Shown: positions 1 through 47,401 of the stretch, in pieces
Numbering within the stretch: the first letter of the stretch is position 1
How the letters are laid out: every line of letters starts with the position of its first letter
Assembly: GCA_944390015.1 (NCBI GenBank)
Contig: CALXOL010000017.1
Location: 1 to 47,401 of the forward strand
Length of the DNA: 47,401 nucleotides
Source: an uncultured Spirochaetaceae bacterium
GTDB lineage: Bacteria; Spirochaetota; Spirochaetia; Sphaerochaetales; Sphaerochaetaceae
Direction: 5' to 3'
Notes under the pieces: generated by a model
The model's input: the letters and a program-made list of their open reading frames with translations, nothing else
Databases searched by the model: none
Told to the model about the DNA's origin: nothing
Position numbers and translations under genes: made by a program

Positions 1-39
1 CCAGCGTTCGTTCTGAGCCAGGATCAAACTCTCCGTCAT
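1..39 (-). rRNA. rrs: 16S ribosomal RNA, 5' end only (partial)
   Basis: Read on the minus strand, the first 32 bases are the universal 16S start (AGAGTTTGATCCTGGCTCAG followed by AACGAACGCTGG). By comparison with E. coli numbering the mature 5' end should lie about seven bases upstream, near 39. The gene runs out of the window at base 1. The AACGAACGCTGG ending fits spirochaetes better than Firmicutes (usually GACGAACG) or Proteobacteria (ATTGAACG). Confidence 0.95.
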
Positions 40-150
40 CGATCCGTCCCGCCGAAACGGGACGTGTTCTTCTACTTTAAGTTCTCCTGCCTTCTCGCTC
101 GAACATCGGCTTTTTTAATCTTCGCCTTTGTTGTTCTTTTCTTGAATTGA

Positions 151-191
151 CAGAAGCACCACGCTTCTGATGCTGAAAATTGCTTTTCAGC
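151..191 (-). other. 16S leader hairpins
   Basis: Two adjacent inverted repeats lie in the transcribed rRNA leader: CAGAAGC...GCTTCTG (151-169, 7 bp) and GCTGAAAA...TTTTCAGC (172-191, 8 bp). They probably belong to the precursor processing/antitermination leader. The function is inferred only from position. Confidence 0.4.
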
Positions 192-257
192 TTTCCTTCT
201 CTCTTCCCTTCTCTGATATATCTGTTAAAAATCATCTGCTACGCATTATTTGCGTGC

Positions 258-320
258 CCAATTAACCTAACTCAAATCAGGGGTATTTGTCAACAAAAAT
301 TTTAAAAAATTTTCCATTTT
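258..320 (-). promoter_or_regulatory. rRNA operon promoter with UP element
   Basis: On the minus strand a perfect -35 TTGACA (288-293) is followed after 18 bp by TAGGTT (264-269) as -10. Start of transcription is expected near 257. The bases upstream of the -35 (294-320) are almost pure A/T in runs, the pattern of an rrn UP element. It lies about 220 bp ahead of the 16S start and just after the HAD phosphatase gene. Confidence 0.7.
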
Positions 321-363
321 TTTATATTTTGGTCTTATTTTCTTCTACCAAAACAACATATAT

Positions 364-1140
364 TCAGATAGAAAGCAAATCACCTATTACAAGAGCAAAA
401 GACTTGCCACCGTAAAGTTCGGTAACATATGTTGGGGGATATTTAAAACAGTTATAAGCATCAAGAACCCTTTTATTCCCAACAGATAACCTAAACGATT
501 GAAAAAGTGCCTCATCATTCAAACTATCGCCAAGAGCAAGGGAATTCTCGTATACCCCTGTTAATTCCTCTTCTATACCAAGAATATCCCTCAGTTGAGG
601 AAAAAACACATCAAATCCTTTCTTCTTGCTTATAGGGGAGAACAAGACATTCACATGTATGGAGCTGACAAGAGCTGTACCGTTCAAGGATTTAATAATT
701 GAATAAAGCTTTTCCTCCCGATCCCGACTTAAGGCTTTTTTCTCATATGCCACATCGTAAAGCCTGGCATACTGATCGGAGGAAAAGACATAATCCCTGG
801 TCTCCTTTAAAAGACGGGCCCTTTTTAGTGCAAAATCCTTATCTTCAGAGATAAGCGGATTAGTCATATATGTTATAGAGCCTCGATTCTTATAAATCAG
901 GACCGCGCCGCTCTCCGCAATTACAGCATCAACGGGCCATTGCCTGATATACCCATCCGCCCATCCCGCGGAACCACCTGTGACTAGAATCGTCTTTATA
1001 CCACTTTCTCTTAACTTATATAACGCATCAAGTGCCTGAGGAAGGAGTAGCCCATCGCTAGTGATTGTGTCATCTACATCACTGATGACATATTTAACCC
1101 TACTTTTCTCTGATTCTGAGAAGCCTGAGAAGATATTCAC
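364..1140 (-). CDS. HAD superfamily (type IIB-like) phosphatase
   Basis: About 258 residues. HAD motif I DVDDTIT lies near the N-terminus, motif II LVTGGS follows, and the late GDSLNDEALF block is the metal-binding motif IV of Cof/SPP/MPGP-type phosphatases with an inserted cap. The substrate is probably a small phosphorylated metabolite such as a sugar phosphate; it cannot be named. The open frame extends to 1260 inside pgsA, but I choose the GTG at 1138-1140. It lies two bases after the pgsA stop, has a GGGATG-like ribosome site ahead of it, and removes a 118-base overlap coding for unconserved residues. It is probably cotranscribed with pgsA. The start is moderately sure, the family sure. 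Confidence 0.8.
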   Translation of the reverse strand: MNIFSGFSESEKSRVKYVISDVDDTITSDGLLLPQALDALYKLRESGIKTILVTGGSAGWADGYIRQWPVDAVIAESGAVLIYKNRGSITYMTNPLISEDKDFALKRARLLKETRDYVFSSDQYARLYDVAYEKKALSRDREEKLYSIIKSLNGTALVSSIHVNVLFSPISKKKGFDVFFPQLRDILGIEEELTGVYENSLALGDSLNDEALFQSFRLSVGNKRVLDAYNCFKYPPTYVTELYGGKSFALVIGDLLSI

Positions 1141-1142
1141 TA

Positions 1143-1739
1143 TCAGCGAGTCATCCCGGAAAGAGCACGGCTCTTGAAAATCGAATTCAGATATGTGACG
1201 AAACTCATAAGAGATGCCAGTGCCGAAAGTGCGAATGCAATATGCAAAACGGTAATACATGTACCATTGATGCTTGAGATATCAAAGAATGTCTCTGCTA
1301 CTATGTATACAATAGAGAGAATACTGGTCGCGGCATAAAGGCATGTCTTGCTTTTTCCCCAAATATTTGCAGGCATGGCCTTACCGACTTTCATCATGAG
1401 CATCCTTAAAAAGAGGATTGAAAACTCCCTCCACATAATGATTATGAAACACCACGCCGGCATTATTCCCTTATCCATGAAACAGACAAAGAATGTAAGA
1501 TGGCTAAGCGTATCTCCGAACGGATCCATCACCTTCCCCAGATCTGTAACAAGATTGTATTTTCTAGCAATCTTGCCATCGAGAAGGTCTGAAAGCTCTG
1601 CGGTAACATAACAGATCAGCATGAGCACCGTACTGAGCACATTCAGGCTGGGGCCAAACCAGGAAGGCAGATAATAGGATATGAAGAAAACAGGCACAAG
1701 GCAAAGCCTCAATACTGTAAGTTTATTTGGTACGTTCAT
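1143..1739 (-). CDS. pgsA: CDP-alcohol phosphatidyltransferase (phosphatidylglycerophosphate synthase)
   Basis: This 198-residue membrane protein carries the exact CDP-alcohol phosphotransferase signature: D51, D54-G55, A58-R59, G68, D72 and D76 in D-x2-DG-x2-AR-x8-G-x3-D-x3-D spacing. The rest is four to five hydrophobic segments. Family members with a start like MNVPNKLTVLR condense CDP-diacylglycerol with glycerol-3-phosphate, the first committed step of phosphatidylglycerol synthesis at the inner membrane. It is followed after two bases by the HAD phosphatase. That gene could in principle remove the phosphate from the product, although class IIB enzymes are not the known PGP phosphatases. 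PgsA is the best name; another CDP-alcohol acceptor cannot be excluded. Confidence 0.88.
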   Translation of the reverse strand: MNVPNKLTVLRLCLVPVFFISYYLPSWFGPSLNVLSTVLMLICYVTAELSDLLDGKIARKYNLVTDLGKVMDPFGDTLSHLTFFVCFMDKGIMPAWCFIIIMWREFSILFLRMLMMKVGKAMPANIWGKSKTCLYAATSILSIVYIVAETFFDISSINGTCITVLHIAFALSALASLMSFVTYLNSIFKSRALSGMTR

Positions 1740-1833
1740 GTTTCACTCCTCTCTCGAAAAGACACTGAATGCCTTCCCGCCAATATTCAGATGATAATTC
1801 CTGTAGCTGAGAAATTCCACCCTTACTCATCAT
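1723..1833 (-). CDS. possible 36-residue leader protein upstream of pgsA
   Basis: A short frame opens with a double ATG (1828-1833) after TTGGGGTAAA and ends 17 bases inside pgsA in another reading frame. It gives an amphipathic, charged 36-residue product (starting MMSKGGISQLQELSSEYWRE). The overlap would allow translational coupling to pgsA. I recognise no family. It could be a chance frame; conservation in related genomes would decide. Confidence 0.3.
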   Translation of the reverse strand: MMSKGGISQLQELSSEYWREGIQCLFERGVKHERTK

Positions 1834-1872
1834 TTTACCCCAAATAAGTTAGAAATTAACATTTCCCAAAAC

Positions 1873-1902
1873 AAAAAGAGGGAAGAACGATGTCCTCCCC
1901 TC
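1873..1902 (-). terminator. intrinsic terminator of thrS
   Basis: On the minus strand a 10-bp stem (GAGGGGAGGA with TTCTTCCCTC, some G-U pairs, loop CATCG) is followed directly by five T. It lies 24 bases after the thrS stop, so pgsA needs its own promoter. Confidence 0.75.
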
Positions 1903-1925
1903 ACTTAGTAGAATAAAAGTTAGGC

Positions 1926-3662
1926 TTAAAGCTGCTCTTTGCTATCGACTTTCGCCCTGATTTCAGCAAGGAAGTCCTCATAACTCAAGCCGTAAGCCTG
2001 TTTACCGTTTCTATAACGGACAGACACGGTTGAAGCATTCATCTCTTTCTCTCCGAGAATCAGCATATAAGGAATCTTGAGCTGCTGTGCCTTACGGATC
2101 TTAGCGTTCATCCTGTCATTTGAGAGATCGCTCTTCACTCTTATACCATCCTTTTTAAGCTTCTTCTCAAGCTCTATGGCATAATCGTTCGCAACCTCGG
2201 CAACAGGGATGAGCATCACCTGCTCAGGAGCAAGCCATGGTGGGAAAGCACCTGCATAATGCTCTAGGAGCACACCAAAGAATCTCTCAATCGATCCAAG
2301 CAGGGCGCGATGAATCATATAAGGCTGCTTCTCAACGCCATCCTTATCTACGAAAGTAAGGCCGAAACGCTCTGGAAGATTGAAGTCGAACTGAACAGTC
2401 GAAAGCTGCCATTCCCTTCCGATGGCATCCTTGATCTTAAGATCGATCTTCGGACCATAGAACGCACCACCACCCTCATCGATATCATAACTAAGCCCTT
2501 CTTTTTCAACCGCCTTCTTAAGAGCCTCCGTAGCCGCATCCCATTTCTCCTTAGGACCGACAGACTTCTCAGGCTTGGTCGAGATATAAGCATGAATCTC
2601 ATTAAAACCGAATGAATGAAGCATATGAAGGGAGAAACGAAGAACCTCCATTATCTCATCATCCATCTGCTCCGGTGTTACAATCAGGTGGGCATCATCC
2701 TGAGTGAATCCCCTTACCCTCATCAGGCCATGAAGAGCACCTGCCTTCTCATATCTATAAACAGTTCCAAGTTCTGCCCAACGGCAAGGAAGATCTCTAT
2801 AACTCTTCTTACTGTTCTTATAGATCATGATATGGAACGGACAGTTCATTGGCTTGACATAATAATCCATGTTGTCCATCTCCATAGGTGGATACATCGA
2901 ATCCTTATAGAAGCCTAGATGCCCGCTGGTCTCCCATAACCAGGACTTTCCGACATGAGGAGTATAGACCATCTCATAACCGTTCTCATAATGCTCCTTT
3001 CTCCAGAAGTCCTCTATTATCTGCCTGATTCTTGCTCCCCTTGGATGCCAGTATACAAGCCCAGGACCCGCCTCCTCATGCAGAGAGAAGAGGTCCAGCT
3101 CCTTTCCCAGCTTCCTATGATCCCTCTTTTCGATATCAGCAAGATGATCAAGATAAAGTCTGAGATCCTTAGGATTCTCCCAAGCTGTTCCATAAATCCT
3201 CTGAAGCATCTGGTTCTTCTCATCCCCTCTCCAATATGCACCAGCGATTGAAAGCAGTTTGAAAGCCTCGGCATTTAATTCCTTTGTAGACTCCACATGA
3301 GGACCTCTGCATAAGTCTGTGAACGCTCCCTGATTATAAATGGAAACATCCTCGCCATCAGGAATCGCATCAAGAAGTTCCAGCTTATATTTCTGATTCT
3401 TGAAAATCTCTTTAGCCTCATCGCGGGAAACGACACTGCGTACGAACTTTCTGTCGCTCTTGATGATTTTCTTCATCCTCTCCGTAATATCTTCCAGATC
3501 CGCCTCTGTCAGCGTGCGAGGAAGTTCAAAATCATAATAAAATCCATTCTCGATTGAAGGCCCGATTGCTATCTCGGCATCCGGGAAGATCTCTAAGACC
3601 GCCTCTGCCATGACATGAGCCATCGAGTGCCTTATCTTTGCCAGTTTCTCTTCGTTAGCCAT
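1926..3662 (-). CDS. thrS: threonyl-tRNA synthetase lacking the TGS domain
   Basis: 578 residues; charges tRNA-Thr with threonine in the cytoplasm. It begins directly with the editing (SAD) domain: RHSMAHVMAEA is the HxxxH element. The class II catalytic core follows, with the zinc-ligand region MNCPFH, the RYEKAGALHGL segment and the anticodon-binding domain at the end (PVAEVANDYA onward). Typical enzymes have about 640 residues because of an N-terminal TGS domain. It is absent here, as in several other spirochaetes. The start ATG has GGAGGAG just upstream. The mRNA leader is a T-box riboswitch (3672-3936), so synthesis rises when uncharged tRNA-Thr accumulates. Confidence 0.97.
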   Translation of the reverse strand: MANEEKLAKIRHSMAHVMAEAVLEIFPDAEIAIGPSIENGFYYDFELPRTLTEADLEDITERMKKIIKSDRKFVRSVVSRDEAKEIFKNQKYKLELLDAIPDGEDVSIYNQGAFTDLCRGPHVESTKELNAEAFKLLSIAGAYWRGDEKNQMLQRIYGTAWENPKDLRLYLDHLADIEKRDHRKLGKELDLFSLHEEAGPGLVYWHPRGARIRQIIEDFWRKEHYENGYEMVYTPHVGKSWLWETSGHLGFYKDSMYPPMEMDNMDYYVKPMNCPFHIMIYKNSKKSYRDLPCRWAELGTVYRYEKAGALHGLMRVRGFTQDDAHLIVTPEQMDDEIMEVLRFSLHMLHSFGFNEIHAYISTKPEKSVGPKEKWDAATEALKKAVEKEGLSYDIDEGGGAFYGPKIDLKIKDAIGREWQLSTVQFDFNLPERFGLTFVDKDGVEKQPYMIHRALLGSIERFFGVLLEHYAGAFPPWLAPEQVMLIPVAEVANDYAIELEKKLKKDGIRVKSDLSNDRMNAKIRKAQQLKIPYMLILGEKEMNASTVSVRYRNGKQAYGLSYEDFLAEIRAKVDSKEQL

Positions 3663-3671
3663 TTCTCCTCC

Positions 3672-3936
3672 AGTAAAAAATAAAGCCTTTCAAGTTTCAT
3701 CCTCGCAAATGCGCAAGGACGAAGCTTAAAAGGCTCCGCGGTTCCACCTTGCTTCCCTTCCCCTGAGGAAAGGACGCTCAATTCTCTTTTAACGCAAGAT
3801 TACGGCAGGATATACTCGCTATCTTTCCACCCTGCAGCTCGGAAGTGGTTTTCGAACCCCTATCTCTAAGCATCTTCCTTCCTAGGACGCTCTCTCAGGA
3901 GAGAATCAAGGCCTACTCGTCTTCGTCATAGCTGTT
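3672..3936 (-). ncRNA. T-box riboswitch controlling thrS
   Basis: The minus strand carries the T-box core AAGGTGGAACCGCGG at 3736-3750. It can fold as antiterminator: GCAAGG pairs with CCTTGC, and CGGAGC pairs with GCTTCG, with UGGA bulged to bind a tRNA ending UCCA. The alternative fold is a long terminator (3682-3735, about 25 paired bases) followed by ATTTTTT (3673-3681), using the same bases. Upstream, Stem I hallmarks are visible: GACGAAGACGAGTAG (K-turn and AGTA) and an AGAGAG bulge. The probable specifier is ACC (Thr; 3847-3849) in a GAAAACCAC context. The T-box and terminator are certain; the specifier assignment is by position, not by a computed fold. Confidence 0.92.
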
Positions 3937-3942
3937 GACTTA

Positions 3943-3971
3943 AGAATAATGATATAAACAGTTTTTGGCAA
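3943..3971 (-). promoter_or_regulatory. thrS promoter
   Basis: TTGCCA (3966-3971), a 17-bp spacer and TATTCT (3943-3948) on the minus strand place the transcript start near 3936, just ahead of T-box Stem I. Confidence 0.55.
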
Positions 3972-3992
3972 TATCTATTTCTTCCTCAAGCA

Positions 3993-4736
3993 TCATTTCA
4001 TCGATACAACAGATCTGATACGCTCCTCCCCGGCTCTGGAGATGGTGAACTCGTTCTGCCTTAAAAGACCTCCCATATAGACATGTCCGGGATGGAATGC
4101 CATCTTCGAAGGTATGCTGGAAGAAAGCCCCATATGGTATTCCTTTGCCCCGATCAGATTCTTTATCTTATTGAAATTCCTCTCATTTATCCCACTTCCC
4201 GGCATAACTATCATTCTCTCTCCAGCCCTTTCAACAAGGGCCCTGAGAGTATCCGCACCTTCAAGGACAGTCGCCTCAAGTCCGCTTGTAAGGACTCTAT
4301 CCACACCAAGGGAGAGGAGTGTGTCAAGAGATCTGAATGCATCACGGGTCATGTCAAACGCACGGTGAAATGTGACAGGAAGCGGTCGTGCTATATCTAT
4401 AAGTTCCTTAGTACGGATCTTATCAATCTCCCCATCGGGAGTAAGTATGCCGAAAACAAGAGCATCTGCTCCATTCTCCTTGAAGAACATGGCCTCTTTT
4501 TTCATCACTTCAAACTCGATGTCACTATAACAGAAGTCTCCACCTCGTGGACGTATCATCACATTTATCGGTATATTGGTTCTCTCCTTTGCAAGCAGAA
4601 ATGTTCCGACAGTAGGGGTAAGTCCACCTTCAAAGAGATCAGAACATAGCTCAACACGGTCTGCACCCGCACGTTCTGCGATAATTACCGATTCAACAGA
4701 ATCTAGACAGATTTCAATTTTAATTGACTCTTCCAT
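3993..4736 (-). CDS. cutC: CutC family protein
   Basis: 247 residues forming a single TIM-barrel of the CutC family. The opening IKIEICLDSVES and the later GLTPT, PINVMIRPRGGDF, VTFHRAFD, RVLTSG and MPGSGIN blocks are diagnostic. CutC was named for copper tolerance in E. coli, but its biochemical role is unsettled. I choose the ATG at 4736; a TTG six residues upstream abuts the stop of the fRMsr gene. It is the last gene of the long minus-strand hydrogenase operon. Confidence 0.9.
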   Translation of the reverse strand: MEESIKIEICLDSVESVIIAERAGADRVELCSDLFEGGLTPTVGTFLLAKERTNIPINVMIRPRGGDFCYSDIEFEVMKKEAMFFKENGADALVFGILTPDGEIDKIRTKELIDIARPLPVTFHRAFDMTRDAFRSLDTLLSLGVDRVLTSGLEATVLEGADTLRALVERAGERMIVMPGSGINERNFNKIKNLIGAKEYHMGLSSSIPSKMAFHPGHVYMGGLLRQNEFTISRAGEERIRSVVSMK

Positions 4737-4754
4737 AAAGAGAGTATAGCACAA

Positions 4755-5252
4755 TCAGATGAGAGATTTGGAAATAAGGATGGCAAGATCCTCTAATAAA
4801 TGCCTCTCATATTCAGAAAATCTATTTAGAAGAGGACTATCGATATCAATCACACCAAACAGACTACCCCCATCCTTGATAATCGGGACAACTATCTCAC
4901 TCCTGCTCTTTGAACTGCAGGCGATGTGCCCTGGAAAATGAGAGACATCGGAAACGATTATGCTCTCTTTTTTCTCTGCAGCTGTACCGCAGACTCCGCG
5001 CCCTAGCTTTATTTCTATGCATGCAGGCTCCCCCTGGAAAGAACCTAACACAAGCTTTTCTCCATCAAAAAGATAGAAGCCCGCCCAATTCAAATCAGGA
5101 AAATATGAATATATGAAGGCGCTGAGATTTGAAAGGGTCGCCATGAAATGAAAAACATCCCTCTCTTTTTCAATATAAGAGGATGCCACCTCCAAGAAAG
5201 AAGTGACATCCTTATCATAATTTCCAGTTGCGCTAAGTGGCGAAAATATCAT
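4755..5252 (-). CDS. msrC: free methionine-(R)-sulfoxide reductase (GAF domain)
   Basis: 165 residues, one GAF domain. The fRMsr hallmarks are all present: LNWAGFYL, the first cysteine in GEPACIE (C78), the catalytic GVCGTA cysteine (C88), and FPGHIACSSKSRSEIVVP with C112. The enzyme reduces free methionine-R-sulfoxide, repairing oxidative damage, using thioredoxin. Its ATG overlaps the hydrogenase stop by four bases (ATGA), so the two are translationally coupled. An oxidative-repair enzyme in an oxygen-sensitive hydrogenase operon makes sense for an anaerobe. Confidence 0.9.
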   Translation of the reverse strand: MIFSPLSATGNYDKDVTSFLEVASSYIEKERDVFHFMATLSNLSAFIYSYFPDLNWAGFYLFDGEKLVLGSFQGEPACIEIKLGRGVCGTAAEKKESIIVSDVSHFPGHIACSSKSRSEIVVPIIKDGGSLFGVIDIDSPLLNRFSEYERHLLEDLAILISKSLI

Positions 5253-6697
5253 GCCTTCTTTGCAGCGGCAGCTTTATTAGCCTGTCTTAAGCGTAGTGCA
5301 ACCTGTGGCTTTACAATAGTACCAGGACCGGCAATACATCCACCCTGGCATACCATTACTTCCACAAGATCAGCATCCGGGGCCTTCTTCTGCCATGTAC
5401 CCATCAGACGTACGGTCTTCTTATCGATGCCGTCGATATTCATGATCTTCACGGAAGATGGGTCTTTCAGGCGTGAAAGCACACAAGAAGCCACACCTCC
5501 GGTTACCGCATACTCCCTGCAATCCTGGAATGATGCATCATCCCCGAGATTCTCTGCGGTCATCTCACGCACATCTATGTCCTTTGCCATGAAAATGGAA
5601 GCAAGCTCTGCAAAAGTAATAACTCCATCTATAATATCGCGGTATTTTGATGCCTCTACCCTCTTTGAAAGACATGGCCCGATAAATACCGTCTTGTAAT
5701 CAGGATGTTCCTTCTTACAGATCTCGGCAGAATATGCCATCGGAGAATAAGCATCACTGTAACGCTCGGAAAGGAACGGCAGATGCTTTGGAATAAGTTC
5801 CATATAGCTTGAACAGCACGATGTAGTCATGTACCCTTTCTTCTGCTCAATCTTCTCAACAAGCTCAGAACCTTCCCTTACACTTGTGACCTCGGCACCC
5901 TTAGCGACTTCGAACACATCTGCAAATCCAGCCTTCTTCAAAGCTGCTTTTATCTGTCCGAGCGTTCCAGGGAACTGTCCGTCGATAGCAGGTGCGATCA
6001 TGGCAATGACCTTATCACCATTCTTGAGCATCTTAAGCACATGCAGAAGCTCGCTTCTCTCTACGATTGCACCAAAAGGACAGGAACGAACACATTTTCC
6101 GCATCCGATACATTTCTCGTGCTCGACTTCGACAAAGCCCTGCTCATTCTTATGAATCGCATTTACAGGGCAGGCCTCCTCACATGGGACAGGAATATGT
6201 ACTACGGCGTGGAATGGACATACTTCCATGCACTTTCCACAGCGGATACATCTATCATCCTGAATATGGGCCTGTCCATTTATGAAGACGATTGCATCGC
6301 GAGGACAGTTCGCCATACATGGACGTGCAAAACATCCGCGGCAGGCGTCACTGATCCTATACTGGTCTTTAGGGCATCCATAACAACCGCTTTTAATAGT
6401 CGTAAGAAGAGGAAGGCTTGGCTCATCCTTTTCCAAGACTTCTTTAACATATTCACCAAGCGGTTTGAACTCATCATCATCGTTATCTAAATCCACGCCG
6501 AGAAGGGTCAGCACGCGATAGCGTACCATCGCCCTCTCCTTATAGATACAGCAACGGGAAGGAATCCTATCCTTCGGAATGATCTCAATTGGAAGCCTAT
6601 CAGCAGTTTGCACCAGAGTATCGGAAAAGAATCGACGTACGACCTCGGAGTCTATTCTCCTCTTCATTATTGTAAACTGGTTGTTCAGCTCTATCAT
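5249..6697 (-). CDS. [FeFe] hydrogenase catalytic subunit (group B-like)
   Basis: 482 residues; interconverts protons and hydrogen with electrons from ferredoxin-like partners. The N-terminal half has several cysteine clusters for [4Fe-4S] centres (C119-C131, C150-C160 CIRCGKCMEVC, C172-C176, C196-C206 CIGCGKCVRSC). The H-cluster motifs are TTSCCSSY (C294, C295), FIGPCLSKRVE (C342) and VCQGGCIAGPG (C450, C454). GPC instead of MPC and SSY after TSCC point to group B rather than the classical group A enzymes. It overlaps the upstream 2Fe-2S gene and the downstream fRMsr gene by four bases each. No hydE/F/G maturation genes lie in this window. The subgroup assignment rests on motifs only. Confidence 0.9.
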   Translation of the reverse strand: MIELNNQFTIMKRRIDSEVVRRFFSDTLVQTADRLPIEIIPKDRIPSRCCIYKERAMVRYRVLTLLGVDLDNDDDEFKPLGEYVKEVLEKDEPSLPLLTTIKSGCYGCPKDQYRISDACRGCFARPCMANCPRDAIVFINGQAHIQDDRCIRCGKCMEVCPFHAVVHIPVPCEEACPVNAIHKNEQGFVEVEHEKCIGCGKCVRSCPFGAIVERSELLHVLKMLKNGDKVIAMIAPAIDGQFPGTLGQIKAALKKAGFADVFEVAKGAEVTSVREGSELVEKIEQKKGYMTTSCCSSYMELIPKHLPFLSERYSDAYSPMAYSAEICKKEHPDYKTVFIGPCLSKRVEASKYRDIIDGVITFAELASIFMAKDIDVREMTAENLGDDASFQDCREYAVTGGVASCVLSRLKDPSSVKIMNIDGIDKKTVRLMGTWQKKAPDADLVEVMVCQGGCIAGPGTIVKPQVALRLRQANKAAAAKKA

Positions 6698-6951
6698 TCC
6701 TTAACAGCCTCCCTGAGAAGTTTACAGAACACATCCTGCGTGACACCATCATAAATCTTTCCATTGATCTCAACAAAAGGAGCCTGTCCACCACCTACCT
6801 TACACTGCTCAAGACAGGAACAACCTTCAATCTCACAATCTGCGAGAATTTCCGGATCAAGGAAATCGTTATAAAGGAGAAGATCCGCTCCTCCCTGTAC
6901 GAAACATGCCGTGCCAAGACAAATTCTGACTTTTACCTTTGGCTTTTTCAT
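6694..6951 (-). CDS. thioredoxin-like [2Fe-2S] ferredoxin (NuoE/HydC type)
   Basis: 85 residues, a stand-alone thioredoxin-fold 2Fe-2S domain like the C-terminal half of NuoE. The cysteine pattern is CLGTAC (C11, C16) then CSCLEQC. Such proteins pass electrons between NAD(P)H-linked or ferredoxin partners and the hydrogenase. Its stop overlaps the start of the hydrogenase (ATGA), implying equimolar synthesis. It is a paralogue of the gene at 9952-10200, which serves the sensory hydrogenase. Confidence 0.85.
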   Translation of the reverse strand: MKKPKVKVRICLGTACFVQGGADLLLYNDFLDPEILADCEIEGCSCLEQCKVGGGQAPFVEINGKIYDGVTQDVFCKLLREAVKE

Positions 6952-6964
6952 AAATACAACCCTC

Positions 6965-8161
6965 CTACAGGTATTCTACTGAAGTTTCTTTTATATAATT
7001 CTCCTCAAGAGCTTTCCTCAGACGAGCTATTATCGTCCTTCGGATACCGATCTCAAAAGGAATATTAGGATCTTGATGCGCTTCATTGATCTTCGTACCG
7101 ACTATTATATGTATCTGATCTGAGTCAAGTAGGATCTCAACGAACTTCTTCGATGGGTCATTAGGCATGTCCGAGACATTAACCTTCTTCTCCAGCGCCG
7201 ATACGACCTTGCTGAGCGTAAGCATACCTTCCGTTACAAGATCTATGCCTTCCATTTTTGAAGCAGGAGGAACATCCGCAGACCAACAGGAAAGATCTAC
7301 CTTCAGCTTCTTATTGAAAAGACGGGCGACAATCTGCGCCGTCGTACCACCTGAGACAATCTTACGCCCATCGAACGCCCTGATTTTCTCCCCAAGAACG
7401 GCATCCGCCTCTTTTGTAAACGGAGGTCCGGTTACGATCAGAGTACGTCTTGGTCGCCTTATATATACGACAACACATGTGATATCATCCTTACTGGAAA
7501 AACCATCCAGGGCACAAGCCTTCTGTACGATAGCCCGGCTAAGCTCTCTTGAGGAGATATCAGGATTTGCACTTATCTCCTCTTTTATGAACTTCCTTAC
7601 CCCGTCAAGTCTCCATCCAAGGGGAAGGCTTTTGCCTAGTCCAGACTGGGTAACCCCATCTGAGAACATGATGAGACGCTCGCCGAACTCCATCTTGAAA
7701 GATGAATGGGAAATGGTCTCCTTCTTGAAGGCAGCCTCCCTCTTAAGCTCCGTCTTAGTCCTCTCCCACTTTATATCCTCCGCATCCTTAAAACGGAGAG
7801 AAAGGGGATTATCATACTCGACGAGGTTCACATCTATGCTCTCCATATCGCTCTTATATCGGATATCAGCAATCGTGAAAGTGGAATAACTGATTTTCCT
7901 CTCCTTACATACGGGAAGGGTATCCATGATGATTTCTGCTGAATGCTCAAGAGCAATCGGAGAGAATGAGAGCTTATGCGCCATATGCGCGGTAAGAGAT
8001 GCAAGCACATTCGCTTTTACCCCGCTTCCAAGCCCATCGGAGAGCGTCGCTACGATCTGATTGTTGTCAGGGTTTCTGGAAAGAAGGAAAACATCGCCTC
8101 CTATCTTCTGCCCATGTTTATAGATCTGTGCATAATCGACATCAATGAAGATATTGTTCAT
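6965..8161 (-). CDS. PP2C/SpoIIE-type protein phosphatase of the hydrogenase locus
   Basis: 398 residues. The N-terminal ~235 residues are a PP2C/SpoIIE phosphatase: IVATLSDGLGSGVKANVLAS holds the metal-binding aspartate and glycines, then LIMFSDGVTQSG and SSKDDITCVVVY near the end of the domain. The remaining ~160 residues start TLIVTGPP and include VSGGTTAQIVARL; I recognise no named domain there. In Thermoanaerobacterium-like hfs operons a phosphatase of this kind sits beside a PAS-containing hydrogenase. This suggests it relays the hydrogen signal by dephosphorylating a partner. It overlaps the HydS gene by four bases. Confidence 0.85.
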   Translation of the reverse strand: MNNIFIDVDYAQIYKHGQKIGGDVFLLSRNPDNNQIVATLSDGLGSGVKANVLASLTAHMAHKLSFSPIALEHSAEIIMDTLPVCKERKISYSTFTIADIRYKSDMESIDVNLVEYDNPLSLRFKDAEDIKWERTKTELKREAAFKKETISHSSFKMEFGERLIMFSDGVTQSGLGKSLPLGWRLDGVRKFIKEEISANPDISSRELSRAIVQKACALDGFSSKDDITCVVVYIRRPRRTLIVTGPPFTKEADAVLGEKIRAFDGRKIVSGGTTAQIVARLFNKKLKVDLSCWSADVPPASKMEGIDLVTEGMLTLSKVVSALEKKVNVSDMPNDPSKKFVEILLDSDQIHIIVGTKINEAHQDPNIPFEIGIRRTIIARLRKALEENYIKETSVEYL

Positions 8162-9948
8162 GTGATATCCCTGTCGTCCTCCATCGTGAAATCCTTGTCC
8201 TCATCACCTGAGGAATGAACACTGAAAGCATCAATAAGCGAATTGAGCATGATCTCTGTCTCTGCCGCATTCTCACCAAGAAGGGATGCAATCTGCTGAA
8301 CCGTCTCTAATGACTTCTGGATTACATCCTCAGCCTTCTTTACTACCGTCTCCCTCTTTATAGTAGGATTTGTGATATCATCAAACATCGCACCGAGAAG
8401 TCTCTGCTTCTCAACAAGGAAGAATGTGACCCTTATGAACTTATCCTTATAGTGCATCCTGTACTGTCCTGGATGAGAGAGGTAGAACTGATCCTTGAAC
8501 TTATCTGCGAACGGTACGAATCTCTCAACAGGAAGGCCACGAACCATGGAAAGCATACTCTGGTCGATAAATCCCTCCTCCATATCACCGAATAGATCTA
8601 GGAACTGTGTATTACAATCTGCGATTTTCAAATCGCTATCCACAATCACGACTCCCATAGGAATAGTTCTAAGAAGAACATCGACCTTGCTCTGCGCTTC
8701 TTTCCTCATCTTCGTGACGCACATCTCAATCTCAGCCATTCCATCGAGGTATGCGATTGCCATGTCACGGCATGTCTGATAGCCGCAGCCTCCACAGTTA
8801 AGCTCATCGGCCTTGGTAAGCTTACCGAGTTCCACAAGAGCCCTCTTTATCTCATCCTCGCTGTGTTTCTTCTGGAAGGCATTCTCCTTTTCTGGCTGAC
8901 TTCCACCAAGAATACCATAACCGTTTGCCAAGATATAATCCGTGAATTCATCATCACCTGTGAACAGATTCTTCTCTTCAAGGCGAGCCTGGACATAGTC
9001 GCTGGATGCCTTCTTTCTGAAAGCGATTGAGTAATCCCTCTCCGTTCCAGGACCGTTTACGCAGCCTCCATCACATCCAAGAAGCTCCAAAAATGCCGTA
9101 GGCTCATGCTTATCCCCAAGAGCAGAGAGAACCTGATCCATACCGGAGAGAGCAACCGCCTTGGCATGAATCGGATCGTGTCCCCAGATCTCACTGGAGG
9201 TAATCTGCCCCCCTTCAATCGGATAAATGCTCGAGACCCCGGCTTTTGCAGGAATGAAACTTACATTTTCCTTTACTTCAAGATTATCTAAATCTATGTT
9301 CTCACTCTTGAGCCAGTTCTTCAGCTCTACGAACGTCAAAGAGAAATCAGGATAGCCGGGATACATGTCCGCCTCATGTTTCTTAGCTGCACATGGACCG
9401 ATGAATACGATTATGATGTCATCCCCGTACAATTTCCTCAAATATGCACTATGACACTGAAGCGGAGACGGGACAGGGGCCAAACGATAAAGGCTGTCAG
9501 GATAATACTTCTTTACAAGCTCAACAACGGAGGGGCAAGCGGTTCCAATCCAATTGCACTCCCCATTATTACTTCTTATGTGTTTATCAATCGCCTGTGT
9601 AACAAGATGAGCACCTATTGCGGTCTCACTTACATCAGAAAATCCAAGCAGTTTAAGCGCATATAACAGCTCTGCCTCCTGGAAGCGGAACTCAGAAGAA
9701 TATGACGGGGCAAGAGAACAGATTGCCCTCTTCCCACTCGAAAGAGCGAGCTTTACGCGTGATACATCATCCCTGATCTTCTTAGCATTATTGGGACAGA
9801 CATGGACGCATTTTCCGCAGAATATGCACCTGTCCTTGATAATCATGGCGTGTCCATCCTTTATCTGGATTGATTTTGTAGGACAAGCCCTGACGCATTT
9901 ATAACAATCCCTGCAACTCGTAATCTCTGTATAAATCGGGTACTGCAT
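8158..9948 (-). CDS. hydS: HydS-like sensory [FeFe] hydrogenase with PAS domain (group C)
   Basis: 596 residues. In order: two [4Fe-4S] ferredoxin motifs (C12-C22 and C41-C51); a hydrogenase domain with GTACPSVV (C138), IGPCAAKKHEA (C186) and LGCDGGCVNGPG (C292, C296); a further Fe-S motif NCGGCGYQTC with a distant C410; a PAS domain from about 420 to 520; and a short acidic tail. The first H-cluster motif has a single cysteine, as in group C enzymes, which are thought to sense rather than turn over hydrogen. The PAS domain and the adjoining phosphatase suggest a signalling output. It follows its small 2Fe-2S partner by three bases. Confidence 0.9.
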   Translation of the reverse strand: MQYPIYTEITSCRDCYKCVRACPTKSIQIKDGHAMIIKDRCIFCGKCVHVCPNNAKKIRDDVSRVKLALSSGKRAICSLAPSYSSEFRFQEAELLYALKLLGFSDVSETAIGAHLVTQAIDKHIRSNNGECNWIGTACPSVVELVKKYYPDSLYRLAPVPSPLQCHSAYLRKLYGDDIIIVFIGPCAAKKHEADMYPGYPDFSLTFVELKNWLKSENIDLDNLEVKENVSFIPAKAGVSSIYPIEGGQITSSEIWGHDPIHAKAVALSGMDQVLSALGDKHEPTAFLELLGCDGGCVNGPGTERDYSIAFRKKASSDYVQARLEEKNLFTGDDEFTDYILANGYGILGGSQPEKENAFQKKHSEDEIKRALVELGKLTKADELNCGGCGYQTCRDMAIAYLDGMAEIEMCVTKMRKEAQSKVDVLLRTIPMGVVIVDSDLKIADCNTQFLDLFGDMEEGFIDQSMLSMVRGLPVERFVPFADKFKDQFYLSHPGQYRMHYKDKFIRVTFFLVEKQRLLGAMFDDITNPTIKRETVVKKAEDVIQKSLETVQQIASLLGENAAETEIMLNSLIDAFSVHSSGDEDKDFTMEDDRDIT

Positions 9949-9951
9949 ATA

Positions 9952-10200
9952 TCACTCCAGTTCCTTTTTGAGTAAATCAATGACATTGTCCTCATCCAGA
10001 GCTGAGTACTCCTTTCCATTTATAGCGACATGGGGTCCCGTATTGCACTTACCAAGGCAAAGATGTCCTTCAAGCTCCACACGGTCGCCTAAATCATTCT
10101 CGTTAATATAATTCTCTATCGCGGATAACACACTGCTGTTACCCCGAGCAAAACAGCTAGAGCCCATACAGAGCTCGACCTTGATAGTCGTATCAGCCAT
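9952..10200 (-). CDS. thioredoxin-like [2Fe-2S] ferredoxin, first gene of the hydrogenase operon
   Basis: 82 residues, NuoE-C-terminal-like. The 2Fe-2S cysteines are CMGSSC (C11, C16) and CLGKC further on. It precedes the HydS gene by three bases and has a good ribosome site (AGAGGGAGATATTTTA before ATG). It probably supplies electrons to, or couples NAD(P)H state with, the sensory hydrogenase. Confidence 0.85.
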   Translation of the reverse strand: MADTTIKVELCMGSSCFARGNSSVLSAIENYINENDLGDRVELEGHLCLGKCNTGPHVAINGKEYSALDEDNVIDLLKKELE

Positions 10201-10226
10201 TAAAATATCTCCCTCTGTTAAAACTT

Positions 10227-10255
10227 AGGTTAATTCAACTACGGGAAATAGTCAA
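10227..10255 (-). promoter_or_regulatory. probable promoter of the hydrogenase operon
   Basis: TTGACT (10250-10255), 17 bp, TAACCT (10227-10232) on the minus strand, 30-60 bp ahead of the first 2Fe-2S gene. The -35 context TTTTATTGACT is the same as that of the yajC promoter. I found no perfect Rex operator (TTGTTAAN4TTAACAA) here, although AT-rich TTAAC half-sites overlap the -10. Confidence 0.45.
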
Positions 10256-10279
10256 TAAAACACTTTGTAGAAACAAATT

Positions 10280-10330
10280 AACTCCCATTTTTACTGTTTA
10301 AGAGCAAATAAAGCAGCAAAAATAGGAGTT
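10280..10330 (-). repeat. 17-bp inverted repeat between rex and the hydrogenase operon
   Basis: AACTCCCATTTTTACTG (10280-10296) and CAGCAAAAATAGGAGTT (10314-10330) pair over 17 positions with two G-U wobbles, around a 17-base loop. No T-run follows on the minus strand, so it is not a classical terminator. It could be an operator, an mRNA structure, or a weak terminator of ispH-rex. Confidence 0.6.
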
Positions 10331-10366
10331 TTATGTGAAAAATAGAAGATTATATTTTTTTACACC

Positions 10367-11026
10367 TTAAATCATGTCCTCATCGGAATCTAAATCATCG
10401 ATTTCCGCTAATTTCTTTCCAAGCTTTACCGAAAGAACCGCAAAACTGGTGGCAAGATCCGTACGCTGAACCACTACACTCTCCGGTACTTTCAAATCCT
10501 TCGGTGCGAAATTCCAGATTCCACGTATTCCGCACTTGACCAGCAGATCGCAAACGGCCTGAGCCTGAGCTGCGGGAACGGTGATTACCGCAATAGCTAT
10601 CCTGTTTTCCGCAATGAACCTGTTAAGGCTTTCCATGCTTTTAACGGTGAAACTTCCAACCGTCGTTCCAATCTTCTCTGCGGCTTTATCGAAAATGGCT
10701 ACAATCTTCAATCCGTATGAGGCGAATCCATCATAACGGGCGATGGCACTGCCAAGGTTTCCCGCACCGACGATCAAGGCATCCGTGGTGTTATCCCATC
10801 CAAGGACATGGGTTATGTACTGTGTAAGCTCCTCTATGTCAAATCCGATCTTAGGCTTGCCTTCGATTCCCGTGGATGAGATATCTTTTCTCACCTGTAT
10901 GGGATTCAGACCAAGCTCTTCTGCAAGATTGGTAGCACTGATATACGTTTTTCCCATCTCCTTGGCCTGATTCAAAATCCTCAGGTATGAAGGGAACCTC
11001 TTAATAGTTGGTATTGGGATACTCAT
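10367..11026 (-). CDS. rex: redox-sensing transcriptional repressor Rex
   Basis: 219 residues. The N-terminal winged helix has the Rex pattern (LAEELGLNPIQVRKDIS, then the G-K-KIGFDIEEL wing). The Rossmann domain starts at ALIVGAGNLGSAIARYDGF with the NADH-binding GxGxxG. Rex senses the NADH/NAD ratio and represses fermentation and hydrogen genes when NADH is low. Its position beside the hydrogenase operon is typical and implies those genes as targets. It overlaps the ispH stop by four bases (ATGA). Confidence 0.95.
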   Translation of the reverse strand: MSIPIPTIKRFPSYLRILNQAKEMGKTYISATNLAEELGLNPIQVRKDISSTGIEGKPKIGFDIEELTQYITHVLGWDNTTDALIVGAGNLGSAIARYDGFASYGLKIVAIFDKAAEKIGTTVGSFTVKSMESLNRFIAENRIAIAVITVPAAQAQAVCDLLVKCGIRGIWNFAPKDLKVPESVVVQRTDLATSFAVLSVKLGKKLAEIDDLDSDEDMI

Positions 11027-11853
11027 ATGTTCTCTAATCTCCTGATTACCCTATCTATCACACTGGCTGGGGTACTACTCCCCGCAGTAATTCCAACCGA
11101 ATCGAAACGACTGATGAATGCCTCATCAATATCCGTATCATCTTCCAAGAGCATCGCTTCCAATCCGATACTCCTAGCCTCGGAAACAAGTGCGTTTGAA
11201 TTAGCACTTTTTTTATCACCTATCACATAAAGAAACGGAACCTCTCCTTTCAGCTTATGAACCGATGTCCTACGCATCTCACTCGCCATGCATATGGAAT
11301 TAGAAACCACATAGGAAAAGCCCCTATCCTCAAGCTCTCTCATCAACATTTCATACCTGCCGCTTTCAAGCGTAGTCTGCACTATGACGCGATACTTCCT
11401 GTCTTTGGGAACATCGTCAAGATCCTTTCCATCCTGGATGACATAGTATTTACGCCTTGCAGTTCCTTCAACAGCAATTGTCTCACTATGACCTTTTATT
11501 CCAAGCAGAAGGACATCAAACTCACTGGAGCGCATGATATCCTGATTCTTCTTCACAAGAGGACAGGTTGCATCTACTATATTGACCCCTTTTTCTACAA
11601 GAGAAGCCCTCTCCCTGTCGCTGATTCCATGCGCACGTATGATGACCGTAGACCCTTTTACGGCATCAGAGGCCCTATAGATGGTTTTAAATCCGTGTTT
11701 TCTCAAAGAATCCATCACATGGCTGTTGTGAGCGAGATCTCCATAGATGAAAATCATTTGCCCATGATTATTCATCCAGACATCCTTGAGCATGGAGAAC
11801 GCCCTTTTTATACCGATGCAGATTCCCATTTCCTCAGCTTTAATTACTCTCAT
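11023..11853 (-). CDS. ispH: 4-hydroxy-3-methylbut-2-enyl diphosphate reductase
   Basis: 276 residues; last step of the MEP isoprenoid pathway, giving IPP and DMAPP with a [4Fe-4S] cluster. The three cluster cysteines are C12 (GICIGIKRA), C97 (DATCPLVKK) and C188 (SICMAS). The catalytic KGHSETI (H122, E124) and QTTLES are present. It is cotranscribed with rex, which makes an Fe-S, electron-consuming enzyme part of the redox-controlled neighbourhood. Confidence 0.95.
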   Translation of the reverse strand: MRVIKAEEMGICIGIKRAFSMLKDVWMNNHGQMIFIYGDLAHNSHVMDSLRKHGFKTIYRASDAVKGSTVIIRAHGISDRERASLVEKGVNIVDATCPLVKKNQDIMRSSEFDVLLLGIKGHSETIAVEGTARRKYYVIQDGKDLDDVPKDRKYRVIVQTTLESGRYEMLMRELEDRGFSYVVSNSICMASEMRRTSVHKLKGEVPFLYVIGDKKSANSNALVSEARSIGLEAMLLEDDTDIDEAFISRFDSVGITAGSSTPASVIDRVIRRLENI

Positions 11854-11870
11854 ACGCCCTAATCGATAAA

Positions 11871-11899
11871 ATTTTACCCTTTAAAGCCGATAATTGCAA
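11871..11899 (-). promoter_or_regulatory. ispH-rex promoter
   Basis: TTGCAA (11894-11899), 17 bp, TAAAAT (11871-11876) on the minus strand, between the yajC terminator and the ispH start. Confidence 0.6.
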
Positions 11900-11910
11900 A
11901 TGAAAGAAAA

Positions 11911-11937
11911 CAAAAAAACTGGAGCGTTAACTCCAGT
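11911..11937 (-). terminator. yajC terminator
   Basis: ACTGGAG-TTAACG-CTCCAGT hairpin (7 bp) followed by seven T on the minus strand, 23 bases after the yajC stop. Confidence 0.9.
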
Positions 11938-11959
11938 CTCATTTTCAAGAAAAAAGCTT

Positions 11960-12421
11960 TTACTTATCTTCCTTATCAGGAGTCTCAGTACCCTTCTCTT
12001 CCTCGCTCTCAGGTCCAACCATTTCAAGAACAGGTGCTTCCTTCTTTTCCTCTGCGACCTTCTCATCCTTCTTATCAGCCTTTTCATCTTTCTTTGCTGT
12101 AGCAGCCGTATTTACCTTGTCTTTGCTGCTTACTGTGGAAATAGCAGACTTTGAGAACTCAATACGAGCGGAATCGTCTACCTTTACAACAACTGTCTGC
12201 TCTCTTACAGCTACGATGGTTCCATGAATTCCACCGATTGTTACGACCTTATCACCCTTCTTCATAGCATCAATCATGGCCTTTGCTTCCTTATCCCTCT
12301 TCTTCTGAGGACGAATGATAAGGAAATAGAATATAAGGATAATAAGTACGAATGTAATAAGTGTGGCGCTCATGGATCCGCCAGCAGCTGGATCGGCAGC
12401 CATCAATGAAATTGCGTTCAT
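11960..12421 (-). CDS. yajC: Sec translocon accessory protein YajC
   Basis: 153 residues. One membrane helix (TLITFVLIILIFYFLIIRPQ) is followed by the conserved RPQKKRDKEAKAMIDAMKKG and a cytoplasmic domain with GDKVVTIGGIHGTI. This is YajC, the small partner of SecDF in protein export. The family is usually 90-110 residues. Here a Lys/Glu-rich tail of about 50 residues is added, which I read as disordered. secD and secF are not adjacent. Confidence 0.9.
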   Translation of the reverse strand: MNAISLMAADPAAGGSMSATLITFVLIILIFYFLIIRPQKKRDKEAKAMIDAMKKGDKVVTIGGIHGTIVAVREQTVVVKVDDSARIEFSKSAISTVSSKDKVNTAATAKKDEKADKKDEKVAEEKKEAPVLEMVGPESEEEKGTETPDKEDK

Positions 12422-12456
12422 CTAAAATACCTCTAATTTATTTTCAAGCTGAGAAA

Positions 12457-12485
12457 AAAGTAACATGAATGAAAACAACAGTCAA
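12457..12485 (-). promoter_or_regulatory. yajC promoter
   Basis: TTGACT (12480-12485), 17 bp, TACTTT (12457-12462) on the minus strand. Confidence 0.5.
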
Positions 12486-12844
12486 TAAAAGCATATGAAC
12501 TAGATGGAAAAGAATTTTTTAAACAAGAAACTACATCCTTCCAATATGTAACATTACTTTCCCCCCAGAAGAAAAGTTAATGTCAAAAAGATATATGATA
12601 TTACCTTTCTTCTCGTAATTCTAATAATGTTTCCTCTTTTTTTTTGCTTTAATATAGTTTCGGAGCTCTACTCTAATTTTAATTTTGTTATGAAAAAATC
12701 ATCATCCTATGCTATCTGATGTCAATTCTCCCTATGCTGGTCTTCTCCTCAGCCACCGTATTATCAATGAAAACAGGATATCTTACTGAATTTTCTAGAT
12801 ATTTCTTTTAATTTCTCAATGGCTACGGACAATTTATGCAATAG

Positions 12845-13050
12845 ATGTTTCTATCATATCCAAATCAACAGACACTGTCTGTTAAATTGAGTTGGTCACA
12901 TCACTGTGAACTTCTGACAATTTCCGATGATAGAAAACGTAGCTTTTATGATGAAAAGTGTATTGAATCCCAATGGTCTGTCAGACTGAAACGACAGCTT
13001 GATTTCTCTATATGAACGTCTTTTTATCTCCCGTAAAAAGAGAAGTATAC
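12845..13050 (+). pseudogene. DUF1016/YhcG-type nuclease remnant
   Basis: A stretch without any long open frame translates on the plus strand as MFLSYPNQQTLSVKLSWSH, then CELLTISDDRKRSFYDEK and ESQWSVRLKRQLDFS. It then hits a stop and continues one frame over as LYERLFISRKKRSIL. These blocks match the N-terminal helical domain of DUF1016 (YhcG) PDDEXK nucleases (SWSHY..LL, FY..., WSVR.L.RQI...LYERL). There is no start, no C-terminal nuclease domain, and at least one frameshift and several stops, so it is a decayed fragment. The remaining bases 12486-12844 show nothing else I can name. Confidence 0.75.
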
Positions 13051-13075
13051 TCTAAAGTGCTTAAAAGAAGCATAT

Positions 13076-13109
13076 GAAAAATGGACTAGGGATTTTCTCC
13101 CCAGTCCAT
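13076..13109 (-). terminator. groEL terminator
   Basis: ATGGACTGGGGA-GAAAA-TCCCTAGTCCAT (12-bp stem with one mismatch) followed by TTTTTC on the minus strand, 23 bases after the groEL stop. Confidence 0.9.
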
Positions 13110-13132
13110 CTGGAAACTTCATCAGAAGCTTA

Positions 13133-14764
13133 TCACATCATGCCGCCCATTCCAGGATTTCCCTGTGGCATCGGTGGTTCCTTAGAAGGAATGTCCGTTA
13201 CTGCACACTCCGTAGTAAGAATCAAGGATGCGATGCTGGCTGCATTCTGAAGTGCAGATCTTGTAACCTTTACAGGATCGAGTATGCCTGCACCGACCAT
13301 GTCGCACCATACCATCTTATTGGCATCGAATCCGACTCCTTCCTTTTCCCTCTTACATCTGTCAGCGACGATTGATCCATCGACACCAGCATTCTCAGCA
13401 ATCTGCCTGATTGGCTCCTCAAGAGCTCTCTTTACGATCTTATAGCCGACCTTCTCCTCCTCATCAAGAGCGGAGATATCCTTCTTATCAAGAACATTGA
13501 CAGCCTGGATAAGAGCTACACCACCTCCAGGAATTACACCCTCTTCAATAGCTGCTCTTGTTGCGGAGAGAGCATCCTCTACCCTGTGTTTCTTCTCCTT
13601 GAGTTCGACCTCTGTAGCTGCTCCGACATTGATTACTGCGACTCCGCCAGCAAGCTTTGCAAGCCTCTCCTGAAGCTTTTCTCTGTCGTAATCACTTGTG
13701 CAATCTGCAATCTGCATCTTAATCTGAGCAATCCTCTCCTTAATAGCCTCAGCAGATCCTGCACCATTGATGATTGTGGTATTCTCTTTCTCAACCTTGA
13801 CGCTCTTAGCTCTTCCAAGCATTGAAAGGTCTGCGTTCTCAAGCTTGAATCCAAGCTCTTCTGTAATAACCTGTCCACCTGTAAGTATTGCGATATCCTC
13901 AAGCATTGCCTTACGCCTGTCTCCGAATCCAGGAGCCTTTACAGCAACAACATTAAGAGCACCGCGTACTGCGTTCACAACGAGGGTTGGCAGAGCCTCA
14001 CCATCGACATCCTCTGCAATGATTAAAAGAGGCTTATTCGTCTGAACGACCTTCTCAAGAATCGGGAGAAGATCCTTCATGTTTGAAATCTTCTTGTCAT
14101 AGATAAGAATATACGGGTTATCGAGAACACTGATCATAGTGTCCTTGTTGTTACAGAAGTAAGCTGAAAGATATCCTCTGTCGAACTGCATACCTTCTAC
14201 GAAATCAACAGTGGTCTCAATAGTCTTGGACTCCTCAACAGTGATAACACCATCCTTTCCAACCTTATCCATTGCGTTTGCAATCTCATCTCCGATTGCT
14301 CTGTCGTTATTGGCACTGATTGAAGCAACGCTTGCAATCTCTTCCTTATCCTGGATGATCTTGGCTTCCTTCTTGATAGCATCGACTGCATCTTTTACAG
14401 CCATATCGATACCGCGACGGATTCCCATAGGATTAACACCTGCCGCAACGCTCTTCATACCTTCCTTGGTAATTGACCAAGCAAGAACGGTAGCGGTAGT
14501 TGTTCCGTCTCCAGCTACGTCATTTGTCTTTGTCGCAACTTCCTTAAGAAGCTGAGCACCCATGTTCTCAAACGGATCCTCAAGTTCAATCTCGCGGGCA
14601 ACGGATACTCCGTCCTTAGTTACCGTAGGAGCACCATATTTCTTATCAAGAAGAACCAGACGGCCTTTAGGACCAAGAGTAGTCATAACCGCCTTTGAAA
14701 TCTTTTCTACACCATCAACAAGGGACTTACGAGCCTCTTCGTTGAACTGAAGCTGTTTTGCCAT
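13133..14764 (-). CDS. groEL: 60-kDa chaperonin GroEL
   Basis: 543 residues, full length, with the typical [18 protein letters not shown] opening, [27 protein letters not shown] (nucleotide binding), GGGVALIQA, and a C-terminal GGMM tail. It forms the double-ring folding chamber. The co-chaperonin groES is normally just upstream; here the neighbour is an unrelated membrane gene, so groES must be elsewhere. The ATG follows GGAGG by seven bases. No CIRCE repeat (TTAGCACTC) is present upstream. Confidence 0.98.
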
Positions 14765-14797
14765 ATGTTTATGCCTCCAAAATTAACTCTAAAATGT

Positions 14798-14826
14798 AAA
14801 ATATACATAATTATAAAATTCGGCAA
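14798..14826 (-). promoter_or_regulatory. possible groEL promoter
   Basis: TTGCCG (14821-14826), 17 bp, TATTTT (14798-14803) in the 67-base gap between the DUF92 gene and groEL. Moderate match only. Confidence 0.35.
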
Positions 14827-14831
14827 GTAAG

Positions 14832-15647
14832 CTAGAGAAAGAATGCGAGCAGAAACGCTATAAGAACTGAAAAAAATCCTGAGAGAAGATTCACCATATC
14901 ATTATCCATGAAGGGAATACCCCGCACCCTCTCATTCTTCTTACCATCACTCTCACCATGTTCGGTAAGACTTCCATCCTCCCTTCTATAGTGCACCTGA
15001 AGTGTTGCCCCAAGCAAAGAGTCGAAAAGAGCACCCAATATTCCGGCAACTGTTATTATGGGAAGATATATCAGGGAGAGCGTGAAACATCCTACGGAAA
15101 GTAAAGCGACAAGAGCTGAGCCTAAAAGACCTGCAAGCGTTCCAAGCGCGCTTACCCCGCCACTAAGCCCTTTCGGCACTCTTGTGAATGTGATTATTGA
15201 TACAGGATCACTCTTACTCAGAGATCCTATCTCACCGCTCCATGTATCAGCGACGGCCTCAGCTATTGCAGCAGAGAACATTACGATGCCGAGCGTATGA
15301 TATGAGGTGAATCTTAGAAGAAAGATACCGGTCAATGAGGGGATGCTGTTTGCAAGCACCTGCGCAAAATCCCTGTTTCCTCCCTTCTTATGGATTGACT
15401 TCGAAGCATCAGGTATTACCTTACCTATTATAGCAGCAGAGAGGAAGAAGAAAAGCATAATGGTTAGAGCTGAAAGCCCTGCTATATATGTCAATATGGA
15501 GCCGATAACAACAGCAGAGAGGATACCACCTTTAGTCAGCTGTTTCTTCCTAGCTGCGAATATTGCAATAACTGCCATTAACAATAGGATTATCAAAAGC
15601 CTGATAACAGGAGAGAGCGAGAAGAAAAGGGAATCAATATAAGCCAT
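14832..15647 (-). CDS. DUF92 family membrane protein (VTE6-like, possible polyprenyl-phosphate kinase)
   Basis: 271 residues, about six to seven membrane segments. The block IAEAVADTWSGEIGSLSK then PVSIITFTRVPKGLSGGVS is the DUF92 core. In plants and cyanobacteria this family includes VTE6, which phosphorylates phytyl monophosphate to the diphosphate. The start overlaps the preceding phytol-kinase-like gene by 14 bases. Together the pair could phosphorylate an isoprenoid alcohol twice. Activity here is inferred from family and neighbourhood. Confidence 0.75.
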   Translation of the reverse strand: MAYIDSLFFSLSPVIRLLIILLLMAVIAIFAARKKQLTKGGILSAVVIGSILTYIAGLSALTIMLFFFLSAAIIGKVIPDASKSIHKKGGNRDFAQVLANSIPSLTGIFLLRFTSYHTLGIVMFSAAIAEAVADTWSGEIGSLSKSDPVSIITFTRVPKGLSGGVSALGTLAGLLGSALVALLSVGCFTLSLIYLPIITVAGILGALFDSLLGATLQVHYRREDGSLTEHGESDGKKNERVRGIPFMDNDMVNLLSGFFSVLIAFLLAFFL

Positions 15648-16290
15648 TGAGAACTCCTAAGAGTACCGCAGAAAGAAGTGGAACGGTAATATTATCAAAC
15701 CCAAGAGGTGTAATATTTTCAAATACAGTTGCAGCCAAGGCAACTGAGAGAGGCAGATACCAGGGGCCATGCGGATAGAGAATTAAAAGAATTACAAGCG
15801 AGACTATGAACATGGCGGCGCTGCCCTCCATGCTCTTCTTACCTCCAAGGGCTTTATAGCCATGCCTGCCAAAATGGCTTCCTATTATTGCGGCAAGGCC
15901 GTCTCCCAGGCCCATTATCAGCACAGATGCCGTCACTATGCGCCCATCAGAGAGACCGTTATACATCATAAGAACCAATACTGTAATGGAAAGAGGATAG
16001 TATATAAGTCCGTTATCCCTCTTTCTGTTTCCCATACCGAGGTACTTTGAAAAGCCAGAGTATACGAACACGGCATTCACAACAATGAACACCAGCGGCC
16101 CAAGCAATGCCCAAGCAAGACTTGTATACATTCTGACCAGAATGAACACCCAGCCTGAGACCAGGATGTGTATGAATTTCCTCACATCCTCGCTTCCAAG
16201 CGGAGTGAATCTGAATAAAACAAATGCTATCCCGATTATCAAGAGTATATAAGCAAACGAATAGATCGTAGCTAGAAGATTAACGTTCAC
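15634..16290 (-). CDS. diacylglycerol/polyprenol kinase family membrane protein (VTE5/dolichol-kinase-like)
   Basis: 218 residues, about six membrane helices. Hallmarks are RKFIHILVSGWVF near the start, then MGLGDGLAAIIGSHFGRHGYKALGGKKSMEGSAA, the CTP-binding D-G-A...G...KS.EGS pattern of phytol and dolichol kinases. Members use CTP to phosphorylate an isoprenoid alcohol. It overlaps the DUF2207 stop by four bases and the DUF92 gene by 14, so the three are one operon. Confidence 0.78.
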   Translation of the reverse strand: MNVNLLATIYSFAYILLIIGIAFVLFRFTPLGSEDVRKFIHILVSGWVFILVRMYTSLAWALLGPLVFIVVNAVFVYSGFSKYLGMGNRKRDNGLIYYPLSITVLVLMMYNGLSDGRIVTASVLIMGLGDGLAAIIGSHFGRHGYKALGGKKSMEGSAAMFIVSLVILLILYPHGPWYLPLSVALAATVFENITPLGFDNITVPLLSAVLLGVLNGLY

Positions 16291-18158
16291 CAGCTCCTAC
16301 CTCCTCCACCGGAGAATCCCCCTCCAGAAAATCCAGAGAAACCGCTATGGCTCCCAGATCCACCCTTAAAGCGGTTTTCTGGTGGTGGAGCGATTAAGCT
16401 TCGTTCAAAAGCATAAGAGCGCCTCCAACCTGTCGAGAATGCGTGCCACATCATATAAGAACCGACATAGCTGGAAGATGCGTACCAGGATGGGGATGAG
16501 ACGCTGAGAGCCTCGAATTTCCGACTGTACTTCTCTTCAAGGTTAAGCGCAACGGCATACGAAAGATTATGATAATAGAACTCCGGATCCTCTTCGATAA
16601 GCCTTCTCAGCTGATCCATCTCCACCTTTTCAAGAAATTCCTTATATCCGAGTATCTTGGAAAGCATCTCATCGGCATAATCACTTCTCTTATTCACGGC
16701 AAAAGAGAAGAAAGAGGAAGAAAAGACCATCGCCGCATTAAGAATGGATAGCAAAGCGGACATGAAAACATCATAAGTGGCGATTATAAGCAGATATGAA
16801 CATACAAAAACCAAGATTGCCAGAAGAAGAGAGACCACGGCAATCTGCAACGCCATAATGGAATTTCTTACCCCGTTATTCGAGAAATACCTATGCCCTA
16901 TCAAAGAAAGCAATGCAAAGACCACCAGGGATGAAAAAAGAATGAAAAGAGTAAGCTCGCCCATATCCGAAATAGAAGTGAAAACAGAGAAAATGATTAC
17001 AAAAGCCATTCCAATTGCCCTGATTATCGATGCTCTCTTTAGACTCTTAGGTTCGAATAGAGGATGATTCTTCTCGTATGAGCGTTCCACCTCAGGAGAA
17101 ATCTTTGAAGAGGCAAGCTCAGAGAAATTTCTTCTTGCAAGCTCCTTGATATCCACGCTCTCCGCTCTCTGGAAAATCATGGAAAAAAGCCGGCGCTCAT
17201 AAGAAGGACGGTCTTTATCAATATCCTTAAGCTTTGTAAAGAGGAAATCGTCCTTCCCCCTCTCCTCTATCTTCATATACCCCTTATCGGCAAAATAGAA
17301 GAACATAGAGAGGATATCCTTATCGAATGTAACGGTATTGTCTATTATATATCCGACATCCAGGCTGCTTAGCCCTTCAGGAGGAGTGAAACAGACAGGG
17401 GAGATGAGCTCTTTGTCCCTGCCGAGTTTCATATAAGAGTAATATATGAAGGCCAGGACAATCACTGCCAGTACTATGTAAATAAGATTGAAGGTATTTC
17501 CGTACTCTCCCTTCAGCTCTTTTGAGGCAAAATAGCCCTCATCAAACTCCGCCCTGAGCGTAACCGCGCTATACGGACCGAGATCATGGGCAACTGCGGA
17601 TACTGTCAGGCCGTCACTCGAAATAGTATATTCAAGAGGATTTACAGAGCCATACTCTCCATAGGTGACCCATATCCTGTTTCTATCCACGGGATGCGGG
17701 AACGTAACGGAAAAAGAGAAGACACCTATATTGGTATCCCATGCGGGAGAGAGCAGGTTCATATACCATTCATCGTATTCCCTGTTGCCATCATCCTCTA
17801 AAAGATAGTCGTACATTATATGGTAATAAACTGAGCCGAACACATACTCATCGGGATTGCCAAGCCTTAATGAGAGATAATCGCCATTATAGCTGAGAAG
17901 TGCATCCACACTCGCCTTTATATTCGATATATCCGCAGTAAGCGTCTTAAAAGGATAGGGAGAAAACCTGTACTGTATATCTCTTATGATACCGTGACTA
18001 GGGGTGATAAAATCCAGGTCAAGGAACTCATTGAACGTACTCACGCTGTCATCAGATACCGAGACATCCACGTGGTAGCCGTCAACGATGAAGTTCTCCA
18101 TCGCAGAGAGAGAAGTAAGCGTAAAGAGAAACAATAATACAGGAATTAGTTTTTTCAT
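16287..18158 (-). CDS. DUF2207 membrane protein
   Basis: 623 residues. A signal peptide (MKKLIPVLLFLFTLTSLSA) leads to an extracytoplasmic beta-rich domain of about 200 residues, a membrane helix near 235 (NLIYIVLAVIVLAFIYYSYM), a cytoplasmic part (residues 250-370), a hydrophobic cluster of four helices around 375-500, and a C-terminus ending in Gly/Ser/Phe repeats (GFSGFSGGGFSGGGG). This is the DUF2207 architecture commonly paired with LemA, as here (gap of two bases). The function is unknown; envelope-related roles have been suggested for the pair. Confidence 0.85.
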   Translation of the reverse strand: MKKLIPVLLFLFTLTSLSAMENFIVDGYHVDVSVSDDSVSTFNEFLDLDFITPSHGIIRDIQYRFSPYPFKTLTADISNIKASVDALLSYNGDYLSLRLGNPDEYVFGSVYYHIMYDYLLEDDGNREYDEWYMNLLSPAWDTNIGVFSFSVTFPHPVDRNRIWVTYGEYGSVNPLEYTISSDGLTVSAVAHDLGPYSAVTLRAEFDEGYFASKELKGEYGNTFNLIYIVLAVIVLAFIYYSYMKLGRDKELISPVCFTPPEGLSSLDVGYIIDNTVTFDKDILSMFFYFADKGYMKIEERGKDDFLFTKLKDIDKDRPSYERRLFSMIFQRAESVDIKELARRNFSELASSKISPEVERSYEKNHPLFEPKSLKRASIIRAIGMAFVIIFSVFTSISDMGELTLFILFSSLVVFALLSLIGHRYFSNNGVRNSIMALQIAVVSLLLAILVFVCSYLLIIATYDVFMSALLSILNAAMVFSSSFFSFAVNKRSDYADEMLSKILGYKEFLEKVEMDQLRRLIEEDPEFYYHNLSYAVALNLEEKYSRKFEALSVSSPSWYASSSYVGSYMMWHAFSTGWRRSYAFERSLIAPPPENRFKGGSGSHSGFSGFSGGGFSGGGGRSW

Positions 18159-18160
18159 GG

Positions 18161-18712
18161 CTAAAACTGAACCTTCACATTCTCTTTCTTCTCATCGGAG
18201 ACATCCACATAACTCAGCTTCTTAAAGCCGAGAGAGGATGCGATAAGATTTGCTGGGAATACCATCATCTTATCATTGAAGGTACGGGCCGTAGCATTAT
18301 AATACTTTCTGGCATTAAGAATCTCACTCTCAACCTGATTAAGAGAGTTCTGCAGATCCATGAAATTCGTATTAGCCTTCAAATCAGGATAACTCTCGGC
18401 AAGCGCAAAGAGGTTGCGTAGCGTCCCGCTAAGGATATTATCCGCCTTATCGCGCTCATCAACACCTTTTGCTGCGATACAGGCGTTTCTTGCCTCAATG
18501 ACACTGCTTAGTGTCTTCTCCTCATGCTTTGCATAGCCCTTTACGGTCTCAACAAGATTAGGGATGAGGTCATAACGCTTATTAAGATGCACGTCGATAC
18601 CGCTTTCGGCCTCCTCCGCCCTGTTCTTGGCCTTTACAAGCCCGTTATATACGCCTATGGCCCAAATTGCGATAACAATTACGATTGCAAGTATGATGAA
18701 AAAAACAGTCAT
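18161..18712 (-). CDS. lemA: LemA family protein
   Basis: 183 residues. One N-terminal membrane helix precedes the conserved cytoplasmic-type helical bundle with VYNGLVKAKNRAEEAESGIDVHLNKR, RYDLIPNLVETVKGYAKHE, YPDLKANTNFMDLQ, and RKYYNATARTFNDK. All are LemA family signatures. The role is unknown; it is always close to DUF2207 or metalloprotease genes. First gene of the lemA-DUF2207-kinase-DUF92 operon. Confidence 0.93.
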   Translation of the reverse strand: MTVFFIILAIVIVIAIWAIGVYNGLVKAKNRAEEAESGIDVHLNKRYDLIPNLVETVKGYAKHEEKTLSSVIEARNACIAAKGVDERDKADNILSGTLRNLFALAESYPDLKANTNFMDLQNSLNQVESEILNARKYYNATARTFNDKMMVFPANLIASSLGFKKLSYVDVSDEKKENVKVQF

Positions 18713-18743
18713 AAGATCTCCTCAACAAGAATATTAACACATA

Positions 18744-18766
18744 TTGGGGAAAATGCCTTTCCCCAA
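18744..18766. repeat. perfect 9-bp hairpin in the lemA leader
   Basis: TTGGGGAAA-ATGCC-TTTCCCCAA lies between lemA and argR, in the probable lemA 5' leader. No T-run follows on the minus side. Possible regulatory RNA structure or operator. Confidence 0.4.
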
Positions 18767-18801
18767 AATCAATCTTCAGAGCAAACAGAGAAAACAACAT
18801 A

Positions 18802-18856
18802 TTGATTATCCAAAACTTTTGGGTTAATATTGCATAAATATGCAATTTGCATTCAT
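18802..18856 (+). promoter_or_regulatory. argR promoter with candidate ARG box
   Basis: TTGATT (18802-18807), 17 bp, TAATAT (18825-18830). The spacer contains a perfect palindrome CCAAAACTTTTGG (18810-18822). The start site is overlapped by the near-palindromic TGCATAAATATGCA (18831-18844) followed by TTTGCATTCAT, which resembles the AT-rich paired ARG boxes bound by ArgR. Autoregulation is likely; the operator assignment is inference. Confidence 0.5.
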
Positions 18857-18871
18857 TTTGTGGAGGATGTA

Positions 18872-19342
18872 ATGCGAGAGAGACACAACAGGCTGTCGGT
18901 AATCAAGGAACTCATAAAAAATAACCGTATCGACAATCAGGACACCTTACTGGAAATGCTGAAGAAAGAAGGATTCAGCGTTACTCAGGCCACGCTATCT
19001 AGGGATCTGAAGATGCTCAAAGTCGGAAAAATCTCTGACGGATGGTCTGGCTATTATTACAGTCTACCTGAAAATGATTTTGTTTCAGAGAGTGAAAAGA
19101 GCTATATACAGGACGTAAGACGTGGTATCATATCCATTGAGTTCTCGGGTGATATCGGAGTAATAAAAACAAGGCCAGGACATGCAAACAGCGTATGTTT
19201 CGCATTGGATGTCCTTGCCTTACCGGAGATTCTCGGATCCATCGCTGGAGATGACACGATTTTCATCATCTTGCGCGAGGGAATGACAAAAGAGGACCTT
19301 CTTGAAAGCTTCCAGACGAGAATACCAGAGATTAAAGATTAG
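18872..19342 (+). CDS. argR: arginine repressor family regulator ArgR
   Basis: 156 residues. The N-terminal winged helix has FSVTQATLSRDLKML, the recognition helix of ArgR. The C-terminal oligomerisation/arginine-binding domain has RPGHANSVCFALD and GSIAGDDTIFIILR; the paired aspartates bind arginine. I choose the ATG at 18872 because GGAGG lies seven bases upstream; a frame 14 residues longer lacks support. It is followed by pgi after nine bases, an unusual partner. Confidence 0.92.
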   Translation: MRERHNRLSVIKELIKNNRIDNQDTLLEMLKKEGFSVTQATLSRDLKMLKVGKISDGWSGYYYSLPENDFVSESEKSYIQDVRRGIISIEFSGDIGVIKTRPGHANSVCFALDVLALPEILGSIAGDDTIFIILREGMTKEDLLESFQTRIPEIKD

Positions 19343-19351
19343 GGGAATGAA

Positions 19352-20914
19352 ATGGAGTACGTCAATTTAGACAAGACAAAGGCCTTTCAACAGTTGAAAG
19401 GAATGGAGAAGAAGAGCGTAAAGGATCTTCTGACAAAAAATCGCATAAAGAGCTCAAACATCAAACTCGGCGGTGGCCTTACTTATAATTATGCAGCAAT
19501 GAACGTATCCGATGAGATCGTATCAAAGTTGAAAAATCTTGCTACTGAGATGGATTTGATTAGCAAATATAAGGAAATCCTGAAAGGCAGCGTAATGAAT
19601 ACGGGAGAAAAAAGACTCGTGCTTCACCACCTGACAAGGGGCAACGTTCTTGGATGCAAGGTAGAGGCTGACGGAGAGGATAAGGAGGCTTTCTACAAAG
19701 GAGAGCTGGAGAAGATCAAAGCGTTCTCCAAAGACGTTCATGAAGGGTTAATCAAAGGAAGTACGGGTAAGGCCTTCAAGACCGTGTGTCAGATTGGAAT
19801 CGGAGGCTCAGATCTTGGGCCAAGAGCCCTTTATCTAGCACTCAAAGGGTACGAGAAGAAGATGAATGCTGAGTTCATCTCCAACGTAGACCCAGATGAT
19901 GCAGCTGAGGTAATAAGCCGTCTTGACTTTGAAACGACGCTATTCATACTCGTTTCAAAGAGTGGAACCACTCAGGAGACTCTCACAAACAGGGATCTGG
20001 TACTTGAGACACTTAAGAAATCACCTATAAAAGGACTTGTACCAAACAAGCACATGGTTGCCGTAACAAGTAAGACAAGCCCTCTGGCAAAGGATGAGAC
20101 GCTACTAAAGTCCTTCTTCATCGATGACTATATCGGAGGAAGATATTCTTCTACAAGTGCCGTTGGAGGAGTCGTCCTTTCCTTGGCATATGGCTATGAC
20201 GTATTCTCATCCATCCTTGAAGGAGCTCATGAGGAGGATGTACTATCACTTAACGAGTGCCCTAAGGAGAACGGAGCCTTGATGGATGCGCTAATCGGAT
20301 TCTACATGAGAAACATCATGGATTATCCATCGACAGCGATTCTTCCATATTCACAGGCCCTATCCCGCTTCCCCGCGCATCTTCAGCAGCTGGATATGGA
20401 ATCAAATGGAAAACATGTGAACAGATTCGGAGAGAAGATTGACTATGTGACGGGTCCAGTAATCTTCGGAGAGCCTGGAACCAACGGGCAGCACTCATTC
20501 TACCAGCTTCTACATCAGGGAACAGATGTCGTACCTCTACAGTTCATCGGATTCAAAAAAAGCCAGTATGGAATGGATATAGAGACCGACGGGTCGATGA
20601 GTCAGACAAAGCTTAATGCGAACCTCTCCGCACAGATTGTGGCTTTCGCGCTGGGAAAAGACGATGCGAACCCGAACAAGGAGTTTGATGGTAACAGGCC
20701 TTCTTCCTTAATCTATGGAGAAAAGCTTACCCCGAAAGCACTTGGCGCACTACTTGCACACTATGAGAACAAGGTCATGTTCCAGGGCTTCTTATGGAAC
20801 CTTAACTCTTTCGACCAGGAAGGAGTACAGCTTGGAAAAGTTCTTGCAAAGAAGGTTCTTAAAGGTTGCGAAGGCGATGAGGTACTTAAGGCATACGCCG
20901 ATCTACTCATCTAA
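19352..20914 (+). CDS. pgi: glucose-6-phosphate isomerase
   Basis: 520 residues; glucose-6-phosphate to fructose-6-phosphate in glycolysis. The core includes VCQIGIGGSDLGPRALYLAL, FILVSKSGTTQETL (sugar-phosphate binding), IGGRYSSTSAVGG, and the C-terminal region EPGTNGQHSFYQLLHQGT with the catalytic Gln-His-Ser-Phe motif. It sits behind argR in one transcript and ends at a terminator. In that layout a central glycolytic enzyme would follow a promoter that ArgR may control. Confidence 0.97.
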   Translation: MEYVNLDKTKAFQQLKGMEKKSVKDLLTKNRIKSSNIKLGGGLTYNYAAMNVSDEIVSKLKNLATEMDLISKYKEILKGSVMNTGEKRLVLHHLTRGNVLGCKVEADGEDKEAFYKGELEKIKAFSKDVHEGLIKGSTGKAFKTVCQIGIGGSDLGPRALYLALKGYEKKMNAEFISNVDPDDAAEVISRLDFETTLFILVSKSGTTQETLTNRDLVLETLKKSPIKGLVPNKHMVAVTSKTSPLAKDETLLKSFFIDDYIGGRYSSTSAVGGVVLSLAYGYDVFSSILEGAHEEDVLSLNECPKENGALMDALIGFYMRNIMDYPSTAILPYSQALSRFPAHLQQLDMESNGKHVNRFGEKIDYVTGPVIFGEPGTNGQHSFYQLLHQGTDVVPLQFIGFKKSQYGMDIETDGSMSQTKLNANLSAQIVAFALGKDDANPNKEFDGNRPSSLIYGEKLTPKALGALLAHYENKVMFQGFLWNLNSFDQEGVQLGKVLAKKVLKGCEGDEVLKAYADLLI

Positions 20915-20934
20915 AAGGTATGATGATAAAACAT

Positions 20935-20965
20935 GGGCAGAGGAGAAAAATCCCCTGCCCTTTTC
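20935..20965 (+). terminator. argR-pgi terminator
   Basis: GGGCAGAGGA-GAAAAA-TCCCCTGCCC (one mismatch) followed by TTTTC, 20 bases after the pgi stop. Confidence 0.8.
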
Positions 20966-21097
20966 ATTAAAAGACCGCACCGTATAAGCGATGCGGAAAC
21001 ACTAAAAACCATTTAAAAAGAATTCTAATTTAATCTACAAATATTTTTGAAGAAAAGAATTGCACCTCAGGCACAGAATCTCTCTTTCCAGTCACAC

Positions 21098-23044
21098 TCA
21101 GATATCAAGTGCTGCATGGTATCCCTGATAGATTGCCGCAGTGATGTTCGCCACTCTTGTACAGTCTCCAATCTCACGAACCCAAGGTGCGGCTTCACGC
21201 ATTTTTTCGATACCTTTTCTTTCTGGAACCTGTCCTGCTGCACAGATCACTGTATTTCCCTCGACTAGGGCCTCCCTACCGAAGGCATCTCTGCATATTA
21301 ACCCATCATCCGTTACTTTCAGAGCAGTATGGTTGAGGAAAACAGAGGCGTATTTTTCAACCATGCTCATGAGGATTGGGCGATGTCGTATGTTGCAGTC
21401 CGAAGCAAGTTGGTCTTTCATCTCAACAATTGCGACCTTGTGTCCCTCCATTCCAAGATGGACTGCGCACTCACAACCTGCCAGTCCTCCCCCAAGAATA
21501 ACAACAGTATCAGCAACACTATTCTTCTTCCGGTAATAATCATTGACTACGATGACATTCTCCCTCTCAATTCCCTCAATTGGAGGAATAACCGGCCTAC
21601 TTCCTACTGCTATAATCAGAGCCTCGGCATTCAGCTCCTTTATGATTTCGGGGGTTGCTTCTGTATTAAGTCTCAAATCTACCCCGGCAAGCCTAGCCTG
21701 TCTCTCAAGAGTCTTGCCAAGTTGATACATTTCATACTTGAAAGGAATTGCCTGTTCACTGACAAGAATACCACCCAGCACATCTTTTTTCTCAATCAGC
21801 GTGACCTGATGTCCACGTCTTGCTGCAATTACTGCAGCCTCAAGACCTCCCACACCACCGCCTGCGACAACAACATTTTTCTTACATGGGGCAGGAGTAA
21901 GATGCAGTCCCTCTATCTCTCGTCCGATCAGAGGATTGACTGCACAGCGTCGCGTGCCCGTCATAGGCCGTTCTGCCATACAAGTGAAACATCTCAAACA
22001 GTGTACAATCTCATCATCCCGACCTGAACTAACCTTGTTGGGCAGTTCAGGGTCAGCAAGCAATGCACGGGCCATTTCCACCACATCTGCCTTACCACTG
22101 GCAATAATCTCCTCCATCTGCTCTGGATCATTTAGAGCTCCTATAGTAGCTACGGGTTTTGAAACATGCTTCTTTATCTCCGAGGCAAGCCAGACATTGT
22201 CCCCATGAGGAGCGAACATCGGCAAATGAGTTCTAAAGAACCCAAACTGATAACTACCGGCGGAAACATGAATCAAATCAACCAAATCCTCAAGCCCCTG
22301 AGCGATTGCGATACCATCTTTGATATCGTATCCGCCTTCAAAAAACTCAGATCCGCTCATACGTAATTCAATCGGGAATCCATCTCCGACGGAATCTCTG
22401 ACCGATTGCAACACACGTCGTGCGAACCGAAGCCTGTTCTCGAAAGATCCACCATATTCATCACTTCGGTGATTGAAAGCAGGAGAGAGGAATTGATTAA
22501 TCAGCCAGCCATGACCGGCGTGAATCATGACCATCTGGAATCCCGCACGTTTCGCTAATGCTGCCGTTTCTCCGTAGGACTGCACGATATCATCAATCTG
22601 TTCGTCGGTAAGAGCTTTGACAGAAATACCATCTGGACGCACCCAGTCGCTTGGGCCATATTGCGTCAGACCTTGCTTTCTATCCTTATCAATGAGATAA
22701 GTTCCAGCATACTGTCCACTGTGACTCAACTCGACACTGGGTACTGCGCCATGTCTTGAAATTGCGTCGGCTACGAATGTCCAGCTTGCCAAGCTACCAG
22801 GAGTCTTCAAATCAAGATGAAACATGTGGGAAGCGTCTGTCTCTGGATGGACGACAAGCTCGCTGGCAGTAACAGCAGCGGCTCCACCCATTGCCCTCAA
22901 TTCATAGAAACCTGCCGTCCTAGAACCGACACAACAATCCGCCGTGATATCTGTTCCCCCCATAGGAGCAGAGAACATCCTGTTACGGAATATAACGTTA
23001 CCAAGCCTAATCGGCTTACACAGATGCGGATACCTTATGCTCAT
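21098..23044 (-). CDS. NADH:flavin oxidoreductase / 2,4-dienoyl-CoA reductase family enzyme
   Basis: 648 residues with the start at 23044 (GAGG five bases upstream; a GTG two codons earlier is possible). An N-terminal old-yellow-enzyme TIM barrel binds FMN (HAGHGWLINQFLSPAFNHRSDEYGG is the conserved substrate/FMN loop). A [4Fe-4S] site follows (CLRCFTC plus a Cys 12 residues on), then two dinucleotide folds (VVVAGGGVGG and VVILGGGLAG) for FAD and NAD(P)H. Relatives include FadH, 2-enoate reductase and bile-acid/phenolic reductases. In this block it likely reduces a C=C bond of an imported unsaturated acid. Substrate unknown. Confidence 0.88.
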   Translation of the reverse strand: MSIRYPHLCKPIRLGNVIFRNRMFSAPMGGTDITADCCVGSRTAGFYELRAMGGAAAVTASELVVHPETDASHMFHLDLKTPGSLASWTFVADAISRHGAVPSVELSHSGQYAGTYLIDKDRKQGLTQYGPSDWVRPDGISVKALTDEQIDDIVQSYGETAALAKRAGFQMVMIHAGHGWLINQFLSPAFNHRSDEYGGSFENRLRFARRVLQSVRDSVGDGFPIELRMSGSEFFEGGYDIKDGIAIAQGLEDLVDLIHVSAGSYQFGFFRTHLPMFAPHGDNVWLASEIKKHVSKPVATIGALNDPEQMEEIIASGKADVVEMARALLADPELPNKVSSGRDDEIVHCLRCFTCMAERPMTGTRRCAVNPLIGREIEGLHLTPAPCKKNVVVAGGGVGGLEAAVIAARRGHQVTLIEKKDVLGGILVSEQAIPFKYEMYQLGKTLERQARLAGVDLRLNTEATPEIIKELNAEALIIAVGSRPVIPPIEGIERENVIVVNDYYRKKNSVADTVVILGGGLAGCECAVHLGMEGHKVAIVEMKDQLASDCNIRHRPILMSMVEKYASVFLNHTALKVTDDGLICRDAFGREALVEGNTVICAAGQVPERKGIEKMREAAPWVREIGDCTRVANITAAIYQGYHAALDI

Positions 23045-23103
23045 TTCCACCTCACTTGCTCATAATAATTTACATGTGTTTTAAATATAGTTTACCAGAG
23101 CAG

Positions 23104-23137
23104 AAAAACTCCATACCGCATCATGGCGGTGTGGAGT
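23104..23137 (-). terminator. terminator after the esterase gene
   Basis: ACTCCACACCGCC-ATGAT-GCGGTATGGAGT hairpin (12 bp with a G-U) followed by TTTTT on the minus strand. It separates the esterase transcript from the oxidoreductase gene; the repeated A-run on the other side makes it partly bidirectional. Confidence 0.8.
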
Positions 23138-23170
23138 AAAAATCCAGCAGATAAAACACATATTGGATAT

Positions 23171-24892
23171 TTAAGTTGCATCAGTTCCCATATAAAGAAG
23201 CTTTCCATCAACTTTTGAGAACTTTGACATGAACTGATCCCAAGATGCCCAACTCTCCCCTGGGTAATTGGCATGGGACATATCACGAACTGTTCCAACT
23301 GTAAGCATAGGAACCTTCTTCTTGTTTAAATACACATAGTAGCTGATTTCTCCACATGTATACTTCAACGGAATCTCATCCAGCTTGTATATCTTAATCA
23401 GGTTTCTAAGAAAAGCCGCAATGTCATGAGCTGCGTGATATTCCATCTCTCCATGTTCCAGATCTGCACATAGCCAATCTTTTTCTCCAAAGAGAAAGAA
23501 GAAAGGTACTGCAGGATCAATTCTCTCAGGCAAACACAAATCTTCGTCAGGACTTACCAATGCAGACCAAGGAGCAACTGCTGCAAAGACATCCGGGGCC
23601 TTCTGCGCAAGTGTTGAGGTCATCATACCACCACTGGACTGTCCACAGGCAAAAATACGGCTTTCATCGACTTCGCATCGCATCTTCACATCCTCGATGA
23701 GGCTAAGGATAAATTTCACATCGTCAATTTTCTCACCTTTATATGAGCCTTCCCACAAAAGCAGGTTCCTTAGGCAGCCAGGTTTCTGCTGGGAGACACA
23801 AGCTTCGGGGAACACGACGATAAAATCCCTTTCTTCCGCAACCCTGCTCATACCGGAAAGACTGATAAAACTCTCCGCTGTTCCTCCTCGTCCATGCATA
23901 CAGACTACAAGAGGAGCCCTCTTGCCGCTCCTAGCCACTCGACTTGGCACATACTCATACCACAGGCGGGTCCACCCATCCAGTTCCATCGTGTGGCGTG
24001 TAAAACCATACGCCTCTGGATCGATGCGAATCCGCAACTGCTTGGTTCCAAAACCACGGTGACGACAGGACTTGCTCAGATAATCCCAGACAGCATCCAA
24101 GGAAGAAGGTTCCATCTTGCCATCATAACCATTAGTTATGCGAACCTGGGCAATGTTCTCCTCGTTTATCTGGCTCTTAAGGCATACGGCTGATGGAAAA
24201 TAAATCTCATCAGCCCACTGATTCGCAAAGCATTCATCTGAACATCCGTTATTTTCCATCCAGTAGAGGAAAGCAGATTTGTTTGCGCCTTCCTTCGCCT
24301 TCCATGACATCCATACAGGAACTGGTACTTTTGATGCAGAGATCACAAGCTCTGTCTTACCTGTATTCTGCGCTCCCGCACTGACTGGAGCATTGATGGT
24401 TACTTTATCGTCAAGATCTCCAAAAGTTGCCAGTCCAGACCATTCGCTCGACATTTTCATTACAGCCTGCTGGGCTACAGTGGCTCCATTGCCAATACCG
24501 AATGCATAGATATTGTCTTGCATGGCAACATAACCACGTCGTCCGTTTATCTGGACATAGACCCTGTTCATATAATCAGCATCCGTTCCATCAAAGTTCC
24601 AACCACCATTCCCGCTCTTGAGCACATGAAGGAACACATGGTGCCTGTCGGCAAAGTCAAGCCATTGACTATGCCCAAGGTAATCAAGAACATTCTCATC
24701 ATCAGGTGCTGCGACTACCAGACAAGGCCGATTATAAACAAGATCTTTTGTAATATAAGTATAGAAAGTACGAATCTTACCATCAACTTCCACAGTCTCT
24801 TCAAATAAGCCATCGACAAGGCATTTTCGAGGCTCGTTATGATCCACATCCAAGACACTCATATCTTTTGGAAAAGTCTTTACTTCAAGCAT
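23171..24892 (-). CDS. serine esterase, PHB-depolymerase/feruloyl-esterase-like
   Basis: 573 residues, no signal peptide, so probably intracellular. The N-terminal ~300 residues form an accessory region of unclear fold. The C-terminal part is an alpha/beta hydrolase: PLVVCMHGRGGTAESF (oxyanion region), IFACGQSSGGMMTSTLA with the nucleophile in GQSSG, FFFLFGEKDWL as the likely acid strand, and MSHANYPGESW with the catalytic His. This resembles PHB-depolymerase family esterases, a group that includes feruloyl and acetylxylan esterases. ATG follows GAGGAG by nine bases. It sits directly after the anion transporter (20-base gap). Confidence 0.8.
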   Translation of the reverse strand: MLEVKTFPKDMSVLDVDHNEPRKCLVDGLFEETVEVDGKIRTFYTYITKDLVYNRPCLVVAAPDDENVLDYLGHSQWLDFADRHHVFLHVLKSGNGGWNFDGTDADYMNRVYVQINGRRGYVAMQDNIYAFGIGNGATVAQQAVMKMSSEWSGLATFGDLDDKVTINAPVSAGAQNTGKTELVISASKVPVPVWMSWKAKEGANKSAFLYWMENNGCSDECFANQWADEIYFPSAVCLKSQINEENIAQVRITNGYDGKMEPSSLDAVWDYLSKSCRHRGFGTKQLRIRIDPEAYGFTRHTMELDGWTRLWYEYVPSRVARSGKRAPLVVCMHGRGGTAESFISLSGMSRVAEERDFIVVFPEACVSQQKPGCLRNLLLWEGSYKGEKIDDVKFILSLIEDVKMRCEVDESRIFACGQSSGGMMTSTLAQKAPDVFAAVAPWSALVSPDEDLCLPERIDPAVPFFFLFGEKDWLCADLEHGEMEYHAAHDIAAFLRNLIKIYKLDEIPLKYTCGEISYYVYLNKKKVPMLTVGTVRDMSHANYPGESWASWDQFMSKFSKVDGKLLYMGTDAT

Positions 24893-24912
24893 GACTATTT
24901 ACTCCTCTATCA

Positions 24913-26202
24913 TTAAGAATACATTGGGAATACCGTCATTATCCATGTGACGTTCACAGCACATAGTAGAATTGCAGGGACAATGGACTGCTTGACAATC
25001 GACTTTAGGTCGTAGCCACCATTTGCCATACACATCGGAATGGCAGGTGTTGCCATAGGAGTCATGAATGAACTTAGACATGCGGACTGAACCAAAAGGA
25101 CAATTCCTACAGGATTTGCACCCATTGCTTTACATGCCAGAATTGCAATCGGAATGAAAATAATGATAACAGTACGGTTCATCATGACCTGAGTAAGCAA
25201 GAATGGGACTATGAAGAATACAAAGCCAATCAGGTATGGGTTGGACAGCCTATTTGCAAAGCTAGCAAGTATACTTCCGACAACCTCTCCTGCTCCTGTC
25301 TGACTGAGAGCACCACCCATTGCCAGGGATCCTACGAAAAGAAAAGCCATTGGAAGATTGATTGCACTGACAGCTTCCTTCTCTGACAAAACACCAAAGA
25401 CAACCATGGCGACAGCACCTGTCATACATATGACCCAGGTCTGGATTCTTAGCTGAGGCTGGAATAAAAGAGCAAGGGTTGTCACGATGAAGATAATGTA
25501 ACCTGCACGTTCCTTAAAAGGAGAGAGAGGTTCACGCTTATCTGCACGACTCTCTATGGCCTTTCCTTTAAGAGGAGACTCAGCTGGACTGAACTTCGTT
25601 GAGAAGAATACACAGTAGATGAACATCACAATCATGGACGGAAGACGAGCCTTCATGCAGTCGGTAAGCGCAACTGTATATGTTGTGTAGTCGTTAGCCT
25701 CTAGATAGCCATTCATCTCAGCAAAGACTGTTGCACCTGCGCCAAGTGGCAATACAGATACAGTAGATATACAGGCAATTGCTATTGGGAACAGTACTTT
25801 GGAGGGGCTTATGTTCATCTCCTCACAGGTGGCGATAAGCATCGGAGCCATAATGCCATAAACAATAACCGAACTCTGGATGAACTGAGATAACAGCATC
25901 GTGATCAATATATAGCCGAACATAACCCGGACAAGGGAACCTTTAGCGATTCGATTGACACTGGCAGCTACTTTACGTACGAACTGCGTCCTGTTAAAGC
26001 CTGCGGCGACAACGAACATCGACATCATCATCAGGCCATTGGCGTTACCGAAATATCCTGCAGCGGTGGCAGGATCCAAACATCCTGTTAGTACAAAGGC
26101 CAGCATGCTGACCAAAGCAGTCAGTCCCATCGGCCATTTGCCGATGATGTAACTGGCCATCGTAAGAACACATATAATCAGACAGATTACTAGGTGACTC
26201 AT
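24913..26202 (-). CDS. SLC13/DASS-like anion transporter
   Basis: 429 residues, about eleven membrane segments and two hairpin-like repeats (MAPMLIATCEEMNISPSKVLFP, and QSACLSSFMTPMATPAIPMC near the end). This is the ArsB/NhaD/DASS arrangement of sodium-coupled di- or tricarboxylate carriers. The start at 26202 is chosen because GGGAGG lies four to five bases upstream of ATG; the frame extends 11 codons further. Placed between a UxaA-type dehydratase and an esterase, it probably imports the organic acid or ester degraded by them. Substrate not determinable. Confidence 0.8.
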   Translation of the reverse strand: MSHLVICLIICVLTMASYIIGKWPMGLTALVSMLAFVLTGCLDPATAAGYFGNANGLMMMSMFVVAAGFNRTQFVRKVAASVNRIAKGSLVRVMFGYILITMLLSQFIQSSVIVYGIMAPMLIATCEEMNISPSKVLFPIAIACISTVSVLPLGAGATVFAEMNGYLEANDYTTYTVALTDCMKARLPSMIVMFIYCVFFSTKFSPAESPLKGKAIESRADKREPLSPFKERAGYIIFIVTTLALLFQPQLRIQTWVICMTGAVAMVVFGVLSEKEAVSAINLPMAFLFVGSLAMGGALSQTGAGEVVGSILASFANRLSNPYLIGFVFFIVPFLLTQVMMNRTVIIIFIPIAILACKAMGANPVGIVLLVQSACLSSFMTPMATPAIPMCMANGGYDLKSIVKQSIVPAILLCAVNVTWIMTVFPMYS

Positions 26203-26286
26203 TTTTCCTCCCTTTTGTTCTGTTTTAAGCAGCAAAGATACCTGACATCCTTTCCCTGGCAGATAACCATGTTTATTTACAATTTC

Positions 26287-26315
26287 ATTATGTATTGCCT
26301 TAAAACAATAAACAA
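26287..26315 (-). promoter_or_regulatory. transporter-esterase promoter
   Basis: TTGTTT (26310-26315), 17 bp, CATAAT (26287-26292) on the minus strand. Confidence 0.45.
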
Positions 26316-26360
26316 ATTTATAAATTTTATGTTTTTATAAAATTTTTTTATAATAAACCT

Positions 26361-26391
26361 GTCTGCTGAAGGCACCCCCTCTCCAGCAGAC
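26361..26391 (-). terminator. hairpin after the UxaA-like gene
   Basis: GTCTGCTG...CAGCAGAC (8 bp plus inner G/C pairs) lies nine bases after the dehydratase stop. Only a loose T-rich tail (AGGTTTATTAT) follows, so it may be a partial terminator or mRNA-stabilising structure between two separately expressed genes. Confidence 0.5.
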
Positions 26392-26399
26392 ATTTCCGT

Positions 26400-27905
26400 T
26401 TATACAAAGCGGCATACATGGTCTACAGCGATGTCGGAAAATCCGTAAGCCTCCGCTTTCGTAAGCTTTCCATTGCTGATCTCTATAATCTCATCCAGAA
26501 GCTCCTTCCCCATTTCCTTACTGGTCTTCTCTCCCCTGACAATAGGAGAGAGGTCATAGTCCATATTGTCTTCCATATGCTTATAGGTATATTCATTGGC
26601 AGTAACTTTCATTACGGGAACAATCGCATTACCCGTAGGAGTTCCACGCCCCGTAGTGAAGATTACGACCTGACAACCTCCTGCGACCATGGAAGTGACG
26701 GATGAGATATCATAACCTGCAGTATCCATTACGATGGCACCATGTCGAGTAGGTCTCTCAGCCTGCTCCAAGACCTCAACAATCGGCCTCTTCCCACCCT
26801 TCCTAATACAACCGAGACTCTTTTCATCAATTGTTGAAAGCCCTCCAGCCTTATTACCCGGAGTCGGCTGTCCTGCTCGACAGTCCTGCCCAGCTCCTTT
26901 CAAATGCTCTTCGTAGTCACGGCATACATTTATGATTTGATTATGGATTTTCCTACTTGCTGCACGTTTTGCTACAACATGCTCTGCTCCTATCCACTCA
27001 ATGGACTCACTCATCATTGATGTAGCACCATAATCAACAAGAAGGTCACTCAATTCTCCAACAGCTGGATTGCTCGCTATTCCTGATGTCGCATCAGATC
27101 CGCCACATTCAATTCCCAAAAAGAGTTCTGAAACATCAAACAGTTCCTTTTGTTGCCTCCCTGCTTCTGCTACCATCTCACGGGCAGCTCTTACTGCTTT
27201 TTCTATTGTCTTAAGAGTCCCACCTTCTTCCTGGATACCGAAGGAAACGACAGGTTTACTCGTCATTTTCTGTATTTTTTCTCTTAACTGCTTATGCCCG
27301 ACCGTCTCACAGCCAAGCCCTATAATTACAACTCCATAAACATTAGGATTACATGCGAATCCTGTAAGAACCTTCTGAGACATCGCCGTATTTGCAGCAA
27401 CATCCGAACAGCCTGTATTAAATATGATATTGACAGCCCCTCTGACCTGGGAGGCAACAATGCGAGCACTTTCACTGCCGCACGCACAGCTGGGAAGAAT
27501 AAGTACATGATTGCGAATCCCTGGTCTTCCTTCAGCTCTGCGGTATCCCCAGAACTTGAGGCCTTCCTTAGTTCTCTCAAACTCAGGAGCATCAACACCA
27601 TCATCCTCAACAAGCTCGCTCTCATAGTCCCTGGGAACGCTGTGTATATTCTCATGATTGACTAAAAAGCCTTTTCCTATCTGCCTATCGGCTCTTCCTA
27701 TAAGTTCCCCATATTTAAGGACATCACCATCTTTCTCTATAATCTCAAGAGCAACCTTATGACATGATGGAATATCTTCCTGAGCTTCAAGAGAAATAAA
27801 CTCACCCTTTTCACTCTGGTAAACCACATCATTACCACGAGAAACATCAGAAACACAGGTAACAACGTTGTCTTTCTCATCCATTAATAATGCATTTACC
27901 TGCAC
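26400..27905 (-). CDS. UxaA family hydro-lyase (altronate/galactarate dehydratase-like)
   Basis: 501 residues. An N-terminal SAF-like domain (to about 90) is fused to the large UxaA domain: FWGYRRAEGRPGIRNHVLILPS is the family signature, then FNTGCSDV, IIGLGCETV, ECGGSDATSGIASNPAVG, and GGCQVVIFTTGRGTPTGNAI. Cysteines in these motifs bind the metal or Fe-S centre. Relatives dehydrate altronate, galactarate, D-arabinonate or sulfolactate. The frame opens with GTG, supported by GGAGG eight bases upstream. It is divergent from the LysR gene, its probable regulator. The exact substrate is open. Confidence 0.85.
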   Translation of the reverse strand: MQVNALLMDEKDNVVTCVSDVSRGNDVVYQSEKGEFISLEAQEDIPSCHKVALEIIEKDGDVLKYGELIGRADRQIGKGFLVNHENIHSVPRDYESELVEDDGVDAPEFERTKEGLKFWGYRRAEGRPGIRNHVLILPSCACGSESARIVASQVRGAVNIIFNTGCSDVAANTAMSQKVLTGFACNPNVYGVVIIGLGCETVGHKQLREKIQKMTSKPVVSFGIQEEGGTLKTIEKAVRAAREMVAEAGRQQKELFDVSELFLGIECGGSDATSGIASNPAVGELSDLLVDYGATSMMSESIEWIGAEHVVAKRAASRKIHNQIINVCRDYEEHLKGAGQDCRAGQPTPGNKAGGLSTIDEKSLGCIRKGGKRPIVEVLEQAERPTRHGAIVMDTAGYDISSVTSMVAGGCQVVIFTTGRGTPTGNAIVPVMKVTANEYTYKHMEDNMDYDLSPIVRGEKTSKEMGKELLDEIIEISNGKLTKAEAYGFSDIAVDHVCRFV

Positions 27906-28014
27906 TTTAATTTCCTCCTTTTTCCGTATCTGTATTTACACTAAAGCGACAATATCATATAGTCAAATTTATACTTTTTATATTTATATAAGTAGAATTT
28001 ATACAGAGGTTAAT
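27906..28014. promoter_or_regulatory. divergent control region, LysR / dehydratase
   Basis: 109 AT-rich bases between two divergent starts. The motif AATTTATAC occurs twice (in CAAATTTATACTTT and GAATTTATACAG, about 29 bases apart) and may be the LysR half-sites. Promoter boxes cannot be assigned with confidence. Confidence 0.4.
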
Positions 28015-28947
28015 ATGGCACCAGAATTAACTTATTTATATGCGGTCTATACGGAAGGAAGTTTCTCTAAAGCCGCAGAGAAACTGTTTATAACACAACC
28101 TGCACTAAGCATAGCAATAAAAAAAATAGAAGATGAAATAGGAATGCCTCTCTTTGATAGGAAGAAGAAACCGCTTACCCTTACAGATGCAGGGGAAATA
28201 TACATTGATGCAATTAAAAAGATGCAGATTACAGAAATGGAAAGCATGCAGAAGATAAATGACATTAAAAACCTTAATACGGGACTGATAAGACTAGGAG
28301 GCACGCATTATATTAACTCTTATATATTGCCATCAATTTTAATGGAGTTTACAAAAAGATATCCCAACATATCACTTCAGATATATGAAAGGAGTTCTTT
28401 TGAACTGTTAAGTATGTTATCGTCCCAAGAGATAGACCTCACATTCAGCTGTGACCCACAGGTGATAAAAGAGTTCCCTTGCTACGAGATATTTGATGAC
28501 CATATACTTTTCGCCGTTCCCTCTTCCGATCCTTTTAATAAAAGACATGAAGATAAGGCCCTCTGTGCAAATGATATATTAAGTAGAAAACACCTTGATC
28601 CAAGCTGCAGGAAAATAACAATTGAAGAGACCGCAAAAGAAGAGATAATACTTCTTAGAAAAGGAAACAACCTGCAGGAAAGGGTACTTGAAATGTATAA
28701 AAAGGCAGGAATAAAGGCAAAGGTGAAACTTGATTTAAACCAGCTTGTCACGGCATATCATATGGCAGAAGCAGGATTGGGTGCTACATTCACAAGTGAC
28801 AGGGTCGTGGCAAATGGAAATTCAAGTCTCAAATTTTATGCCTTAGCTGATCCGTTAGCAAAAAGAACCTTCAATATCATACTGCCAAAGAATACGTATA
28901 CCCCGATTGCAGTACAGAAATTCATTGAATTATCAAAGAGAAAATGA
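28015..28947 (+). CDS. LysR-type transcriptional regulator
   Basis: 310 residues. The N-terminal winged helix-turn-helix (ELTYLYAVYTEGSFSKAAEKLFITQPALSIAIKKIEDEIG...LFDR) is a textbook LysR HTH. The C-terminal effector-binding domain follows (IRLGGTHYINSYILPSIL onward). The frame is open 49 codons further upstream, but ATG at 28015 matches the family start and has AGAGG before it. Divergent from the UxaA-like gene, so it probably controls the organic-acid block. Confidence 0.9.
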   Translation: MAPELTYLYAVYTEGSFSKAAEKLFITQPALSIAIKKIEDEIGMPLFDRKKKPLTLTDAGEIYIDAIKKMQITEMESMQKINDIKNLNTGLIRLGGTHYINSYILPSILMEFTKRYPNISLQIYERSSFELLSMLSSQEIDLTFSCDPQVIKEFPCYEIFDDHILFAVPSSDPFNKRHEDKALCANDILSRKHLDPSCRKITIEETAKEEIILLRKGNNLQERVLEMYKKAGIKAKVKLDLNQLVTAYHMAEAGLGATFTSDRVVANGNSSLKFYALADPLAKRTFNIILPKNTYTPIAVQKFIELSKRK

Positions 28948-28960
28948 GCCTTTTTGAGAT

Positions 28961-29150
28961 CTATAAGAAACAAGTCATGTACAAAGGTAGGCAGATAATG
29001 CCATCTTCCTTAATTGAGAGATTCCTTGGATGCAGTACATATTTATTTCCAACACGGCTTTCATATTTTTCTGAAAATCTCTTAAGCGAGACATATCTGT
29101 AGTTTTCCGTTGACTTGACTTCTAGTGGGATTATCTTATGGTTTATAAGA
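28961..29150 (-). pseudogene. C-terminal remnant of a DUF4143-type AAA ATPase
   Basis: The minus-strand frame ends LINHKIIPLEVKSTENYRYV, then SLKRFSEKYESRVGN and DGIICLPLYMTCFL. This is the C-terminal end of the ATPase family with a DUF4143 domain (xIxPxEVKSxEN...SL..F..KY...DGI..IPLY). Upstream of residue LINHK the similarity stops at the left hairpin of the TnpB element, so the gene appears cut by that insertion. No N-terminal part is found to the right of the element. Confidence 0.7.
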
Positions 29151-30642
29151 TATGCCGCAAGAAAACCTGACAGGCTCGTCCTGCAGGATGAATGCGGCAA
29201 GACCCTTATGTTCCAAGATGTGAATGGAAACACCATCCGATGAAGAGAAGACGAGCAATCATGCGGACAAGACCTCCTTGGTAAATTGAATTCGAAGAAT
29301 ATGACGGCAGATGCAATCAGTCCTGTTACTTTTTGCTTATTACAATTTAATTGTGTTTTTTTGAAAGAACTTCTTGAAACGTGCTATGTTACATACATGA
29401 GAAGGTCGATAACTGTTTTTCCAAAGCTCACTGATAAGGAAGTCTCCGCTATAGTTGAGACAGGCAAGCAGTATGCGAGGGCCTTCAACATGGCATCAGA
29501 GTGCCTAATCAATAACAGCAGCACATCCAAGAGGTTCCTTCACAATGTCCAGTATGGGAGGATAAAGGATGAATGTCCTTCTCTTCCCACAGGTCTCGTA
29601 CAGTGTGCCCGTGATGTCGCAGTGGAAGCTGTGAAAACATGGAATGTTAAGAGGACGAAGCTTAAGCAGAAACATCCGAAGAAAGCAGAAAGGATGAAAA
29701 GGCCATCGATGAAGGAGAAGTGCACGATGCGCTATGACGTGCGTACTGTCACGCTCAGAGGCAGTCAGCTCACCTTCAGCACCTGTGACAAGAGGATAAA
29801 GACGATAATAACAATCCCTGAGTTCTTTGGAGAGAGATATTCCTCATCAGAGGGCTGGAAGTTTAAAGGAGCGAACATAGGGATAGATAAAAAAAGAAGA
29901 GTGTTCGTCAATCTCATCTACGAATGCCCCGATTACGAGATAGTTGAAAACGATGGGAAGATAGTGGGACTGGACAGGGGTGTCTACAACATCGTTACGA
30001 CCTCTGAGGGAGTCCACTATGGAGCAAAGGATGCAAGGCGGGTGAAGAGGAAATACAATTATGTGCGCTCTGGGCTGCAGGAGAAAGGCACCCGCAGTGC
30101 GAAGAGGAGACTCGTCTCCATCTCGGGCTGCGAGAAGAGGTTTGTCCATGACCAGAACCACTGCATTTCCAAGAAGCTTGCCAATACTGATGATGTATCC
30201 GTATACGTCCTTGAAGACCTGTCATCCATGAACATGCTGAGACTCAAGGGGAAGAGCAACAAGACCATGAGGAAATGGATATCCAACTGGTCGTACTCCG
30301 ACCTTGAGTTCAAGCTTACATACAAATGCCAGAAGAACGGCATAAAAGTTGAGTTCGTCGATGCGCGCTATACTAGCCGGAAATGCTCGGTGTGCAAGAC
30401 GATAGACAAGGCTTCAAGGAATGGAAACAGATACACATGCAGGCATTGCGGCAGCAGTATGCATGCAGACGTAAATGCGGCCATCAACATCCGCGACAAC
30501 TACATCACCCGGGCCCAGAAGTCCGGGCAGGCTGCAGTCAATCAGCCGTATGGATGGGGTGCCAGAGGCAAACCGGAGACGGAACCTCTGGGACAAACGC
30601 TCACGTCCAAGCCTTCAGGCTCGTCCTGAAGGTCGTTGACTT
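29150..30642 (+). mobile_element. IS605/IS1341-type element with solitary TnpB
   Basis: The ends share a hairpin with the same loop. Left: CCTGACAGG-CTCGT-CCTGCAGG (29166-29187), nested in a wider GCCGCA/TGCGGC pair (29154-29198). Right: CCTTCAGG-CTCGT-CCTGAAGG (30612-30632), overlapping the tnpB stop. Subterminal palindromes of this kind mark IS200/IS605 ends. No tnpA (Y1 transposase) is present. Exact termini are not determined; the left lies near 29150, the right near 30640. The DUF4143 fragment abuts the left end. Confidence 0.75.
29397..30629 (+). CDS. tnpB: RNA-guided nuclease TnpB (IS605 OrfB)
   Basis: 410 residues from the ATG at 29397; the frame extends 37 codons upstream without a convincing start. 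RuvC-like catalytic residues are intact: D193 in GLDRG, E273 in VLEDLSSMN, D358 in HADVNAAINIRDN. A four-cysteine zinc finger lies at C330, C333, C348 and C351. This family cuts DNA guided by an omega RNA made from the element's right end. The gene is full length and should be functional, though its transposase partner is absent. The stop codon lies inside the right-end hairpin, so the guide would begin just past 30640. Confidence 0.93.
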   Translation: MRRSITVFPKLTDKEVSAIVETGKQYARAFNMASECLINNSSTSKRFLHNVQYGRIKDECPSLPTGLVQCARDVAVEAVKTWNVKRTKLKQKHPKKAERMKRPSMKEKCTMRYDVRTVTLRGSQLTFSTCDKRIKTIITIPEFFGERYSSSEGWKFKGANIGIDKKRRVFVNLIYECPDYEIVENDGKIVGLDRGVYNIVTTSEGVHYGAKDARRVKRKYNYVRSGLQEKGTRSAKRRLVSISGCEKRFVHDQNHCISKKLANTDDVSVYVLEDLSSMNMLRLKGKSNKTMRKWISNWSYSDLEFKLTYKCQKNGIKVEFVDARYTSRKCSVCKTIDKASRNGNRYTCRHCGSSMHADVNAAINIRDNYITRAQKSGQAAVNQPYGWGARGKPETEPLGQTLTSKPSGSS

Positions 30643-30840
30643 TAATCTTGTATTTTCAGAAGTTCACATAAGTGATGTTTTTCACTCAGTGGTTTTTCAA
30701 AAGTAGACAGAGGCTCTTCCACAGAAGGAGGAATATCCTCTTTTCTCCACGCCCATTCCGCCTTGATGTTGTTCAGCTCTGCCTTCTCTTCTATCTTTTT
30801 CTGATAAACTTCAGAATTTTAGAAAGCGCTCTCAAATTAG
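30642..30840 (-). pseudogene. unidentified gene remnant at the right edge of the TnpB element
   Basis: The minus strand reads SEVYQKKIEEKAELNNIKAE, then WRKEDIPPSVEEPLSTFEKP and HHLCELLKIQD before a stop at 30642-30644. The stop lies at the element boundary, as if the insertion truncated the frame. A stop (TAA) also lies just upstream within the coding-like sequence, and no start is found. I do not recognise the family. Confidence 0.4.
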
Positions 30841-31137
30841 AATATTCCTACGGGAGTAAATCAACCGACTTATTTCCATAATCCCGTTTTCTACCGAATA
30901 AAATATGAAATAATTATTAACCTTGATCTTATAATATGTTTTTTTCAGTTCACACTGTGGTCTATATGGTGCAAATATTGTTGGATTCTCTGATCTTTTT
31001 AATATTGCATCCTCAATATCCTCCAGAAGCTTATTGGCTGCATTTGGATTCATCAAAACATCTCCTATATAAGAAATCGTACCAAGCAGATCATGATAGA
31101 AAGTTGGGAGATATCTTATTTTTGACTTATTTTCCAC
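30832..31137 (-). CDS. RelE/ParE family toxin
   Basis: 101 residues, the size and pattern of a ParE/RelE-fold toxin: LPTFYHDLLGTISYIGD at the start, then CELKKTYYKIKVNNYFIFYSV with the usual basic beta-strand, and a C-terminal ISRLIYSRRN. Such toxins inhibit gyrase (ParE) or cleave mRNA (RelE); which applies cannot be told. The start overlaps the antitoxin stop by 11 bases, the standard coupled pair. It stands next to the TnpB element in the accessory patch. Confidence 0.85.
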   Translation of the reverse strand: MENKSKIRYLPTFYHDLLGTISYIGDVLMNPNAANKLLEDIEDAILKRSENPTIFAPYRPQCELKKTYYKIKVNNYFIFYSVENGIMEISRLIYSRRNILI

Positions 31138-31390
31138 TAGAAAGGTACTCCTTCATTTTCCCAAACACCTCATCATGCGTATATCTTTTTGGATTCGAAC
31201 TTGCAACTATTTCTGCTTCCGATAGTTTCTCATCAATTAAAGATGTCAGTCTTGAGTACTCTTCAATACTTAAGACAACCATTGTCCCATACCCATTCTT
31301 CGTAAGATAAACAGGCTCTCCTTCTGCTACCTTCTCCTCTATCTCAGAAAACTTATTTCTTAAATCCGTTACTGGTCGTATGTTTATCAT
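31127..31390 (-). CDS. Phd/YefM family antitoxin
   Basis: 87 residues. NIRPVTDLRNKFSEIEEKV and PVYLTKNGYGTMVVLSIEEY are the Phd/YefM DNA-binding and dimer signature. The charged C-terminus would neutralise the toxin. It comes first in the pair and should also repress it. The ATG has AGAGTTTAATAT upstream, a weak ribosome site. Confidence 0.9.
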   Translation of the reverse strand: MINIRPVTDLRNKFSEIEEKVAEGEPVYLTKNGYGTMVVLSIEEYSRLTSLIDEKLSEAEIVASSNPKRYTHDEVFGKMKEYLSSGK

Positions 31391-31470
31391 ATTAAACTCT
31401 CCATATACGTTATTCTATCATAATTAAGGCAGAATTATATACAAAAAATAGTTAAAAAATCAGAACATAC

Positions 31471-31504
31471 AAAAAAGCCTGTACCTCATTTGAAAGATAC
31501 AGGC
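31471..31504 (-). terminator. lipoprotein operon terminator
   Basis: GCCTGTATC...GGTACAGGC hairpin followed by TTTTTT on the minus strand, five bases after the LPP20 stop. Confidence 0.9.
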
Positions 31505-31509
31505 CGAAC

Positions 31510-32492
31510 TTAATTAATTGCTGTCAGCGAGAACGCAGATGCGAATTCACTACCGAATTCATCAAGTATCTTATCTTCAACCTGGAGTGCAATGCGCCTC
31601 GTAGCCTGTGCTATCGAACGGTGCCCTTCCCTTCCAGAATAAACTCCGGAAAGAAGTGTTTTTCTCTCATCCCTGTCATACACGTCGATGAAAATATCAT
31701 AATCGACATAGGCCATACCACGTCTGGGAGAGGGAGAAGGATAGGTTTCAACACTTCCTTTTATCAGATAGCGGGAATCATCGGATATTGCAATTCCATA
31801 CATCTCAAGCAATCTGGAGATACTGGTCTCAAGGCTGCTCTGGACATCGCTGTCAATCTCAATTGCGAGAGTGAATACGCCTCTCAACTGAGATACAAGA
31901 TTATTTATCTCATCCAGCGTGACATAATCCCTCAACAATGCGGAAAGCTCCGGTGAGAGTATTCTCAAAACAGCCAGGTCAGACTCAAGTCGCTTGCCAT
32001 CCTCCAAAAGAGAGGTCGCTTCGGAAAAAGCGGAGACTTCACCAATGTTGCTCTCAATCCTCTCCATACTTGATGAAATTGATCTTGAAAGGCTTCTTGC
32101 CTCCGCATAGTAGTATGCAGATGCCTCAGCCTTATCCATGACAGCAAGAACATAATGCAGACCATCTTCCTCAACATGCTCTCTGAAGGTAACCCCCGCA
32201 AGATTGTTCATACTAACGGACAATTTTGAGTCTGACTGGTATAATGAAGAGCTCGATAAGGTATCATCTGTCACACTGATCTCAGTCAAACTTTCTACCC
32301 CTACTCCAAAGAAAGAGGCAATTGAGGAGACGGCATCCGACTCTGCCTCACTCTGGGTTTTTCCAAATCCTGATGCGCGACATACTGATTACTTGGATAA
32401 TCAATATAAGGATTGGCAACCCATTCCGGCATCGCTTCAAATGCCGGAACAGTTACAAGTAAAGCAACCAGAAAATAAACTATCTTGCGCAT
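31510..32492 (-). pseudogene. LPP20-like lipoprotein/secreted protein, frameshifted
   Basis: The 5' part gives a signal sequence and MPEWVANPYIDYPSNQYVA. The frame then shifts near 32374-32380: adding one base to GTCGCGCATCAGG restores ASGFGKTQSEAESDAVSSIA, the conserved LPP20 core. The downstream 259-residue frame is clean to its stop (with the repeated Ser/Glu-rich helices and FTLAIEIDSDVQSSLE). Without correction the protein stops after 63 residues. LPP20 proteins are outer-surface lipoproteins. The start overlaps the COG3014 gene end by 13 bases. Confidence 0.8.
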
Positions 32493-33866
32493 GATGCAAA
32501 TACGACATTCAGATTTCTATCTGAGACTTCCACACAATTGAATGTCTTTACCACGTCTCCTGATGCAGTATGGAATGTCATGGTAAAATCATATACTCCT
32601 GGATCGAGTGTCAAACCACCAACACAGACAGTATCAGGGAGGAACCTTGCCATCCTTATATCTGGAATCTCAGTCTCATTAACAGCAGCAAGTGCCGCTT
32701 CCCTTGCCGCCTCCGCTGCTTCTACAGCCACATCATATGCTTTGTCCGCAGCCGCTTCAGCCAAACCACGTACGAAATCATTCTGTCCCTGGACTGCCTT
32801 CTTCGCCTCATCCCTTGCCTGAACGGCAAGCTTGATCGCCTCATCATAAGCGGTATCAGCTGTTACCTTTGTCGCCGTCATCTTAGTCATGCCGCGGTAA
32901 TAGCTTCCTAGATATTTAGAAGCTGCATCCATAGCGACATTCGCTCTTGCGGCATCACTGACATCTTCAAGAGTTGAAAGCGTTGTAGTCTCGCCATTTG
33001 AACATGTTATATCGACGCTGAAAACCGAAGAGCCTTCATATTCCGGGATATATGGCCAGGAAACAAGGTGTCTGATAGCCCCTGTCTGTGCCATCGCAGA
33101 TGCCGCTTCCTTATCAGCAATAAGCCCGTTAAAAGCGATGAAGTTAACCCTTGCTTTCCCCTGAGGATATATGAAATCCTATTCAGATACGGCTACAGAT
33201 CCAGATTCAACAAGAGCATCATAATCAATCGAAGCATTTCCCTCATCTTTTAGGGCGGCATACATTAGCATGCTCAGATATCTGGAGAAGGAAGACTCCG
33301 TATAGTCAGAGACCTCAGGAATGGAGAAATACTGATACGGATTAGGAGTCAAAGCGAGAACCAGTTCCTCTATCCAGGAAGACTGAGCCTCAGGATTCAA
33401 TGCAAAATCCCTTGCAATGACATTTGCCCTGCGAATTTCAACCATGGCGCCTTCCAGATCACCAAGAGCATAATAGCTTAAAGCCTTTACCCCCCTTTAT
33501 GTAGAGATCCTCATAATTCGCACCAGAGTATGCTTTTACATTATCATTGGCAATAAGGCCGGCAGCTCCTTCGGAGATGCTTGTAATGCGATTATTCTCA
33601 ATCACAGTCTCGGCAGCCGTAAGAGCGTCTATCGCATTCTCATAATCTCCGTTATAGAACGACAACATGCCATAATCGAGATTGTATACCGACTCATCAT
33701 TATATGACTCTTTAGCAGATGCAAGCGCCGCCAATGCCGCTGCAGTATCATCCTTGATGAGTGCGCTCTTGATTGCATCCTCTTCCTTCTCGCTAGGTGA
33801 AGTTGTAGCACATGAAGAGAGAAACAGCAGAGGAATAAGGCAAAGAACTATTAACAGTTTTTTCAC
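32480..33866 (-). pseudogene. COG3014-family lipoprotein gene, interrupted by a poly-G frameshift and an in-frame stop
   Basis: About 462 codons if whole, the normal size. A lipoprotein signal peptide (LFLSSCATT) and TPR-like helices (YGMLSFYNGDYENAIDALTA) precede NYEDLYIK. There a run of six G (33490-33495) shifts the frame: with five G it reads KGVKALSYYALGDLEGAMVE, exactly the family core ALGDLEGALVEIRRAN; with six it stops after GFKLLCSW. Further on a TAG (33179-33181) interrupts the correct frame between VAVSE and DFIYPQGKARVNFIAFNGL, which continues to the end. Two lesions suggest decay, or sequencing error; the G-tract one is also reversible in principle. Confidence 0.85.
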
Positions 33867-33881
33867 TTCCTCGCCCCCTTA

Positions 33882-34484
33882 TTACCATCTAACTGAAGCT
33901 TCTGTAACTTCTTTGCTTATCTCACTGTTCTCCCCAGACCACACAAGGCGTCCGGTCTCAACATCGGTCAGCTGAGCATTTACATAGAAAGTACGGACCT
34001 CATGGCGTCCACTCTTCTGGACAATCGTGCGAACCGTACCCTGTAAAAGAAGATCTGGAGCACTCTCGTTACCGATGCTTGCACTCTCATCTGGATTTGC
34101 ATAATCAAGACCATAGTCCTGCTCAGCATGAAGATCATCGAGGAAACTCCTGTCAGCGACGAAATCCGCAAGTCCGCTATTGAATATAGCATTCTGCATG
34201 CTTGATGTGACTATCGAAGTGTCGATGTGCTCGTCACTTTCGTTTCTGAACGAACCGACCCTGATCAAAGGCCTACCTTCAATACTCTGTGCATATTCCT
34301 TATATCTTGCGGAATAGAACATATCGTCCAGAAGGGAAGTACACACAATGTCAACATCCCTTTCATTCCAGAATCCTGAAAGCTCCCTGGCCGTGCCAGT
34401 TGCAACTCTGTTAACAGATGTCGCACACGAAGTCATAACTAAAACGAGAACTGCTATGACAATGTAAAATAGTTTGTTTTTCAT
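33882..34484 (-). CDS. LpoB-like lipoprotein (penicillin-binding-protein activator family)
   Basis: 200 residues. A lipoprotein signal with lipobox VMTSC is followed by NRVATGTARELSGFWNERDV, a C-S-L region, RPLIRVGSFRNESDEHIDT and DLLLQGTVRTIVQKSGRHEV, the pattern of the LpoB/CsgG-like fold. LpoB activates PBP1B in E. coli; relatives in other phyla are surface lipoproteins of unknown role. The gene is intact. AGGGG nine bases upstream of ATG is the ribosome site. It heads the three-gene operon whose promoter spacer holds the G10 run. Confidence 0.85.
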   Translation of the reverse strand: MKNKLFYIVIAVLVLVMTSCATSVNRVATGTARELSGFWNERDVDIVCTSLLDDMFYSARYKEYAQSIEGRPLIRVGSFRNESDEHIDTSIVTSSMQNAIFNSGLADFVADRSFLDDLHAEQDYGLDYANPDESASIGNESAPDLLLQGTVRTIVQKSGRHEVRTFYVNAQLTDVETGRLVWSGENSEISKEVTEASVRW

Positions 34485-34508
34485 CTCTATAAGCCCCTAT
34501 TTTTTGTC

Positions 34509-34541
34509 AAAATACCCCCCCCCCTCGACCAAATTCGTCAA
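34509..34541 (-). promoter_or_regulatory. lipoprotein operon promoter with G10 tract in the spacer
   Basis: On the minus strand, TTGACG (34536-34541) is the -35 and TATTTT (34509-34514) the -10. The 21-base spacer is AATTTGGTCGA plus ten G (34515-34524). With six G the spacer would be the optimal 17. A short leader and the AGGGG ribosome site lie between the -10 and the LpoB-like start, so the geometry fits a real promoter. The run is of a length that varies by slippage. Confidence 0.65.
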
Positions 34542-34633
34542 GCTTTTTTTCTTTTCTGATGAAAAATAAAGGAATTATATTTGCCCGCTTTGAAAAACAA
34601 ATTATTAAACTGAATTTATCAAAGTGGTATCAA

Positions 34634-35452
34634 TCATATTTCAAAATATCGTAATGATGCTCTTATATGATAGAGTAAATCAGTCTCATGTCCTTTTGCG
34701 AACTTCCATTCACTGTAATAGCCAAGACATGGACAGATATAGTTCACACCACTCTTTTCCACCTCTTTCCTGTAATGTACATGCCCAGAGATTGAATAGC
34801 ACACTTTATTGTCCTCAAACATCTTGCCAAAGCTGGTGGAACCAAGGAATGCGTTGAAATACTCCCATTCAGGACGTGCATCCTGGACCGTGAAATCTCT
34901 TATGGGAAGCATGTGTGTAACGGTAATAATTTTCTTATCCTTTACTCGCTTAAGGCTATTTTCAATACTATCAAGCTGCAAGGAGCATCTTCTCCTATTG
35001 TCCCTTGTCCAAGGATTTTTTATACCATCCTGCCAGGTGCGTCCCATATAGCTCATCTTTTCAAACATATCATCTGTAAAACGCGAATGATTGCCGAATG
35101 AGTAATCATACCAACCTACATCACCGATGAAAGCAACATCACCATCGACCCACTCTTTTCCAGAAAGGCACCTCTCATCGTCCTTAAAGAACGAATAGAT
35201 ATAATCGATTTTGTATCTGCTTGGCTCCGGCGACCAGAGATCATGGTTTCCAGGCACATATAGAACAGAAAAAGATGAATTTTCATCAAGCTCCTTCATA
35301 GTAGCACTTGCAAGACGGAAATCCTCCGTTATATCACCGGCAACAAGAAGGTATGAAGCACCACTTTTCTCCACCTCATCCTTAAGAACCCTTAGAACTG
35401 GATAATTTCTGTTTATATCCAGATGTAAATCAGATACCGCAGCTATTTTCAT
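34634..35452 (-). CDS. metallophosphoesterase (calcineurin-like)
   Basis: 272 residues. The dinuclear-metal motifs are in order: AAVSDLHLD, LLVAGDITED, YVPGNHDLW, TVTHMLP and SISGHVHYRKE. It hydrolyses a phosphoester; the substrate is not deducible. The start is the ATG at 35452, preceded by GGTGGAG, with a GTG four codons upstream as alternative. It overlaps the end of the dppF-like gene by 23 bases, so it belongs to that operon. Confidence 0.88.
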   Translation of the reverse strand: MKIAAVSDLHLDINRNYPVLRVLKDEVEKSGASYLLVAGDITEDFRLASATMKELDENSSFSVLYVPGNHDLWSPEPSRYKIDYIYSFFKDDERCLSGKEWVDGDVAFIGDVGWYDYSFGNHSRFTDDMFEKMSYMGRTWQDGIKNPWTRDNRRRCSLQLDSIENSLKRVKDKKIITVTHMLPIRDFTVQDARPEWEYFNAFLGSTSFGKMFEDNKVCYSISGHVHYRKEVEKSGVNYICPCLGYYSEWKFAKGHETDLLYHIRASLRYFEI

Positions 35453-36392
35453 TCTTTTCTCCACCTCTTAAAGGATAGTGACATGAGACAAAATGACCGG
35501 ACGAAAGTAATGATAAAGATGGTTTTTCTACCCTGCATCTATCCTTTGCATATATGCATCTTGTATGGAACGGACATCCTGAAGGAGGATTCATCGGGCT
35601 GGGGATCTCTCCAGATAGTGTTGCAGAGATATCCGAAGAAGCGGCAAAAAGCGCTTTCGTATAAGGATGGGCCATGGCACCAAGGATATCCTCTGTTTTC
35701 CCAAGCTCGACAATTGAGCCCAGGTACATCACCGCAATACGATCTGCGATATATGAGACAACATTTAAATCATGGGAAATGAAAAGATATGTCAGCCCAT
35801 GCTTTTTTCTCAAATCAAGAAGAAGATTGAGAATCTGGGCCTCGACAGAGACATCAAGAGCGGAAACGGGTTCATCAAGGACTATCAGCTTTGGTCTGAT
35901 GATAAGGGCAAGGGCGATGGCAACCCTCTGCCTCTGTCCTCCGGAAAGGCTTGCAGGATAGCGCTTTGCATAAGAAGAATCAAGGCCAACCTCATCAAGG
36001 CTTTCCGAAACCTTCCTCTCCATCTCTTCATCACTCATGCCTTTCTCATGAATCTTAAGGCACTCCTTTAAAAGGTATCCTATGCTCTTTTTGGGATTTA
36101 TGGATGAGTATGGATCCTGGAATACCATCTGAATCTCTCTTCTGAATTTTCTGAAGGCTCTGGCAGAAAGAGATGAGATTTCAACCCCGTTAAATACAAT
36201 CTTTCCCTTATCGGGAGAAATAAGACGGACGATGATGTTCGCCATGGAGCTCTTTCCTGAACCAGACTCTCCTACAAGTCCGAGAATCTCCCCTCTCTCT
36301 ATCTCGAGAGAGCTCTCACATAATGCCCTGACCCGGCCATATGCACTCTTATATTCCTTAGAGACACCATCAAGCTTTAAAAGGCTATCCAT
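35430..36392 (-). CDS. dppF: ABC transporter ATP-binding protein, DppF-like
   Basis: 320 residues, nucleotide-binding protein of a peptide/nickel-type ABC importer. Walker A GESGSGKS, signature LSGGQRQRVAIAL, Walker B KLIVLDEPVSALD and H-loop FISHD are all present. The C-terminal oligopeptide-ABC tail has the CPFHTRC cysteines. It pairs with the dppD-like gene upstream, whose stop it overlaps by eight bases. Confidence 0.93.
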   Translation of the reverse strand: MDSLLKLDGVSKEYKSAYGRVRALCESSLEIERGEILGLVGESGSGKSSMANIIVRLISPDKGKIVFNGVEISSLSARAFRKFRREIQMVFQDPYSSINPKKSIGYLLKECLKIHEKGMSDEEMERKVSESLDEVGLDSSYAKRYPASLSGGQRQRVAIALALIIRPKLIVLDEPVSALDVSVEAQILNLLLDLRKKHGLTYLFISHDLNVVSYIADRIAVMYLGSIVELGKTEDILGAMAHPYTKALFAASSDISATLSGEIPSPMNPPSGCPFHTRCIYAKDRCRVEKPSLSLLSSGHFVSCHYPLRGGEKNENSCGI

Positions 36393-37368
36393 TCATCCTC
36401 TCCTCTATCTCATCAGGGGAAAAGAAACATGAATAAGAGTGCCCCTGAATGTCTTTTTGCTTAGGAAAATTAGAAAAGCATCTATCCGATCTGATGGTGC
36501 AGCGTGGGGCAAACGGGCAGCCACAGTTACTTCTCTCTTCAAGAGAAGGCACTGTTCCCGCAATCGAATAAAGCCTCTTTCCCCTATTCTTTACATTTGG
36601 AATGGAGGCTATCAGGCCACGAGTATATGGATGAATCGGGAATGAGAGAATATCCTCAGTTCTACCACTTTCCACGATTGAGCCCGAATACATGATATAC
36701 GCCCTCTTTGTAAGTCCCTTAACCAAAGAGAGGTTATGGGAGATAAGAAGAACCGCAGTCCCCTTCTGCTCGTTCATTCTTTTTATCAGATCAATTATTT
36801 CAGCCTGTATTGTTACATCAAGAGCGGTAGTAGGTTCATCCGCAATCAAGAGCGATGGATTGTTTATAAGAGCCATGGCTATCATGATTCTCTGCCTTTG
36901 CCCGCCTGAAAGCTGATGGGGATAGCTCTTATAAATCCTCTCCTCATCTGCAAGATTCACGCTTTTAAGCATTTGAAGAACCATCTTTTTCGCATTTTTC
37001 TTGTCAATCCGCTGATGCACAAGGAGCATTTCCATAATCTGTGGTCCAACTCTCAAAAGAGGATTAAGAGCGGTCATAGGTTCCTGGAAAATCATGGAGA
37101 TGCGCTCCCCTCTTATACTTCGCCATTCTCTCTCATCAAACACTGCAAGATCTTTTCCTTCAAAAAATATGTGCCCAGTATATTCCGCATCATCATTTGA
37201 AAGGCCCATGAGGGAAAGTGCGGTGGCACTTTTTCCACACCCGGATTCTCCAATAAGGGCAACCATCTCGGACTCCTCTATGTCGAGAAAGATATTCTTC
37301 ACTGCATTCAGCAAACGCCCCCCTTCGTTAAATGACAATGTGAAATCCCTTAAGCTGAGAAGACTCAT
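36385..37368 (-). CDS. dppD: ABC transporter ATP-binding protein, DppD-like
   Basis: 327 residues from the ATG at 37368; 32 codons of extra open frame lie upstream inside dppC and lack a ribosome site. Walker A GESGCGKS, signature LSGGQRQRIMIAM, Walker B LLIADEPTTALDV and H-loop LISHN are intact, with the C-terminal CPFAPRC peptide-transporter motif. It energises the same importer as dppF. The ATG overlaps the dppC stop (ATGA). Confidence 0.93.
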   Translation of the reverse strand: MSLLSLRDFTLSFNEGGRLLNAVKNIFLDIEESEMVALIGESGCGKSATALSLMGLSNDDAEYTGHIFFEGKDLAVFDEREWRSIRGERISMIFQEPMTALNPLLRVGPQIMEMLLVHQRIDKKNAKKMVLQMLKSVNLADEERIYKSYPHQLSGGQRQRIMIAMALINNPSLLIADEPTTALDVTIQAEIIDLIKRMNEQKGTAVLLISHNLSLVKGLTKRAYIMYSGSIVESGRTEDILSFPIHPYTRGLIASIPNVKNRGKRLYSIAGTVPSLEERSNCGCPFAPRCTIRSDRCFSNFPKQKDIQGHSYSCFFSPDEIEERMNG

Positions 37369-38177
37369 TTGACACCTCCATTCATCTCCTGAAGACCATC
37401 TCCTATAAGATTGAATGCGATTACAAGGAGGGCGATTGTAATGGTAGGTATTAGGACATACCAAGGAGCTCTGAGCATGTAATCCTGAGCCTCACTGAGC
37501 ATTATTCCAAGGCTTGGAGATGGTGGTTGCATACCAAGCCCCAGATAGCTCAATCCAGCTTCAGACATGATTGCGGAAGCAAAAGATAGGGAGGCTGTGG
37601 CTGAGAGTTCGCTTACTATATTCGGTAGAATATGCGAAAACATGATTCTAAGGCTTCCAGCTCCTCTTATTCTCTCCGCTTTAACGAAATCAGAATCCCT
37701 TAATTCCATATATCCACTACGGGTTATTCTTGCAAAACGAGGAACTGCCATGACAGAGAGTGCTATTATCGTATTTAAAAGTCCATTGCCGAATACGGCA
37801 ATAAGCATCATGGCAAGAAGGACGCCTGGAAATGCCATCAAGGTATCGATTATCTTCATGATAATCTCATCCAACCTCCCGCCGAAATATCCAGAGAAGG
37901 ATCCTATCAAAAGGCCAAAGAGAAGGCCGGATGAAACTGCCATGAATCCGATGAGAAGAGAAACTTCTATCCCCTTCATTACGCGACTTAAAATGTCCCT
38001 GCCAAACTGATCGGTACCAAGGAAATGCTCCTGACTCGGCTTTGCAAGCTTATTGGCAAGATCCATCGCCGTCACATCATATGGGGTATGGAAAAATGAT
38101 ATGACAAGAAGCGCGAGCATCATAAAAAGGATTATCGAACCTATAAGGAAACTTGGATTGCTGAAATATCTCTTCAT
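37365..38177 (-). CDS. dppC: ABC transporter permease, DppC-like
   Basis: 270 residues, about six membrane segments. HFLGTDQFGRDILSRVMKG is the conserved N-terminal motif of OppC/DppC permeases, and the EAA loop contains RGAGSLRIMFSHILPNI. Two bases separate it from the dppB stop. Confidence 0.93.
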   Translation of the reverse strand: MKRYFSNPSFLIGSIILFMMLALLVISFFHTPYDVTAMDLANKLAKPSQEHFLGTDQFGRDILSRVMKGIEVSLLIGFMAVSSGLLFGLLIGSFSGYFGGRLDEIIMKIIDTLMAFPGVLLAMMLIAVFGNGLLNTIIALSVMAVPRFARITRSGYMELRDSDFVKAERIRGAGSLRIMFSHILPNIVSELSATASLSFASAIMSEAGLSYLGLGMQPPSPSLGIMLSEAQDYMLRAPWYVLIPTITIALLVIAFNLIGDGLQEMNGGVK

Positions 38178-38179
38178 AC

Positions 38180-39121
38180 CTACCTCAGCCTTATTCTCGG
38201 ATCGACAAGCGAATAGACGAGATCAACTATGAAATTACATATTACAACAATCAAAGAGAGGTATAGTACAAGTCCTTGGATGAGAGGAAGATCACGGCTT
38301 GATATGGAGACGGTTATAAGCCTCCCAATGCCAGGGAGAGAAAATATGTTCTCAATGATTATGCTTCCTCCTAAGATATCCGCAGTAAGAAGTCCAAGTA
38401 TCGTTATGACTGGAATCAGGGAGTTCTTAAGGACATGGGCATACATTATGCGCCTTTTAGAAAGTCCCTTACTGCGGGCGGTGCGCACATAATCCTTTCC
38501 CATCTCCTTCAAAACGGAGACACGCACATAGCGTATCAATATCGCACTTGATCCAAGTGCTATTGAAAGAGAAGGAAGAAGCAGGGATTTAAAAGATTTG
38601 AAAAACCCCTCTGATATCGGCGTATACCCTATGGAAGGAAGCAGGTTCAATCGCACTGAGAATATGCTTATCAGCAATATTCCCATGCAGAAAGAGGGAA
38701 TGGAGAGGGAAAGCTGAGAAACAATGGAAATAGGTATTGAATACTTTTTCCTACTGTGCGATGCAAGGAAAAGCCCCACGGGAATTCCAATTGCAACAGT
38801 AAAGATCATGCTATAAAGAGCAAGAAGGGCTGTAACCTTCAGCCCCTGTCCTATCAAGGAAGAAACACTCTGATTATATCTGATTGAAATACCAAGATCT
38901 CCATTAAATAGCCCTTTTATCCATGATATGTAACGCTCCGTAAGCGGTCTGTCCAAGCCAAGAGTGCGATTAAGGGCCTCTATCTGATTAACATCCGCAT
39001 CCAGACCAAGGATTATCAAAGCAGGATCCCCGGGAAGAATCTGGAAGACGAAGAACGTGACCAGGGAGACCAGAATCAGCGTTACGACAAGACCTATGAG
39101 CTTACGCAGGTAGTATCTCAA
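38180..39121 (-). CDS. dppB: ABC transporter permease, DppB-like
   Basis: 313 residues. The opening MRYYLRKLIGLVVTLILVSLVTF, the ILPGDPA motif, LTERYISWIKGLFNGDLGIS and the C-terminal FSLPGIGRLITVSI...LVDPRIRLR are standard for OppB/DppB permeases. Six membrane helices. It starts five bases after the dppA stop. Confidence 0.93.
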   Translation of the reverse strand: MRYYLRKLIGLVVTLILVSLVTFFVFQILPGDPALIILGLDADVNQIEALNRTLGLDRPLTERYISWIKGLFNGDLGISIRYNQSVSSLIGQGLKVTALLALYSMIFTVAIGIPVGLFLASHSRKKYSIPISIVSQLSLSIPSFCMGILLISIFSVRLNLLPSIGYTPISEGFFKSFKSLLLPSLSIALGSSAILIRYVRVSVLKEMGKDYVRTARSKGLSKRRIMYAHVLKNSLIPVITILGLLTADILGGSIIIENIFSLPGIGRLITVSISSRDLPLIQGLVLYLSLIVVICNFIVDLVYSLVDPRIRLR

Positions 39122-39126
39122 CTTAT

Positions 39127-40644
39127 CTATTCCTCATAATAGAGAGCACTTAAATCCGTAAACGCCAGAGGATAGGATTTATAGCCTTTCAAATCGCTTC
39201 TCATCGCAATTACGAGATTAGGATCACACGTCCAGACACATGCGGCATCCTCAGTGAGGATCATCTGGCATTCCTTATAAAGTTCAGCTCTCTTATTTTC
39301 ATCAGTTTCAACCATCGCTTCTTTTATCAGTTTATCATACTCCCCATTATTGTAATGGAAGAAATTACGTCTGAAATCAGAGACGAAACGTACTAGAATC
39401 TCATAAGGATCCAGTTTTCCAGTCAGCCCGATTATTGTCGTCTCGTAATTTCCATTAGAATAGACATCCTCAAGCCATGTTCCCCACTCTACGAGCTGAA
39501 TCCCGGCTTTAATACCAACAGCCTTAAGATCCTCTGCTATTATCTGTGCGGTATTGACATGCTGCTGATAGTTCGACGGAACCGTTATGGTAAAAGAGAA
39601 ACCATCGGTATATCCAGCCTCTTTAAGCAATTCTATCGCTTTTTCAGGATCATACGGATAGAAGTTCTCAACATCGCTGTTATAATAAGAAGCCATAACA
39701 GGAGAGAAATTAGAATCCAATCTCGTAGCATAACCATCGAATGCACCGTAGATGATGTTATCCTTGTTTATCGCATAATTAAGCGCCATTCTGACTCTTA
39801 TATCATTAAATGGCTCAATTGCATTATTCAAAGCAAAAAGGCATACCATGTTCTGGGGATTTGAATGGATCGTGAAATTCCTGTTCAAGACCTCTGCATC
39901 GGATCCCGTTACCTGAGCCATATCAAGCTGTCCCGACTGAAGAGCTGTTACAATAGCGCTTTCATCCGACATGATATATATTTCCGCCCTATCTATACTA
40001 CCCATCCGGCTTTCATCATAATACTCATCGTTCTTTTCAAGCACTATACGCTGCCCTGGGGTATATTCGACAAATTCATACGGTCCCGTTCCAATCGGAG
40101 CAGTCGCACTATCCGTATATCCCTCAGGGATTATACCAACCCTTGTGCCCTCCAGAAATGCCGCATTAGGCTCACTCAGATTCAATATCACAGTGTATTC
40201 ATCAGGGGTCTCAATCGCTGTTATAGTACTGAATCTGGAAGAAATCGGCTCCCCAGTACTCAGACCTGATATAATTTCGAATGAATATGCGACATCCGCA
40301 GAATCCATATGCTCTCCGCTGTGAAATGTGACATCATCCCTCAGATGGAAGGTATATTCAAGGCCATCATCACTTATCTCCCAGCTCTCTGCAAGACCAG
40401 GGATAATCGAACCATTCTCATCAAAAAGGACAAGCCCTTCATAGACGTTATGCATCACCGCCTCTGTATCACTGGCAGTTGATATATAGGGATCAAGGCT
40501 ATCTGGTTCAGAAGGCATGGTCAGGCGTATAAGGCTTACTCCTTCATTGTTCCTACCAAGGCTTTCAGTACTTGAGCTATCTTCATTCTTAGCGCATGAG
40601 GTAAGAGTAAGCACTGCCAAAAGGAAAACCAGTATTTTCTTCAT
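39127..40644 (-). CDS. dppA: ABC transporter solute-binding lipoprotein, DppA/OppA family
   Basis: 505 residues, a lipoprotein: MKKILVFLLAVLTLTSCAKN has a lipobox cysteine. Family 5 binding-protein motifs follow: EPDSLDPYIS, VYEGLVLFDENG, GLAESWEIS, and NAINPIR-like ALNYAINKDNI. ATG at 40644 is chosen because GGAGG lies 9-13 bases upstream; eight further codons upstream are unsupported. It binds peptides, or possibly another small solute; the specificity is not visible. First gene of the dppABCDF-phosphoesterase operon. Confidence 0.93.
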   Translation of the reverse strand: MKKILVFLLAVLTLTSCAKNEDSSSTESLGRNNEGVSLIRLTMPSEPDSLDPYISTASDTEAVMHNVYEGLVLFDENGSIIPGLAESWEISDDGLEYTFHLRDDVTFHSGEHMDSADVAYSFEIISGLSTGEPISSRFSTITAIETPDEYTVILNLSEPNAAFLEGTRVGIIPEGYTDSATAPIGTGPYEFVEYTPGQRIVLEKNDEYYDESRMGSIDRAEIYIMSDESAIVTALQSGQLDMAQVTGSDAEVLNRNFTIHSNPQNMVCLFALNNAIEPFNDIRVRMALNYAINKDNIIYGAFDGYATRLDSNFSPVMASYYNSDVENFYPYDPEKAIELLKEAGYTDGFSFTITVPSNYQQHVNTAQIIAEDLKAVGIKAGIQLVEWGTWLEDVYSNGNYETTIIGLTGKLDPYEILVRFVSDFRRNFFHYNNGEYDKLIKEAMVETDENKRAELYKECQMILTEDAACVWTCDPNLVIAMRSDLKGYKSYPLAFTDLSALYYEE

Positions 40645-40691
40645 ATGAGCCACCTCCGAAAAAGACATTTACTCTCACGTTACCGCATTCT

Positions 40692-40732
40692 GGTTAACCG
40701 GCCTTATACTGAATGTGAAAATCTCGTTAACC
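40692..40732 (-). promoter_or_regulatory. dpp promoter region with repeated GTTAACC
   Basis: GTTAACC occurs at 40693-40699 (within palindromic GGTTAACC) and at 40726-40732, 33 bases apart, about three helical turns. Between them, on the minus strand, TTAACG and TATAAG 16 bases apart could be the dppA -35 and -10. Two equal sites flanking a promoter suggest a repressor; no regulator is identified. Confidence 0.4.
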
Positions 40733-40782
40733 ATATGAAATATTATCAAAAAGAGAATCTTTGTTAAATCATGGGAGGGCAC

Positions 40783-40839
40783 ATGAAGAAAAAGATTGAG
40801 GGAGGGAAAGAAAATCTTTCTTTTTTTGTAATATCATAA
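40783..40839 (+). other. possible 18-codon leader peptide with a hairpin ahead of gdhA
   Basis: After GGGAGGGCAC an ATG opens a frame of 18 codons (MKKKIEGGKENLSFFVIS). The same bases hold AAAGATT (40791-40797) and AATCTTT (40813-40819) followed by seven T, a weak terminator-like hairpin. Together they could be an attenuator before gdhA. A better -10 (TATAAT, 40873-40878) lies downstream, so the peptide may be irrelevant to gdhA. Confidence 0.3.
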
Positions 40840-40912
40840 TCTGATTACTTTAAAAAAAAACTGTCTTTATCTTATAATTCCATCAATTATTTTCTTTTTG
40901 AGGAGGAAGATT

Positions 40913-42268
40913 ATGCATAGCCAGACAGAACAGGTTTATCAGCAGGTCCTGGCAAGGGATCCGGGAGAAAGGGAATTCCAGCAGGCTGTTTACACTTTCC
41001 TGCTTTCCATTGACAAGATCATTGACCAGCTCCCAGAGGTAACCTACCACAGGGTTCTTGAGAGGATGGTAGAACCGGAAAGAATCGTCATGTTCCGTGT
41101 TCCATGGGTAGACGATGAGGGCATCTGCCAAGTAAACAGGGGATTCAGAGTTCAGATGTCATCTGCTATAGGACCATACAAAGGAGGACTTCGCCTCCAT
41201 CCTTCCGTAAATCTATCAATTATGAAATTCCTTGCGTTCGAGCAGGTTTTCAAGAACAGCCTTACTGGCCTGCCAATGGGTGGTGGAAAAGGTGGTTCGG
41301 ACTTCAACCCAAAAGGAAAAAGCGATAACGAGGTAATGCGCTTCTGTCAGTCATTCATGACGGAGCTATGCCGCCACATTGGCCCGGATACGGACGTGCC
41401 TGCAGGGGACATCGGAGTCGGAGCAAGAGAAATCGGTTATCTTTTCGGACAGTACAAGAAAATCAGGAATCAGTTCTGCGGAGTACTTACGGGAAAAGGT
41501 CTTGACTATGGTGGATCATATATACGCCCAGAAGCAACTGGATACGGTCTGGTTTACCTCTCCGAAGCGATTCTGCGCGATAAGAAGATGAACTTTGACG
41601 GAGCAAAGTGCCTAGTATCAGGAAGTGGAAACGTCGCACAGTTCACCGTGGAGAAGATCAACGCTCTTGGAGGAAAGGTAATAACACTTTCTGACTCTTC
41701 CGGCATGATCATAGACGAGGCTGGAATCGATGGGGAGAAGCTTAACTTTGTTAAGATGCTCAAGAACGTTAAAAGAGGAAGAATCAAGGAATATGCCGAG
41801 AAATACGGGGTTCCATACATCGAAAGAAATCCAAATGAGCCTAATCCAATCTGGGATATCAAGGCAGATTATGCATTCCCATGCGCAACCCAGAATGAGA
41901 TTCTCAAAGAGGATGCACTGAATCTCGTAAAAAACGGAATCAAGCTCGTAGGAGAAGGTGCCAACATGCCATGCTCAATGGAAAGTGAGGAGATTCTCAC
42001 GAAATCCGGTGTGCTGCTTGCCCCAGCAAAAGCGGCAAACGCAGGAGGTGTAGCGGTCTCAGGTCTTGAGATGAGCCAGAACTCACAGCGCCTTAGATGG
42101 ACACCGGAGAGGGTTGATCAGGAACTCAAGGCGATTATGAACAACATCTACAAGAATATCAGCGAGGCTGCAGAGACTTACTCCACAAAAGACAATTTCA
42201 TCGATGGAGCAAATATCGCAGGATTCATGAAAGTGTCGAGAGCTATGATTGCTCAGGGTTACGTATAA
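40913..42268 (+). CDS. gdhA: glutamate dehydrogenase, hexameric (NADP-type)
   Basis: 451 residues; 2-oxoglutarate plus ammonia to glutamate. GLPMGGGKGGSDFNPKGKS holds the catalytic lysines, PAGDIGVGAREIGYLFGQY the catalytic aspartate, and CLVSGSGNVAQFTVEKINALGG the dinucleotide fold. Length and start (GAGGAGG then ATG at 40913) match the bacterial GdhA type. The frame continues five codons upstream to a TTG, not used here. It is translationally coupled to the DUF1846 gene: its TAA overlaps the next ATG by one base. Confidence 0.96.
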   Translation: MHSQTEQVYQQVLARDPGEREFQQAVYTFLLSIDKIIDQLPEVTYHRVLERMVEPERIVMFRVPWVDDEGICQVNRGFRVQMSSAIGPYKGGLRLHPSVNLSIMKFLAFEQVFKNSLTGLPMGGGKGGSDFNPKGKSDNEVMRFCQSFMTELCRHIGPDTDVPAGDIGVGAREIGYLFGQYKKIRNQFCGVLTGKGLDYGGSYIRPEATGYGLVYLSEAILRDKKMNFDGAKCLVSGSGNVAQFTVEKINALGGKVITLSDSSGMIIDEAGIDGEKLNFVKMLKNVKRGRIKEYAEKYGVPYIERNPNEPNPIWDIKADYAFPCATQNEILKEDALNLVKNGIKLVGEGANMPCSMESEEILTKSGVLLAPAKAANAGGVAVSGLEMSQNSQRLRWTPERVDQELKAIMNNIYKNISEAAETYSTKDNFIDGANIAGFMKVSRAMIAQGYV

Positions 42269-43776
42269 TGCATAAGATTGGCTTTGACAGTGCAAAGTAC
42301 ATAAAAGAACAGACCAAGTACATCCTGGAGAGGGTTAAAACCTCTTCAGGTCGTCTTTATATCGAATGCGGAGGCAAACTGCTTCACGACAAGCATGCAT
42401 CAAGAGTCCTTCCCGGCTTTGATGAGAATAACAAGATGAAGGTCTTCAAAGAACTTAAGGAACATCTTGATATAATAATCTGCATCTATGCAGGGGACAT
42501 AGAGCAGAGAAAAATCCGGGGAGATTTCGGCATCAGCTATGATGCGGATGTACTGAAGATGATTCATGACTTCGCATCATACGGACTTAAATGCGATAAA
42601 GTCGTAATTACCAGGTTTGAAAACCAGGTAGCAGCCGTCCAGTTCAAAAGGAAACTGGAGCAAAGAGGAATAAAGGTTTATGAGCATACTGCAACCCCGG
42701 GCTATCCCTCGGACATCGATGTCGTGGTATCAGAGGAAGGGTACGGGAAGAATCCATACATTCCTGTCGATGCTCCTGTCGTAATAGTCACCGCTCCTGG
42801 TCCTGGTTCTGGAAAGCTCGCCACATGTCTTAATCAGATGTATCATGAGGCGAAGATGGGACAAAGACCAAATTATGCGAAGCTTGAGACATTCCCTATC
42901 TGGAATCTTCCGCTAAACCACCCAGTTAATATCGCATATGAGGCGGCTACGGTAGATATCGGGGATGTGAACTTAATTGACCACTTCCACCATGATGCTT
43001 ACTCTGAGGTAACAGTCAACTATTCAAGGGATCTTGAAGCCTACCCAATCCTCAAAAGAATTCTTGAGAAGATCACAGGAGAGGAGTGCATCTATAAGAG
43101 TCCAACAGATATGGGAGTCAACAGGTGTGGCTTCGGTATCATCGACGATGAGGTCTGCCGTCATGCTGCGAACATGGAAATCATAAGAAGAGTTTTCCAT
43201 ACAAAAACGGATTATCTTCAGGGAATATGTTCAAAGGAAGTGTACAACAGGGCCTTGGCTCTCCTAGATAAGGCGCACCTGAAGGAAGAAGACCGGCCAA
43301 CCGTCGTTCCCGCCAGAGAGGCACTAAAAGAGGCAATCGAAGCACATAAGGGAAAAGATGACGGAACGGTATGTGCAGCGGCGATAGAGTTAGAGGACGG
43401 AAGAATCATAACAGCACACAATTCAAACCTGATGCATGCCGGCGCGGCTTTGATTCTCAACGCCTTAAAAGCCATTATCGGGATAGATAAGGATATCGAT
43501 CTGATTCATAATGAAGTCATTAAAGCCGTCACGCATACAAAGAGAGACATCCTTTCAAGCAAAGGAGTATCTTTGAACGTTGATGAGATTCTTATAGCAC
43601 TCTCAATCTCTGGAATCTACGATGAGAATGCAAAGAACGCCTCCGAGGCCCTTATGCAACTAAGGGACAGTGATGTGCATTTTACGCATATTCCATCGGC
43701 TGGAGATATCGACGGAATGAGAAAACTAGGTATAAACTATACCTCTGAGCCTCAATATCCAGGCCGCAACATATAA
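42268..43776 (+). CDS. DUF1846 family protein
   Basis: 502 residues, the usual family length. The start KIGFDSAKYIKEQTKYILERV, SGRLYIECGGKLLHDKHASRVLPGF, ITRFENQVAAVQFKRKLEQRGI, and VIVTAPGPGSGKLATCLNQMYH (P-loop-like) are typical of DUF1846. The function is unknown; a structure of a pneumococcal member exists and a link to nucleotide metabolism has been proposed. Its overlap with gdhA suggests that both serve nitrogen or amino-acid metabolism. Confidence 0.9.
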   Translation: MHKIGFDSAKYIKEQTKYILERVKTSSGRLYIECGGKLLHDKHASRVLPGFDENNKMKVFKELKEHLDIIICIYAGDIEQRKIRGDFGISYDADVLKMIHDFASYGLKCDKVVITRFENQVAAVQFKRKLEQRGIKVYEHTATPGYPSDIDVVVSEEGYGKNPYIPVDAPVVIVTAPGPGSGKLATCLNQMYHEAKMGQRPNYAKLETFPIWNLPLNHPVNIAYEAATVDIGDVNLIDHFHHDAYSEVTVNYSRDLEAYPILKRILEKITGEECIYKSPTDMGVNRCGFGIIDDEVCRHAANMEIIRRVFHTKTDYLQGICSKEVYNRALALLDKAHLKEEDRPTVVPAREALKEAIEAHKGKDDGTVCAAAIELEDGRIITAHNSNLMHAGAALILNALKAIIGIDKDIDLIHNEVIKAVTHTKRDILSSKGVSLNVDEILIALSISGIYDENAKNASEALMQLRDSDVHFTHIPSAGDIDGMRKLGINYTSEPQYPGRNI

Positions 43777-43799
43777 TTTATAATCGGGAGAGAAAAAAA

Positions 43800-45170
43800 A
43801 TGGCAGAAAGAGAGACACTTTCTTCTCGCCTAGGGTTCATACTGCTTTCAGCAGGATGCGCCATAGGACTGGGAAACGTATGGCGCTTCCCATATATAAC
43901 AGGACGTTACGGTGGAGCTGTATTCGTACTAATATACTTAGGCTTCCTCCTTATAATGGGACTGCCCATCATGGTGATGGAATTCTCAATTGGAAGGGGC
44001 GGAAAGCAGAACATCGTCGGAGCATACAGAAATCTGGAACCGAAAGGCAGCAAATGGCATATCGCAGGACCGTTTGCCATTATAGGCAACTACATGCTCC
44101 TGTTTTATTACATTCCTATCACAGGATGGCTGCTTTATTATTTCCTCTCTTCAATCGCAGGTACGTTCCAAGCCCTTGGGACAGCAGAGGTGAACTCTTT
44201 CTTCCAGGATCTCCTTGCTCACCCACTCAGACAGTTCGGATGGGGAGCTTTGGCACTCTTAATAACAGCAGCAATTGCCGTCATGGGTCTTAAGAACGGA
44301 GTTGAGAGGATATCGAAAATAATGATGGCTCTTCTTTTCATCCTCATGGTCGCACTTGCTATTCATTCTGTAACACTTGAAGGAGGAAAGGAAGGACTAC
44401 TCTTCTTCATCAAACCGGATCCCAGCAATCTGGTTGAGTACGGACTAGGAGAGTCGATATTCGCAGCAATGGGACAGTCATTCTTCACCCTATCGCTTGG
44501 AATCGGAGCAATGTCCATCATGGGTTCATACTTCAGTCAGGAGAGGTCTCTTACGGGAGAAAGCATCAGGATAGTCTGCCTTGATACATCCATCGCTCTT
44601 CTTGCGGGATTCATCATCTTCCCAGCCTGCTCTGCTTTCGGAATTGAAGCGGGAAGCGGCCCAAGTCTCCTGTTCATCACACTTCCAAACGTATTTGCAA
44701 AGATGACTGGCGGTGTATTATGGGCAACCCTCTTCTTCCTTGCAATGTCCTTTGCCGCACTTACGACACTTATTGCCGTATTTGAGAACATACTCTCTTA
44801 TTGGATGGACATAAGGGGAATGAGCAGAAAGAAAGCGACTTTACTCAATATCGTAATCTTTTTAATTCTGATCCTGCCCTGCATATTCGGCTATAACATC
44901 TGGTCGGGATTCACTCCATTTGGAGAAGGCACTGGAATAATGGATCTTGAGGACTTCATCGTCTCCAACCTCCTACTTCCTCTCGGTTCTCTTGTAATGG
45001 TCATCTTCTGTACATCCCGTTATGGCTGGGGCTGGGATAAGTTCATTAAGACGGCAGATATGGGAGATGGACTGAAATTCCCATCAAAACTCAGATTCTA
45101 CTGTGCCTACATACTGCCTCTTATCATTCTTTTTGTTACTATTAAAGGTATAATAGACATCTTGTTCTGA
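43800..45170 (+). CDS. sodium:neurotransmitter symporter family (NSS) transporter
   Basis: 456 residues, about eleven to twelve membrane segments. LGFILLSAGCAIGLGNVWRF and PIMVMEFSIGRGGKQN are the LeuT/MhsT N-terminal signature, with the unwound first helix that binds sodium and the amino acid. Bacterial members import amino acids such as tryptophan, tyrosine or leucine. It follows DUF1846 by 23 bases and precedes the Hpt-like gene by 10. Supplying an amino acid next to gdhA is consistent with amino-acid fermentation. Confidence 0.92.
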   Translation: MAERETLSSRLGFILLSAGCAIGLGNVWRFPYITGRYGGAVFVLIYLGFLLIMGLPIMVMEFSIGRGGKQNIVGAYRNLEPKGSKWHIAGPFAIIGNYMLLFYYIPITGWLLYYFLSSIAGTFQALGTAEVNSFFQDLLAHPLRQFGWGALALLITAAIAVMGLKNGVERISKIMMALLFILMVALAIHSVTLEGGKEGLLFFIKPDPSNLVEYGLGESIFAAMGQSFFTLSLGIGAMSIMGSYFSQERSLTGESIRIVCLDTSIALLAGFIIFPACSAFGIEAGSGPSLLFITLPNVFAKMTGGVLWATLFFLAMSFAALTTLIAVFENILSYWMDIRGMSRKKATLLNIVIFLILILPCIFGYNIWSGFTPFGEGTGIMDLEDFIVSNLLLPLGSLVMVIFCTSRYGWGWDKFIKTADMGDGLKFPSKLRFYCAYILPLIILFVTIKGIIDILF

Positions 45171-45180
45171 TGAGGGAAGA

Positions 45181-45516
45181 ATGAACATTAAAGCTATTGC
45201 AGGAAAAATAGGACTGGACTGGGAAAATGCCCTTGAATACTATGGCGGGGATATCGGTATGTTAAAGGAGAAGCTCGCTTCTTTTGAGAAGGACACAGCC
45301 TTTGACGAGCTTAGGAAAGCCATAGAGCAGAAAGACTCCGAGATGGTGATAAAAAGGGCGCATAAGATTAAGAAGGCCGCAGAAAAAGTAGGTCTTAATA
45401 CCTTGGCTAAAAAAGCTGGAGAGCTGGAGAATGCTAAGGGACTTAAGGAGATGCCGGCTTTTCTAGAACTTGAAAAAGAATACCAAGGTGTCGTTAATGC
45501 CTTGAGAGACGAATGA
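45181..45516 (+). CDS. small Hpt-like helical protein
   Basis: 111 residues, all helical. RAHKIKKAAEKVGLNTLAKK aligns with the histidine-phosphotransfer motif (AHxLKGxAxxxG...L); the histidine and lysine are kept but the Gly after Lys is replaced by Lys. The tail (GELENAKGL) also matches Hpt domains. So it may be a divergent or degenerate phosphotransfer protein. No kinase or response regulator lies nearby. It is the last gene of the gdhA operon and ends at a terminator. Confidence 0.7.
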   Translation: MNIKAIAGKIGLDWENALEYYGGDIGMLKEKLASFEKDTAFDELRKAIEQKDSEMVIKRAHKIKKAAEKVGLNTLAKKAGELENAKGLKEMPAFLELEKEYQGVVNALRDE

Positions 45517-45519
45517 GAG

Positions 45520-45543
45520 AGGAGGTCGAAAGGCCTCCTTTTT
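45520..45543 (+). terminator. gdhA operon terminator
   Basis: AGGAGGTC-GAAA-GGCCTCCT hairpin (GAAA tetraloop) followed by TTTTT, three bases after the Hpt-like stop. Confidence 0.95.
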
Positions 45544-45551
45544 CATAACTC

Positions 45552-45592
45552 AACCAATGGTTTGTTGGAAATAATCTATACTTCTATATAAT
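45552..45592 (+). promoter_or_regulatory. XRE regulator promoter
   Basis: TTGGAA (45565-45570), 16 bp, TATAAT (45587-45592). An 11-base palindrome AACCAATGGTT (45552-45562) just upstream could be the operator for the XRE protein itself. Confidence 0.5.
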
Positions 45593-45617
45593 CAGAGGCA
45601 AGGAGAGAAAAAAGTCC

Positions 45618-46250
45618 ATGCTTGATCAAAGGAAAACAGGTGTTCTGATAGCAAAAAAGAGGAAGGAGAAGAACATTACCCAAACTATCCTTGCCTCATA
45701 CCTTGGAATTACGGACAGAGCGGTATCAAAATGGGAAAGGGGTCTTGCCCTTCCAGATGCATCAATAATGCTGAAACTATGCAACATACTAGGCATAAGT
45801 ATTACGGAACTGCTTACAGGAGAAGAAACAATGGAAGAGAACTATAAGGAAAAGGCGGAAAAACTCATTCTGGAAATAAGGAAAAGAGAAGAAGATAACA
45901 ATAGATACCTCCTCAAACTGGAGACGGTAATAGGCGTTCTAGCCACAGTATCCGCCCTCACTATTATCTTCATTGCAGCATTCCTGATTCCAGGAACCGC
46001 ACTCATGTTCTTTCTGATTCTAATTGCGCTCGCAATACTCTCAGTGGGGATTTATTTCGCATTAAAGATCGAGAGAGACGCTGGATACTACGAATGTAGG
46101 CATTGCCATCATAGATATGTTCCAGATTTCAACTGCGTCCTGATGGCTCCGCATATAGGAAGAGACCGCATGATGAAATGCCCTAAGTGCGGGAAAAAAA
46201 GCTTAATGAAAAAAGTACTGCTGCCAGAAGACTCAGAGGATCGGAATTGA
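45618..46250 (+). CDS. XRE-family regulator with membrane helices and zinc ribbon
   Basis: 210 residues. Residues 5-65 are a Cro/C1 helix-turn-helix (KRKEKNITQTILASYLGITDRAVSKWERG). A coiled linker leads to two membrane segments (about 105-150), then a zinc ribbon (CRHCHHRY...CPKCGKKS). The architecture is common in Firmicutes membrane-linked regulators. Target unknown; the palindrome upstream may be its operator. The end overlaps the convergent ogt gene by 18 bases. Confidence 0.85.
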   Translation: MLDQRKTGVLIAKKRKEKNITQTILASYLGITDRAVSKWERGLALPDASIMLKLCNILGISITELLTGEETMEENYKEKAEKLILEIRKREEDNNRYLLKLETVIGVLATVSALTIIFIAAFLIPGTALMFFLILIALAILSVGIYFALKIERDAGYYECRHCHHRYVPDFNCVLMAPHIGRDRMMKCPKCGKKSLMKKVLLPEDSEDRN

Positions 46251-46793
46251 GCAGAAATGTGGCATACTCTTTGGCGTCTTAAGAATAGATGTATTAAAGC
46301 CTTCAAGCGATAGAAGCCTTTTCTTACGCTCTATTCCTCCCCCATAACCTGTAATATTGTTTCCGCTTCCAATCACACGATGGCAGGGTACGATTATCGA
46401 AATCGGGTTATGCCCCACAGCTCCTCCGACTGCTCGAGCGGACATCCTCTCAATTCCTTTTTCCTTTGCGATTTGGTCCGCAATCTCCCCATATGTAACA
46501 ACCTTTCCATAAGGGATTAAAAGGAGCTGAGACCATACCGCCTTCTGAAATTCCGTTCCCAATAGATGCATGTGAGGAGTAAAATCTGGTTTTTTTGCAG
46601 AAAAATAGATGTCGAGCCATCTCTTTGCCTCTTTTATAAAGGCACACTCTTCTTCTTTTATTTCCTCTTTCTTATCTTCATAAGAGAATCGCTGGTTGGA
46701 AAACCCAACCGATGTCAGTCCGTAATCATCAGAAGTAAGAAACATGTGACCCAAGGGAGATAAATAGAAACTCAAGTACTGCATACATTTCAT
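46233..46793 (-). CDS. ogt: methylated-DNA-[protein]-cysteine S-methyltransferase
   Basis: 186 residues; removes alkyl groups from O6-guanine by transfer to its own cysteine. The active site IIVPCHRVIG (C137), GTEFQKAVWSQLLLIPYG, ARAVGGAVGHNPI and GYGGGIERKKRLLSLEG are all present. The N-terminal part is the short Ogt-type domain. A second ATG four codons in is possible; no clear ribosome site is visible at either. The C-terminus extends about 20 residues past the family's usual end and overlaps the convergent XRE gene. Confidence 0.93.
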   Translation of the reverse strand: MKCMQYLSFYLSPLGHMFLTSDDYGLTSVGFSNQRFSYEDKKEEIKEEECAFIKEAKRWLDIYFSAKKPDFTPHMHLLGTEFQKAVWSQLLLIPYGKVVTYGEIADQIAKEKGIERMSARAVGGAVGHNPISIIVPCHRVIGSGNNITGYGGGIERKKRLLSLEGFNTSILKTPKSMPHFCSIPIL

Positions 46794-47195
46794 TTTATTT
46801 AAAGAGATTTTCTATTTTCAAGAAAAGAAGTGAAAAAATTCTGTTTTGCCCCCTAGGAAAAAAATAAAAGGAGGAAAGAAAAATCAGGGGCAAAACATAA
46901 TCGAACGACCATTCGATAAAATATTTAAAAGAAACCCAACCATGGAAAAAAGAGTTTCTCTTACATACCTTTAAAGTTTCCCATAATAAGGATTTGTATA
47001 TATCTGATTCCCTAGAAAACCGTATATCTTATATACGATAATTACCACTATGTCAATTGGAGAAGAGAAAAATATTTCCCCCTGCATAATAGGATGGATC
47101 CATTGCGATTCTGGTTCAATCAAAATTTAAGTATATAAGCAGTAAAGGAAACATTCTTTCTAAATTAGAAATACGTTAATAGAACTTTATTAAAA
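46794..47195. other. gene-free AT-rich stretch with a distant inverted repeat
   Basis: About 400 bases with no supportable gene. The one clear structure is GTTTTGCCCC (46843-46852) and GGGGCAAAAC (46887-46896), a perfect 10-base inverted repeat around a 34-base purine-rich spacer. It lies 50 bases upstream of ogt and could be an operator or the ogt promoter region. Nothing else stands out; no tRNA or CRISPR-like repeat is seen. Confidence 0.5.
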
Positions 47196-47401
47196 TTAGT
47201 TGCTCCCATTAATTAGAAATTTTTCTTTCTGAGAAGCTATGATATTCTTAAATATTTCCTCAACTTTATTTCCTTTCTCATACGGATATAAGATGAATTC
47301 CTGTCCACGCATTGGAAGTTCCTTTGTTAGGGTCGGTTCAAAATAACCACCCGTAGACGGGAAAATAAAACCAATCGAGGTCGGAAAAAAGAAACCATAG
47401 G
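47196..47401 (-). CDS. unidentified gene, C-terminal end only (partial)
   Basis: The minus strand stays open from the window edge to a TAA at 47196-47198, giving about 67 residues: FFFPTSIGFIFPSTGGYFEP, then TLTKELPMRGQEFILYPYEK and EEIFKNIIASQKEKFL. Codon use and residue mix look like a real protein, but I do not recognise the family. The 5' part lies outside the window. Confidence 0.6.
   Translation of the reverse strand, partial: YGFFFPTSIGFIFPSTGGYFEPTLTKELPMRGQEFILYPYEKGNKVEEIFKNIIASQKEKFLINGSN

Follow-up and report, generated by a model that had tools for sequence, protein, structure and literature searches.

A ten-G run within a promoter spacer of an uncultured, gut-type member of the Spirochaetales (2.19 Mb, 34 contigs) raises the question of whether the length of this tract switches the lipoprotein gene that follows it. 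The locus lies in a stretch of 47,401 nucleotides, hereafter the window, which corresponds to one whole contig of the host genome. On the minus strand of the window, TTGACG is followed by 11 bases, ten G and TATTTT, and an LpoB-family gene begins 24 bases further on. The features of the locus are arranged as follows:

34536..34541, minus strand: -35 hexamer TTGACG, read from the sequence; a hexamer common to the genus-wide class described below.
34525..34535, minus strand: fixed part of the spacer, AATTTGGTCGA, 11 nt (class mode 9-10).
34515..34524, minus strand: ten-G tract, the proposed slippage site (class tract lengths 8-12, mode 9).
34509..34514, minus strand: -10 hexamer TATTTT, read from the sequence and directly adjoining the tract.
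34485..34508, minus strand: leader, with the ribosome-binding site AGGGG at 34498-34494 and an in-frame stop TAG at 34499-34497.
33882..34484, minus strand: LpoB-family lipoprotein gene (PF13036), 200 aa, intact; orthologues 66-79% identical.
32480..33866, minus strand: second operon gene, broken; a lipoprotein of about 440-470 aa in relatives.
31510..32492, minus strand: third operon gene, broken; an exported protein of about 325 aa in relatives.

The original prediction, that TTGACG and TATTTT stand 21 bases apart with a single ten-G tract between them, is confirmed on the minus strand (34541-34509), and its arithmetic is likewise correct, as a tract of six G would bring the 21-base spacer to 17. 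A poly-G between the -35 and -10 boxes, the defining trait of spacer promoters of the tp0126/porA type, is thus present at the window locus. TATTTT agrees with the general consensus at 4/6 positions only. A coding tract was considered and ruled out, because an in-frame TAG lies after the tract and 15 nt before the ATG, and the LpoB open frame reaches only 4 codons upstream of that ATG. A search of the locus revealed no terminator at the tract. Similarly, Rfam returned no match there, its only match in the window being a T-box leader elsewhere (3712-3938, RF00230, 100.5 bits), found here in a spirochaete.

The first gene of the operon matches PF13036 (LpoB) above the gathering score (87.5 bits, E 1e-24), and its product carries a lipoprotein signal with the Cys. 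The second gene is interrupted by a frameshift at the G6 run 33490-33495 and by a stop codon (33179-33181), remaining as frames 33459-33866 and 32480-33445, and the third has, in the assembly, a frameshift near 32352-32376; both are intact in relatives. The locus had been described as a lipoprotein operon, which holds for gene 1 and has to be qualified for genes 2 and 3, broken as they are in the assembly. In E. coli, LpoB faces the periplasm. Of the further description of the products as surface lipoproteins, the lipoprotein part therefore stands for gene 1 and the surface part is doubtful, so that evasion of immunity or phages is not an obvious benefit of switching this gene. A TnpB-like gene (Cas12f1-like TNB domain) lies near the end of the operon, at 29286-30629 of the window.

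The genus was searched with the pattern TTGAC-N(0-15)-G8-N(0-10)-TANNNT and, as a control, with the same pattern reversed. About 290 matches (a table sum in which a few sites are counted twice) were found in 38/48 genomes, and none with the reversed control. In 130 of the 136 listed sites TA adjoins the tract, though up to 10 bases were allowed between them, and 101 of the 136 have 9-10 bases before the tract. The G count in these sites is 8 in 22, 9 in 79, 10 in 28, 11 in 4 and 12 in 3, and the -10 consensus reads TA-G-N-(C/A)-T; the fixed part frequently has ACC as its last bases. With 6-7 G, the layout is seldom seen (19 matches), and the modal spacer of the class is 19, not 17. Beyond the genus, the layout occurs in 46/139 genomes of the order and in 92/395 genomes and 25/133 genera of the class, against 2 control matches; a family (f19) of some 50 genomes, most of them small, gave no match in the class-wide search. 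Genomes assembled as a single contig carry the layout too, and up to about 16-20 sites are found per genome. On the whole, it is very likely that spirochaetes possess a class of phase-variable spacer promoters. As a side observation, a promoter-like site with a poly-G spacer was found in 18 viral contigs (L214-L231).

The targets of these promoters are strongly biased. Lipoprotein genes, called from their signal by a fixed rule, follow 89/102 canonical sites (about 87%) versus 9/123 background frames (7%), and several of the remaining 13 targets are also lipoproteins by eye. The ATG mostly lies 25-37 nt after the -10 box of the canonical sites. The protein bodies are diverse, with 96 proteins falling into 55 clusters and few Pfam matches, including the GLUG motif and a pectate-lyase-like adhesive domain. 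Lipoproteins also stand behind many poly-G spacer sites in genomes of other families (f24, g79).

Tract length differs even between sites of one genome that share identical hexamers and fixed parts (G8/G9, G8/G10, G8/G11 and G9/G12). Likewise, among near-identical promoter pairs (at least 86% over 122 nt flanks), all from other members of the class, as the window promoter is single-copy, the G count differs in 9/11. Since the bounds of a search pattern can bias a correlation, the relation between fixed part and tract was assessed in a search that let 0-30 bases precede the tract. There, the total spacer measures 15-21 in 89/93 sites, and the variance of fixed part plus G count is 4.5, versus 9.1 if the two were independent; 0/20,000 permutations gave a value as low, a result that is optimistic given the relatedness of sites in one genome and clade. 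Across the class, the sum keeps to about 16-19 despite variation in both parts, and the clade means compensate each other (fixed part plus G count 9.9+9.0, 4.6+13.1 and 7.1+8.7). In the genus list alone, the correlation between the two parts is nil (-0.03), the effect being visible across clades. A near-complete genome of another family (G432; L234, L246-L251) combines tracts of G12-G17 with very short fixed parts and keeps its spacers at 17-21. Judging from these comparisons, total spacer length is the constrained quantity across the class, and a steady total built from varying parts is what selection on the distance between the -35 and -10 boxes predicts.

In the window, the ten-G tract is the sole run of at least 8 G/C. 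Across the host genome, G runs of exactly 7, 8, 9, 10 and 11 or more number 6, 2, 9, 6 and 0, a bimodal distribution. Runs of six occur at about 13 per 161 kb, and extrapolation from an approximately 5-fold fall per added base gives about 36, 7, 1.4 and 0.3 expected runs of 7, 8, 9 and 10. Runs of 9-10 are strongly over-represented, as their counts exceed the extrapolated 1.4 and 0.3, and runs of 7-8 are depleted. The other G9-10 tracts of the host lie mostly inside genes or at gene starts, many of these genes having envelope functions: they hit three acyltransferase-3 proteins, a sugar transferase, a Wzi-like protein and an interrupted lipoprotein frame. This excess, together with the envelope genes concerned, points to slippage tracts being maintained in the host, which likely keeps them as contingency loci. 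The window tract is the only one in this genome with the TTGAC...TANNNT layout, and a random position would show TTGAC 5-13 nt ahead of a pretend tract, with TANNNT directly behind it, at a probability of 1.6e-4.

Some of the other host tracts deserve a description in their own right. The gene for the Wzi-like outer-membrane protein is divided into two frames that part exactly at a G10 (L083 4057-4066; G000 C2:53756-53765), likely a coding switch in its off state. Three acyltransferase-3 genes have G9-10 tracts (L085 4020-4028 and 7428-7437, L090 372-380), two of the tracts lying within the frame and the third shortly ahead of what remains of it, which likely represent phase-variable envelope modification. 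A probable lipoprotein gene has a G10 in its first codons (L091 4033-4042; G000 C10:76832-76841) and, at the assembled length, a stop right past the tract. Finally, a G9 lies two bases past a perfect TTGACA (L093 4010-4018; G000 C13:72009-72017), upstream of a BspA-type leucine-rich-repeat lipoprotein and with no good -10 directly after the tract.

The LpoB orthologues shed light on the origin of the tract. In the nearest one (79% identity), TTGACA-N18-TAGGCT occupies the corresponding place, with TTGACA 50 nt upstream of the ATG, and a remoter one (66% identity) has TTGACA-N18-TACAAT; neither contains a tract. Upstream of LpoB in 24 relatives, no promoter spacer holds a G tract comparable to that of the window, and 2 of these regions have the N18 promoter. 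As promoters stand at the corresponding place without a tract, both window boxes are probably genuine, and the tract is probably a lineage-specific replacement of the spacer, gained at the LpoB locus.

These findings allow us to propose a model in which replication slippage would add or remove G and thereby change the distance between the -35 and -10 boxes, with an RNA polymerase optimum near 17, probably 16-18. Promoters with short tracts would be active and those with longer ones weak or silent; with its spacer of 21, above the optimum of about 17, the assembled G10 allele is predicted to be silent or weak. For the class, a switch of this kind is backed by hundreds of like promoters with no reversed counterpart, lipoprotein targets, variable G counts and a conserved total spacer. 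The original idea of a slippery spacer tuning a lipoprotein promoter hence finds strong support at the class level; for the window locus itself, we infer from sequence both the slippage within a population and its effect on transcription. Several points count against the model: the class mode of 19, the 4/6 consensus match of TATTTT, a higher-scoring promoter-like pair upstream, the lack of a tract at the nearest LpoB orthologues, and the broken genes 2 and 3, which may mark a decaying operon. The window promoter is probably a peripheral member of the class defined by TTGACA, fixed bases, G8-17 and TANNNT, and its tract likely works as the phase-variable spacer of the LpoB promoter.

The most serious rival to this phase-variable spacer is that the operon is being lost, the promoter having drifted to a long G run and been locked in the off state as genes 2 and 3 degenerate, in which case the tract would be a scar. 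The three lesions in these genes make operon decay a reading to be reckoned with, and the spacer of 21 and the presence of just one class member in the host genome (G000) fit it as well. However, LpoB itself is intact, and G9-10 tracts are in excess genome-wide, many of them in genes with envelope functions; on this evidence we regard the loss of the operon as unlikely.

Alternatively, the tract could belong to the transcribed leader of an upstream promoter, where the G count would act, if at all, via RNA structure or translation. In this regard, an upstream TTGATA-N18-TTTAAT scores 10/12 at spacing 18, above the TATTTT pair by consensus, and its -10 finishes 119 nt ahead of the ATG. A perfect TATAAT is also present 89 nt upstream of that ATG, and folding of the leader is modestly better than that of shuffled sequences (z -2.3). 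Such upstream pairs are, however, expected 1.5 times per 401 bases by chance in AT-rich intergenic DNA under the rules used. Moreover, in the class, fixed boxes flank the tract and their total spacing is conserved, and the orthologue promoter stands at the corresponding place, which renders a leader function quite improbable.

Less probable still, indeed hard to favor, is that the tract and its flanks form the binding site of a regulator, its length being incidental. The frequent ACC at the end of the fixed part would suit a recognition site, and some of the poly-G promoters in T. pallidum are targets of a CRP homologue (PMC7864442), but the fixed part varies among clades while the total spacing is kept. 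Lastly, a chance run or an assembly artefact is scarcely credible and largely refuted: the G/C-run count of the window (3 overlapping matches versus a shuffle mean of 0.6), like a lone G10 in a 47-kb stretch, is no more than mildly unusual on its own, but the genome-wide run lengths are bimodal, the genus-wide search gave no reversed matches and single-contig genomes have the layout too.

Placing the phase-variable spacer among known systems, the parallel initially drawn with Neisseria is valid insofar as porA of N. meningitidis has a poly-G in its -35/-10 spacer with an optimum of 17 (PMC7864442); porA is, however, a single porin gene in an unrelated phylum, and a closer precedent is found in T. 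pallidum. There, tp0126, which encodes an OmpW homologue, has a poly-G between the -35 and -10 boxes and is transcribed best at a spacing of 17 (PMC7864442). It shares the poly-G spacer with the window, and both organisms belong to one bacterial class; as far as can be judged from sequence, the window would operate in the same way. The difference is that in T. pallidum a few outer-membrane protein genes are concerned, whereas here the targets are mainly lipoproteins, at up to about 16-20 sites per genome, in uncultured species. The tprE/G/J/L genes of T. pallidum also have a poly-G in the promoter region (PMC7864442), with porin-like targets in contrast to those described here. In tprL, 7-11 G occur within isolates, 9 being the commonest, and a reporter with 8 G exceeds one with 10 G (PMC7864442). 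Unlike in the window, transcription of the tprE/G/J/L genes begins just past the tract, in tprL at the fourth nucleotide after it (PMC7864442). In the open-access literature, we found no phase-variable lpoB, no paper on phase variation in Sphaerochaeta or Sphaerochaetaceae, and none joining spirochaete poly-G spacers with lipoproteins. What appears to be new is the large scale, the targeting of lipoproteins and the application to LpoB, the principle of the mechanism being known from T. pallidum.

Among spirochaetes, the switching of promoters by poly-G tracts has been investigated in the agent of syphilis, where it concerns a few genes for outer-membrane proteins. Our findings suggest that the device is widespread in the class and heaviest in uncultured, non-model spirochaetes, where it varies large sets of lipoproteins. 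The layout supplies a one-line sequence signature for predicting the genes that switch, and the naturally occurring combinations of fixed parts and G counts can reveal the spacing optimum even where no genetic system exists. On balance, we favor the idea that a promoter architecture standard in spirochaetes renders whole repertoires of lipoproteins independently phase-variable, with some 10-20 unrelated lipoprotein genes per genome in many uncultured species each under its own G-tract promoter and here even LpoB under such control. If this is true, a single spirochaete could adopt very many envelope states, and LpoB would represent an activator of peptidoglycan synthesis placed under such a switch.
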